From Dickeya aquatica (GTDB lineage: Bacteria; Pseudomonadota; Gammaproteobacteria; Enterobacterales; Enterobacteriaceae): DNA of 64,000 nt. The position numbers were made by a program, and so were the translations under genes. The stretch lies in the NCBI RefSeq assembly GCF_900095885.1, contig NZ_LT615367.1, positions 4,030,001 through 4,094,000 on the forward strand, in the 5' to 3' direction. Under the pieces are notes generated by a model that did not search any database, was not told the DNA's origin, and worked only from the letters and a program-made list of their open reading frames with translations. Positions 1 through 64,000 of the stretch are shown here, piece after piece; position 1 is the stretch's first letter; each line of letters opens with the position of its first letter.

Positions 1-387
1 TCCACCGCCAGTGCTGTCGCCGAACAGCAGGATAACGACCAGGCAACCTACGCTGAAAAACTCAGTAAAGAAGAAGCCCGACTCAACTGGCAATTACCCG
101 CAGCACAGCTGGAGCGGTGTATACGTGCATTTAATCCATGGCCCGTCAGTTACTTCGTCGTGGAAGAGCAACCGGTAAAAGTCTGGAAAGCAGAAGTGCT
201 TGATACGACGCAACAGCAACAACCGGGAACCATTGTCCGTGCTGATAAAAGTGGCATCCAGATTGCCACTGCCAATGGCATATTAAATATGCAGATATTG
301 CAGCCATCAGGCAAAAAAGCGATGTCGGCACAGGATTTATTAAACTCTCGACGCGAATGGTTCACACCTGGCAGCATACTGGCTTAA
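1..387 (+). CDS. fmt: Methionyl-tRNA formyltransferase, C-terminal part (partial at window edge)
   Basis: The frame is open from base 1 to a TAA at 385-387 and gives about 128 residues. It transfers a formyl group from 10-formyl-tetrahydrofolate to the amino group of initiator Met-tRNA. What is seen is the C-terminal domain: a linker with [14 protein letters not shown], then [11 protein letters not shown] and a terminal [10 protein letters not shown], all typical of Fmt. The N-terminal catalytic hydrolase-like domain lies outside the window. It is followed 60 bases later by rsmB, the usual def-fmt-rsmB-trkA order of Enterobacterales. Confidence 0.95.
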
Positions 388-447
388 CACCATGGTACCG
401 ATACTGTCCGGTCGGTACCCCTGTATTCCTCTACCATCCCAAATTCC

Positions 448-1740
448 ATGAAAAGCACCTATAACCTTCGCAGTATCGCCGCTAACACCCTGATTCAGGT
501 TGTTGAACAAGGCCAATCTCTCAGTCACATCCTCCCTGCACTTCAGCGAAATATTAGCGAAAAGGATCGGGCGCTACTTCAGGAGATCTGCTTTGGCGTA
601 TTACGCGTACTGCCAGAGCTGGAGTGGTATCTGCATCAGTTGATGGCAAAACCACTGGCTGGTAAGCAAAAAATTCTTCATTACCTGCTTATGGTTGGCT
701 TGTATCAGCTCACGTATACACGCATTCCTGCCCATGCAGCACTGGCAGAAACGGTCAATGGTGCCGTGGCACTCAAGCGCCCTCAGTTAAAAGGCCTGAT
801 TAATGGCGTTTTGCGTCAGTTTCAGCGTCAGCAAGATGAGTTGCAGTTAAGAGTAAAAAATACGCCAGCCCATTACTCACACCCTGACTGGCTACTGCTC
901 CGCTTGAAAGCGGCCTACCCGGATCAATGGGAACACATCGTTACCGCGAATAATCAGCATCCCCCGATGTGGCTCAGAGTCAACCGGCTACATCATACGC
1001 GCGAAGCTTATCTGGGGTTGCTGCAAGAACAAGGCATTAATGCTCATCCACACGCCTTCTATACCGATGCAGTCAGGCTTGAAACACCGTGTGCCGTTAA
1101 TCAATTACCAGGGTTCGAGCAAGGATGGGTAACAGTACAGGATGCGTCAGCACAGGGATGTATTCACTGGCTTGCTCCTCAAAATGGTGACGATATTCTT
1201 GATCTGTGCGCCGCGCCTGGAGGAAAAACCACGCACATACTCGAAGCGGCTCCACTCGCGCGCGTTGTTGCGGTTGATATTGATGAGCAACGGTTAAAGC
1301 GAGTTCATGAAAATCTACACCGCCTGAAGCAACATGCAGACGTAAAATGTGGCGACGGCAGAACACCATCATTGTGGTGTGGTGACAAATTGTTTGATCG
1401 CATTCTACTGGATGCGCCTTGTTCAGCAACAGGAGTTATTCGCAGACACCCTGATATCAAATGGTTACGCCGTGATAGCGATATCAACGAATTATCTGCC
1501 CTGCAACAGTCAATTCTGGAGGCTATCTGGCCGCATTTAAAAAAAGGCGGTACCCTCGTCTATGCAACCTGTTCCGTCTTACCGGAAGAAAATCAGCAGC
1601 AGATAGCGTCATTTCTGCAACGCCATACCGATGCTTCACTAAGTGATACGGGCAATCTCTCAAAACCAGGGATTCAAAATCTGCCAGCCGCTCTGGATGG
1701 TGATGGTTTCTTTTATGCGAAACTGGTAAAAACCTCATGA
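448..1740 (+). CDS. rsmB: 16S rRNA (cytosine(967)-C5)-methyltransferase RsmB
   Basis: This 430-residue protein methylates C967 of 16S rRNA using S-adenosylmethionine. An N-terminal NusB-like RNA-binding domain (about 1-140) is followed by a Rossmann methyltransferase domain with the SAM motif [10 protein letters not shown], the motif DAPCSATG carrying Cys325 and ATCSV carrying Cys375; these are the two cysteines used by m5C RNA methyltransferases. Length matches the E. coli protein (429). It lies between fmt and trkA and is probably co-transcribed with both; the trkA start follows about 40 bases after its stop. Confidence 0.97.
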
Positions 1741-1783
1741 CAGTAAGTCTTCCCCGACAGCAAACAATACGGCAGAGATGACA

Positions 1784-3160
1784 ATGAAGATAATCATTCT
1801 TGGTGCAGGTCAGGTTGGCGGAACGCTGGCGGAAAATCTGTCCGGCGAAAATAATGACATTACGGTTGTCGATACCAACACAACCCGATTACGTCAGCTT
1901 CAGGATAAATTCGATCTGCGCGTCGTCACTGGCTATGCTTCCCATCCACGCGTATTACGCGAAGCGGGGGCTGAAGATGCAGACATGCTTATCGCTGTCA
2001 CTAACGCCGACGAAACTAACATGATTGCCTGTCAGGTTGCTTACACACTGTTTAATACGCCTAACCGCATCGCACGCGTTCGTTCCGCAGAGTATATCCG
2101 CGAGTCAGGGCTGCTCTTTAACACCGAAGCAGTCCCAATCGATCACTTGATTTCACCTGAACAGTTGGTTATCGACAACATCTATAAATTGATTGAGTAT
2201 CCCGGTGCTTTGCAGGTGGTTAATTTCGCACAAGGAAAAGTCAGTATTGCGGCAGTAAACGCTTACTATGGCGGGCCACTTGTGGGAAACGCAATATCCA
2301 CAATGCGCGATCACATGCCTCATATCGAAACCCGGGTTGCTGCTATTTTCCGCCACGATCGTCCTATCCGGCCACAAGGTTCAACCGTGATTGAAGCTGG
2401 AGATGAAGTGTTCTTCATTGCTGCATCGCAACATATTCGTGCGGTAATGAGTGAAATGCAGCGGCTGGAGAAACCCTATAAACGTATCATGATTGTCGGA
2501 GGCGGTAATGTTGGCGCAGGTTTGGCACGCAAATTAGAAAAAGATTACAGCGTCAAACTGATAGAACGGGATGCTCAACGCGCAGCAGAACTGGCCGAAA
2601 GGCTGCAACATACCATTGTCTTCCACGGTGATGCATCTGACCAGGAATTGCTGACTCAGGAACATGTCGAGCAATTTGATGTATTTATTGCGATTACCAA
2701 TGATGATGAAGCCAACATCATGTCGGCTATGCTAGCTAAACGTATGGGAGCCAAAAAAGCCATGGTGCTGATTCAGCGCCGAGCCTATGTTGACCTCGTT
2801 CAGGGAAGCGTCATTGACGTTGCTATTTCACCACAGCAGGCAACGATTTCCGCACTGCTGGGGCATGTACGCAAGGCAGATATTGTCAGTGTATCATCAC
2901 TACGCCGTGGTGTGGCAGAAGCCATCGAGGCTATCGCACATGGCGATGAAGGCACATCCAAAGTTGTTGGCCGCATGGTGGCGGACATTAAGCTGCCGCC
3001 GGGTACGATTATCGGTGCAATTGTACGTGGCGATGATGTGATTATCGCTAACAATAACCTTCAAATTGAACAAGGTGATCACGTGATTATGTTCCTGACC
3101 GATAAGAAATACATTTCTGATGTCGAGCGTTTATTCCAGCCAAGCCCCTTCTTTTTGTAA
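1784..3160 (+). CDS. trkA: Trk potassium uptake regulatory NAD-binding protein TrkA
   Basis: TrkA is the cytoplasmic gating subunit of the Trk K+ uptake system and binds the membrane proteins TrkH or TrkG. The 458 residues contain two tandem RCK units: each begins with a Rossmann GxGxxG nucleotide site ([13 protein letters not shown] near residue 8 and [14 protein letters not shown] near 238) and ends in an RCK-C domain. The ATG at 1784 is preferred over the one at 1778 because it gives the family N-terminus [10 protein letters not shown]. Only a weak ribosome-binding site is visible, which fits translational dependence on rsmB. Confidence 0.97.
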
Positions 3161-3265
3161 TGCCAAAAAACTATCGGGCGTACCTTCACGCCTTATGGGG
3201 CCTGTTATGGTAATTTCTCAGCCACTTGTTAAGCTTAACGAAACAGATATAACGAGGAAATGGCG

Positions 3266-3691
3266 ATGAGTGTAATGAAAGAATTTCGTGAGTTTGCCAT
3301 GCGGGGCAACGTTGTTGACCTGGCCGTGGGCGTTATCATTGGTGCTGCCTTTGGTAAAATAGTATCGTCACTGGTTTCTGACATCATTATGCCACCGTTA
3401 GGATTATTAATTGGCGGTGTCGATTTCAGGCAGTTTCACTGGGTATTACGAGAAGCACACGACAACATTTCAGCTGTCAGCATCAATTACGGTACTTTTA
3501 TTCAGAACATTTTTGATTTTATTATTGTTACTTTTGCCATTTTTATAGCTATTAAATTAATGAATAAACTACGCCGTGCACAACAAGTACAACCTGATAC
3601 CACACCGAAGATCACGACAGAAGAGAAGTTATTAACAGAGATTCGAGATTTGCTCAAACAACAGGCCGAGAGGCAGTCCAGAAATAATTAG
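3266..3691 (+). CDS. mscL: Large-conductance mechanosensitive channel MscL
   Basis: MscL is a pentameric inner-membrane channel that opens under membrane tension and releases solutes during hypo-osmotic shock. The 141 residues show the amphipathic N-terminal helix ([11 protein letters not shown]), TM1 ([21 protein letters not shown]) with the pore-lining glycines, a periplasmic loop, TM2 (about 74-98) and a cytoplasmic helix ending in [12 protein letters not shown]. The ATG at 3266 is chosen because GAGGAA lies seven bases upstream; the ATG at 3260 would be too close to it. Its last 38 bases overlap the convergent arfA gene. Confidence 0.96.
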
Positions 3692-3920
3692 TGGCTCCCA
3701 AAGCTAAATCAATATGCCAGAAAGCCAGTGGTAAAAAGATATTCTTACCACTGGCCTCCCAGTTATTACTTCCACGCACATTCTGATATTTGTCTTTCCG
3801 GCGGTAGCTTCCCTTACCTTTAGTATTTTTTTCAACACGCTGGCGGAATAATGGGTCATGAAGTAATGCTTCCAGCGCATTATCGTTTATTTTTCCTTTG
3901 GTGTGACGATATCTCGACAT
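3654..3920 (-). CDS. arfA: Alternative ribosome-rescue factor ArfA
   Basis: ArfA rescues ribosomes stalled on non-stop mRNAs when tmRNA is limiting and recruits release factor RF2. The N-terminal 55 residues are very close to E. coli ArfA ([20 protein letters not shown], then [10 protein letters not shown] and KGKGSY). The frame is 88 codons, longer than the 72 of E. coli, and the tail differs. In E. coli the mRNA is cut at an internal hairpin so the active protein is a truncated form; a matching hairpin is present here at codons 56-66. It is convergent with and overlaps mscL by 38 bases, as in relatives. The zntR gene that usually follows is absent. Confidence 0.93.
3724..3755 (-). promoter_or_regulatory. 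Hairpin inside arfA coding sequence (non-stop mRNA generator)
   Basis: An 11-bp perfect inverted repeat, GCCAGTGGTAA with TTACCACTGGC, separated by ten bases, lies in the 3' part of arfA. In E. coli a hairpin at this place is cleaved by RNase III so that the arfA message lacks a stop codon and its product is made in quantity only when trans-translation fails. The position here (codons 56-66) fits the same control; the function is inferred from that precedent. Confidence 0.75.
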
Positions 3921-3974
3921 ATATTTACCTTATTAGAGAGTGATGGTACTAGCTACATTCGTACAGGTTTAACA

Positions 3975-4361
3975 CTACACTTCACCGCTATCATCAGATT
4001 TATCAATTTTATGTTTAAACGCCCCCTGATACGTACCATTTAAAAAATCCGTGCTTATTCCTGATAGCTGTAAACGTAATTCTAACGATCTCAGTTTTCC
4101 AGATAACTCTATATATTCTTTTGATTCCGGGTCCGTGGCATACAATAGATCAGCCACTTTCAGAGCCTCTTTGCAATCTAATAACTCTGCTGGCATAAAA
4201 CCCGCATTCTTCATTAAATGATATATGCTACGCAGTTCAACGGGCACTGCACTGTTGTCATCCAACTGAAGCGGTTTACCAGCTCCAGGCAAGTGCTCAA
4301 ATTCTCCACGTTTTTGTGACTCAAGGATATGGCGTTCAGCCCATTCATCAATAGGGAACAT
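3975..4361 (-). CDS. yhdN: DUF1992 (DnaJ-homologue subfamily C28-like) protein YhdN
   Basis: A 128-residue protein of the DUF1992 family, recognisable by DEWAERHILESQKRGEFEHL, LPGAGKPL and KNAGFMPAE. Its role is not established. E. coli YhdN has 122 residues and sits in the same place next to rplQ. The ATG at 4361 is taken as start because GAGAG lies just upstream and the family N-terminus begins close to this residue; an in-frame GTG at 4373 is possible. It lies downstream of the alpha-operon terminator on the same strand, so it is expressed separately or by read-through. Confidence 0.85.
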   Translation of the reverse strand: MFPIDEWAERHILESQKRGEFEHLPGAGKPLQLDDNSAVPVELRSIYHLMKNAGFMPAELLDCKEALKVADLLYATDPESKEYIELSGKLRSLELRLQLSGISTDFLNGTYQGAFKHKIDKSDDSGEV

Positions 4362-4435
4362 ATCAGCTCTCACAAAATACCCAGAGATTCATAATAGTCG
4401 GTCAGGAAAGAATAAAACAGAACTAAAATTGAGAC

Positions 4436-4467
4436 GTAAAAAAACCGGGTTTCCCCGGTTTTTTTAC
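4436..4467 (-). terminator. Alpha operon terminator
   Basis: A 14-bp stem (GTAAAAAAACCGGG paired with CCCGGTTTTTTTAC) with a four-base loop lies 12 bases after the rplQ stop. On the minus strand the G+C stem is followed by a run of seven T, the form of an intrinsic terminator. It is nearly symmetric and could act on both strands. Confidence 0.9.
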
Positions 4468-4478
4468 GCTAATACGGA

Positions 4479-4895
<417 letters not shown>

Positions 4896-4911
4896 TTAAC
4901 CTGTGATCTGG

Positions 4912-5901
4912 TTATTCATCGGCAATGCTTGCTGGTGGCCAGTTTTCCAGGCGCATGCCCAGAGACAAACCACGGGAAGCCAGCACGTCTTTAATCTCGG
5001 TAAGAGATTTTTTACCCAGGTTAGGCGTTTTAAGCAGTTCAACCTCGGTACGCTGTACCAGATCACCGATGTAGTGGATAGCTTCTGCCTTAAGACAGTT
5101 AGCAGAGCGGACAGTCAATTCAAGATCGTCAACAGGGCGCAGCAGGATCGGATCGAATTCTGGTTTTTCTTCTTTCACTTCAGGCTGACGTACATCACGT
5201 AAATCAACAAAAGCTTCCAGTTGTTCGGCCAGAATAGTCGCCGCACGGCGGATCGCCTCTTCAGGATCGATCGTACCATTGGTTTCCATCTCGATGACCA
5301 GCTTGTCCAGGTCGGTGCGCTGTTCAACACGCGCTGCTTCAACATTGTAGGCGATACGCTCCACAGGGCTGTAGCAAGCGTCAACTAACAGGCGACCAAT
5401 CGGGCGCTCATCTTCTTCCGTATGAATACGGGCAGACGCCGGCACATAACCACGACCACGCTGAACTTTAATACGCATGCTAATAGATGCGTTCTCATCG
5501 GTCAGATGGCAGATTATATGCTGTGGCTTGACGATTTCGACATCACCATCATGGGTGATGTCGGCTGCAGTCACAGGGCCAATGCCAGATTTATTCAGGG
5601 TAAGAATAACTTCATCTTTGCCTTGAACTCTCACCGCCAGCCCTTTCAGGTTGAGCAGGATTTCCAGGATATCTTCCTGTACGCCTTCTTTGGTGCTGTA
5701 CTCGTGCAGTACACCATCAATCTCAACCTCGGTCACCGCGCAACCAGGCATGGATGAAAGCAGAATACGGCGCAGTGCGTTACCAAGAGTATGGCCGAAG
5801 CCCCGCTCTAACGGCTCAAGGGTCACCTTGGCGTGCGTCGAACTGACTTGCTCGATATCTACCAGGCGCGGTTTTAGAAACTCTGTCACAGAACCCTGCA
5901 T
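4912..5901 (-). CDS. rpoA: DNA-directed RNA polymerase alpha subunit
   Basis: The 329 residues equal the E. coli length. The N-terminal domain (about 1-235) dimerises and nucleates assembly with beta and beta'; it shows [19 protein letters not shown]. After a linker with KEEKPEFDP the C-terminal domain (about 250-329) shows [34 protein letters not shown] and [15 protein letters not shown], which contact UP-element DNA and activators such as CRP, encoded elsewhere in this window. It follows rpsD by 25 bases in the alpha operon. Confidence 0.99.
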
Positions 5902-5926
5902 TGTGTCCTCTCTTTGGTACTAAGCT

Positions 5927-6565
<639 letters not shown>

Positions 6566-6577
6566 CTAAAAGCAGCG

Positions 6578-6970
<393 letters not shown>

Positions 6971-6983
6971 TCAATCACCCCGA

Positions 6984-7340
6984 TTATTTCTTGATCGGTT
7001 TGCGCGGACCCTTACGGGTACGGGCGTTAGTCTTAGTACGCTGACCGCGTACCGGCAGACCACGACGGTGACGCAAACCACGATAAGTACCAAGGTCCAT
7101 CAGACGCTTGATGCTCAGGGTGATTTCACGACGCAGATCACCTTCAACAACGAATTTACCAACTGCATCACGCAGCTGATCAATTTGTTCTTCAGACAGC
7201 TCACTGATCTTAACATCTTCAGCGATTCCCGTTTCAGCACAGATGGCCTTAGAACGGGTTTTGCCGATACCGTAAATCGAAGTTAATGCGATAACGGTAT
7301 GTTTATGATCAGGAATGTTAATGCCTGCTATACGGGCCAC
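6984..7340 (-). CDS. rpsM: 30S ribosomal protein S13
   Basis: A 118-residue S13 ([21 protein letters not shown]-terminal [18 protein letters not shown]) of the 30S head, where it contacts the 50S subunit and the P-site tRNA. The start codon is GTG (7338-7340) with GGAGTGCATA just before it. GTG is also used in E. coli, where this start is the target of S4 translational repression. It is the first gene of the alpha operon. Confidence 0.98.
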
Positions 7341-7440
7341 TATGCACTCCTACAATTTTTATAAAGCAATACCATACTGAAAAGCCCGTTTTCAGGATAC
7401 TCAAATGATATTGCAGTTACATACAAAAGATTGGCTGGCT
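7341..7440 (-). promoter_or_regulatory. Alpha operon 5' leader (probable S4 repressor site)
   Basis: The roughly 100-base leader between the alpha promoter and the rpsM GTG contains the complementary stretches TGAAAACGGGC and GCTTTTCA. In E. coli the corresponding leader folds into a pseudoknot bound by S4, which represses the operon. The position and sequence fit; the fold was not computed. Confidence 0.6.
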
Positions 7441-7469
7441 AATCTAGCCAGCTCAACCCAACTTTGCAA
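7441..7469 (-). promoter_or_regulatory. Alpha operon promoter
   Basis: On the minus strand TTGCAA (7464-7469) and TAGATT (7441-7446) are separated by exactly 17 bases. The sequence is essentially the known E. coli alpha promoter. It lies between rpmJ and rpsM, so the alpha operon can be transcribed apart from the upstream spc operon. Confidence 0.85.
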
Positions 7470-7487
7470 GAAAAATATGTGAGATAA

Positions 7488-7628
<141 letters not shown>

Positions 7629-7638
7629 CTAAACCTAA

Positions 7639-8970
7639 TTAGCGGCTATAGCCTTTCAGGTTTGCCTTCTTCAATGCAGACTCATATTGACTGGACATCA
7701 ATAGCGTTTGCACTTGAGCCATAAAGTCCATGATCACAACAACAACAATTAACAGTGACGTACCACCAAAGTAGAACGGCACTTTCATTGCGTCGCGCAT
7801 GAACTCCGGGATGAGGCAGATAAAAGTAATATACATCGCACCGACCAACGTCAGACGCGTCATTACTTTATCAATATATTTTGCCGTTTGTTCTCCCGGA
7901 CGAATTCCTGGCACGAATGCACCGGACTTCTTCAGGTTATCTGCTGTTTCACGCGGGTTAAATACCAACGCTGTATAGAAGAAACAGAAGAAGATGATTG
8001 CAGATGCATAGAGTAACACATAAAGCGGTTGCCCTGGCTGCAAATACAACGAAATAGTTGTCAGCCAATTCCAACCAGTACCGCCCCCAAACCACGATGC
8101 AATCGTAGCAGGAAACAGTATTATGCTTGAAGCAAAAATGGCCGGAATAACCCCCGCCATATTTACCTTCAAAGGCAGATGTGTACTCTGAGCGGCATAA
8201 ACACGACGCCCTTGTTGACGTTTAGCATAATTAACGACGATACGACGTTGACCACGCTCAATAAATACAACAAAGAAAGTCACTGCGAATACCAGCACCG
8301 CAACCAACAGCAACAGGAGGAAGTGCAGATCGCCTTGCCGCGCTTGCTCGATGGTATGGCCAATGGCCGGCGGCAGTCCCGCAACGATACCAGCAAAAAT
8401 TATGATCGAGATACCGTTACCGATACCTCGTTCAGTAATCTGCTCGCCTAACCACATAAGGAACATTGTTCCTGTGACCAGACTGACAACAGCGGTGAAA
8501 TAAAATGCAAAACCCGGGTTAATAACAAGATCCTGCATTCCAGGCATATTCGGTAAACCAGTAGCAATACCGATTGACTGAAATATACCCAACACCAAAG
8601 TACCGTAACGGGTGTACTGGCTGATTTTACGTCTGCCAGCTTCCCCTTCTTTCTTTATTTCTGCCAGAGCTGGATGAACCACCGTCAACAACTGAATGAT
8701 GATGGACGCCGAAATATACGGCATGATACCCAGAGCAAAAATTGAAGCACGGCTAAGTGCACCACCAGAGAACATATTGAACATTTCAATGATGGTGCCA
8801 CGCTGTTGTTCGAGCAATTTGGCAAGCACAGTGGCATCAATACCAGGAATCGGAATAAAAGAGCCAATACGGAAAACAATTAGCGCACCGATTACAAACA
8901 GCAGTCTGCGCTTCAGCTCGCCAACTCCGCCTTTAGCACTTTGAAAATCTAATCCTGGTTGCTTAGCCAT
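7639..8970 (-). CDS. secY: Preprotein translocase subunit SecY
   Basis: SecY is the channel subunit of the SecYEG translocon in the inner membrane. The 443 residues match the E. coli length and show ten hydrophobic segments, starting after the cytoplasmic stretch [20 protein letters not shown]. Conserved cytoplasmic loop motifs include [19 protein letters not shown] and the C5 loop [20 protein letters not shown]. It is located inside the spc operon between rplO and rpmJ. Confidence 0.99.
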
Positions 8971-8977
8971 CTGCTAC

Positions 8978-9412
8978 TTATTCCTCAATTTTGCCGCCAG
9001 CAGCCTCGATCGCAGCACGAGCACCTTTGGTGACGCGCAAGCCACGGATCGTTACCGGACGTGCAACTTCGCCAGACAGAATCACTTTCGCGAATTCAAT
9101 CTGAACGCCGATGACGTTAGCAGCTTTAAGCGTATTCAGATCGACAACATCACCTTCAACGCGAGCCAGATCAGACAGACGAACTTCGGCTGTAATCATC
9201 GCTTTGCGAGAAGTGAAGCCGAACTTCGGCAGACGACGGTACAAAGGCATCTGGCCGCCTTCAAAACCACGGCGCACGCCACCGCCAGAACGAGAGTTCT
9301 GACCTTTGACACCACGGCCGCCCGTTTTACCGAGGCCGGAACCGATACCGCGACCTACACGCTTCGCAGCGTGTTTAGCGCCTTCGGCCGGAGACAGAGT
9401 ATTCAAACGCAT
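8978..9412 (-). CDS. rplO: 50S ribosomal protein L15
   Basis: A 144-residue L15 with the glycine-rich N-terminal extension ([20 protein letters not shown]) that threads into 23S rRNA. It is a late-assembly protein of the large subunit. It is seven bases upstream of secY in the spc operon. Confidence 0.99.
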
Positions 9413-9415
9413 CTG

Positions 9416-10111
<696 letters not shown>

Positions 10112-10116
10112 CTACC

Positions 10117-10479
<363 letters not shown>

Positions 10480-11013
10480 TTACTTCTTCTTAGCCTCTTT
10501 GGTACGCACGACTTCATCGGCGTAACGAACACCCTTGCCTTTGTAAGGCTCAGGACTACGGTAGGCGCGCAGATCAGCTGCCACCTGACCGATCAGCTGT
10601 TTATCAGCGCCTTTCAGCACGATTTCAGTCTGAGACGGACATTCAGCAGTAATACCTGCAGGCAGTTCGTGATCGATCGGGTGAGAGAAGCCCAAGGCCA
10701 GATTCACCACATTACCTTTCACGGCTGCACGATAACCAACACCTACCAGCTGCAGCTTTTTGGTGAAGCCTTCGGTAACACCGATAACCATGCTGTTCAG
10801 CAGAGCGCGGGTAGTACCGGCCTGAGCCCAGCCATCAGCAAAACCTTCGCGCGGAGCGAAAGTCAGCACGTTATCAGCCTGTTTAACTTCTACAGCAGCG
10901 TTGACTTTGCGGGTCAGCTCGCCGTTTTTACCCTTGACCGAAATATCCTGACCGTTGAGTTTTACCTCTACGCCGGCAGGAATGACGACGGGTGCTTTTG
11001 CAACACGAGACAT
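10480..11013 (-). CDS. rplF: 50S ribosomal protein L6
   Basis: A 177-residue L6 ([20 protein letters not shown]) with two repeated L6 folds and the C-terminal signature [20 protein letters not shown]. It lies at the base of the L7/L12 stalk near the factor-binding centre. It follows rpsH by 13 bases. Confidence 0.99.
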
Positions 11014-11026
11014 TCTTTCCTCCCGA

Positions 11027-11425
<399 letters not shown>

Positions 11426-11452
11426 TTACTCCCGTGATTCAATTGGTGACAA

Positions 11453-13034
<1,582 letters not shown>

Positions 13035-13094
13035 CTAATGTCAACTACTACTTATGGGACCCAGAATCAGGTCGTTAAAAAAGCCCCATAATTG

Positions 13095-13140
13095 AGGGCG
13101 CAGCATTATAACACTGCTCATTCAATATGGGTAGAAAAAA
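13095..13140 (-). promoter_or_regulatory. spc operon promoter
   Basis: In the 170-base gap between rpsQ and rplN the minus strand carries TATAAT (13105-13110) followed by GCTGCGCCCTC, very like the mapped E. coli spc promoter, with TTTTTTCTACCCATAT in the -35 region. The start site would lie shortly before the sequence ATGGGG upstream of rplN. Confidence 0.75.
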
Positions 13141-13168
13141 TAAACGGCTCAACACATTGAGCCGTTTA
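13141..13168 (-). terminator. S10 operon terminator
   Basis: A 12-bp perfect stem TAAACGGCTCAA / TTGAGCCGTTTA with a four-base loop lies 24 bases after the rpsQ stop and is followed on the minus strand by a run of T. It separates the S10 operon from the spc promoter directly downstream. Confidence 0.9.
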
Positions 13169-13192
13169 TCTTATTCGAGAGCGCTTACTGTA

Positions 13193-14048
<856 letters not shown>

Positions 14049-14061
14049 TCAGCGACTCTCC

Positions 14062-15122
<1,061 letters not shown>

Positions 15123-15127
15123 CTACC

Positions 15128-15409
<282 letters not shown>

Positions 15410-15422
15410 TTATCCTCTAAAA

Positions 15423-17818
<2,396 letters not shown>

Positions 17819-17838
17819 TCAATCGCTCAATGACCTGA

Positions 17839-18331
<493 letters not shown>

Positions 18332-18359
18332 ATTATACGTATATTTGTTCAGGAAGCAA
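18332..18359 (-). promoter_or_regulatory. S10 operon promoter
   Basis: The minus strand reads TTGCTT (18354-18359), a 16-base spacer and TATAAT (18332-18337), a near-consensus sigma-70 promoter. It lies between bfr and rpsJ in the expected position. Confidence 0.85.
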
Positions 18360-18399
18360 CCTAAAGATGAAACTCGGGGATTTAATTGAAGCGTGGTGA

Positions 18400-18876
18400 T
18401 TATGCTTCTTCTTTCAGTTGAGTCTGTAGGTAATTCTGGATACCTAATCTGGCAATCAGTTCCAGTTCCGTTTCCAGCCAGTCGATGTGCTCTTCTTCAT
18501 CTGCCAGCACGCTGATCATAAGGTCGCGGCTGACATAATCTCGCACCGAGTCAGCATAAGCGATAGCCTCACGCAAACTCTTTGCTCCTTCGAGCTCTAA
18601 TGCCAGGTCAGAGCGCAGCATTTCCTCTACATCTTCGCCAATATTCAGCTTGCCAAGGTCTTGTAAATTCGGGATACCTTCCAGAAACAAGATCCGCTCG
18701 ATGTAGCGATCAGCATGTTTCATTTCATCAATAGACTCATGGTATTCATGGTCATTAAGGCGCTTAAGCCCCCAGTTCTTAAACATTCGGGCATGCAAAA
18801 AATACTGGTTAATCGCAACCAACTCGTTGCCCAACAGCTTATTCAAATGAGTAATGACGTTTTTATCACCTTTCAT
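18400..18876 (-). CDS. bfr: Bacterioferritin
   Basis: A 158-residue haem-containing ferritin of the 24-subunit type. It stores iron and oxidises Fe(II) at a dinuclear centre. Visible features are the N-terminus [20 protein letters not shown] with a ferroxidase Glu, the haem-ligand Met in [16 protein letters not shown] sequence ([19 protein letters not shown]) and the second EEEHIDWLE motif. The start at 18876 matches the family N-terminus. It lies just downstream of bfd on the same strand. Confidence 0.97.
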
Positions 18877-18950
18877 AGCTCGACTCCTCCGCTCCAGTAC
18901 TAAAAAGTGTAGAAGCGCTTCAGGCAGAGTCAAAAAGCTGGCTGGTTTGG

Positions 18951-19145
18951 TTATGCAACTTGGTTTAATTGCGCATTTTTTGTCATTTCATCATCAATAA
19001 TCAGCCGAGCCTGACGCAGGCATTTTCCACATTCCGTGCCAACGGGAATGAACTGCTTTAATTGTTTGAGAGACACCGTGCGATGTTGGCGAACAACCTG
19101 CCGAATGACTTTATCGGAAATTGCATTACACAAGCAGATATACAT
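18951..19145 (-). CDS. bfd: Bacterioferritin-associated ferredoxin
   Basis: A 64-residue [2Fe-2S] protein that binds Bfr and passes electrons to mobilise stored iron. It shows the four cysteines in [11 protein letters not shown] and [11 protein letters not shown]. The ATG at 19145 is taken because the family begins MYxCLC. It is followed by bfr after 74 bases. Confidence 0.95.
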
Positions 19146-19185
19146 ACACGAATCACTCACTTTTTAATCAGCCACCCGTATAGTA

Positions 19186-19204
19186 AATAAGAATGGTTTT
19201 TATT
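19186..19204 (-). promoter_or_regulatory. Possible Fur box upstream of bfd
   Basis: The 19 bases AATAAGAATGGTTTTTATT, about 40 bases before the bfd start, agree with the Fur consensus at 11 of 19 positions by eye. E. coli bfd is Fur-repressed, so a site is expected nearby, but the match is modest. Confidence 0.35.
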
Positions 19205-19227
19205 TCAATTACCAAAAAGACTAATAA

Positions 19228-19251
19228 AAAAGGGTACCGAAGTACCCTTTT
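19228..19251 (-). terminator. str operon terminator after tufA
   Basis: A ten-bp stem AAAAGGGTAC / GTACCCTTTT around a TTCG tetraloop (minus strand) lies 26 bases after the tufA stop and ends in a short T run. It is a typical intrinsic terminator. Confidence 0.88.
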
Positions 19252-19276
19252 CATTTCGTATGTGAGTTATTGCTTA

Positions 19277-20476
<1,200 letters not shown>

Positions 20477-20550
20477 TCAAATGCTCTCCCCTCATGGAGA
20501 GAGCACGGGATCAATGTTTTGTTAAACCCGAGTGATTTACTACGGGTTTA

Positions 20551-22674
<2,124 letters not shown>

Positions 22675-22758
22675 CTATTCCTAGGGCGTTCAAAGTAGTA
22701 AAACCCAAGCGGGTTAGCCTGTTGAGCGCCCGCTGGGTTATTAACGTCTACGCAGGGA

Positions 22759-23244
<486 letters not shown>

Positions 23245-23325
23245 TTAATTCAGGATTGTCCAAAACTCTACGAGTTTAGTTTGACATTAAAGTTAAAACG
23301 TTTGGCCTTACTTAACGGAGAACCA

Positions 23326-23700
<375 letters not shown>

Positions 23701-23781
23701 TCAAAAAGCTCCTGGTTTTTGCTTCGTAAACACGTAATAAATCTCCTCATACCAGACAGAGGCAAAGCATGAGGACGCAGA

Positions 23782-23810
23782 ATTTTAGGACTGGCCGGGT
23801 AAGGAGTCAA
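23782..23810 (-). promoter_or_regulatory. str operon promoter
   Basis: On the minus strand TTGACT (23805-23810) and TAAAAT (23782-23787) are separated by exactly 17 bases, a strong sigma-70 promoter about 80 bases upstream of rpsL, between tusB and rpsL. Confidence 0.88.
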
Positions 23811-23831
23811 GAAATATACAAAAAGGTGAAA

Positions 23832-24122
23832 TCACCAGGCCAGTTGCCGGGCATGCAGGGCAGTCAGTCTCACGAACTCAGTATAGTCAACCAGCGTGAC
23901 CATGGTGGAAATTTGCGCAGAAAGGCCACGCGCGTGCACATCTTCTATCAAGGCGTAAACAGGTGCGGGACAGGATGCGCACAGGTGCTCCCAGGCTAAC
24001 GAACCGTCAATGGCCGCAATCACGCCGTCTTGTATCAGCAAAAGCGCATCATCAGCCGTGACCATTCGCAGTAATGCGGGCAAATCGGTGTGATAAGGCG
24101 AATGGGAAAGCGTATGTAGCAT
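23832..24122 (-). CDS. tusB: tRNA 2-thiouridine sulfur carrier TusB
   Basis: A 96-residue subunit of the TusBCD hexamer, which takes sulfur from TusA and passes it to TusE and MnmA for 2-thiolation of wobble uridine 34 in tRNA. The start MLHTLSHSP at 24122 matches the family; an ATG three codons earlier is in frame. It closes the yheO-tusDCB operon. Confidence 0.93.
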   Translation of the reverse strand: MLHTLSHSPYHTDLPALLRMVTADDALLLIQDGVIAAIDGSLAWEHLCASCPAPVYALIEDVHARGLSAQISTMVTLVDYTEFVRLTALHARQLAW

Positions 24123-24132
24123 GGCAGGCAAC

Positions 24133-24495
24133 TCAAAAAGTCAGCACCGTATCATACGTATTCAGTATGGCACGCAGTGCATCAGGGGCCAGTAATTCGA
24201 CATCCAGCACCCAGTTTGTCTGGGGTGATACACCACGCTGGCGCATTGACGTTTCACACAGGTAGCAGTGTTCGATGTCATAAAGCGGCAACACGCCGAA
24301 CGTAGCAATATAATTACGCATCAAAATTTTATCGGGTTGCTGTGCAGGGAGTAGCTGGAATACGCCATCGGCAATAAAGAAAACGCCAATCTCTTCGGTA
24401 AGTGCCGACATCGCCAGCAACGCATCCAGCCCTTCGCGCCCGGCGGAGTTACCGTGGGGCGGCTGGGTAAACACAAAGGCAACGCGACCGGCCAT
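24133..24495 (-). CDS. tusC: tRNA 2-thiouridine sulfur carrier TusC
   Basis: A 120-residue DsrF-like subunit ([46 protein letters not shown]). The ATG at 24495 is preferred because GGAGAAGA lies upstream and the family begins at this point. It lies between tusD and tusB with ten-base gaps. Confidence 0.94.
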
Positions 24496-24523
24496 CTTAC
24501 GTCTTCTCCACAACTAGATATCG

Positions 24524-24913
24524 CTAAAACTGAACGACGCGGTCACAGGTGAGCACAGACTCGGACAACTCGCCCAGCCCGCTTAACGCGAACCCTGGCT
24601 GAAGGTTAGTGCCTGTCAGGTTTAACTGCTCTGCCTGTTGAGTATCGGTTACGCCACGCCGTAGCGCGGCTGCCACACACACGTTCAGCGCTACCTGATG
24701 CGTCTGTGCCAATTGCTGCCAGGCACGAATCAGGTCAAACTCATCACTGGCCGGGGCGGTGAGCTGGTTCGCATTCAACACCCCTTCGCGATAGAAAAAC
24801 ACCCGTTCTAACCGGTGCCCTTGAGCAAGCAGCGCCTGCGCAAACTGGAAAGCACTGCTGGCTTGCTGTGTACCATACGCCGGGCCAGTCACCAGCAGGC
24901 AGTAACGCAACAT
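24524..24913 (-). CDS. tusD: tRNA 2-thiouridine sulfurtransferase subunit TusD
   Basis: A 129-residue DsrE-like protein carrying the active-site cysteine in [15 protein letters not shown], which takes the persulfide from TusA. It also shows [20 protein letters not shown] and [13 protein letters not shown]. Its start overlaps the yheO stop by one base, so the genes form one operon. Confidence 0.95.
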
Positions 24914-25635
24914 CACCGATCGTGCCCGCTGAAGTCGCCACTTTTGAACTGGCGGATGTACAAATACACCGTGTGCTTGGAGATATTTAACCGATCTGCC
25001 ACCTGGTTAATGGCATCTTTGATGTCAAAAATCCCTTTTTCATACAGGTTGAGCACAATCTGGCGGTTTTTGGCATTGTTGGATACGCTGCGGTCAGCAT
25101 TCACCTCTTCGATGGTAAATTCCAGCGTCTGTGCCACCAGCTCATCAACCGAGGAGGCAAAATTCACCGAAGAAGCCACTTCCTTGATTTCTGGCGGCAG
25201 GAAGGTTTGCATAATCTGAGAGAACGGCACATCAAGGTTCATATTGATGCACAATAAGCCAATCACACGCTGCTCACGGTTGCGAATAGCAATGGTCACG
25301 GATTTCATTAGCACACCGCTCTTGGCGCGCGTGAAGTAAGCTTTGGAGACGCTGCTATCCTCACCGGCCATATCATGCAACATGCGCAGCGCCAAATCGG
25401 TAATGGGTGAGCCGATTTTACGTCCGGTATGTTCACCGTTTGCAATGCGCACAGCCGAACACTTCAGGTCTTCCAACGAATGCAACACTATCTCGCAATG
25501 ATCGCCAATCAACATCGCCAGACCGTCAACCACCGCTTCATACGATTTCAGTATCTCGTAATCCGTTGGCAGAAACGGGCGCTGGTCCAGTAAGTCAAGA
25601 TCATGGGATTCGCCATTCACAAGCGAAGTAGACAT
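24913..25635 (-). CDS. yheO: YheO family transcriptional regulator (PAS-like plus HTH)
   Basis: A 240-residue protein, the E. coli YheO length. An N-terminal YheO-like PAS domain (about 20-140: [20 protein letters not shown]) is followed by a C-terminal helix-turn-helix of the DauR/YheO type ([36 protein letters not shown]). The ligand is not known. It heads the yheO-tusDCB operon, so it may control tRNA thiolation genes. The start MSTSLVNGE was chosen by family alignment from memory. Confidence 0.93.
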
Positions 25636-25745
25636 GACAGGCACCACCCTCAACGTCATTATCATTGTATTTGACAGGGCAATAAGTTTATCAAATAACC
25701 CCGACCTCGTCCTTTGTATTTCACGTTACGCTCGCACTGTGGCAT

Positions 25746-25762
25746 CTTAAGGTTGAGTTAAT
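25746..25762 (+). promoter_or_regulatory. PmrA (BasR) box upstream of eptA
   Basis: CTTAAG, five bases, GTTAAT lies 56 bases before the eptA start. This is the tandem hexamer HTTAAK-N5-HTTAAK arrangement bound by phosphorylated PmrA in Salmonella and E. coli. It implies that the downstream eptA-pmrA-pmrB operon is autoregulated. Confidence 0.75.
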
Positions 25763-25817
25763 TTACGCTCTTTAGAGTGCGTCACATCACGTTTTTCCGC
25801 ATGGATGGCCAATCCTC

Positions 25818-27461
25818 ATGTTTAAAATGCCTCGAATCTCCCGCCCAGTCTGGAGCAGCTTTACTTATAACCTGATATTTTCCGCTTTTATCACACTGGT
25901 ACAAAACGTTGCCTATTACCGTCAGGTTTCTCATTTAGTCGAGGTCACAACCCTGCGCGATGGTCTGTTTTTAGCGTCCATGCCGTTAGTGATTTTTTCT
26001 GTTTTGAATATTCTTTTAATTCTGCTTTGTTTTTCCTGGCTACGTCAGATAGTGGTAGCGCTGCTGCTCATCGGCGGCGCGGCCGTGCAATATTTCATGA
26101 TTAATTACGGCATCATCATCGACCGCATCATGATGCAAAATGTGTTTGAAACCACCGCCGCCGAGTCAATGGCTCTGGTGACACCGCAATATGTCATCTG
26201 GTTAACGTTGCTGGGTATCCTACCTGCGCTGGTGGCGTTATGGATAAAAATCAAGCCGATGCCGTTAACTTACCTGGCCGTCGGGGCGCGTTGCCTCCAT
26301 GTCATGGTATCGATTATGGCCATTTTGCTGGTAGCCGCGTTTTTCTATAAAGATTACGCTTCACTGATGCGCAACAATAAAGAACTGGTCAAATCACTGA
26401 CTCCCAGTAACCTGATTTTCGCCAATATTTCGTATTACCGACACCGTGCACAGAGTAATCTGCCGTTAGTGCAAATTGGTCAGGATGCGCATAAAAAGCC
26501 GACACCATCTGATAATGGCAAGAAAAACCTGGTCATTCTGGTCGTAGGAGAAACCTCTCGCGCCGAAAATTTCTCCCTCGGCGGTTACAGCAAGCCGACC
26601 AACCCACGGCTGACCAAGCAAAACGTGGTCTACTTCAGCCAAACCACCTCTTGCGGCACCTCTACCGGTGTTTCCGTTCCCTGTATGTTTTCCAACATGC
26701 CAAGAGACAGCTATGACGAGCAACTGGCATCGCACCAGGAAGGGTTGCTGGATGTTCTGCAACATGCCGATGTTAACGTGCGCTGGCACGAAAATGATGG
26801 CGGTTGCAAAGGCGCTTGCGCCCGGGTTGCCACGCAAGACATCATTAACCTGAACCTGCCGGAACTGTGTTCAAACGGTGAGTGTCTTGACGAAGCGCTG
26901 TTTAGCGGCCTGGAAGAACACATTAACCAATTGAATAATGACGGTATTATCGTACTGCATACTATGGGCAGCCACGGGCCGGCCTATTATCAACGTTACC
27001 CTGACACCTTCAAGGTATTTACCCCAAGCTGTGACACGAACCAAATCCAAACGTGCTCACGAGAATCATTAATCAATACTTACGACAATACGATTCTCTA
27101 CATAGACTATATTGTTGATAAGGCAATTAATGTCTTGAAAGGGCATCAGGATAAGTTTAATACCGCTTTGGTCTACCTCTCTGACCACGGCGAGTCTCTG
27201 GGTGAGGATGGGGTGTATTTGCACAGCATGCCGTATGCCATCGCCCCGACACAGCAAACGCATATCCCGATGCTCATGTGGTTTTCCAGCGGCTATCAGC
27301 AACAATTTGCCATTAATGACAGCTGCATGCGTAAACAAGCCAGCGAGCAGCGTTTCTCCCAGGACAATTTGTTCCATACCGTTCTGGGCATGTTTAACAT
27401 TGCGACCCAGGAATATCAGGCATCGCTTGATATCCTGCAATCGTGTCGGGGCACTTCATGA
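25818..27461 (+). CDS. eptA: Phosphoethanolamine transferase EptA (PmrC), lipid A-modifying
   Basis: EptA moves phosphoethanolamine from phosphatidylethanolamine to lipid A in the inner membrane, lowering negative charge and affinity for polymyxin. The 547 residues have five hydrophobic segments in the first ~175 residues and a periplasmic sulfatase-like domain with Glu245 in VGETSR, the nucleophile Thr281 in SCGTSTG, and Asp456-His457 in LSDHGES. Paired cysteines that stabilise the domain are present. The start has no strong ribosome-binding site. It overlaps pmrA by four bases. Confidence 0.95.
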   Translation: MFKMPRISRPVWSSFTYNLIFSAFITLVQNVAYYRQVSHLVEVTTLRDGLFLASMPLVIFSVLNILLILLCFSWLRQIVVALLLIGGAAVQYFMINYGIIIDRIMMQNVFETTAAESMALVTPQYVIWLTLLGILPALVALWIKIKPMPLTYLAVGARCLHVMVSIMAILLVAAFFYKDYASLMRNNKELVKSLTPSNLIFANISYYRHRAQSNLPLVQIGQDAHKKPTPSDNGKKNLVILVVGETSRAENFSLGGYSKPTNPRLTKQNVVYFSQTTSCGTSTGVSVPCMFSNMPRDSYDEQLASHQEGLLDVLQHADVNVRWHENDGGCKGACARVATQDIINLNLPELCSNGECLDEALFSGLEEHINQLNNDGIIVLHTMGSHGPAYYQRYPDTFKVFTPSCDTNQIQTCSRESLINTYDNTILYIDYIVDKAINVLKGHQDKFNTALVYLSDHGESLGEDGVYLHSMPYAIAPTQQTHIPMLMWFSSGYQQQFAINDSCMRKQASEQRFSQDNLFHTVLGMFNIATQEYQASLDILQSCRGTS

Positions 27462-28126
27462 AACTGTTGATTGTTGAAGATGATGCGTTGTTACAGGAAG
27501 GGTTGTTACAGGCGATGCGCCACGAGGGTTATGTGTGTGATTGCGCCGCCACCGCCCGCGAAGCAGACGCACTGATTGTTAGCGCCCACTATAGCCTGGT
27601 GGTGCTGGATTTGGGGCTACCCGATGAAGATGGCCTCACCTTGCTGGGCCGCTGGCGGCGGAATAATTACAAGCAGCCGGTGTTGATCCTGACCGCTCGC
27701 GACACGGTAGATGACCGCGTAATCGGCCTCGATGTCGGGGCGGATGATTACATGATAAAACCCTTTGCACTGAGCGAATTTCAGGCCCGGGTTCGGGCGC
27801 TGATACGCCGTCATCAAGGTTCCAGCGATAGCTGGATCCGGGTGGATAACATTACGCTTGATCTCAACAATCAGCAGGTGATGCTGGATGAGAAACCGGT
27901 GGTGCTGACGCCCAAAGAGTTTGCGATTTTGTCGCGGCTTATCTTAAAAGCCGGCTCTCAGGTGCACCGCGAAGTGCTGCATCAGGATCTCTACAGTTGG
28001 GATGATGACCCCTCCTCCAATTCACTGGAAGTTCACATCCACAACCTGCGGCAGAAAATTGGTAAAAACCGCATCAAAACGCTGCGTGGCTTTGGTTATC
28101 TGTTAACCAAGGACGATCAATCATGA
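27458..28126 (+). CDS. pmrA: Two-component response regulator PmrA/BasR
   Basis: A 222-residue OmpR/PhoB-type regulator. The receiver has the acidic pocket VEDD, the phosphorylated Asp51 in [12 protein letters not shown], Thr in LTARD and Lys in DYMIKPF; the C-terminal winged helix shows LTPKEFAIL and VEVHI-like [17 protein letters not shown] at 27458 overlaps the eptA stop (ATGA), and its own stop overlaps pmrB the same way. The nearby PmrA box and eptA neighbour support PmrA rather than QseB. Confidence 0.93.
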
Positions 28127-29256
28127 AGCTATTTCCACGCCCTTCTCCACTGGAGCGTACCGCCAGTATCCGTACCCGATTAATTCTGACGCTGGGGTGC
28201 ATTTTACTGGTCTGCCAGTTATTGAGTGTGGTTTGGCTGTGGCACGAAAGTGAAGAGCAGATTCAGTTACTGGTGGAGCAGACGCTACACGCAACAGACC
28301 TCAATCAGGACATTGAGCTTGAGGTTCATGAAGCCATTGCCTCGCTAAGTATTCCAAGCCTGGTGATGGTGATTGCCTCACTGGTGATGTGCGCCCATGC
28401 CGTGAACTGGATAACCCGGCCATTGCTCAAACTTCAGGACGAATTGCACAATCGCACGGCAGAAAACCTGGAACCGCTGCAACAGCGTAGCGACGTCACC
28501 GAAATCGCGGCGGTCATCGCCAGCATGAATCAGCTCTTCGTCCGTTTTAGTGAGTCGCTGCGCCGTGACAGGCAGTTTGCCTCGAATGTCGCTCATGAGC
28601 TGCGCACGCCACTGGCAGGCATCAGGCTGAGTCTGGAACTGCACGAACAACTGCACCATATTGATTGCCAGCCATTAATAAAACGCGTGGATCAACTGAC
28701 AAAAACCATTGAACAACTGTTATTGCTGGCCCGTGCCAGTAACGAGCTGGCTGCCGGGCATTATGAGATGATCTCGCTGCTGGAGGACGTCATCGCCCCC
28801 AAACAGGACGAACTGGAAGAAATGGTCGCACTACGCCATCAGCAGCTTAACTGGCGACACCCGGCACACATCAGACGCGTGCCGGGCAACATGACGTTGA
28901 TACAACTGCTGTTACGCAATCTGGTGGAAAATGCGCATCGCTATAGCCCGGAAAACAGCACTATCACTATTACCATCACTGAACACGATGATGACAGTAC
29001 CGAGTTTATTGTCGCCGATGAAGGGCCGGGCATTAACGAATCACAGGTCGGTGAATTGACCAAAGCCTTTGTGCGTATGGATACCCGCTATGGCGGTATA
29101 GGCCTTGGGCTGAGTATTGTCACCCGTATCGTGCAACTGCATTACGGCGAGTTTTTTCTGGAAAATCGCAGCGACAGAACCGGAACCCAGGCGCGGGTGG
29201 TATTTCGATACCGCGATGATGGCCTGGCAGGCTATGAGCCGCAGGGCGCGGCCTGA
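28123..29256 (+). CDS. pmrB: Sensor histidine kinase PmrB/BasS
   Basis: A 377-residue inner-membrane kinase. TM1 (about 19-41) and TM2 (about 78-97) enclose a short periplasmic loop containing ESEE, an ExxE pattern like the Fe(III)-binding motif of PmrB, and further acidic residues. A HAMP-like linker follows, then His158 in [14 protein letters not shown], the N box [12 protein letters not shown], and G boxes DEGPGI and GIGLGLSIV. It activates PmrA for lipid A modification. Iron or peptide sensing is inferred from the family. Confidence 0.9.
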
Positions 29257-29296
29257 AAGGCTGAATAACGCGCTTGTCAGTGACGTATCCTGAGAC

Positions 29297-29336
29297 AAAA
29301 AAATACCGCCGGTGTTGCGCACCAGCGGTATTTTTT
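29297..29336. terminator. Bidirectional terminator between pmrB and fkpA
   Basis: AAAAAAATACCGC pairs with GCGGTATTTTTT across an inner GGTG/CACC stem and small loop. T runs occur on both strands, so it can end both pmrB (plus) and fkpA (minus). Confidence 0.88.
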
Positions 29337-29386
29337 GTGCCTGCGCCCTGCTGTCAGGCGCGGCCATAACGCTTATTGCAACGCAC

Positions 29387-30259
29387 TTACTGTGCGGTTT
29401 TCTTCGCTTTTTCGTCAGCCGGTTTTTCAGCTTTTGCGGCATCAGCCTTCGGTGCATCAGCGGCTTTCGCTTCGGCATCCGCTTTGATATCCAGCAATTC
29501 AACTTCAAACACCAGCGTAGAGTTAGCCGGAATACCCGGCACGCCCGCTTCGCCGTAAGCCAGTGCCGGTGGGATCACAAGCTTGATCTTGCCGCCCTTC
29601 TTCACATGCTTGAGGCCTTCTGTCCAGCCGGGAATAACGCCATCCAGACGGAAAGAGAGCGGCTCGCCGCGTTTGTAGGAGTTATCAAACTCCGCACCAT
29701 CAACCAGTGAGCCTTTGTAGTTCACAACAACGGTGTCACTGTCTTTCGGTGCATTACCGGTTCCTTCTTTATCTACCTGATAAAGCAGGCCGGATTCGGT
29801 TTTCTTCACGCCCTTCTCTTTAGCAAAGGTATCGCGATATTTGGTGCCTTTATCCGCGTTATCTTTCGCATCCTGCTTCATTTTCGTCTGGGCGGCTTCT
29901 TTAACGCGGCCCTCAAATGATTGCAGCGTTTTCTCTATCTCTTCATCAGACAGTTTGCTCTTGTCTGCAAACGCATCCTGTACCCCCTGGATCAACTGCT
30001 GCTTATCCAGTTTGATACCCAATTTTTCCTGTTCTTTCAGGGAATTATCCATGTAACGACCCAAAGAAGCGCCCAGTGCATACGCGGCAGCTTCTTCGTC
30101 GCTCTTGAATTTTGACGGTGCAGCTTTCGTCGCATCAACCGCAGCCGGTGCAGCATTTGCCGCATCCGTGGTTTTAACCGCTTCTTCAGCCATAACACCC
30201 GTGCTCAAGGCCAGTCCCATAGCCGCCGTCAACAGCGTGACTTTAAACAGTGATTTCAT
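29387..30259 (-). CDS. fkpA: Periplasmic FKBP-type peptidyl-prolyl isomerase FkpA
   Basis: A 290-residue chaperone and prolyl isomerase of the envelope stress response. It has a signal peptide ([20 protein letters not shown], cleavage after VMA), an N-terminal helical dimerisation domain and a C-terminal FKBP domain ([60 protein letters not shown]). The tail is unusually rich in Ala, Lys and Asp (about 255-290). The ATG at 30259 follows GGAGAGATGG. Confidence 0.96.
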
Positions 30260-30471
30260 CCATCTCTCCAACATTCGGAGCACCATGCCCCGGCAACATT
30301 AACATTTCGCCAGCTACTATAACGTCGTGCATAAAGACAATACAACGACGTGCCGCACCGGATAGCGAAAAATTCCGCCCCGCCGTCAGCGCGCGCGATG
30401 ACATGCGGTTTTACTACCAGAAATTTCCGCTTTCTGACACACTCTGCGCACATCGCAGCGGAGGAAACACA

Positions 30472-30690
30472 ATGTCACTATCATCACTGGAGCAACGGCT
30501 CGAATTGCTGGAAAGCCGCCTGGCCTTTCAGGATATGACCATTGAGGAGTTGAACCAGATTGTGGTTCAGCACGAACTGGAAATGGCGCGGTTGCGCGAG
30601 CAATTGCGGCTGATGACCGAAAAACTGCGCACAGCCTCGCTTTCCATGATTGCCTCGCAATCTGAAGAGACGCCACCGCCGCATTACTGA
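30472..30690 (+). CDS. slyX: SlyX family coiled-coil protein
   Basis: A 72-residue coiled-coil protein of unknown role ([30 protein letters not shown]) ending in the conserved PPPHY. The start follows GGAGG by seven bases. It is divergent from fkpA, as in E. coli. Confidence 0.93.
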
Positions 30691-30754
30691 ATCACTGCCA
30701 GCAGCACCCGGTGCGTCACAAGCGGCCTGCCCCACGGGCAAGCGGGTCAGGCAG

Positions 30755-31798
30755 TCAGGCTTTACGCCACTGCCGGGGGCTGATGCCGAACCAACGGCGA
30801 AACGCGCGGGAAAAGGCACTGACCTCAGAATAACCGAGTAAAAACGCCATTTCGGAAATCGACAGCTGGCGCTGTTGCAGATAGTGCGTGGCCATTTCAC
30901 AGCGCACCTTCTCCACCAGTTGGGTAAAGGTGATGCCCTCTTCTTTCAGGCGGCGCTGTAAAGACCAACTCGAGAGTCCTAACTGTTCGGCCACCTCTTC
31001 CAGTGCCGGTTCGCCCTGCGGCAGCGCCTGGCGTAACCGCGCCCGCGCCATCTCAACCACACTTTGCTGCGGCACGTCGCTATTGAGCTGGCGTAGCGCA
31101 TCCTGCACCACCAGCAGCAACAGCGGGTCATGTTCCGGCATGGCCCGCATCACATCCCGTTTAGGGATCAGCAAGGAGTTGAACGGTTGGTCAAAATAGA
31201 CTGGCGCATCAAACACTTTACAGTGCTCATGCCACTGCTCGGGGCGGGGATGTTCAAAATGCACTGCACGGGGAGCCCAGTTTTTACCGGCAGCATGACG
31301 AATCAGGTTTAAGATCATCCCCAGTGTCAGTTCCGCATCCTGACGGCAGTGCAAGATTGCACCGTGGCGCACCTGATAGTCAAAGCGCCAGCAGTCACCT
31401 TTATCCACCAGACGGATCAGGGTGTCGTGCTGATGAAACGGGAAAGCGGTGACGACGTTATGCAATGCCTGCTCCAGCGTGGCACTGCATAACCCGACAT
31501 AGCCTATCAACCCAAGGGACTGCGGTTTAAATTGCCTGCCATAGTGCAAACCGAAGTTATCACAGGCGGAATAACGCGCGGCTTCTTCCAATACCCGGCA
31601 ATAGTTAACCAACCCGACACTCAGCGTCGGGCAGCCGAGCCGTTCCGGGTCAATACCGCTGATGCCCAAAATGCGATCGACATCGCCGCCCTTCTCACCA
31701 ATAAACGCCGTCAGGCCGGATGCCGCCGCGGCCAGAACCCCGTGGTGCCCGATGGGTAACGCCGCAAGCGGCGGGAGTCGAAAAGAGGGGTTTTCCAT
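30755..31798 (-). CDS. AraC family regulator with arabinose-binding-like N-terminal domain
   Basis: A 347-residue regulator. Residues about 25-210 resemble the AraC-type arabinose-binding/OruR N-terminal domain (GLIGYVGLCSATLEQALHNV), and about 240-345 form the two-HTH AraC domain (EVAEQLGLSSWSLQRRLKEE, SISEMAFLLGYSEVSAFSRA, FRRWFGISPRQWRK). It lies between slyX and slyD together with a kinase and an amine permease, an insertion relative to E. coli, so it probably controls those genes. The effector is unknown. Confidence 0.88.
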   Translation of the reverse strand: MENPSFRLPPLAALPIGHHGVLAAAASGLTAFIGEKGGDVDRILGISGIDPERLGCPTLSVGLVNYCRVLEEAARYSACDNFGLHYGRQFKPQSLGLIGYVGLCSATLEQALHNVVTAFPFHQHDTLIRLVDKGDCWRFDYQVRHGAILHCRQDAELTLGMILNLIRHAAGKNWAPRAVHFEHPRPEQWHEHCKVFDAPVYFDQPFNSLLIPKRDVMRAMPEHDPLLLLVVQDALRQLNSDVPQQSVVEMARARLRQALPQGEPALEEVAEQLGLSSWSLQRRLKEEGITFTQLVEKVRCEMATHYLQQRQLSISEMAFLLGYSEVSAFSRAFRRWFGISPRQWRKA

Positions 31799-32009
31799 GA
31801 TGCTGCCTCACACAACCGACACAATATTATCAACCTGCAATTTCCATACCATTCATAACGCATTGATAAACATCGGGTCATATGGATAAGGCGGCCATCA
31901 AGGCACTGGCGGACAGCGCTGTTTGCGCGGTTATGGTGCACCCAGCGGGCAAAGATGCCGCACATTCCGCTAGCCGCTGCGCATCAGTGGATGAGGCGCA
32001 GCGGCTGGC

Positions 32010-33011
32010 TCAGGCTCCCACCGGCAAGGCACAGTTTTCCAGATAGCGGCGGCACAGCCGCACACTGTGCGCACTCCAGTCAGCCCCCAGGCTAATCGCC
32101 TGCTCCGTCTGGCTATGGGAACCGACCCAGGCCATCAGTTGAATACGCCGCTGAATCAGCAACGCCGGGATAACCGCCTTATCCTCTGCGCTCAACGGAC
32201 AGATACGCTGATAGCCTGCCAGCCAGCCGTTTACCCAGTCCGGCGCGCTGGGGTGATGTTCCACAAAACTGATAGCCGCCGCCAGATCGTGCAAATACCA
32301 GCTAAAACCGCAATCATCAAAATCAATCACCCGGGTTTCCCCCGCGTGCAGCAACAAATTGGTGAGGCGGAGATCGGCGTGAATCAACCCGTAACGCTGG
32401 CTATCCTTACCATATGCCGCCAGCGTTTCACGCACCTGTGCCAGGGTTTCTTCAATAATCGGGTGATCCGCCGCGTGCAGGTTCGGCGCGTCCTGCCAGC
32501 GCCCCCAATGCCCCCTGGGCCCGACCATCGTCTCGTGATCCCAGATGATGCGACGAAAGCCTTGCGGTGCAGCCCAGCGGCGACTGTGCTGATGCAGCCG
32601 GGCGGTGATGGCCCCAAGTTGTTCGAAAGCCGCCGCATCGACGGCGGTCGTCGGCATCACGCCGTCAATCCAGTGGAATAACACCACGTTGCGAGTGGTG
32701 CCATCATCCATGATGACGGTTTGCACCTTCTCGCCATCCAGCCCGCTGAGCGCCTGCGGTACGGTAATTCCCTCGGCACGCAGCGCATCAAGCCACAGCA
32801 GCTCGCAGGCTATCTCCTCACGCTGATGGTAGCCGGGGCGATGAATACGCATCGCATAGCGCTTGCCCTGCGCCTGCAAGCTGTAAGTGGCATTCTCCGA
32901 GCGACACAACAATGCCAGAGAGCCCTGCAACACCGCCGGGTAACGTTGCATCGCCCGCGCGGCCAACTGGTCAAGAGTAGTGTTATCAAGCGTATCGTAC
33001 TGTTCAGCCAT
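32010..33011 (-). CDS. APH/choline kinase-family phosphotransferase
   Basis: A 333-residue kinase-like protein. It shows an N-lobe with a lysine-like region (GKRYAMRIHRPG), the Brenner motif HADLRLTNLLL and the metal-binding IDFDDCGFSWYLHDLA, hallmarks of the aminoglycoside phosphotransferase/choline kinase fold. The substrate cannot be read from sequence. Its neighbours, an ethanolamine-type permease and an AraC regulator, suggest a small amine or amino alcohol. The ATG at 33011 is chosen over an in-frame TTG at 33041. Confidence 0.8.
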   Translation of the reverse strand: MAEQYDTLDNTTLDQLAARAMQRYPAVLQGSLALLCRSENATYSLQAQGKRYAMRIHRPGYHQREEIACELLWLDALRAEGITVPQALSGLDGEKVQTVIMDDGTTRNVVLFHWIDGVMPTTAVDAAAFEQLGAITARLHQHSRRWAAPQGFRRIIWDHETMVGPRGHWGRWQDAPNLHAADHPIIEETLAQVRETLAAYGKDSQRYGLIHADLRLTNLLLHAGETRVIDFDDCGFSWYLHDLAAAISFVEHHPSAPDWVNGWLAGYQRICPLSAEDKAVIPALLIQRRIQLMAWVGSHSQTEQAISLGADWSAHSVRLCRRYLENCALPVGA

Positions 33012-33041
33012 ATCCTGTTGCCCCACGGTTATCTTATCCAA

Positions 33042-33443
33042 CGGGGTGCCCGTGACAGGGCACTGCCAGGCTTTCAGGATGAAATCTCTTGTGCTGTGAT
33101 GCTTGACGCAAAACCATCATTACTTGACCGCACACCACCTCCCCCCATCCGGCGGCAGGCCGTTTGACCGCAGAGCGCAAAAATCTCCGGGTTGGTGTCA
33201 AGTCACCGGCACAGCGCTGGCGCATTATCGGCAACAAGCGGGCCTCCCGGCACCTCCGGCAGGCTAACGGCATGACAAAGATACCCAGCGCACGGACAAA
33301 AACCATGCCCCGCCTCAATCAACGAATCGCCATACGGTTCTGAGAAACCCGCCATTTAGCGGACGGTTAACCATCCATTTTTTAGCCATCAATGGTGATG
33401 AGAACCGGTTGTTTTCATCCCACGTCTTATAGGGGAGAGCGTC
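33042..33443. other. Divergent intergenic region between kinase and permease genes
   Basis: About 400 bases without a convincing gene. It must hold the promoters of both the kinase (minus) and the permease (plus). An open frame on the minus strand at 33034-33318 lacks protein-like composition and a ribosome-binding site. No clear repeat or operator was recognised. Confidence 0.6.
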
Positions 33444-34811
33444 ATGACAACGCAGTTAAAACCCACTTTGGGTACGCTTCATCTGTGGGGGATCGCCGTT
33501 GGTCTGGTGATTTCCGGTGAATATTTTGGCTGGAGTTATGGCTGGGGGGTAGCGGGGACACTGGGCTTTCTCGTCACCACGTTAATTATTGCCGCCATGT
33601 ACACCTGTTTTATTTTCAGTTTTACCGAGCTGACTACCGCCATTCCGCACGCCGGTGGCCCGTTTGCCTACAGCCGCCGCGCCTTTGGTGAAACGGGCGG
33701 GTTGATTGCCGGTATGGCTACGCTTATCGAGTTCGTATTCGCACCGCCTTCTATCGCCATGGCAATTGGCGCGTACCTGAATGTGCAGTACCCCTCTCTT
33801 GACCCGCGTTATGCCGCAACCGGTGCGTATCTTATCTTTATGTCGCTCAATATTCTGGGCGTGAAACTCGCCGCCATGTTTGAGCTGTGCGTGACGGTGC
33901 TGGCGGTTATCGAGTTGCTGGTGTTTATGGGCGTGGTGGCACCGGGTTTTAGCGTCAGCCATTTTGTCGCCAACGGCTGGGCTGGCAGCGACCAGTTCGG
34001 CAGCCCGGCGATTGCCGGTATTTTTGCCGCCATCCCTTTTGCTATCTGGTTCTTTTTAGCGATTGAGGGCGCGGCAATGGCGGCGGAAGAAGCCAAAGAC
34101 CCGCAGCGCACCATTCCTAAAGCCTACATCGGCGGCATTATTACGCTGGTGGTACTGGCCCTGGGGGTGATGGTGATGGCCGGAGGTGTCGGCGACTGGC
34201 GCACCCTCTCTAATATTAACGACCCGCTGCCACAGGCTATGAAAGCAGTCGTTGGCGAAAATTCAGGCTGGATGCACATGCTGGTGTGGATTGGGTTATT
34301 TGGGCTTATCGCCAGTTTTCACGGCATTATTCTCGGCTATTCACGGCAATTCTTTGCACTGGCGCGCGCCGGGTATCTGCCTGCCGGGCTGGCGAAACTG
34401 TCGCGCTTTCAGACACCGCACCGCGCCATTCTGACCGGCGGCGTTATCGGTATTGCGACCATCTTTAGCGACAACTGGATTCATCTACAGGACATGAACC
34501 TGACGGCCGCCATGATTACCATGGCCGTGTTCGGTGCCAATGTGATGTACATGATGAGTATGCTGAGCCTGTTTCGCCTGCGTCGTACCGAACCGATGTT
34601 AACGCGCACTTTCCTGGCCCCCGGCTACCCGGTATTGCCCGCGATTGCCCTGGGGCTCTCCGTCATCTGCCTGATAGCGATGCTGTGGTTCAACCCGGTT
34701 ATTGGCGGGCTGTTTATCGTGCTGATGCTGGCAGGGTACAGCTATTTCCTGATGACGCGCACCCAGCGCGATAACGCCCCGCAAGATGCCATGCTGGTCG
34801 GCAAAGAGTAA
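33444..34811 (+). CDS. Ethanolamine permease-like APC superfamily transporter
   Basis: A 455-residue membrane protein with about 12 hydrophobic segments. The first helix region GIAVGLVISGEYFGWSYGWG and the motif ITELTTAIPHAGGPFAYSRR-type (FTELTTAIPHAGGPFAYSRR) are typical of the Eat ethanolamine permease group of APC transporters. GGGGAGAGC lies just before the ATG. The neighbouring kinase suggests uptake followed by phosphorylation of the same compound, which is inference. Confidence 0.85.
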   Translation: MTTQLKPTLGTLHLWGIAVGLVISGEYFGWSYGWGVAGTLGFLVTTLIIAAMYTCFIFSFTELTTAIPHAGGPFAYSRRAFGETGGLIAGMATLIEFVFAPPSIAMAIGAYLNVQYPSLDPRYAATGAYLIFMSLNILGVKLAAMFELCVTVLAVIELLVFMGVVAPGFSVSHFVANGWAGSDQFGSPAIAGIFAAIPFAIWFFLAIEGAAMAAEEAKDPQRTIPKAYIGGIITLVVLALGVMVMAGGVGDWRTLSNINDPLPQAMKAVVGENSGWMHMLVWIGLFGLIASFHGIILGYSRQFFALARAGYLPAGLAKLSRFQTPHRAILTGGVIGIATIFSDNWIHLQDMNLTAAMITMAVFGANVMYMMSMLSLFRLRRTEPMLTRTFLAPGYPVLPAIALGLSVICLIAMLWFNPVIGGLFIVLMLAGYSYFLMTRTQRDNAPQDAMLVGKE

Positions 34812-34915
34812 CCGGTTTTACTGACACCCGGGGTTTAACGCACGGCTTCATCCCCTTCTCCCCTGAGGAGAGGGGGAGTGTATCAAAGCTATTGAGGGGT
34901 GGAGCCGCGTATAAA

Positions 34916-34939
34916 AAAAGGCCGCAAACGCGGCCTTTT
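34916..34939. terminator. Bidirectional terminator between permease and slyD
   Basis: A ten-bp stem AAAAGGCCGC / GCGGCCTTTT with a four-base loop, flanked by A and T runs, lies between the convergent permease and slyD genes, 14 bases from the slyD stop. Confidence 0.88.
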
Positions 34940-34953
34940 CAAAGAAGGGTCAA

Positions 34954-35532
34954 TCAGTGGTGGCAACCGCAGCCGCCGTTACCGCCGCAACCACCTTTAC
35001 CATGCTCATGGTCGTGGTCGTGGCCATGACCGCCGCAGCAGCCTTCATGATCGTGGTCGTGATCGTGTGCGCCATGCACATGACCGTGCTCCAGCTCTTC
35101 TGCTGTTGCTTCGCGGATAGCAACCACTTCCACGTTGAATTTCAGGTTCTGGCCCGCCAGCATGTGGTTGCCATCAACCACAACGTGGTCGTCCTGCACC
35201 TCGGTGATTTCCACCGGCACCGGCCCCTGATCGGTATCGGCCAGAAAACGCATGCCAACCTGCAATTCATCTACGCCAACAAACACGTCTTTCGGCACAC
35301 GCTGCACCAGGTTGTCATCGTATTCGCCGTAGGCGTCGTTAGCACCGACGCTAACGTCGAAATGTTCACCCACATCACGGCCTTCCAGCGCTTTTTCCAG
35401 ACCGGAAATCAGCGAACCGTGACCGTGCAGATAGTCCAGCGGTGCGCTCACCGGAGACTCATCAACCAATACTCCATCTTCCGTACGTACCTGATAGGCC
35501 AGGCTGACCACCAGGTCTTTTGCTACTTTCAT
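34954..35532 (-). CDS. slyD: FKBP-type peptidyl-prolyl isomerase and Ni-binding chaperone SlyD
   Basis: A 192-residue cytoplasmic isomerase. The FKBP domain with inserted flap spans about 1-146 (MKVAKDLVVSLAYQVRTEDG). The tail from about 150 is rich in His, Asp, Gly and Cys, a metal-binding region that delivers nickel to hydrogenase maturation proteins and is the target site for phage phiX174 lysis protein in E. coli. Its composition matches the E. coli protein (196 residues). Confidence 0.97.
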   Translation of the reverse strand: MKVAKDLVVSLAYQVRTEDGVLVDESPVSAPLDYLHGHGSLISGLEKALEGRDVGEHFDVSVGANDAYGEYDDNLVQRVPKDVFVGVDELQVGMRFLADTDQGPVPVEITEVQDDHVVVDGNHMLAGQNLKFNVEVVAIREATAEELEHGHVHGAHDHDHDHEGCCGGHGHDHDHEHGKGGCGGNGGCGCHH

Positions 35533-35675
35533 GATATCTCCTAGCGTTGGAAATCAATTTTGCGCAAATTGTAGCGGAAAATTGCCCCTCTGTACTGTCC
35601 GGGGGAAAAAAACTCTCGGCGATCGCGCCGGCGGGCGAACACCGGCGCAAGCCACGCAGGTCAAGCCCCTCGGTT

Positions 35676-35885
35676 TTATTGCGGGCGAAACAGGCCGATT
35701 ATCTCGCCCGCCGGCACAGAGGTTGCCTTCGGCGGCGCATCGGACTGGCTCTGCTGATAGCCGCACTGCACGCAGACCACAATGTCCTCTTCCCCTTCTC
35801 GCCCGACAGCCAGCGTATCCTGTGTCTGGCATTTCGGGCAGACGGCACCGGCAATAAAACGTTTTCGTGTGGTGACTTTTTGCAT
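35676..35885 (-). CDS. yheV: YheV family putative zinc-ribbon protein
   Basis: A 69-residue protein with two Cys pairs, CPKCQ and CVQCG, and the family N-terminus TTRKRFIAGAVCPKC and C-terminus IIGLFRPQ. Function is unknown. The start at 35885 (MQKVTTRKR) fits the family length of about 66. It is located upstream of kefB on the same strand, as in E. coli. Confidence 0.9.
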   Translation of the reverse strand: MQKVTTRKRFIAGAVCPKCQTQDTLAVGREGEEDIVVCVQCGYQQSQSDAPPKATSVPAGEIIGLFRPQ

Positions 35886-35938
35886 GATGCTCCTCATGGG
35901 TAATACGTCTGGCGGCAGTGCAGGCCCGTTACGCGCGG

Positions 35939-37747
35939 TTAAAACTCATCCCAGTCATCTGGCCTGCGCCGCTCTCGCTGCATTTCGCGTTCAAAAATAT
36001 CTTCCAGCTCACGCCGAGCTTCTTTCACACGGGAAATTTGCGCCACGTCGCCCTGGGTTTGTGGCATCAGCTCTCGCAGCATGCGCATGTCGAGCCGCCG
36101 AAAATGCTGCTGTGCCCGATAAGCCTGATGCGGGTGCATACCCAGCGTAATCAGCGTCTTACGCCCTAGCTCCAGTGCGCTGGAAAACGTTTCACGCGAA
36201 AATTGCGTCACACCCGATTTCAACAATTCATGGGCTTCAACGCGCCCGCGTGCCCGCGCCAGAATTTCCAGATTGGGAAAATGTTGCTGGCACAGGTGCA
36301 CAATGGTCATGGTGTCTTCCGGTTCATTACAGGTAATCACGATGGATTGAGCCTGTTCAGCTCCGGCCGCCCGTAGCAGTTCAAGTTCCGTCGCATCACC
36401 GTAATAGACCTTATAGCCATAGCTGCGCATCAGGCTCACGGCGCTGATATCACGCTCCAGTACGGTAATGCGCATTTTGTTGGCCATCAGCAGGCGGGCA
36501 ATCACTTGGCCGAAACGGCCAAAGCCGACCACTATCACCTGCGGCTCATCGTTTTCTACGTAGGGGGCTTCATCCGGCTCATCGATGGCATTGAAACGGC
36601 GCGCCAGAATGCGGTCAATCACCTGCATTAACAGCGGTGTGACCATCATCGATAGCGTGACAGTCACCAGCAACAGCGGCAATTGCCCGCCTTTCAGTAC
36701 CTTGTGAGCCGCCGCTGACGAGAACAACACAAAGGCGAACTCGCCGCCCTGACTCAACACCCCGGCAAACTGCAAGCGCTCCGAGGAACGCAAGCCATAT
36801 AAACGCGCCAGCAGGTACAAAATCAGCCCCTTGACCACCACCAGAATCGCCACCGCTGATAGCACCATCAGAATATTGGCGTACAGCACACCAAGATTCA
36901 GCGCCATGCCGACCGAGATGAAAAACAGCCCCAGCAACAGCCCTTTGAACGGCTCGATGGCAATTTCCAGTTCGTGGCGGTACTCACTTTCCGCCAGCAG
37001 CACCCCCGCAATAAAGGTGCCAAGCGCCATTGACAGCCCCAGCGCATCCATAAACAGCGCAGAGCCTAATACCAACAACAGGGCAGCGGCAGTAAACACC
37101 TCGCGTACCCCGGAAGCCGCGATAAAGCGGAACAACGGCCGTACCAGATACCGCCCGCCAATCAACATGCCGCCGAAGGCCACGACTTTCAGCCCCACCT
37201 GATTCCAGTCATCCAGCTCGCCTTGCACACCCGCCAGCACCGGGATCAACGCCAGCGCCGGGATCACCGCCAGATCCTGAAACAGCAGTACCGAAAAGCC
37301 AAGCTGACCGGACTCGTTGCGGTTCATGCCCTTTTCACGCATCAATTGCAGCGCAATCGCCGTCGATGACATCGCAAGCCCAATACCGCCAATTAACGCC
37401 GACTGCCAGGAAAAACGGTTCAGATACAACACACTGCCGAGTACCGCCGCACAAATCAGTACCTGTGCCGCGCCAATGCCAAAAATGGAGCGCCGCAGCC
37501 GCCAAAGTTTATCCGGCTCCAGTTCCAGGCCGATGATAAACATCAGAAACACGACACCCAGCTCGGAAAAATGCAAAATGGCATCGACATCACGAATAAA
37601 TCCCAGCCCCCAAGGGCCGATAGCAATCCCGGCCAGCAGGTAGCCCAGTACCGCGCCAATCCCCAGACGGGCGGCAATCGGCACCATCAACACCGCCACA
37701 AATAAAAACAGCACGCCCGCATTTAGCAACGAAGAGGATGTTTCCAT
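35939..37747 (-). CDS. kefB: Glutathione-regulated potassium-efflux antiporter KefB
   Basis: A 602-residue K+/H+ antiporter that opens on binding of glutathione adducts of electrophiles, protecting by cytoplasmic acidification. The N-terminal part (about 1-375) carries some 12 transmembrane segments of the CPA2 type; the C-terminal RCK domain starts with [20 protein letters not shown]. The E. coli protein has 601 residues. It is preceded by its activator kefG three bases upstream. Confidence 0.97.
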
Positions 37748-37750
37748 GCT

Positions 37751-38305
37751 CTAGAGTTCCCCCGGAAGAAAGGGCGAGGCCAGCCAGTCGCCGTAGGCTC
37801 TGGCATGATCCTGCAATACACCGGGCGGCAGACGCCGGGCCCAGTAAATGACCAGTGGCGATAACCAGTTCATGTGACACATCTCGGCGGTCATTTCAAA
37901 CGGCCTTAAAACATCATCCATCGTGTAACGGTTGATGCCTGACGCGTGATAGGCATCTTCCTGCTCACCGGTGGTGACAACCGAACGCCAATACTTGCCC
38001 GTCAGCGCCGTACCGCCGACACCGTTGGCAAAGCCACGGGCCAGCACCCGGTCCATCCACTCTTTTAGCAAGGCCGGACAACTGTAGGTGTAAAGCGGAT
38101 GCTGAAAAACAATCAACTGATGTTCCCGCAGCAACTGCTGTTCATGATGAATATCAATAAAAAAATCAGGGTAGTGCGCGTAAAGATCGTGCACAGTGAC
38201 ATGCCCGCACTGACGGGCATAATGCAATAACAGCTTATTCGCGACCGAACTCTGTAATTCCGGATGGGCAAACAGCAGCAAAATCTTCGGTGGCTGCGAC
38301 ATCAT
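37751..38305 (-). CDS. kefG: KefB ancillary NAD(P)H oxidoreductase-like protein KefG
   Basis: A 184-residue flavodoxin-fold protein required for full KefB activity. Visible motifs are [33 protein letters not shown] and [20 protein letters not shown]. The start at 38305 follows TGGAGGGG and gives exactly the E. coli length. It forms an operon with kefB. Confidence 0.96.
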
Positions 38306-38438
38306 TCCCCTCCAAAGCGTCGTCATTGTAGGTATTTTCGGCTACCATGCGATGCAGTAATACAAGCAGCAATACGGCAGGGCGTAGCCGTCCTGACAGT
38401 TGCTCAGTAATTTAACATATTTGAACATTTGGCGCGTT

Positions 38439-40358
38439 ATGATTGTTTTCTCTTCATTGCAAATTCGACGCGGTACACGGGTACTGCTGGATAACGCCTC
38501 AGCCACGATTAACCCCGGCCAAAAAGTGGGCCTGGTGGGGAAGAATGGCTGTGGTAAATCAACCCTGTTGTCACTGCTGAAAGGGGAAATCAGCGCCGAT
38601 GGCGGCAGCATGACGTTTCCACAAAACTGGGCGCTGGCCTGGGTGAATCAGGAAACCCCGGCGCTGGCGCGCTCCGCGATTGACTACGTGATTGACGGCG
38701 ATCGTGAGTTCCGGCAACTGGAAGCAGAGCTGGATGCCGCCAATACGCATAATGATGGCCATGCCATCGCCACCTTGCACGGCAAGCTGGATGCGATACA
38801 AGCCTGGACAATCCAGTCCCGCGCCGCCAGCCTTCTCAACGGGCTCGGTTTTCAGCAAGAACAATTGCAACGTTCCGTCAGCGATTTCTCCGGTGGCTGG
38901 CGTATGCGCCTGAATCTGGCGCAGGCACTGATTTGCCGCTCTGACTTGCTGCTGCTCGACGAACCGACCAACCACCTGGATTTGGATGCGGTCATCTGGC
39001 TGGAGAAATGGCTGAAAAGCTACCCCGGTACGCTGGTGCTCATCTCCCATGACCGCGACTTTCTTGACCCGATTGCCAATAAAATCCTGCATATCGAGCA
39101 GGAAACGCTGTTTGAGTACACCGGCAATTACACCTCGTTTGAGCAGCAACGTGCGACGCGGCTGGCCCAGCAGCAGGCGCTCTACGAGCACCAGCAGGAG
39201 CGCGTCACCCACCTGCAACACTATATTGACCGCTTTCGTGCCAAGGCCAGCAAGGCCAAGCAGGCACAAAGCCGCATCAAAATGCTGGAGCGCATGGAGC
39301 TGATTGCGCCCGCGCATGTCGATAACCCGTTCCGCTTCAGTTTCCGGGTGCCAGAAGCATTGCCCAACCCGCTGTTGCGTATGGAAAAAGTCAGCGCAGG
39401 CTATGGCGATCGCCTGATCCTCGACTCCATTAAACTCAATCTGGTACCGGGTTCACGCATTGGTTTGCTGGGTCATAACGGGGCCGGGAAATCGACGCTT
39501 ATCAAGCTGCTGGCCGGTGAAATCCAGCCCTTTAGCGGCGATATCGGCCTGGCCAAAGGCGTGCGCCTTGGCTATTTCGCCCAGCATCAGTTGGAGTTTC
39601 TGCGCGCAGACGAATCACCTATCCAGCATTTAACCCGGCTGGCTGAACGGGAAACCGAGCAGCAACTGCGTGATTATCTGGGCGGCTTCGGTTTTCGCGG
39701 CGATAAAGTCACCGAGCACACCGAGCGCTTTTCCGGTGGTGAAAAAGCGCGGCTGGTGCTGGCGCTCATCGTCTGGCAGCGCCCGAACCTGCTGCTGCTC
39801 GATGAACCGACCAACCACCTTGACCTCGATATGCGTCAGGCACTGACCGAAGCATTGATTGATTTTGAAGGCGCGCTGGTGGTGGTATCGCACGACAGGC
39901 ACCTGATCCGCTCCACCACCGATGACCTCTATCTGGTGCACGGCGGCAAGGTCGAGCCGTTTGATGGCGACCTGGAGGACTATCAGCAATGGCTGCTGGA
40001 TGCGCAAAAGCAGGACAACAGCGCAGATAGCGTGCCGAAAGAAAATGCCGCCAACAGCGCGCAATCGCGCAAAGAGCAAAAGCGCCGGGAGGCGGAGCTG
40101 CGCACGCTCACGCAACCATTGCGTAAGCAAATCAGCCAGCTTGAACAGCAAATGGAGAAACTGCAGGCCACGCTCAGTACGCTGGAAGAGCGCCTTTCGG
40201 ATAGCGCCCTTTACGACGCCAGCCGTAAAAGCGAGCTAACCGACTGCCTGCAACAGCAAAGCAGCACCAAAACCGCACTGGAAGACGCGGAAATGGCGTG
40301 GCTGGACGCGCAAGAGCAGCTTGAGCAGTTCCTGCGTGAAGCGGAAAACCCGGCGTAA
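38439..40358 (+). CDS. yheS: ABC-F family ATPase YheS
   Basis: A 639-residue cytoplasmic ABC-F protein. Two ATPase domains carry Walker A (GKNGCGKSTL; GHNGAGKSTL), signatures (FSGGWRMRLNLAQAL; FSGGEKARLVLALI) and Walker B (LLLLDEPTNHLDLD twice), joined by a basic linker and followed by a C-terminal coiled coil (about 535-635). Members bind the ribosomal E site and relieve stalling; YheS has been linked to rescue of arrested peptides. The ATG at 38439 gives the family N-terminus MIVFSSLQIRRG. Confidence 0.96.
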   Translation: MIVFSSLQIRRGTRVLLDNASATINPGQKVGLVGKNGCGKSTLLSLLKGEISADGGSMTFPQNWALAWVNQETPALARSAIDYVIDGDREFRQLEAELDAANTHNDGHAIATLHGKLDAIQAWTIQSRAASLLNGLGFQQEQLQRSVSDFSGGWRMRLNLAQALICRSDLLLLDEPTNHLDLDAVIWLEKWLKSYPGTLVLISHDRDFLDPIANKILHIEQETLFEYTGNYTSFEQQRATRLAQQQALYEHQQERVTHLQHYIDRFRAKASKAKQAQSRIKMLERMELIAPAHVDNPFRFSFRVPEALPNPLLRMEKVSAGYGDRLILDSIKLNLVPGSRIGLLGHNGAGKSTLIKLLAGEIQPFSGDIGLAKGVRLGYFAQHQLEFLRADESPIQHLTRLAERETEQQLRDYLGGFGFRGDKVTEHTERFSGGEKARLVLALIVWQRPNLLLLDEPTNHLDLDMRQALTEALIDFEGALVVVSHDRHLIRSTTDDLYLVHGGKVEPFDGDLEDYQQWLLDAQKQDNSADSVPKENAANSAQSRKEQKRREAELRTLTQPLRKQISQLEQQMEKLQATLSTLEERLSDSALYDASRKSELTDCLQQQSSTKTALEDAEMAWLDAQEQLEQFLREAENPA

Positions 40359-40416
40359 GGCATACACTGGCGTTAATCACGGCGCGGCCTGAAAGCCCGC
40401 CGTGCGTCACACCAGA

Positions 40417-41022
40417 CTAGTGCCAGACCATCAACACGCAGGTGGCCGTCAGCACGCCCATCGCCAGATTGAATATTTTCCAGGCGCGCGGGCTTTGCAG
40501 CAGGCGGCCTATCAGCGCGCCAAACCCTAACCAGATAAACCCGGCGACCAAATTAACGCTGAACATTGCGATACTGATAGCGACCACCGAGCCGACATAG
40601 CCTTCACCGGCAAGGCTAAAACCAGCCACTGCGCCCAATGCCATTAACCAGGCTTTCGGGTTAAGAAACTGCAACAGCCCGCCCTGGTAGAACGGCATTG
40701 GCCGTGAGGGCGCACTCTCGGTATCAAGCCGCTCATAAGCGGCGGTGGCGATTTTCCATGACAACCAGAGCAGGTAGAGGCTACCCAGTACCTTTAAGGC
40801 CAGATGCAGCGTCGGATACAGCAGAATCAGGCTGCCTAATCCCAGCGCCACCAGCAGCAGCATGCTTTGCATACCCAGCATAATGCCTATCATCAGCGGC
40901 ATTGAGCGCCACAGACCAAAATTGGCCGCCGAGGCGGTAAGTAGCATATTATTAGGGCCTGGCGTAATGGCGGCGACCCACAAAAAACCGAGCATTGAGA
41001 AAAACAGACCGACGTGCTCCAT
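40417..41022 (-). CDS. LysE/RhtB family amino acid exporter
   Basis: A 201-residue membrane protein with about six hydrophobic segments and the family signature ITPGPNNMLLTASAANFGLW near residue 20. It exports an amino acid or derivative; the substrate cannot be stated. It lies between yheS and yheT, an insertion relative to E. coli. Confidence 0.9.
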   Translation of the reverse strand: MEHVGLFFSMLGFLWVAAITPGPNNMLLTASAANFGLWRSMPLMIGIMLGMQSMLLLVALGLGSLILLYPTLHLALKVLGSLYLLWLSWKIATAAYERLDTESAPSRPMPFYQGGLLQFLNPKAWLMALGAVAGFSLAGEGYVGSVVAISIAMFSVNLVAGFIWLGFGALIGRLLQSPRAWKIFNLAMGVLTATCVLMVWH

Positions 41023-41144
41023 GAAACAGCAATCCCTTAATAGGTATCAATTTGGCATGAAACCATCAAGCTAACAGCGCACCACGGCACAGACAAGTTT
41101 TTCGCCCGGTATCCCTGTGCAGGGGCACCGTTTCATCATGACGA

Positions 41145-42167
41145 ATGGCTCATCACTCACTGTTTATGAACCGGATTTCACACAACAACCTGCCATTTCA
41201 GCCTTTGGCAGGAGGCAGTAACCCTCATTTGCAAACGATGCTGCCACGCCTGCTGCGCCGTCGCCCGGCACTCCAGCCGCACTGGCAAACACTCACGCTG
41301 CCGGATGGTGACTTTGTAGAGCTGGCCTGGAGCGAAGACCCGGCAGCGGCACGGCACAAGCCGCGCGTGGTGCTGTTCCACGGGCTGGAAGGCAGTTTTC
41401 ACAGCCCGTATGCCCACGGCATGATGGCCGCCTGCCAGCAACGCGGCTGGCTGGCGGTGGTGATGCATTTTCGCGGCTGTGGCCGCCAGCCCAACCGACT
41501 GGCTCGCGGCTACCACGCCGGGGAAACGGATGACGCGAGCTACTTCCTCGGTTGGCTTGCGCGCACCTTCGGCAATGCCCCTACCGCTGCCATCGGCGTC
41601 TCGCTTGGCGGCAACATGCTCGCCTGCCTGTTGAGCCAGCACGATAGCGCCAACCTGCCGGACGTCGCGGCCATTATCTCGGCACCGTTGCAGCTAGAGC
41701 CGTGCAGCCGTCGGCTGGAGCGCGGATTTTCTCGCGTTTATCAGGGCTATTTGCTTAATTTGTTACGCCGCAATGCGCTGCGCAAGCTTGCTGCCTACCC
41801 CAACTGCCTGCCGGTTTCGGCAGAGCGCTTGCGCCAAATCCGCCATCTGAAAGAGTTCGACCAGCTCGTCACCGCCCGGTTACACGGGTTTGCTGATGCG
41901 GATGACTACTACCGGCGCAGCAGCGCCCTGCCGCGACTGGCGCAGATTCGCCAGCCGTTGCTGGTGGTACATGCCAAAGATGACCCGTTTATGACAACGG
42001 AGGTTATCCCTAAACTGTCGCAATTGCCGGGCAACATCCACTACTGCCTGACGCAGCACGGCGGCCATGTCGGCTTTGTCAGCGGTACCTGGCGTCAACC
42101 ACAATTATGGCTGGAGCAGTGCGTCCCTGACTGGCTGACTGCGTATCTGGAACCCAAGCGGAGCTGA
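41145..42167 (+). CDS. yheT: YheT family alpha/beta hydrolase
   Basis: A 340-residue hydrolase, the E. coli length. It shows [12 protein letters not shown], the oxyanion region FHGLEGS, the nucleophile elbow GVSLGGNM and a catalytic His in HGGHVGF; the Asp lies in HAKDDPFM. The substrate is unknown. No good ribosome-binding site precedes 41145; an in-frame ATG at 41166 is possible. It is four bases upstream of yheU. Confidence 0.93.
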
Positions 42168-42171
42168 AACC

Positions 42172-42408
42172 ATGATAATCCCCTGGCAGGAACTGGCGGC
42201 ACCGACGCTAAAAAACCTGATTGAAGCCTTTGTGCTGCGCGAAGGCACCGATTACGGTGAGCATGAACGCACGCTGGAAGAGAAAGTCGCCGCCGTCGAG
42301 CAGCAGTTACGCCAGGGCGAGGTGGTGCTGGTGTGGTCTGAACTGCATGAAACCGTCAATATCATGCCGCGCCGCCAGCTTGGCCGTACAGAGCGCGAAC
42401 ACCCGTGA
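42172..42408 (+). CDS. yheU: YheU family protein
   Basis: A 78-residue protein of the UPF0270 family ([40 protein letters not shown]). Function unknown. It closely follows yheT and is probably translated from the same message. Confidence 0.93.
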
Positions 42409-42592
42409 GTCACGGGGGTGAAACACGCAAATTGGCGTGTCGGCAGGCAACAGATATGCTAACACTTATCGGATATCCCTGACGGTTCGCAAGATATCGC
42501 CTTCAATAAGCAAGGCATTCATACTCAGGCTTTTAATAAACATTTCACGACGATGACCCGGTTTACCGGCGGCAATGTCAGCGGAGGTTCGC

Positions 42593-43462
42593 ATGTCTCA
42601 TCAGCACCCGATTATCGCGGTTACAGGCTCCAGTGGTGCCGGGACGACCACCACCAGCCTGGCATTTCGTAAAATATTCCAGCAACTTAACCTGCGCGCC
42701 GCGCTGGTAGACGGTGACAGTTACCACCGCTATACCCGCCCGGAAATGGATATGGCTATCCGTAAAGCGCGCGATGTCGGCCGTCATATCAGCTATTTCG
42801 GGCCGGAAGCCAATGATTTTAGCCAGCTGGAACAGGCATTTATCGATTATGGCCGCACCGGCACCGGCCAGACCCGCAAATACCTGCACACCTATGATGA
42901 AGCTATTCCCTACAATCAGGTGCCTGGCACCTTTACGCCCTGGGAACCGATACCACAACCGACCGATCTGCTGTTCTACGAAGGGCTGCATGGCGGCGTT
43001 GTCAGCGCACAGCATAACGTCGCGCAGCACGTTGACCTGCTGGTGGGGGTGGTGCCTATCGTCAATCTGGAGTGGATTCAAAAGCTGGTGCGTGACATCA
43101 ACGAGCGCGGCCATTCACGCGAAGCGGTGATGGACTCGGTGGTGCGCTCAATGGAAGATTACATCACCCATATCACGCCGCAATTTTCCCGCACCCATAT
43201 CAATTTTCAGCGCGTCCCAACGGTCGATACCTCCAACCCGTTTGCCGCCAAAGCCATTCCCTCAATGGATGAGAGCTTTGTGGTTATCCACTTTCAGGGA
43301 TTAAACAATATGGATTACCCCTATCTGCTGGCGATGTTACAGGGGTCATTTATTTCGCACATCAATACCCTGGTGGTGCCGGGCGGCAAGATGGGGCTGG
43401 CAATGGAGCTGATTATGGCACCGCTGGTACAGCGGCTTGTTGAAGGTAACGGGATAGCGTGA
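42593..43462 (+). CDS. prkB: Phosphoribulokinase-like kinase PrkB
   Basis: A 289-residue protein of the phosphoribulokinase/uridine kinase group with P-loop TGSSGAGTTTTS near residue 12. It is exactly the E. coli YhfC/PrkB length. No Rubisco genes are seen and the physiological substrate is not established. The ATG at 42593 follows GCGGAGG. Confidence 0.93.
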   Translation: MSHQHPIIAVTGSSGAGTTTTSLAFRKIFQQLNLRAALVDGDSYHRYTRPEMDMAIRKARDVGRHISYFGPEANDFSQLEQAFIDYGRTGTGQTRKYLHTYDEAIPYNQVPGTFTPWEPIPQPTDLLFYEGLHGGVVSAQHNVAQHVDLLVGVVPIVNLEWIQKLVRDINERGHSREAVMDSVVRSMEDYITHITPQFSRTHINFQRVPTVDTSNPFAAKAIPSMDESFVVIHFQGLNNMDYPYLLAMLQGSFISHINTLVVPGGKMGLAMELIMAPLVQRLVEGNGIA

Positions 43463-43468
43463 CGTCTC

Positions 43469-43490
43469 GCGGCGGTGGTTAAGCCGCCGC
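43469..43490. terminator. Hairpin between convergent prkB and yhfA
   Basis: A 7-bp G+C stem GCGGCGG / CCGCCGC with an eight-base loop lies in the 39-base gap between the two convergent genes. No T run follows, so terminator strength is uncertain. Confidence 0.5.
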
Positions 43491-43501
43491 GCGTCAATGC
43501 C

Positions 43502-43909
43502 TTAACCCCGCGCAATGACTTCATGGCTGTGAGTCACCGTCACCGTTTTTTCCAGCATCAGTGCCACCGAGCAATATTTTTCTGCCGAGAGCGCAACCGC
43601 CCGCTCCACGGCTTTTTCCGATAAGGCTTTGCCGGTCACGATAAAGTGCAAATTAATGGCGGTGAACAGGCGCGGTGCCTCTTCACGGCGCTCGGCGCTC
43701 AGACGCACTTCACAGTCGGCCACATCATGGCGACCTTTTTGCAGGATGGACACCACATCAATGGCGCTACAGCCTCCGGCGGCCATCAGTACCATCTCCA
43801 TCGGGCTGGGCGCTTTGTCGCCTGAGTTGCCATCCATCAGCACCTGATGACCGGATGCGGACTCACCCAAAAACGTCAATCCTTCAACCCATTTCACCCG
43901 AGCCTGCAT
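43502..43909 (-). CDS. yhfA: OsmC family protein YhfA
   Basis: A 135-residue OsmC/Ohr-like protein (MQARVKWVEGLTFLGESASG; MAAGGCSAIDVVSILQKGR; SAEKYCSVALMLEKTV). The two cysteines resemble those of peroxidatic OsmC proteins, but its role is unproven. It is divergent from crp as in E. coli. The start at 43909 matches the family. Confidence 0.94.
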   Translation of the reverse strand: MQARVKWVEGLTFLGESASGHQVLMDGNSGDKAPSPMEMVLMAAGGCSAIDVVSILQKGRHDVADCEVRLSAERREEAPRLFTAINLHFIVTGKALSEKAVERAVALSAEKYCSVALMLEKTVTVTHSHEVIARG

Positions 43910-44234
43910 AATTTTGCCCTCAATCAACTATTTTTGAAATTTTGCACCGCTCATGAACAAAAAAGCCTGATAATCAGAGCTTAATCATGCTGAAGCGAGA
44001 CAACACGAGACACTACACTCAACCTGTGTTACAAACGGAGGACGTAAACCCGTGTGTGTCGGGCCTCTGCCTGACTGCCACCAGTTTACCGGCGTCATTG
44101 ATAGACCGTCTCCGTATCATCCCTGACGTCATTCCGCCAGGACGGAATTTGAATTATAACTATGTTATCACGCCGTACAGGGAACTCTGAGCCCTGTGAT
44201 TTGCGCAGTGAATTACAACAGAGGATAACAGCGA
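43910..44234. promoter_or_regulatory. Divergent yhfA-crp regulatory region
   Basis: This 325-base region between the two starts has no gene. In E. coli the equivalent DNA has several crp promoters, Crp and Fis sites and a divergent promoter. I see ATTTTTGAAATTTTGCACC near yhfA and a leader of about 170 bases before crp, but do not assign individual sites. Confidence 0.6.
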
Positions 44235-44867
44235 ATGGTTCTCGGCAAACCGCAAACAGACCCGACTCTCGAATGGTTCCTTTCTCATTGTCACATTCAC
44301 AAGTACCCATCGAAGAGCACTCTGATCCATCAGGGTGAAAAAGCAGAGACGCTTTACTACATCGTGAAAGGCTCGGTTGCCGTGCTGATTAAGGATGAAG
44401 AAGGCAAGGAAATGATTCTGTCTTATCTGAATCAGGGCGATTTTATTGGCGAGCTTGGCTTGTTTGAAGATGGGCAGGAGCGCAGTGCGTGGGTTCGGGC
44501 AAAAACTGCCTGCGAAGTCGCTGAAATTTCCTATAAAAAATTCCGTCAGCTTATCCAGGTTAACCCGGATATTCTGATGCGCCTCTCCTCACAGATGGCC
44601 CGCCGCCTGCAAGTGACCTCGCAGAAGGTCGGCAATTTGGCATTTTTGGACGTAACAGGGCGTATCGCACAGACCTTGCTGAACCTGGCCAAACAACCGG
44701 ATGCCATGACCCACCCGGACGGTATGCAAATCAAGATAACCCGTCAGGAGATAGGCCAGATTGTCGGCTGTTCCCGTGAAACTGTCGGCCGTATCCTGAA
44801 AATGCTGGAAGACCAGGATCTCATCTCTGCCCACGGTAAAACCATCGTGGTTTACGGTACCCGTTGA
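44235..44867 (+). CDS. crp: cAMP-activated global transcriptional regulator CRP
   Basis: A 210-residue protein almost identical to E. coli CRP. The cAMP pocket shows [15 protein letters not shown] (E. coli has FEEGQERSAW), the activating region 2 residues are present and the recognition helix reads [14 protein letters not shown]. It activates catabolic operons; the adjacent ascorbate genes are likely targets. The AGGATAACAGCG before the ATG gives a ribosome-binding site. Confidence 0.99.
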
Positions 44868-44898
44868 TACCTTCATCAACGTGTCTCCATCACCAGCA

Positions 44899-44919
44899 AG
44901 GGCGGCCAATGGCCGCCCT
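44899..44919 (+). terminator. crp terminator
   Basis: A nine-bp stem AGGGCGGCC / GGCCGCCCT with a three-base loop, then GCTTATTTT, lies 31 bases after the crp stop, before the convergent ulaD gene. Confidence 0.85.
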
Positions 44920-44962
44920 GCTTATTTTGCGTTGCGTATCGGTGAGTGTCGCGTGCGACGCG

Positions 44963-45610
44963 TTACGACCAGTATTTATTGATCTCGGTGCGCAGTGCCT
45001 CAGCGGTCGCCTTACCACGCTCAGACGCCAGCGCACGACCGGCGATAAAGGTCTTGGCGCTGATACCTTCAAACAGGTGAATATCCTGCGGCACAATGCC
45101 GCCGGTAATCGACAACGCCAGCCCCAGTTCAGAAAGCGCACGCATCCGGCCGAGGTCGTCACTCGTCCAGTTAACTCCGGCAAGCTCCGCATCGCGCGAG
45201 CGGTGATAAATCGCCTGGGTAATGCCCATATCAACCCACTGCCGGGCATCATCAAGGCTCCAGTTGCCGTACAGCTCAATCTGGATTTCGCCACCAAACT
45301 CATCGGCCACTTTTTTGCAGGCGGCAATAGTGGCAACGTGCGCTGCCGCCGAGACGGTTATCCAGTTCGCCCCGGCAGAGAACGCCATGCGCGCCAGAAT
45401 GGCTCCGCCGTCAGTGGTTTTCATGTCACACACAATAATGTGTTTAGGGTGGCGCTCGCGCAGGGTGCGCACCGCCGTCATGCCTTCAGCAAAGGCCAGA
45501 ATGGTACCGACCTCGATAACCTCAACGAACCCGCCAACACGCTCAGCAATCTCAACCGCTGTGGCCAGGTCTGTCGAATCCAGGGCAATTTGCAGCATAG
45601 GTTTAGTCAT
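44963..45610 (-). CDS. ulaD: 3-keto-L-gulonate-6-phosphate decarboxylase UlaD
   Basis: A 215-residue TIM-barrel enzyme of the orotidine phosphate decarboxylase superfamily, converting 3-keto-L-gulonate 6-phosphate to L-xylulose 5-phosphate. It shows LQIALDSTDL, CDMKTTDGGAILARMAF with the catalytic DxKxxD, and ELYGNW. ATG at 45610 follows GGAAAGGAAATAAC. It is the last gene of the minus-strand ula operon (ulaAB-C-F-D). Confidence 0.95.
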   Translation of the reverse strand: MTKPMLQIALDSTDLATAVEIAERVGGFVEVIEVGTILAFAEGMTAVRTLRERHPKHIIVCDMKTTDGGAILARMAFSAGANWITVSAAAHVATIAACKKVADEFGGEIQIELYGNWSLDDARQWVDMGITQAIYHRSRDAELAGVNWTSDDLGRMRALSELGLALSITGGIVPQDIHLFEGISAKTFIAGRALASERGKATAEALRTEINKYWS

Positions 45611-45740
45611 GATGTTATTTCCTTTCCAAAAGTGAAAATACCGGAAACAGCGACGTGCGGGCGAGCGCTGCCCGTGGCGTGATGCCACTATTCATTTCAA
45701 GTCGCTATTTCAAACAGTGACGTTATTCAGGCGCGGTGGC

Positions 45741-46439
45741 TTAACGCTGGCCGTAGTAGGCATTCGCGCCGTGTTTTCTGAAATAGTGTTTATCAGAAAG
45801 CGCCTGATCGATATGAATCGCCGGGTTGAGCAGGCGGGTTGACAGCGCCATCGCCGCCACCTCTTCGAGCACCAGCGCATTGTGTACCGCATCCAGCGCG
45901 TTTTTCCCCCAGCAGAAGGGCGCATGGCCGGTGATCACCACACCCGGTACGGCCAGCGGATCGAGATCCCGGCGCTGAAACTCCTCCACGATCACCGCAC
46001 CGGTATTTTTTTCATACTCACGGGCGATTTCCTGCTCGCTCAACGCGCGGGTGCAGGGAATATCGCCGTAGAAATAGTCGGCATGGGTCGTACCGAGCGC
46101 GGGAATATCCAGCCCCGCCTGCGCCCAGATAGTGCCGTGGCGTGAATGGGTATGCACAATACCGCCGATACCGCTAAACGCCTGATAGAGCGCCAGATGG
46201 GTAGCCGTGTCGCTGGAAGGGTTAAGGTGCCCTTCCACCACACGCCCGTCCATGTCCACTACCACGATATCGTCGAGGGTCATCTGCTCATAGGAAACGC
46301 CCGACGGTTTAATGGCAATAACGCCCTGAGCGCGGTCAATTTGGGAGACATTGCCCCAGGTCAACGTCACCAGGCCGTGACGGGGAAGCAACAGGTTGGC
46401 TTCCAGTACGATAGCCTTCAATTGCGGGTACATCATCAT
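45741..46439 (-). CDS. ulaF: L-ribulose-5-phosphate 4-epimerase (UlaF type)
   Basis: A 232-residue class II aldolase-fold epimerase yielding D-xylulose 5-phosphate, the last step of ascorbate breakdown. It has [17 protein letters not shown], zinc ligands in [12 protein letters not shown] and [10 protein letters not shown]. It starts with three ATG codons in a row after AGGAGAG; the first is annotated. It lies between ulaC and ulaD. Sequence alone does not separate UlaF from AraD or SgbE, but context does. Confidence 0.93.
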
Positions 46440-46477
46440 TCTCTCCTGCGCCCCTGCACGGAGCGCCTTATTGCGGC

Positions 46478-46954
46478 TCAGGCAGGCTGTGCCAGCGCCT
46501 TATCAATCACACTGAATACCTCTTCACGGCTGGTGCACACCCGCAGTTTATCGAGGTTAATTCCGGTATCGCTGTTCTCGTCTTCCAGCACCTGGGTCAC
46601 TTCCATCAGCCCTTCCATGTGCTCATCCGAGGTGCTGCCCGCCAGCGTCACCAGCACATCCACCGGTTCATCTTCGCCATCAAACTTCACCGGCGTGGTC
46701 AGCGTCACCAGCGCAAAGGCGGTGCGGTTCACGCCGTTTTCCGGCCGGGCGTGCGGCATGGCGAATTGCGGCGCAATCACGATATACGGCCCCATTTTCT
46801 CGATGCTGCTGATAATCGCTTCGTGATAGCGCGGCTCGACGGCACCGGACGCAATCAGCATGTCCGTACCCAGTTTGATGGCATCACGCCAGTCAGCGGC
46901 GGTGGCGTTGAGCAATACGGAGTGATTGTCGATTAACGATTGTTTGAATTTCAT
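46478..46954 (-). CDS. ulaC: L-ascorbate PTS EIIA component UlaC
   Basis: A 158-residue EIIA of the mannitol/fructose type. The phosphorylated His is in [12 protein letters not shown] near residue 93, with the acceptor region [20 protein letters not shown]. It passes phosphate from HPr to the EIIB domain. It follows the fused EIIC-EIIB gene on the same strand. Confidence 0.95.
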
Positions 46955-47001
46955 GCTCTTCTCCTTAGGCCTTCCTCACCCTGCAAGGAAGGCACGCGTG
47001 A

Positions 47002-48762
47002 TTAACCGGCAAAGTTTTTATTGATAAGGCCCAGCAGCTCGTCACCGAAAGAGTTCGGGTTGAGCATGTTTTGCACACCCAACACAAACTTGCCGTCACC
47101 GGGGCTCATTTCACCCGCCAGATGTTTCGAGGAAACGATGATGTCGGTGGTCGGGAGTTTGGTCTTGTAATCTGCCACAGCGCAGGAATCCATGATGTGC
47201 GGCACTCCCCGTTGTTCAAGGAACTTGCCTATCTTCATTTTCATCATCATCGAAGACCCCTGGCCGTTGCCGCACACCGCCAGAATACGCACCACCCGAG
47301 CGTTCGCAGCGCTCACCGGCTGGGCATCGGCATCGCTGCTGCGCACATTGCCCGCGGCCGCCTCACTGACTAGCGGTTGCGCCGAATCTTCCTCTGCACG
47401 CAGCGTGCGGGACGCGAAGTACATGTAGACCAGTGCACCGGCCAGCAGTAACACAAAGAACAGCGAAGAGAACGACAGCCCCTGCATGATGGCCGGGAAC
47501 ACCAGCGCCCAGTCCGCCATCCCCATCCAGCCATTAAAACTGGTGCCGTTCTGGGCAAACAGGTGAATCGCCCAGGCGGAACCCAACACTTCAATAATCC
47601 CCATCACAAAACAGATTTTCATCACCGCGCGCCAGCCGCCGAAATGGTTGGCGAACACGCCGATGGTAGCGTTAGAGAAGAACATGGGAATAAAGCCGGG
47701 GATTATCATGATGGAGGAGTTGCACAGCAGCAGGCCAAGCACGGCGAGGAACTGACCTAAGGTGCCCCAGATAAAACCGAATACCATCGCGTTCGGTGAG
47801 TAGGCGTAGATAGCCGCGCAGTCAATCGCCAGCACCGCATTGGGGATAACGCGTTCGGAAATGCCTTTAAAGGCTTCGGAAAGCTCGGCCACAAACATAC
47901 GCACGCCAGCCACAATCACTTGAATCGCCACCGCAAAGCGCAGGCCGGTTTCCAAAATATAGATAGTCCAGTGCGTCGAACCGGCCATTTTCTGGAGATT
48001 CTCCAGGCCGAAAGAGAGCAAGATGATGCCGAAAAACAGCGTCATCACAATGGCGGTAGCCGTAATACTGTCGTGAAAAATGTGCAACCACTTAGGCAGG
48101 TTGAGCTTATCCACGCTGTCGTCTTTATCACCCAGCCTGGGAGCCAGTTTGGTCGCAATCCAGGAGGCCACCTGCTGCTGGTGCCCAATCGAGAACCCCG
48201 CGCCACCCGTTACTGCTTCCGTCGGCTTAAACATGATGTTGGACGAAATACCCCAGTACAGCGCCATGATGACCGCGGAATAGAGGATGGTTTCCCACAT
48301 CGATGCCCCCATCACCACATAGAACACCGCCACCAGCCCAACCTGCTGGAACATGATGTGGCCGGTCAACATGATGGTACGAATACCGGTTAAGCGCCGA
48401 AACACCACCAACAGGATATTCAGGCCCAGCGCCAGCAACACCGCATACCCCACCCAGGAATAGCGGCTGCCCATGGTTTCCATGGTCGCCATCATGGTGG
48501 TGTAAGGGTCGATGACCGAGCCCGTCAGGTGATGATATTCCGAGATTTTATCGATAACGGGTTTAAAACCTGACACCAGCGTGGTTGACCCCACCTGCAC
48601 CAGCATAAAACCCACAATCGTTTTGACAGTGCCTTTAATGACGGTGGTGCCATCACGCCTGAGCAGCAGATAACCAATACACGTCACCAGCCCGAGTAAC
48701 AACGGGGCTTTGGTCATCACCTGGCTGTAGAAAATGTAAAAAATGCTGTAGAGGGTTTCCAT
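47002..48762 (-). CDS. ulaA: L-ascorbate PTS EIIC-EIIB fusion (UlaA-UlaB)
   Basis: A 586-residue protein. Residues 1 to about 460 are the UlaA permease ([49 protein letters not shown]) with about 11 membrane segments; residues about 488-586 are the UlaB EIIB domain with the phosphocysteine Cys497 in [15 protein letters not shown] low-complexity linker (about 455-487) rich in Ala, Ser and Asp joins them. E. coli uses separate proteins of 465 and 101 residues. It imports ascorbate as its 6-phosphate. Confidence 0.94.
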
Positions 48763-49335
48763 AACGTTGCTCCGTCCAACACAAGGACAATTACACTGCT
48801 ATTGGAGTGGTGGAGGACATCACCACCCGTATAGGTATGGGTTTTCTTGCATTCATTCTTGCTTGCATTCATGCGGTTGGCGTTGGACAGCATTGGCCAG
48901 CGCCTTAATAAACTCACGGAAGAATCATATTTCATCAAAAAATGATTTTTTGTGATGAATGTCGTGGGGTATAAAATCTCTTAAAAACCCCAAAATGATC
49001 GACAATCGTTCTCGATTGAGAATGATTTTCCCTGGCATTTAATGCAAACGATCCAGCCACGAAGACACAAAAAATCATTAAAATTAATAAAAACATAAAG
49101 ATAAAAAACCACTCCCGGTGAGACAAAAAGCAAATCATCGTCTGAATCACAAAACAATCATTGCAATCATTGATAATCAAAAACGCCACTGATATAGTCA
49201 CGAAAAATCAAAAGCAATCATAGGCGTGCCGCAATGTGCGCCCTGTCATGTCCGATGATCCGCTGCCGGGTTCCCAGATATGTCTGTCGGGTTTCCCTAT
49301 CGCAGTGCGCCATCCAAACCAGAAAGGTATGTCCG
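48763..49335. promoter_or_regulatory. Divergent ula promoter region with repeated AATCATT heptamers (probable UlaR operators)
   Basis: This 573-base region separates the two ula operons and contains no gene. From 48923 to 49221 it is A+T-rich and holds at least nine copies of AATCATT-like words: 48923, 48941 (inverted), 48994 (inverted), 49003, 49021 (inverted), 49073, 49133, 49155 and 49164, and 49215. CAATCATT recurs at 52285, just before ulaR. A DeoR-type repressor binding such repeats and DNA looping between both promoters are inferred. Confidence 0.65.
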
Positions 49336-50403
49336 ATGAGCAAGATTGATGAAATCACCCGTGAATCCTGGATCCTGAGCACGTTCCCGGAATGGGGCAC
49401 CTGGCTAAACGAAGAGATTGAACAAGAAGAGGTCAAGGCCGATACCTTCGCCATGTGGTGGCTGGGCTGTACCGGTATTTGGCTGAAGTCGGCAGGCAAT
49501 ACCAATATCTCTATCGATTTCTGGTGCGGTACGGGCAAAAAAACCCACGCCAACCCGTATATGAATAAACAACACCAGATGATGCGCATGGGTGGGGTGC
49601 GCAAACTGCAACCCAACCTGAGAACCTCGCCATTTGTGCTCGACCCGTTTGGTATCAAACAGATAGACGCCGTGCTGGCGACCCACGACCATGCCGATCA
49701 CATTGATGTGAACGTGGCAGCCGCCGTGCTGAAGAACGGCGGCTCACACGTAAAATTTATCGGCCCGAAAGCCTGTGTCGAGCTCTGGCAACGCTGGGGA
49801 GTGCCCGCCGAGCGCTGCATCGTCGCCCGTGTCGGCGATGAGATCCCGGTTGGCGATATCGTCATTCAGGTGCTGGATGCATTCGATCGCACCGCGCTGG
49901 TCACGCTGCCTGCGGGCGTGTCATCAAAAGATAAAAGCATTCTGGACAGCATGGATGACCGCGCGGTCAACTATCTGGTGAAAACCTCCGGCGGCAACCT
50001 GTATCACTCCGGTGACTCGCACTACTCCAACTACTACGCCAAACACGGCAACGATTACCAGATTGATGTCGCGCTGCTCTCTTATGGTGAGAACCCGCGC
50101 GGTGTCACCGACAAAATGACCGCATCTGACATTTTGCGCGCCGGTGAATCCCTCAATACCCAGGTGGTTATCCCGTTCCATCATGATATTTGGGCTAACT
50201 TCCAGAGTGACCCGCGTGAAATCGAAGTGCTGTGGAACATGAAAAAGGATCGCCTCGGCTACCAGTTCCGCCCGTTCTTCTGGCAGGTTGGCGGTAAATA
50301 CACCTTCCCGACCGATAAAAACACATTGCACTACCAGCACCCGCGTGGCTTCGACGATATCTTCATCGATGAGCCAGAACTGCCCTACAAATCGTTCCTG
50401 TAA
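49336..50403 (+). CDS. ulaG: L-ascorbate-6-phosphate lactonase UlaG
   Basis: A 355-residue metallo-beta-lactamase-fold enzyme that opens the lactone of L-ascorbate 6-phosphate. The metal motif is THDHADHID, with a further ligand region in [13 protein letters not shown] and [11 protein letters not shown] at 49336 gives the E. coli-like N-terminus and length (354); an AGAAAGG precedes it. It is the first gene of the plus-strand ula operon. Confidence 0.96.
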
Positions 50404-50496
50404 GGCAGATGCCACAAAGCGTCACGGCGGCCCGGCATGGGTCGCCGTGGCCTTTGTCACATACGGCAAGCAACCGGTAACAGAAAGAGGCTCATC

Positions 50497-51321
50497 ATGC
50501 GTTATCAGGCACTGGCGCTGGATCTCGATGGCACCACGCTCACCAGCCAGCACACCATTAACCCGGCCATCAAAGCCGCCATTGAGCGCATTAAACAACA
50601 GGCCTGCGTGATCCTCGTCACCGGCCGACACCACACCGCCGCCCATCCTTATCACCATGAGCTTGGCCTTAACACCCCCATCATCTGCTGCAACGGCACC
50701 TATGTATACGACTACCGCGCGCAACGCATTCTGGCGGAAAACGCCATCCCCCATGATGATGCAAAACGCTTCATGGCGCTGGCGCGTGAGCACCAGCTCA
50801 ATCTGGTGATGTACCTGACTGACCGGATGGTGTACGCCGCGCACTCGCCAATCCGGTATATGGAAGCACTCTGCCAGTGGGCCAGCCGCTTTCCTGACCC
50901 GATTCGCCCGCAAATCATGAAAGTCGGGAGCCTGGATGCGGCGTTGGCCGAAAGCCGCCATGTCTGGAAATTTGTGGTGGAAGGCGAGGTGGCCGAAGTC
51001 CGCGCCTTTGCCGAATTGCCGTGGGTGAAGGCGCACTTTAGCGGCGAGCAATCCTGGTCGAACCGCATTGATTTTGCCCGCCACGGCAACAACAAGGGCG
51101 CGCGCCTGAACGACTATCTCCAACAGCAGCACATCGACCCGGCACAACTCATCGCCATCGGCGATAACCACAATGACCTGTCGATGCTGCGCCTTGCCGG
51201 TCTCGGCGTCGCCATGGCTAACGCTGAAGAGGCCATCCGCTGGCAGGCTGATTGCGTTACCGAACAAAGCAATGATGGGCGCGGCATTCTCGATATTCTG
51301 CTGCGCCATTTTCCCGCCTGA
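50497..51321 (+). CDS. Cof-type HAD phosphatase (YidA-like) within the ula operon
   Basis: A 274-residue HAD superfamily hydrolase with the catalytic DLDGTTL near residue 9, a C2B cap and C-terminal GDNHNDLSMLRLAG. It resembles YidA sugar phosphatases. It lies between ulaG and ulaE, a place where E. coli has no gene, so it may remove a sugar-phosphate by-product of ascorbate metabolism; this is inference. ATG 50497 is preceded by AGAAAGAGG. Confidence 0.9.
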   Translation: MRYQALALDLDGTTLTSQHTINPAIKAAIERIKQQACVILVTGRHHTAAHPYHHELGLNTPIICCNGTYVYDYRAQRILAENAIPHDDAKRFMALAREHQLNLVMYLTDRMVYAAHSPIRYMEALCQWASRFPDPIRPQIMKVGSLDAALAESRHVWKFVVEGEVAEVRAFAELPWVKAHFSGEQSWSNRIDFARHGNNKGARLNDYLQQQHIDPAQLIAIGDNHNDLSMLRLAGLGVAMANAEEAIRWQADCVTEQSNDGRGILDILLRHFPA

Positions 51322-51334
51322 CTCAGGAGGCACC

Positions 51335-52207
51335 ATGCACAACTTTAACAAACCCTTTCGCCTTGGGCTGTATGAGAAGGCGCTGCCCGCCACGCTGACG
51401 TGGGAAGAGAAGATCCTGGCGGCCAAAGAGCTGGGCTTTGATTTTATTGAAATGTCGGTGGACGAATCTGACGACAAATTGCAGCGTCTGGCCTGGAGCG
51501 ATGCGGAAATCTATCAACTGCGCCATGTGTGCGAACAACACAACTTCCCGTTGCAATCCCTGTGTCTGAGCGCACACCGCCGTTTTCCGTTTGGCTCACA
51601 CGACCCGGCAATACGCCAGAAAGCCCATGACATCATGGCGCAGGCTATCAATCTGGCTTACAAACTGGGCATCCGCTGCATTCAGTTGGCGGGTTATGAT
51701 GTCTATTACGAAACCCCGTCTGCCGAAACGCATCAGCACTTTATCGAAGGGATGAAAGCCGCCACCCGCATGGCAGAGCGCGCAGGCATCATGCTGGGCG
51801 TCGAAATCATGGATACCCCCTACCTCAACTCACTGAGTAAATTTGAGGTGCTGAAAAAAGCCATTCCCTCGCCTTACTTCATGGCCTACCCGGACGTGGG
51901 CAATATCACTGGCTGGAACTACGACACCTGTACCGAGCTAAAACTCAGTTGCGATCACATCGTGCAGATCCACCTCAAAGACACCCATAAAGTCTCGGCC
52001 AGCAGTCCGGGGCAATTCCGCGATTTGGTGATTGGTGAAGGCGAGGTTGATTTTAGCGCCATCTTCCAGACGCTGGCCGATATCGGTTACAACGGCCCGC
52101 TGGTGCTGGAGATGTGGGCCAATGATGCGCAGTGGGCGCAAAACCTGACGCTGGCCCGCTCGCGCCTGGCCGAGATAGGGCGTCAAACTGGGCTGATACT
52201 GGTCTAA
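51335..52207 (+). CDS. ulaE: L-xylulose-5-phosphate 3-epimerase UlaE
   Basis: A 290-residue TIM-barrel sugar epimerase (AP endonuclease family 2 fold) converting L-xylulose 5-phosphate to L-ribulose 5-phosphate. Motifs are [41 protein letters not shown] and HLKDTHKV. A perfect AGGAGG precedes the ATG at 51335. It lies 13 bases after the HAD gene. Confidence 0.95.
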
Positions 52208-52304
52208 TCCGGTGTCATCAAAAGAATCTCAGGAACGGCTGTCATTCACGCGCATGCGGGATATAATCTTAAAAAAATCAAATTCAATCATTATCAGGCA
52301 CGAT

Positions 52305-53078
52305 ATGACAGAAGCTCAGCGCCACAGCGCCATCCTGGAATTGCTCAATCAAAAACGCCACCTGTCGGTGACGGGCATCATACAAGCCTTTGATATTTCG
52401 CCCGCCACCGCCCGCCGTGATATCAATAAACTGAACGATTCCGGTAAGTTGCGTAAGGTGCGCAATGGCGCAGAAGCACTCGCCCAAACCAAAACTCACT
52501 GGTCGCCGCTCAACAGCCATGAGAATTTTAATCACAGTGAGTTTTCTAATCACGGAGAGAAAATGCGCATCGCCCAGGCAGCGGCGGCGCTCATCAAACC
52601 CGGTGAGAGTGCGGTTATCAACTGTGGTTCGACCGCGTTTGTACTCGGTCAGGAGATTTGCGGGCAGGATGTACAGGTGATAACCAACTATTTCCCGCTG
52701 GCGAACTACCTGATTGAGCATGATCATGACGGCGTGGTGATTATCGGTGGTCAATACAACAAATCACAGTCCATCACGCTGGCACCACAGGATGAAATCT
52801 CCTCGCTGTACGCCGGGCACTGGATGTTTACCAGCGGCAAAGGCATTACTGCCGATGGTTTATACAAAATGGACATGCTCACGGCGATGGCCGAGCAAAA
52901 AATGCTCAATCATATCGGGCAGTTGGTAGTGCTGGCGGATAGTTCGAAGGTAGGACAACGTGCCGGAATGCTGTTTTGCCCCTCAGACAGGATAGATATT
53001 CTCATCACTGGCAACGATGCTGATGCGCAAGTGGTTGCCCGGCTACGTGATAAAGGCGTCCATGTAATATTGGTGTGA
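52305..53078 (+). CDS. ulaR: DeoR-family repressor of L-ascorbate genes, UlaR
   Basis: A 257-residue DeoR regulator. The N-terminal HTH reads [39 protein letters not shown], followed by a sugar-phosphate-sensing domain ([16 protein letters not shown]). In E. coli UlaR represses the ula operons and responds to L-ascorbate 6-phosphate. The ATG at 52305 matches the E. coli N-terminus MTEAQRH; it is preceded by a CAATCATT word, suggesting autoregulation. It closes the plus-strand operon. Confidence 0.93.
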
Positions 53079-53085
53079 CTGACGA

Positions 53086-53116
53086 GTGCCTGACCCGGTG
53101 ATACCGCGTCAGGCAC
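53086..53116. terminator. Hairpin between convergent ulaR and argD
   Basis: GTGCCTGAC pairs with GTCAGGCAC across 13 bases that include CGGT/ACCG, giving a long stem in the 53-base gap between the two genes. T runs are short, so efficiency is uncertain. Confidence 0.6.
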
Positions 53117-53131
53117 GAATAACAATAAGGC

Positions 53132-54382
<1,251 letters not shown>

Positions 54383-54386
54383 CTAC

Positions 54387-54420
54387 CAGTGAAAATATAG
54401 TCAATAAATATGCATAAAAA
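54387..54420 (-). promoter_or_regulatory. Probable pair of ARG boxes upstream of argD
   Basis: On the minus strand TATGCATATTTATTGA and TTGACTATATTTTCACT lie side by side about 35-65 bases before the argD start. Both approach the ArgR consensus TGAATwwwwATTCA, and tandem boxes at this spacing are normal for ArgR hexamer binding. The matches are imperfect. Confidence 0.5.
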
Positions 54421-54475
54421 ATCAAAAATAGGCAATCCCTAATCTGCCTGTGTGCGCGTGGTGCGGGTTATCCGG

Positions 54476-55051
54476 CTATAAATCAAGGAAATTTCTCAAT
54501 AGCTGGTGCCCTTGCTGGCTGAGAATACTTTCCGGGTGAAACTGCACCCCTTCAAGCGGCAAGGTGCGATGACGCACCCCCATGATCTCATCCATCGCGC
54601 CATCGCGCGCCGTCCAGGCGGTCACCTCAAAGCAATCGGGCAACGAGGCGTGTTCCAGAATCAGCGAGTGATAGCGCGTCACCGTCAGCGGATTCGCCAG
54701 CCCGCGAAACACCCCCTGCGCGGTATGACGCACCGGTGAGGTTTTGCCATGCATCACCTCGCGCGCCCGCACCACGCGTGCGCCAAAAACCTGACCCAGC
54801 GCCTGATGACCCAGGCACACGCCAAGAATCGGTAATTTACCGGCAAAGTGGTGGATGGCGGCCAGCGAGATACCGGCGTCGTCCGGCGTGCAGGGGCCAG
54901 GAGAAATCACCAGTTGCTGTGGGGCTAACTGTTCGATATCGGCCAGCGTCAGCGTGTCGTTACGCCTGACCTGCACCTGAGCGCCCAGCTCACAAAAATA
55001 CTGATAGAGGTTGTAGGTAAAGGAGTCGTAGTTATCGATAAGCAGCAGCAT
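54476..55051 (-). CDS. pabA: Aminodeoxychorismate synthase glutaminase subunit PabA
   Basis: A 191-residue class I glutamine amidotransferase that supplies ammonia to PabB for p-aminobenzoate and folate. The nucleophile is Cys79 in [10 protein letters not shown], with the His-Glu of FHPESIL near the end. It lies upstream of argD. The fic gene that flanks pabA in E. coli is missing here. Confidence 0.96.
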
Positions 55052-55256
55052 GTTTTATTTAACTTACTGATATATAATAAGTAAAATACGGATAGCACTC
55101 TGCGATACCCACAAAAATACCCGCAATTTTTCTTATTTGGCGAAAAATCTGCATCTGCAATAGCAGGATAGCGTCTGGCACCGTATAAAAATAACAGGCC
55201 GGAACAGGCAGCACAGCAGCCAGTCGGCTATCCGACGTGTGAATGCCGCGCTAATC

Positions 55257-55541
55257 CTAACCCAGTGACAGCTTAAGCTGCATCCCGCAGGCCGCGGCAT
55301 ATCGTTGTAAGGTTGAGATACTGGCACTGGAAACATTTCTCTCAAGGCGGCTTACCGCAGGTTGGCTTACCCCCATACGAGCGGCGATCTCTGTACTTGT
55401 CAGACCTGACCTGGACTTCATTTCGATCAGAACAGCGCGAAGCGCTTCTTCTTGAGTTTCGTCCTCATACGCTTTTTTAACTTCAGGATGAGAAAGCGCT
55501 TTCGCTTTAACATCAGAAAATCGGATACCTTTAACTGCCAT
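55257..55541 (-). CDS. XRE-type antitoxin of a HigBA-like module
   Basis: A 94-residue protein with a helix-turn-helix (LTSTEIAARMGVSQPAVSRL) in its C-terminal half. It follows the toxin gene and overlaps it by 11 bases, the toxin-first order of higBA systems. It should bind the toxin and repress the operon. The module lies next to pabA, where E. coli has fic. Confidence 0.88.
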   Translation of the reverse strand: MAVKGIRFSDVKAKALSHPEVKKAYEDETQEEALRAVLIEMKSRSGLTSTEIAARMGVSQPAVSRLERNVSSASISTLQRYAAACGMQLKLSLG

Positions 55542-55851
55542 CTTGCAATTCCTCCCATCTTGACGTTGCCAGCGCTATTTCAGCTTTCGGGGTCTTAGGG
55601 GTTTTCTTGATGAATGTCCTTAAAATATAGATCTTACGTCCTTTGGCGTAAGCAAAAAACGTTCTGCTGATGTCTTTTCTACCAACCCGTAGCTCAAACA
55701 ATCCATCTTCAATGATGTCCGTGTCGGGATATCTTAGCCCGGGCCCTCTAGCTTCAAGCTTTTCCAGCCCTTTAAGCGCCTTTGCCTGCATAACAGGTTC
55801 GAGGTCATAAATTTCGCTTGCAGCTTCGGGGTGAAAAATCAATTCATACAT
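55531..55851 (-). CDS. RelE/HigB-like toxin (phage Gp49-like family)
   Basis: A 106-residue protein with FHPEAASEIYDLEPVMQ, GLFELRVGRKDISRTFFAYA and YILRTFIKKTPKTPKAEI, the pattern of Gp49/HigB-type ribosome-dependent mRNA interferases. It starts after AAGGGGACTGAC and precedes its antitoxin. Which mRNAs it cuts cannot be told. Confidence 0.87.
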   Translation of the reverse strand: MYELIFHPEAASEIYDLEPVMQAKALKGLEKLEARGPGLRYPDTDIIEDGLFELRVGRKDISRTFFAYAKGRKIYILRTFIKKTPKTPKAEIALATSRWEELQDGS

Positions 55852-55875
55852 GTCAGTCCCCTTATCTGTGGGGGA

Positions 55876-55903
55876 TTATAAGTTATAAGTTATAAGTTAT
55901 AAT
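55876..55903. repeat. Tandem heptamer repeat (TTATAAG)3-TTATAAT at the toxin-antitoxin promoter
   Basis: Three perfect and one variant copy of TTATAAG run in tandem 25-52 bases before the toxin start. On the minus strand the end of the array forms TATAAT (55874-55879), a good -10 element. The array is probably the promoter-operator bound by the antitoxin; a change in copy number would alter promoter spacing. Confidence 0.6.
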
Positions 55904-56195
55904 AACTCAAAAGTTATATTTTGAATGCAGGAAAGATCACAGCATGCTCTGCCGGAGTAAGCCATGAGTAAACACCCCCACGTTCCGCGTTTTGATAATG
56001 GCACGATGTTTTCACCATACAGCGCGATCCGGTCATCCCTGACGAGTTTATCCAGCCAGCGGGTAAACTTTTTGGAGACATCAAACCCCATCGCCTGCAT
56101 ATCGTCGCGCACCAGTGCGCGGGTGCAGCCGTCGCCACTGGCCGTGTACGAGCGGACGCTTCCCGCGAGTGGCGAAGGAAAGACCGCAGAAATAT
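55897..56195 (-). pseudogene. Degraded ORF, possibly a prophage Ash/Icd-like remnant
   Basis: A minus-strand frame is open through LTGVFYTLFHISAVFPSPLA, GSVRSYTASGDGCTRALVRD, DMQAMGFDVSKKFTRWLDKL and VRDDRIALYGENIVPLSKRG, then ends in unrelated-looking residues. The first good ATG is at 56112, well inside, and a hairpin with T run stands before the frame, so no sound start is present. The sequence is protein-like and reminds me of small P4-type prophage ORFs, from memory only. Confidence 0.35.
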
Positions 56196-56205
56196 GGAAA
56201 AGCGT

Positions 56206-56239
56206 ATAAAAAACGCCAGTCAGTGGCTTAACTGACTGG
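56206..56239 (-). terminator. Intrinsic terminator in the toxin-antitoxin region
   Basis: CCAGTCAGT pairs with ACTGACTGG around a six-base loop and is followed on the minus strand by GCGTTTTTT. No intact minus-strand gene ends just before it, so its gene may have been lost. Confidence 0.65.
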
Positions 56240-56375
56240 CATTACTGTCATCAACAGCGGTGTTGCGTGGATAAAATTATGACGGAATTTTGCAGACTTC
56301 AGGTAGTTTGAATATTCATCAAAAGGGAGTAATCTAGCACCAAGTGCTATAGTTAAGGGATGGAATGCTGGCCTG

Positions 56376-56738
56376 ATGCGTGTATTCAAAACCAAATGGT
56401 TTACTAAGGCGGCTAAATCCCACGCTATCAAGGATAGTGAGTTATGTCAGGCCATTGAGGCGGTGACTCAGGGGAAAAAGGCGGATGATCTCGGCGGCGG
56501 CGTTTACAAGAAACGCCTTAACCAAAACCGCGATCGCGCCATCATACTGGCGAAAGGCGGGGAACATTGGTTTTACACGTTCCTGTATGCCAAGCAGGAT
56601 ATGGCGAACATTGATGATCGTGAACTGGCCGGGTTCCGCGAACTGGCGAAGCACTATGCCAACCTTGCCGATGAAAAGATTACGGCACTGATTAAGCGTA
56701 AAGAACTGGTGGAGATTTGCCATGACTGCAAAAAGTAA
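56376..56738 (+). CDS. RelE-like type II toxin (PF06296-like)
   Basis: A 120-residue protein with VFKTKWFTKAAKSHAIKDSE, KKADDLGGGVYKKRLNQNRD and ANIDDRELAGFRELAKHYAN, the pattern of the RelE-like HigB group often found with HigA2-type antitoxins. It overlaps the antitoxin gene by 17 bases. It lies 500 bases from a second, unrelated module on the other strand. Confidence 0.85.
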   Translation: MRVFKTKWFTKAAKSHAIKDSELCQAIEAVTQGKKADDLGGGVYKKRLNQNRDRAIILAKGGEHWFYTFLYAKQDMANIDDRELAGFRELAKHYANLADEKITALIKRKELVEICHDCKK

Positions 56739-57045
56739 ATTCAAAAGCCCGGCATTTGAGGCCATTCACAGCGCCGCGTCTGGCTTATTCAGCGTTGATG
56801 CCATCCCACAGGAAACCATGCGCAATTTTGACAAAGCGTGCCTTAACAGTGTCGAGTTTCTTCAGCCACTGGAAATTAAAGCGCTGCGTGAGAAGTTAAA
56901 CGTCAGCCAGCCAGTTTTCGCCCGCTACCTGAACACCAGTGTTTCAACAGTGCAGAAATGGGAAAGCGGCGCAAAACGCCCTAGCGGGTTGTCGCTGAAA
57001 CTGCTTACCGTGGTGCAAAAGCATGGGTTGAAGGTGTTGGTTTGA
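56722..57045 (+). CDS. HigA-type antitoxin with XRE helix-turn-helix
   Basis: A 107-residue protein. The C-terminal HTH reads LREKLNVSQPVFARYLNTSV-STVQKWESGAKRPSG, close to HigA/NadS antitoxins. An N-terminal part of about 50 residues should bind the toxin encoded just upstream. The genes are probably one operon controlled by this protein. Confidence 0.87.
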   Translation: MTAKSKFKSPAFEAIHSAASGLFSVDAIPQETMRNFDKACLNSVEFLQPLEIKALREKLNVSQPVFARYLNTSVSTVQKWESGAKRPSGLSLKLLTVVQKHGLKVLV

Positions 57046-57203
57046 GTTATCGGCTGGTTATTTGGGGAGATAGATTGACAGCGGACATTACTAGTATCCT
57101 CTAATGTTAAAATATGGTGAGCAGGTCAGGTAAAAGCAGGGTCGCATCGCGTGACGCGTGGCTGAGTGTGAACGCCAGCGCACAGCGGTTCAAAACCGGG
57201 CTC

Positions 57204-58418
57204 TCACCCGGTTTCATCACGCAGTACCGCAGGGTTAAATTGCTTGCGAAATTCAATCGGCGTCAGCCCGGTATACCGCTTAAACATCTTCTCGAAGTGG
57301 CTCAGGTCGCCATAACCGCAATCGAGATAAAGATTGGTTATCCGGCTCATTGGGTGGCATTCGAGCCGCTGGCAGGCATAAAAAATACGCACCTGATTCA
57401 AAATCTGCTTAAACGACAGCCTCAGGCTATTTTTCAGCAAATAAGAGAGATGCGACGGGCTGATATGGGCATTTTCCGCCAGCTCAATCAGCGTCACCTC
57501 ACGCTGAAAATGTTCGCCCAAATACATCAGCGCCTTGATAACAGACGGATGAAACTGCTGGAGCGCCTGATTATCTCGATGCAAAATCGCGTCACACAGT
57601 GCCCGGTTGATAAGCCGCCGCCCATCACCGGCCGTGGATGCCGTCATAATATGCGGCAGAATGCGCCCGGCCTGGCGCAAATCAATTTCCGTCTCATCAC
57701 TGAGCATCAATAACCGCGCAATACTGTGCCATAGCTGGCGCACATTGCCCGGCCAGTCATACTGCTGCAATCGCTTTAGCACATCAGGGTGTAACGTCTG
57801 ACGGGCTGACTGCCGGTAAGCCAGACTCGCGCTGTGAATCAGTTCATTGATATCCTGCGTGCGCCCTTTTAATGCCGGGATGGATAACATTTCCACGCCC
57901 AATTCTGACACCAGATCCACTGCCGATTGCGCCAGTACAGCCTGGCTATAGGGCTGCTGTGCATGCAGGCAAAACAGCCATTGCAGCCGCTCATGCCTGT
58001 CACGCATCTGCCGCACATACGGCAAAATGTCCTGACGCCGGGACTCGGTAAGCGTATCAAAATCGAGGAAACAGAGTGCCTGTGCCTGATGGGAGCACAG
58101 ATCATCGGCAATCGCCGCCAATTGAGTCCCCAGATCGTTATCCGGCGATAATTCAAGATATGTGTGTTGTAAGGCCAGCAGTCTGGCGCGAATATAGGCC
58201 ATCACTTCCGATAAATCCGCCCCCGGCTCACCGGATAACAGCAGCGGCGTTCCGGCAGATAAAAGAAGATCTATTTTCCCGCGCAACGCTGAAGGCAAAA
58301 AAATAAATTCGGGGATATGATGCACACCGGCATAACCACGGTGTTCATAGCCATTGAAAGGGATATTCCCGGCGGGAATACTGTGCTGTGTATCAGATAG
58401 TCTGTTTTCTGTTTTCAC
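57204..58418 (-). CDS. Chimeric regulator: degenerate NtrC-type AAA+ module plus AraC-type DNA-binding domain
   Basis: A 404-residue protein starting at GTG after AAGGA. Residues about 38-245 align in order with sigma-54 activator AAA+ domains: LLLSGEPGADLS in place of Walker A (no GK[ST]), ALCFLDFD in place of Walker B, PALKGRTQDI and YDWPGNVRQLWHSI. The GAFTGA loop is missing. Residues about 296-391 form an AraC HTH pair (LAENAHISPSHLSYLLKNSL; GYGDLSHFEKMFKRYTGLTP). It should bind DNA without acting as a sigma-54 ATPase. It lies downstream of the peptide locus and may control it. Confidence 0.8.
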   Translation of the reverse strand: MKTENRLSDTQHSIPAGNIPFNGYEHRGYAGVHHIPEFIFLPSALRGKIDLLLSAGTPLLLSGEPGADLSEVMAYIRARLLALQHTYLELSPDNDLGTQLAAIADDLCSHQAQALCFLDFDTLTESRRQDILPYVRQMRDRHERLQWLFCLHAQQPYSQAVLAQSAVDLVSELGVEMLSIPALKGRTQDINELIHSASLAYRQSARQTLHPDVLKRLQQYDWPGNVRQLWHSIARLLMLSDETEIDLRQAGRILPHIMTASTAGDGRRLINRALCDAILHRDNQALQQFHPSVIKALMYLGEHFQREVTLIELAENAHISPSHLSYLLKNSLRLSFKQILNQVRIFYACQRLECHPMSRITNLYLDCGYGDLSHFEKMFKRYTGLTPIEFRKQFNPAVLRDETG

Positions 58419-58750
58419 GGGAAAATCCTTTATTCAACACTTGCACGTTATAATTTACAGATAAATAGCTTTCCTTATTGCATGGTTCGCCATTTCTCTT
58501 ATAGTGAATATTAATAAAATTTATTCGATATAAAAAAAGCAACCAGGAAAACTACTCTCCTTTTATACAACAGCCATCATGAACAGATAAAAACATTGAG
58601 CCGGTGCAACTAAAATAATGCATAACACATCAAATAAAATATAAAGTCATTCATGATATAAAAAATAAAAATATAAAAGTAAGTCCCTTTACTGTTTATT
58701 CACCCATGCCTTGGGATGAAAATAAATGTATTCCCTGACACTGTTAACAC
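58419..58750. other. A+T-rich intergenic stretch upstream of the AAA-AraC regulator
   Basis: About 330 bases, visibly poorer in G+C than the flanking genes, with no convincing gene on either strand. It should contain the regulator's promoter. No strong -35/-10 pair was recognised. Confidence 0.5.
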
Positions 58751-58918
58751 TTAACCATCATGACTTTCTTGAGTATGAGGGCTCATGCTAACTGTCAGTT
58801 TTCGTCCGGTGACGACATCAGCCGATGTAGCTATCAGCATGAAAGGGCTGATTAAACAGGGATAAAAACCATTTAGGCTATGTGCTGTCTTATTATGTGA
58901 TATTTGCCATACTGTCAT
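58751..58918 (-). CDS. Putative 55-residue peptide gene
   Basis: The frame begins with ATG five bases after GGAGG, an almost ideal start, and reads MTVWQISHNKTAHSLNGFYP, then CLISPFMLIATSADVVTGRK and ends LTVSMSPHTQESHDG. I recognise no family. It lies between the XRE gene and the AAA-AraC regulator on the same strand. It could be a second peptide precursor, an immunity peptide or a chance frame; the ribosome-binding site is the only positive evidence. Confidence 0.45.
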   Translation of the reverse strand: MTVWQISHNKTAHSLNGFYPCLISPFMLIATSADVVTGRKLTVSMSPHTQESHDG

Positions 58919-58999
58919 AAATTCCTCCATTTTTATTATTAAGATAAAACGCATCCACTTCCCAAAAAACAAATAGACTATTAATCTCCCGCACTATTT

Positions 59000-59325
59000 T
59001 TAGTTTTTATTCGCATCATGAGGAATTAATGATTTATAAGAACTTGAAAAAACAAAATTAACATAATCATTGTAGTTAAAATTATCATAAATACGTTCAC
59101 GGACTGGCATGATCAGGTTATCCACGGCAACATCAAAAAATTTAGCCAGCTTATGGAGTGTTTGTCTTGATACGGGCTTACCCAGTTCAGCTCTTTTTAT
59201 TGTTGCAATTGATATATAGCACCTTGACTCAAGACTTCGCTCTGACAGCTCCTCCTGACTCAATTTTTTTTTAGCCTGAGATTTTTAATCACAACTGTGT
59301 TCACTAAAACTCCGTTATTAGACAT
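59000..59325 (-). CDS. XRE-family regulator interrupted by an A9 tract (possible frameshift or slippage)
   Basis: ATG at 59325 follows AGAGGA. The frame reads MSNNGVLVNTVVIKNLRLKK and then stops at TGA right after nine A (59264-59272). One extra A, or a -1 shift on A AAA AAA, joins it to the next frame and gives a 108-residue protein with a complete HTH: IKNLRLKKKLSQEELSERS, then ISIATIKRAELGKPVSRQTL. The join is exact to the domain, so the gene is either expressed by slippage, recently broken, or misread in sequencing. Confidence 0.7.
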
Positions 59326-59338
59326 AATTTCCTCTTTA

Positions 59339-59569
59339 CAATGAGAATTAATACACAAATTTCATGGCATCGCGCTCGTTAACGTCTCTAAACCGGGAAA
59401 GCGCCGGAGAGTAACGCCATAAACCACAAAAGATGCATATCAATTTTTTATGATATTATTTGGCTAAACGTGATATCCCCTGATGTCAATAACGTGATAT
59501 AAGTCTGGTTTCATTGGCCATTTATTGCGGGCCATAAGAATAATTTTTTTATTAGAATGTGAAAAAGTG
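59339..59569. promoter_or_regulatory. Upstream region of the XRE gene with direct repeats AACGTGATAT
   Basis: The perfect ten-base word AACGTGATAT occurs at 59467-59476 and 59491-59500, 24 bases apart, about 150 bases before the XRE start. No gene is seen here. The repeats may be a binding site of the XRE or AAA-AraC protein. Confidence 0.4.
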
Positions 59570-59594
59570 CATGGCCCAGGGCCATGCACTTTGA
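59566..59594 (-). terminator. Strong terminator directly after the 50-codon peptide gene
   Basis: A near-perfect palindrome of 29 bases (AAAGTGCATGGCCC with GGGCCATGCACTTT) begins five bases after the peptide stop codon and is followed on the minus strand by T residues. It would end the peptide message and protect its 3' end. Confidence 0.85.
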
Positions 59595-59598
59595 CGGA

Positions 59599-59751
59599 TT
59601 AGCCGTTCAGTACACCGGCCAGCGCGCCCTGACCTGCTTTTTTCAGCACGCTCAGTACATCACCCCAGAAAGCCGGGTTAACACCAGCAGCTTTAGCTTC
59701 AGCGATACGGTTAGCGCGGTTTACGTTCTGAGACTGAGTTGGAAGTTTCAT
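59599..59751 (-). CDS. Putative ribosomally synthesised peptide precursor, 50 residues
   Basis: ATG follows AAGGAG with a good spacing, and the stop is followed at once by a strong terminator. The product begins MKLPTQSQNVNRANRIAEAK and ends NPAFWGDVLSVLKKAG then QGALAGVLNG. The first ~24 residues are polar and leader-like; the last ~26 could form an amphipathic helix. There is no Cys and one Ser, so thiazole or lanthionine formation is unlikely in the C-terminal part. Codons (CGT, CTG, AAC, GGT) suggest high expression. The next gene upstream is the PatA/PatG-like protease. Confidence 0.75.
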   Translation of the reverse strand: MKLPTQSQNVNRANRIAEAKAAGVNPAFWGDVLSVLKKAGQGALAGVLNG

Positions 59752-59970
59752 GTGTATTTCTCCTTGAGTCTATTTACAGTTTATTTGGGGATTTCCCCAG
59801 GTTAATGCCCCCGAATGGTGGCAAATTTAAAACTTTCGATTCTTTTAAAACTGGTACTGGTTTTAAATCATGGATTGCAAAAGAGATCTTTCCATGCCGT
59901 ACATGCGGCGTTTAAATATGAAAAACCAAAGCCGACGGTAAGGTAATATCGTTTGCAATAACCAATGACA
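59752..59970 (-). promoter_or_regulatory. Leader and probable promoter of the peptide gene
   Basis: The 219 bases between protease stop and peptide start contain an eight-bp inverted repeat TTTAAAAC / GTTTTAAA (59844-59867) around the spacer TGGTACTG, which also forms a direct repeat ACTGGTACTGGT. A small hairpin GGGG-AAAT-CCCC lies nearer the start. No clear sigma-70 promoter is assigned. The inverted repeat is a candidate operator. Confidence 0.5.
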
Positions 59971-61938
59971 TTAATAAGCATGCCAGTTGCGCAATGTGCC
60001 AATGGTAATAGGCATTACATCACTGACATCAATGGTGTAGCGATATAGTTTTCGGGCGGCGGTCAGGCGCTCTTTAGGGTTAAAGAACTCCAGCACCACG
60101 TCCCAGCAATCTGATTCAGGGCGGCTAACCGGGCTGCGCTCTGCACTGATTTTGTTGAGGAATAACCCCTCAGCGAATGCATCATCAAAGATTTCTTTCA
60201 TTTGATACGCATTGGTCGCGGCATAGTTAATCGCACGTTCGTTCGATTCATAGCCCCGGTTACGCAGTTCGTAATAAATACGATTAATAAAGTTAACCAG
60301 CTCCTTGGATTTCGGCGTACCCACGGCACTTTCGCCCATGAGCATTTTGGAAATATCCTGAGACTCCCAGTTAAACATGCCACGTAATACCGGGCTGATG
60401 GTCGGGATGACCTGGCCGTTAAACAGCCGGGTTTCACCGCTGATGGTGCCAGCAATAGAAACACGCTCGACACCTTTGGTTTCCTGTTCATACAGGAATT
60501 CCACTAGTCGTGCATATTCCAGCACAGCGAATTGCGCATCCGGTTTAATGGCATAAACAGGAATACCATCTATTTTTAACGTCCAGATTAATGCGTTGGA
60601 TTGCTCGGCGTTATCACCGGTATTTAAATGCTCAGCCATATGGACGGGATCAAACGGATAACCACTTTTATTACCCATGACCTGAGTGAAATAATCCAGG
60701 CGGGCTTCGGTACCAAAGTCATAACCAATCTGGCCGATAGCAAAGATCTTTTCCTGATCGCGAATGGTGCGCGCATCCAGCGAAGACGATTGCGGCACAA
60801 TTCGCCGGGCGGGAGCATGGACATAATGATTCGCAGCCGGATCGCTGATCCTCGGCAGTGACAGCCCGCTGTCTCGTGCAGATACGGCCACCGCAGTGCC
60901 TGCGTCCACGCCAGCACTCACCGGTGCCGCAAACGTCTCACCCGCCGGAATAATATCCTGGTGAGTGTCGATGATGGAGGGAACCAGCAGCTCTGTCGCC
61001 ACAGGCTCAATATTATTTTCTTCAGTTGACATGGTCATGATCCTTTTTGATGGTTGGTGATAAAATTCCTGTGCTATGCGCCGGAATAATTTCTGAATAT
61101 TTAATCGGTATATCACTGACTCCCGATTCGCTGTCGCTGACAACATTAACGGGGTGGCGGTATTAAACAGCACGTCCCGTATCATTTCTGGTGCACGACG
61201 ATCGTTTGCTACATTCATCGCCCCCATTATCAGTGCCGATATGGCTGACACCACAGGGGCAGAAAAACTGCTACCGGATACAACAGACAGATCATAATTC
61301 GGCGTAGCAACAGGGATTGAGACACCTGATGCCAGCAACATTTTCCTTCTTAATTTCAACCCGTAGTTATTAAATGAGGCGGGTAATCCCTCTTTATCAC
61401 AGGCTCCGACAGCCAAAACAAAATCCATCGATGCCGGTAACGATTCACTATTGCGCCCTTCATTACCAACAGCGGCAACAATTAATATTCCTTGTTGTTC
61501 GCAATCCTCGACGGCTTTACGCAGTTCATCCGTACCATGACCATTCGATGACAAGGATGCACCACTGATATTAATAATATGGCAGCCATGTAATCTGGCA
61601 TCGCGGATCGCTTTTGCCATAGCGCGTTCTGAACACCCTTGTATATTTCCTCTTTCATCCTCATGAAATACAGGAATGCTGACAATATTCACATCTGGTG
61701 CAATACCTACACCCTGGCCACCAATAATGCTGCATACAGCCGTACCGTGTGAGGTACTTTTATTCTCACAGCCAGAAAGGCATTCAATGTTTAAATGATT
61801 CAAAACGGGATGATGACCATCAATAGCACCATCAATAATAGCGACCTTTATTCCTTCTCCATTTATCCCTAATTGCTGTAATCCTGCAAGCGGATTATCA
61901 GCTAACACAGCATGATGGTTTGATGGGTTCATCATCAT
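59971..61938 (-). CDS. Subtilisin-like PatA/PatG-family peptide maturation protease
   Basis: A 655-residue protein without signal peptide. The S8 domain (about 15-290) has a complete triad: Asp36 in VAIIDGAIDG, His64 in STSHGTAVCS, Asn159 in AAVGNEG and Ser224 in SGSSFSAPVVSA. A linker follows, then a C-terminal domain (about 385-650) with IFAIGQIGYDFGTEARLDYF, the hallmark I associate with PatA/PatG cyanobactin proteases. It should cut, and perhaps cyclise, a precursor peptide; the 50-residue gene follows 219 bases downstream. ATG at 61938 follows AGGAAAGAG; a TTG at 61980 would be longer. Confidence 0.85.
   Translation of the reverse strand: MMMNPSNHHAVLADNPLAGLQQLGINGEGIKVAIIDGAIDGHHPVLNHLNIECLSGCENKSTSHGTAVCSIIGGQGVGIAPDVNIVSIPVFHEDERGNIQGCSERAMAKAIRDARLHGCHIINISGASLSSNGHGTDELRKAVEDCEQQGILIVAAVGNEGRNSESLPASMDFVLAVGACDKEGLPASFNNYGLKLRRKMLLASGVSIPVATPNYDLSVVSGSSFSAPVVSAISALIMGAMNVANDRRAPEMIRDVLFNTATPLMLSATANRESVIYRLNIQKLFRRIAQEFYHQPSKRIMTMSTEENNIEPVATELLVPSIIDTHQDIIPAGETFAAPVSAGVDAGTAVAVSARDSGLSLPRISDPAANHYVHAPARRIVPQSSSLDARTIRDQEKIFAIGQIGYDFGTEARLDYFTQVMGNKSGYPFDPVHMAEHLNTGDNAEQSNALIWTLKIDGIPVYAIKPDAQFAVLEYARLVEFLYEQETKGVERVSIAGTISGETRLFNGQVIPTISPVLRGMFNWESQDISKMLMGESAVGTPKSKELVNFINRIYYELRNRGYESNERAINYAATNAYQMKEIFDDAFAEGLFLNKISAERSPVSRPESDCWDVVLEFFNPKERLTAARKLYRYTIDVSDVMPITIGTLRNWHAY
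61030..61045 (-). promoter_or_regulatory. Internal ribosome-binding site and ATG at the domain boundary of the protease
   Basis: AAGGA, eight bases and an in-frame ATG (61030-61032) lie exactly between the subtilisin domain and the PatG-like domain. Initiation here would give a separate 353-residue C-terminal protein starting MSTEENNIEPV. Whether it is used is unknown. Confidence 0.5.
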
Positions 61939-62041
61939 TCTCTTTCCTGAATATGGAATTAAAAATCCCCGGTGTTTCAATTAGCATTAACTGCCTGAAA
62001 TCACGATTTCCGATTTTCATCACGAATCGCATCTCATTCAT
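61898..62041 (-). CDS. Possible 47-residue peptide ORF overlapping the protease start
   Basis: A minus-strand frame from ATG 62041 reads MNEMRFVMKIGNRDFRQLML, IETPGIFNSIFRKENDDEPI and ends KPSCCVS. It overlaps the beginning of the protease gene by 41 bases in another frame. The layout of a short polar peptide ending in two cysteines beside a maturation protease is suggestive, but the ribosome-binding site is weak and the DNA is A+T-rich, so a chance frame is likely enough. Confidence 0.25.
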   Translation of the reverse strand: MNEMRFVMKIGNRDFRQLMLIETPGIFNSIFRKENDDEPIKPSCCVS

Positions 62042-62416
62042 GAAACATTATTTCTTTCACCATAGAGAAACCAAATTTTCCACACAAAAATTAACACTAA
62101 AAATAAATAAATTATCCGCCGCTATTTCATGATGATTCGAATAAATCATACCGTCAGACGTCCTCATTCATGGCACACATGGGTAAAGGTTATTTATATT
62201 TTGTTGATGAACTTATCCTAACGCCACTTTAAAAATATTTTGGTATCACTTTAGTATCATTTATATGAAAAACATAAAATTCAATGACTTAATTTAAATA
62301 TCCGTGCCAGACACTGTATGTTTACTGAATATATGCCGTACATTTCTCACATCGCTGACAACGGCGTAACCGGGTTCCTGACGTTCACGTCCCCCTCGGC
62401 TACGCCTGTCGCCGCG
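61939..62416. promoter_or_regulatory. A+T-rich region upstream of the protease, with phased direct repeats
   Basis: About 480 bases between the protease and the GH19 gene. It contains the direct repeats TTTGGTATCA (62239-62248) and TTTAGTATCA (62250-62259), 11 bases apart and so on one face of the helix, as AraC-type proteins often require. Apart from the weak 47-codon frame no gene is seen. Confidence 0.45.
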
Positions 62417-63043
62417 TTAACCAAACGCGCGTTTCGCTTTTGCCAGATAATTTTTGCGATCAACCAGGCCGTTGAGCCCCCCGTTAATCCGGCGGGTGAT
62501 GGTATTGATATCGTCCCGATCGGCAAGCTCGCTCAAGCCATTTTTTTTCCAAAACCAGAGGGCGGCAGCAACCGATACATCGGGGTTTTGGCTAATCAGA
62601 TCCGGGTTGGTCAGTAAATCCTGACCAATTGCACTGCCGCAGGCATGGTAGTTGTCACGCCCGGTTAACTGAATCAACCCGCGGCCGCGGTATTTCCAGC
62701 CATCGCCGCTTTCGGTTGCACCATTCCCCATGCGGTTGGCGTAGACAATATTGGCTATCGATTCCGGCTTGCGCTCATACTGGGCGGCCATGTCATCGGT
62801 CGTGAAATAGCGCCCGAATATTGAGCGCAGCCCCTTGGCGCTGTAATTCAAATTCTCGACCCGGGCACGAAGCTCGCTACTTTCATGGGCTATCTGGGCG
62901 ATAAAATGCGCAAAGCGCAATACCGTATCAAGACCGGCCGCCAGACACTCTTTTTGCAATGCAGGCTGAAACTGCGCCAGATCATCGGCACTGGCTGCGG
63001 TCATCACTTTTTTTAATTTTTCCTGACTGATTTCAAGGCTCAT
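62417..63043 (-). CDS. GH19 family endolysin/chitinase-like lysozyme
   Basis: A 208-residue protein typical in size for phage GH19 endolysins. It shows the catalytic Glu54 in FIAQIAHESSELRA, then YKYRGRGLIQLTGRDNY-like sequence (GRGLIQLTGRDNYHACGSAI) and INGGLNGLVDRKNYLAKAKR. It should cleave peptidoglycan glycan strands. There is no signal peptide and no holin nearby, and no other phage gene is seen. The start at 63043 follows AAGGAG; longer frames are not needed. It lies upstream of the protease on the same strand. Confidence 0.88.
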   Translation of the reverse strand: MSLEISQEKLKKVMTAASADDLAQFQPALQKECLAAGLDTVLRFAHFIAQIAHESSELRARVENLNYSAKGLRSIFGRYFTTDDMAAQYERKPESIANIVYANRMGNGATESGDGWKYRGRGLIQLTGRDNYHACGSAIGQDLLTNPDLISQNPDVSVAAALWFWKKNGLSELADRDDINTITRRINGGLNGLVDRKNYLAKAKRAFG

Positions 63044-63222
63044 GGGTTTTCTCCTTATGATGTCGAATAGCGCCAGTTTGCAGAGGAAAGGGGCGCGCGC
63101 TCTTGGGGAGATATCGGCAAAAGGCTGGCAGATACGCAGCAAAATCGGGCAAATAGCTGATGTGTCGTGTGCTGCCACGCAGCCGGTGTGTATCGCCGCT
63201 CCGGCTGCGTGGCGAAACGTCA

Positions 63223-64000
63223 TTACTGGAAGGGTGTCTGGTGTTCAACCAGCTCCCACACCAGATAGCAAAGGAACGCACAGCCCACGACTACCAGCAC
63301 CAGCGTCATCCCTTCCGACCCCATACGGTCCATCATAAAACCGATGCCAATCAGCCCGGCAATGCCGCCCAGCGAGTCCATCATGGTGTAGCTCATGTTG
63401 GCAGACATCTGTTGACGCGGGTGAAACCGATCGCCAAGCAGCGATAACCCAATGCTGTAAATGCCACCCATGCAGCCGCCCCAGACATAGAGTAAACACA
63501 GCGTTGCGCCATAATCGGAATAGACCGCCAAAGCCAGAAACACCGCACAGACGACCGAGCAGAAAATACAACACACCACGATCCACTGCCGGTTCACCCA
63601 ATCGGATAGCAGGCTGACGACCATACCAAGCGTCACACTGCCGAGCATGAACATGGTCATCAGCAACGATGCGCGCGCTTCGCCAAGCCCGTCGCTGATG
63701 CCATAGAGCATCAAAAAATTGGGCAAGCCATAAAAGCTGATGCCCCCGACCAGGGCGGAAACCAAAATGGCGCGGGCATGGCGGCAGACAAAGCGAAAAC
63801 GCACCAATGCCACCTCGTCAGTTGGCGGGCTGATGCCCGCCACCCACACCAGCAGCAGCGCGCTCAGGCTCAGTAACGCCGTCAGGAAAAAACGGTGTGG
63901 CATCGACAAGGCCAGCATCTGCAACATCACCGGCCCCAGCGCAACGCCGAGTGATAAAGCCGCCGAAAATAGCCCCATCACCAGCCCACGACGCCGTAAC
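63223..64000 (-). CDS. MFS transporter, C-terminal part (partial at window edge)
   Basis: The frame is open to the end of the window and continues beyond it. It starts in LRRRGLVMGLFSAALSLGVA, which looks like the motif around TM4-TM5 of a major facilitator, and then shows about eight hydrophobic segments ending WELVEHQTPFQ. Substrate unknown. It is about 180 bases upstream of the GH19 gene; whether it is an exporter serving the peptide locus cannot be decided. Confidence 0.85.
   Translation of the reverse strand, partial: LRRRGLVMGLFSAALSLGVALGPVMLQMLALSMPHRFFLTALLSLSALLLVWVAGISPPTDEVALVRFRFVCRHARAILVSALVGGISFYGLPNFLMLYGISDGLGEARASLLMTMFMLGSVTLGMVVSLLSDWVNRQWIVVCCIFCSVVCAVFLALAVYSDYGATLCLLYVWGGCMGGIYSIGLSLLGDRFHPRQQMSANMSYTMMDSLGGIAGLIGIGFMMDRMGSEGMTLVLVVVGCAFLCYLVWELVEHQTPFQ

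What the first reader, a model, noticed from the sequence alone, without database searches (positions are those of the whole stretch)
58751..61938. Candidate peptide-maturation (RiPP-like) system with a PatA/PatG-type protease outside cyanobacteria
Seen: a 655-residue subtilisin with a C-terminal PatG-like domain, followed on the same strand by a 50-codon peptide gene with strong ribosome-binding site and terminator, an XRE regulator, another small ORF and an unusual AAA-AraC regulator. Known: PatA/PatG proteases remove leaders and cyclise cyanobactin cores. Inferred: this is a minimal peptide system that lacks YcaO/cyclodehydratase, prenyltransferase and lanthionine enzymes, so the product may be a simple proteolytic or head-to-tail cyclised peptide.
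Basis: partly seen in the sequence, partly recalled or inferred. Interest (0 to 1): 0.88.

Follow-up and report, generated by a model that had tools for sequence, protein, structure and literature searches.

The report
Minimal protease-released helical peptide system
This soft-rot bacterium carries a tiny gene set in which a cutting enzyme related to those of cyanobacterial cyclic peptides most likely snips a short helical peptide out of a 50-residue precursor, a scheme that recurs in distant bacteria.

Summary
Window 59971-61938 (-) encodes an intact 655-aa PatA/PatG-family subtilase (TIGR03895, 470 bits; cut-off 421). The 50-aa gene behind it is real: 30 homologues, change mostly at third codon positions, and it stands directly behind the protease in 13 of 13 loci read of this protease clade (Dickeya, Yersinia, Enterobacter, Vibrio, Agarivorans).

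The interpretation changes. The enzyme looks more like PatA (leader cutter) than the PatG macrocyclase, and no AYDG-like follower exists, so cyclisation is unlikely. The peptide splits into a leader (LPxQxxxVxR...GVNPA, near the published PatA site G(L/V)E(A/P)S) and a Cys-free, predicted helical core FWG...VLNG. The same leader and site stand behind PatA-type proteases in cyanobacteria, other proteobacteria and Streptomyces plasmids, with other cores; one Streptomyces cluster repeats one leader with changing cores, marking the boundary. Best reading: cleavage frees a linear 23-residue, perhaps membrane-active peptide. Cleavage, export and activity are inferred.

Product-less 'cyanobactin' clusters are already reported in Dickeya; this is a new variant.

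The parts
59971..61938 (-). PatA/PatG-family S8 protease, 655 aa (S8 61147-61860; PatG_D 60445-60750; PatG_C 59983-60303); D36, H64, N159 and S224 invariant in 57 rows
59599..59751 (-). 50-aa precursor peptide gene
59671..59751 (-). proposed leader, residues 1-27, with LPTQSQNVNR motif and GVNPA site
   Evidence: published PatA site
59602..59670 (-). proposed linear core, residues 28-50, FWGDVLSVLKKAGQGALAGVLNG, calculated monoisotopic mass 2299.269 if unmodified
   Evidence: cleavage inferred
59760..59765 (-). ribosome-binding site AAGGAG, 8 bases before the ATG
59561..59592 (-). hairpin terminator after the peptide gene
   Evidence: similar hairpins behind the peptide in L033 and L034 in the same call
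59260..59325 (-). first part of the XRE regulator, zero frame, 21 codons then stop
59264..59272 (-). A9 tract where the regulator changes frame (-1)
   Evidence: A9 in 10 of 11 loci, A8 in L075
59000..59263 (-). second part of the XRE regulator, -1 frame
57204..58418 (-). AAA-lid/AraC regulator next to the system in Dickeya; link to the system inferred from position

Best explanation
A two-gene peptide maturation unit (protease plus precursor), joined by an XRE regulator in the Dickeya, Yersinia and Enterobacter loci and by an AAA-AraC regulator in Dickeya. The precursor is recognised through its leader motif LPxQxxxVxR; the PatA-type subtilase cuts after GVNPA (the place of G(L/V)E(A/P)S), freeing a linear 22-23-residue, Cys-free, amphipathic helical peptide that keeps its encoded C-terminus. 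The peptide is most likely membrane-active against other bacteria. Shown: genes, families, co-occurrence, purifying selection, shared leader and site. Inferred: recognition, cleavage, linearity, export, activity.
For: Protease family and intact triad. Peptide directly behind it in 13 of 13 loci of this protease clade and in 8 of 9 Dickeya species, the ninth having only a protease remnant. Profile comparison of the gamma peptides with seven Cys-rich peptides found behind PatA-type proteases of cyanobacteria and two other proteobacteria aligns residues 1-28 only (94%, P 1.2e-7); with seven Streptomyces peptides residues 1-46 (79%, P 1.6e-5). A leader-plus-site pattern, written after seeing these peptides, is met behind the protease in 20 of 21 loci with a standalone protease (the exception, L071, has a divergent version seen by eye) and by 0 of 2209 starts in 49 loci of other subtilases. 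Four tandem Streptomyces precursors (L100) share the leader up to GVEAN and carry three different cores. Foldseek ranks PagA/PatA 1-2 and 4-6, PatG macrocyclase 20. Helical moment of six related cores exceeds 98.6-99.7% of shuffles.
Against: No cleavage, mass or activity data. No exporter or immunity gene is conserved next to it; generic ABC ATPase families occur 3-8 kb off in L033, L034, L035 and L087. Core charge is only +1 to +2, low for a membrane-active peptide. The core is conserved, unlike many bacteriocins, though one Dickeya pair has core dN/dS about 0.6. P0002 hits no known precursor family; the tie to true cyanobactin leaders rests on weak hits of two related peptides (E 0.044 and 0.09), and the canonical cluster L072 gave no hit to the pattern. 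GVNPA differs from the published consensus at two of five positions. The peptide's AlphaFold model is low-confidence (pLDDT 64). In the fold comparison PatG ties with two PatA entries.
Confidence: 0.64

Rival explanations
1. The product is a conserved signal: the freed peptide is sensed, directly or after import, by the adjacent XRE (or AAA-AraC) regulator.
For: Core under purifying selection in four of five pairs; the XRE gene accompanies protease and peptide in Dickeya, Yersinia and Enterobacter; between the window and L082, L078 and L081 XRE is 59-62% and AraC 63-67% identical, protease 85-86% and peptide 82%, so the regulators diverge faster.
Against: Vibrio and Agarivorans loci have protease and peptide; the split XRE pattern was not found there. 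The core is nearly the same across genera, unusual for a private signal.
Confidence: 0.17
2. A self-acting (defence or altruistic) module: the peptide stays inside and permeabilises the producer's own membrane when the protease or its regulator is triggered.
For: No exporter or immunity gene conserved next to it; patchy distribution (3 of 394 genomes of the order); regulator with a slippage tract; related units with other cores lie on cyanobacterial and Streptomyces plasmids.
Against: PADLOC gives only generic subtilase, HTH and AAA hits; no close relative of this peptide in the phage, plasmid or viral-contig collections; fixed chromosomal place in Dickeya with a remnant in G004.
Confidence: 0.13
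3. Head-to-tail cyclised peptide made by a PatG-like macrocyclase.
Against: Sequence nearer PagA/PatA; Foldseek rank 20 for PatG against 1-6 for PagA/PatA and the PatG DUF; no helix between D36 and H64; no AYDG-like follower, peptides end GVLS, GVMS, VLNG and similar.
Confidence: 0.08
4. The 50-aa protein is an inhibitor or chaperone of the protease, not its substrate.
For: Conservation over the whole length; subtilases often have small partners (general knowledge).
Against: Leader shared with peptides of unrelated cores, several per protease in Streptomyces and G1080; Vibrio penaeicida has two copies.
Confidence: 0.07
5. For the regulator: the A9 tract is a phase-variable site or a sign of decay rather than programmed frameshifting or transcriptional slippage.
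For: L075 has A8, so tract length does vary.
Against: A9 with a zero-frame stop right behind it in 10 of 11 loci of three genera, while 194 of 452 upstream and 300 of 689 downstream amino-acid-conserving codon pairs differ (L075 left out). Decay would hardly keep both parts readable across genera.
Confidence: 0.25

Closest known systems
Cyanobactins (patellamide PatA/PatG, prenylagaramide PagA)
   Same: Protease family and domains; PatA-like catalytic domain; similar cut-site position; leader motif by weak hits of related peptides to TIGR04446 and TIGR03678
   Different: One protease, no macrocyclase-type insertion seen, no AYDG follower, no heterocyclase in the nine ORFs scanned, conserved Cys-free helical core, linear product expected
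Unnamed PatA-type protease plus short peptides (Gloeocapsa, Nostoc, Acaryochloris, Streptomyces plasmids, G128, G1080; found here)
   Same: Gene order, leader motif, GVxPS- or GVEAx-like site
   Different: Cores Cys-rich (cyanobacteria, G128, G1080) or variable (Streptomyces). In the tree these proteases form one side (100/100), the gamma-type ones with Roseibium the other (100/100); the gamma type without Roseibium 94/92
antiSMASH 'cyanobactin' clusters of Dickeya and Photobacterium in print (PMC6329079, PMC8386352, PMC10319131, PMC8864124, PMC11231085, PMC7356628, PMC9456166; passages read)
   Same: Same species; the Photobacterium tag range L4174_20290-20360 contains the peptide's tag L4174_020325, if the tags differ only by a padded zero
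   Different: The passages read name no precursor, leader, cut site or product
Streptomyces scabies SCAB_66631 next to four short peptides (PMC7369419, passage read)
   Same: PatG-type C-terminal domain beside short peptides
   Different: The passage reports similarity only to the PatG domain of unknown function and describes no leader or core

Membership tests
PatA/PatG maturation proteases (TIGR03895) | Whole-protein score above the curated cut-off | tested here: met
   470.3 bits against 421.05
PatA/PatG maturation proteases (TIGR03895) | Intact S8 triad | tested here: met
   D36, H64, S224 invariant in 57 rows
Cyanobactins | Precursor with N-terminal PatA-type cut site G(L/V)E(A/P)S | tested here: inconclusive
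   GVNPA, GINPA or NVNPA in 31 of 31 aligned peptides: same place, but N for E and A for S; consensus from PMC10885120
Cyanobactins | C-terminal AYDG-type site | tested here: not met
   No such follower
Cyanobactins | PatG-type macrocyclase domain | tested here: inconclusive
Cyanobactins | YcaO heterocyclase in the cluster | tested here: not met
   Nine ORFs of 56376-63981 scanned; only YcaO match of the genome at G000:C1:2102952
Cyanobactins | Prenyltransferase and PatB/PatC small proteins | not tested
   None among the nine ORFs scanned; other small ORFs and the rest of the genome not searched
Class II bacteriocins/microcins | Double-glycine leader | tested here: not met
   No Gly-Gly in the window's peptide
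Class II bacteriocins/microcins | Dedicated C39 exporter | not tested
   No exporter conserved next to the peptide; C39 family not searched
RiPPs in the strict sense | Post-translational modification beyond proteolysis | not testable with these tools
   No modifying enzyme among the nine ORFs scanned; chemistry needs mass spectrometry
Genes with programmed -1 frameshift or transcriptional slippage | Conserved slippery tract joining two parts of one domain | tested here: met
   A9 in 10 of 11 loci; HTH_3 33.1 bits on -1 reading against 21.2 for the second part alone in the window
Genes with programmed -1 frameshift or transcriptional slippage | Shifted product actually made | not testable with these tools
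   Needs RNA or protein data

The most novel reading that the evidence does not exclude
A bacterial peptide class spread over at least three phyla in which one PatA-type protease and one shared leader release unmodified peptides of any core type, from Cys-rich to short helices reminiscent of amphibian skin peptides (recalled likeness, not tested); in Dickeya, Yersinia and Enterobacter it stands beside a regulator that exists in full only when the ribosome or RNA polymerase slips on an A9 tract, making it a possible stochastic switch.
Probability: 0.3. Interest if true: 0.85.

Novelty: new variant of a known kind. Interest (0 to 1): 0.7.

Why it matters
It gives orphan 'cyanobactin' calls in Dickeya and relatives a precursor, a leader, a cut site and an expected product mass, so they become testable at once. 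It suggests a portable leader/protease pair for making linear helical peptides, and it adds a conserved frameshift tract inside a DNA-binding domain.

Tried and rejected
Close relatives of the peptide in phages, plasmids, IMG/VR viral contigs and E. coli genomes: no match (by nucleotide letters only). Class-wide search with the peptide alignment found, besides the own genome, three matches at E 3.5e-4 to 8.1e-4 covering 26 of 49 model positions, two with a stop inside; taken as chance. The search of XRE part 2 in the protein collection found only itself, so nothing is known here of that gene in Photorhabdus, Cedecea, Pantoea or Salmonella, whose proteases were listed but whose loci were not read. 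PADLOC and PHROGs gave nothing specific for the protease, peptide or XRE (the protease was not). The D-H spacing of a true PatG could not be read: L072's second protein does not align at the triad. P0025, P0028 and P0030 differ at the C-terminus; kept in the counts. For the profile comparisons seven of eight Cys-rich peptides (L096's third left out) and seven of 12 Streptomyces peptides were used (one identical copy left out, four found only later). The neighbour comparison used ORFs of 40 aa or more, E 1e-8 and 60% length, and its printout was cut in the middle. Corrections to my notes: says A9 in 11 of 12, the count is 10 of 11; one search says 18 of 19 for the pattern, a recount gives 20 of 21.

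Papers: passages only, of PMC6329079, PMC8386352, PMC10319131, PMC8864124, PMC11231085, PMC7356628 (all six papers) and of PMC9456166, PMC4603692, PMC10885120, PMC10783134, PMC13039773, PMC8776678, PMC7369419, PMC10145562. That the precursor is not in print rests, one open-access library; subscription papers and preprints were not seen. One search on slippage listed three papers, none opened.
Full report
WHAT IS THERE. The window lies in a one-contig 4.50-Mb genome, a Dickeya by its homologues' names. On the minus strand stand a GH19 endolysin-like gene (62417-63223), the 655-aa protease (59971-61938), the 50-aa peptide gene (59599-59751), a split XRE gene (59325-59000) and an AAA-AraC regulator (57204-58418). 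The protease carries S8, PatG_D and PatG_C above their cut-offs and passes TIGR03895. D36, H64, N159 and S224 are invariant in 57 aligned relatives.

THE PEPTIDE IS A REAL GENE. Thirty homologues were found among 30 candidates, named ones from Dickeya, Pantoea ananatis, Agarivorans, Thalassotalea, Photobacterium, Endozoicomonas and Vibrio. In ten of ten pairwise DNA comparisons more than half of the changes fall at third codon positions; synonymous codon changes outnumber the others in nine of ten (17 against 18 in the tenth, window and L036a). In five pairs dN over the whole peptide is 0.10-0.22 and dS 0.52-2.34; for the core alone dN/dS is about 0.05-0.27 in four pairs and about 0.6 in one Dickeya pair. 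AAGGAG stands 8 bases before the ATG, and a strong hairpin with a T run follows the gene.

IT TRAVELS WITH THE PROTEASE. In the genus 8 of 9 species have the peptide, the same eight that have a full-length protease; G004 keeps only a protease C-terminal remnant next to pabA, so an ancestor had the system. All six loci of the genome-contig scan (two repeat G002 and G003) have the peptide right behind, two copies in Vibrio penaeicida; Agarivorans (L087) too. The gap from protease stop to peptide start is 66-219 bases in six loci. The system is patchy: 3 of 394 sampled genomes of the order; proteases over the TIGR03895 cut-off in 2 of 369 of the class and 2 of 398 of the phylum, own genome included each time. 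Between genera the neighbours in common are protease, peptide and, in Dickeya, Yersinia and Enterobacter, XRE, apart from shadow frames over these genes and generic ABC ATPases 3-8 kb away. In the two Yersinia loci the three genes stand between genes that I read, without a family search, as a galactose-operon side and gpmA.

LEADER AND CORE. Other lineages showed the logic. Directly behind PatA/PatG proteases of Gloeocapsa (L073), Nostoc (L097), Acaryochloris (L071), the gamma-proteobacterial G128 (L074) and the proteobacterial G1080 (L096) stand eight short peptides: six begin M-x-[LI]-P-x-Q, seven reach a Pro-Ser site such as GVEPS, and all continue with a Cys-containing stretch. On three Streptomyces plasmids (L098-L100) three to five such peptides follow one protease; some cores hold two Cys, others none. 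In L100 four copies share 46 leader residues up to GVEAN (three residues differ in one copy), then carry GFLDEWGPKIARGIGGLFG (twice), GLINLLAKGIGSLFG or FLPLLGALGSLLF. Profile comparison of the gamma peptides with seven of the Cys-rich ones aligns residues 1-28 only (94%, P 1.2e-7), so homology stops at the site; with seven Streptomyces peptides it runs over residues 1-46 (79%, P 1.6e-5). A leader-plus-site pattern, written after these were seen, is met behind the protease in 20 of 21 loci with a standalone protease, by one of 1198 starts in the 64-kb window (the peptide itself), and by 0 of 2209 starts in 49 loci of other subtilases. L072 (canonical cyanobactin cluster), L077 (remnant) and L101 (protease cut by the record end) gave no hit. 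A review (PMC10885120, passages) states that PatA enzymes cut after G(L/V)E(A/P)S and PatG before AYDG. GVNPA is the same place with two substitutions; nothing like AYDG follows.

WHICH KIND OF PROTEASE. By sequence the catalytic domain scores 130 bits with PagA and 72 with the PatG macrocyclase. The AlphaFold model (mean pLDDT 79.8; 296-387 under 50) has only a short strand between D36 and H64. Foldseek ranks PagA and PatA entries 1-2 and 4-6 (E 2.7e-24 to 3.5e-21) and the first PatG macrocyclase chain 20th (4.0e-17). By Z, PagA (37.9) and one PatA entry (36.6) lead, but PatG (34.0) ties with two other PatA entries (33.9, 33.7). D36 and H64 are 28 positions apart, against 34-35 in three cyanobacterial-type proteases; the larger insertion of PatG is recalled from the literature, not measured. 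The C-terminal half matches the solved PatG domain of unknown function 4uvq. In the tree gamma-type proteases with Roseibium form one side, cyanobacterial and actinobacterial ones with G128 and G1080 the other (100/100).

THE PRODUCT. A cut after A27 would leave FWGDVLSVLKKAGQGALAGVLNG. Six such cores have helical moments of 0.35-0.44, reached by 0.3-1.4% of shuffles, and charge +1 to +2; they are related, so this is not six independent results. The peptide model has helices 12-21 and 26-49 with a break before the site, at low confidence. A membrane-active role is likely rather than shown; without exporter and immunity genes a signal or self-acting role stays open.

THE REGULATOR WITH A SPLIT READING FRAME. 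Part 1 begins ATGTCT at 59325 and ends at a stop right behind an A9 tract; the rest of the helix-turn-helix continues in the -1 frame. Ten of 11 loci (seven of eight Dickeya, two Yersinia, one Enterobacter) have A9, one Dickeya (L075) A8; in L076 the contig ends within part 2. With L075 left out, amino-acid-conserving codon pairs differ in 194 of 452 upstream and 300 of 689 downstream comparisons. Read across the tract, the window's protein rises from 21.2 to 33.1 bits for HTH_3 (cut-off 23). Programmed -1 frameshifting on A AAA AAA or transcriptional slippage would explain this; phase variation remains possible.

IN PRINT. 'Cyanobactin' clusters without product are reported for Dickeya and for Photobacterium CCB-ST2H9. 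PMC8864124 tells of an island with a RelE/ParE toxin inserted in the cluster of two D. zeae strains; in this window two toxin-antitoxin-like pairs likewise lie between the AraC gene and pabA, and tblastn found neither in six other Dickeya loci (in L076 the contig ends before the place). No passage read names the precursor or its site.

VERDICT. A real and conserved peptide maturation unit that should work like PatA cleavage, but not a cyanobactin system by membership: the AYDG site and the heterocyclase were tested and not met. New variant of a known kind.

Noticed in passing
window 62417-63223 (-): A GH19 endolysin-like gene (phrog_181 endolysin) stands directly upstream of the protease in 8 Dickeya loci (family F7), not in the other-genus loci; it might help release a peptide that lacks an exporter.
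   Followed up: partly
window 55257-55851 (-) and 56376-57045 (+): Two toxin-antitoxin-like pairs (Gp49/HTH and RelE/HTH) between the AAA-AraC gene and pabA, not found by tblastn in six other Dickeya loci, one of which (L076) ends before the place.
   Followed up: partly
window 58500-59999: G+C falls to 0.34-0.39 around the XRE and peptide genes against 0.52-0.59 at 52000-54999.
   Followed up: no
L098, L099, L100 (Streptomyces plasmids): PatG-domain subtilases followed by three to five short precursors; the first overlaps the protease stop by 4 bases in L098 and L100.
   Followed up: partly
L096 (G1080) and L074 (G128): Proteobacterial PatA-type proteases over the TIGR03895 cut-off with three and two Cys-containing short peptides behind them.
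   Followed up: partly
P0028 and P0030: Peptide entries from D. ananatis and D. solani have altered C-termini that look like frame shifts; whether real or sequencing errors was not checked.
   Followed up: no
L077 (G004): A Dickeya species in which tblastn found no peptide, XRE or AraC gene and only a protease remnant beside pabA.
   Followed up: yes
L087 (Agarivorans), 10088-11527 in the turned locus: A DUF6765 gene directly behind the peptide gene.
   Followed up: no
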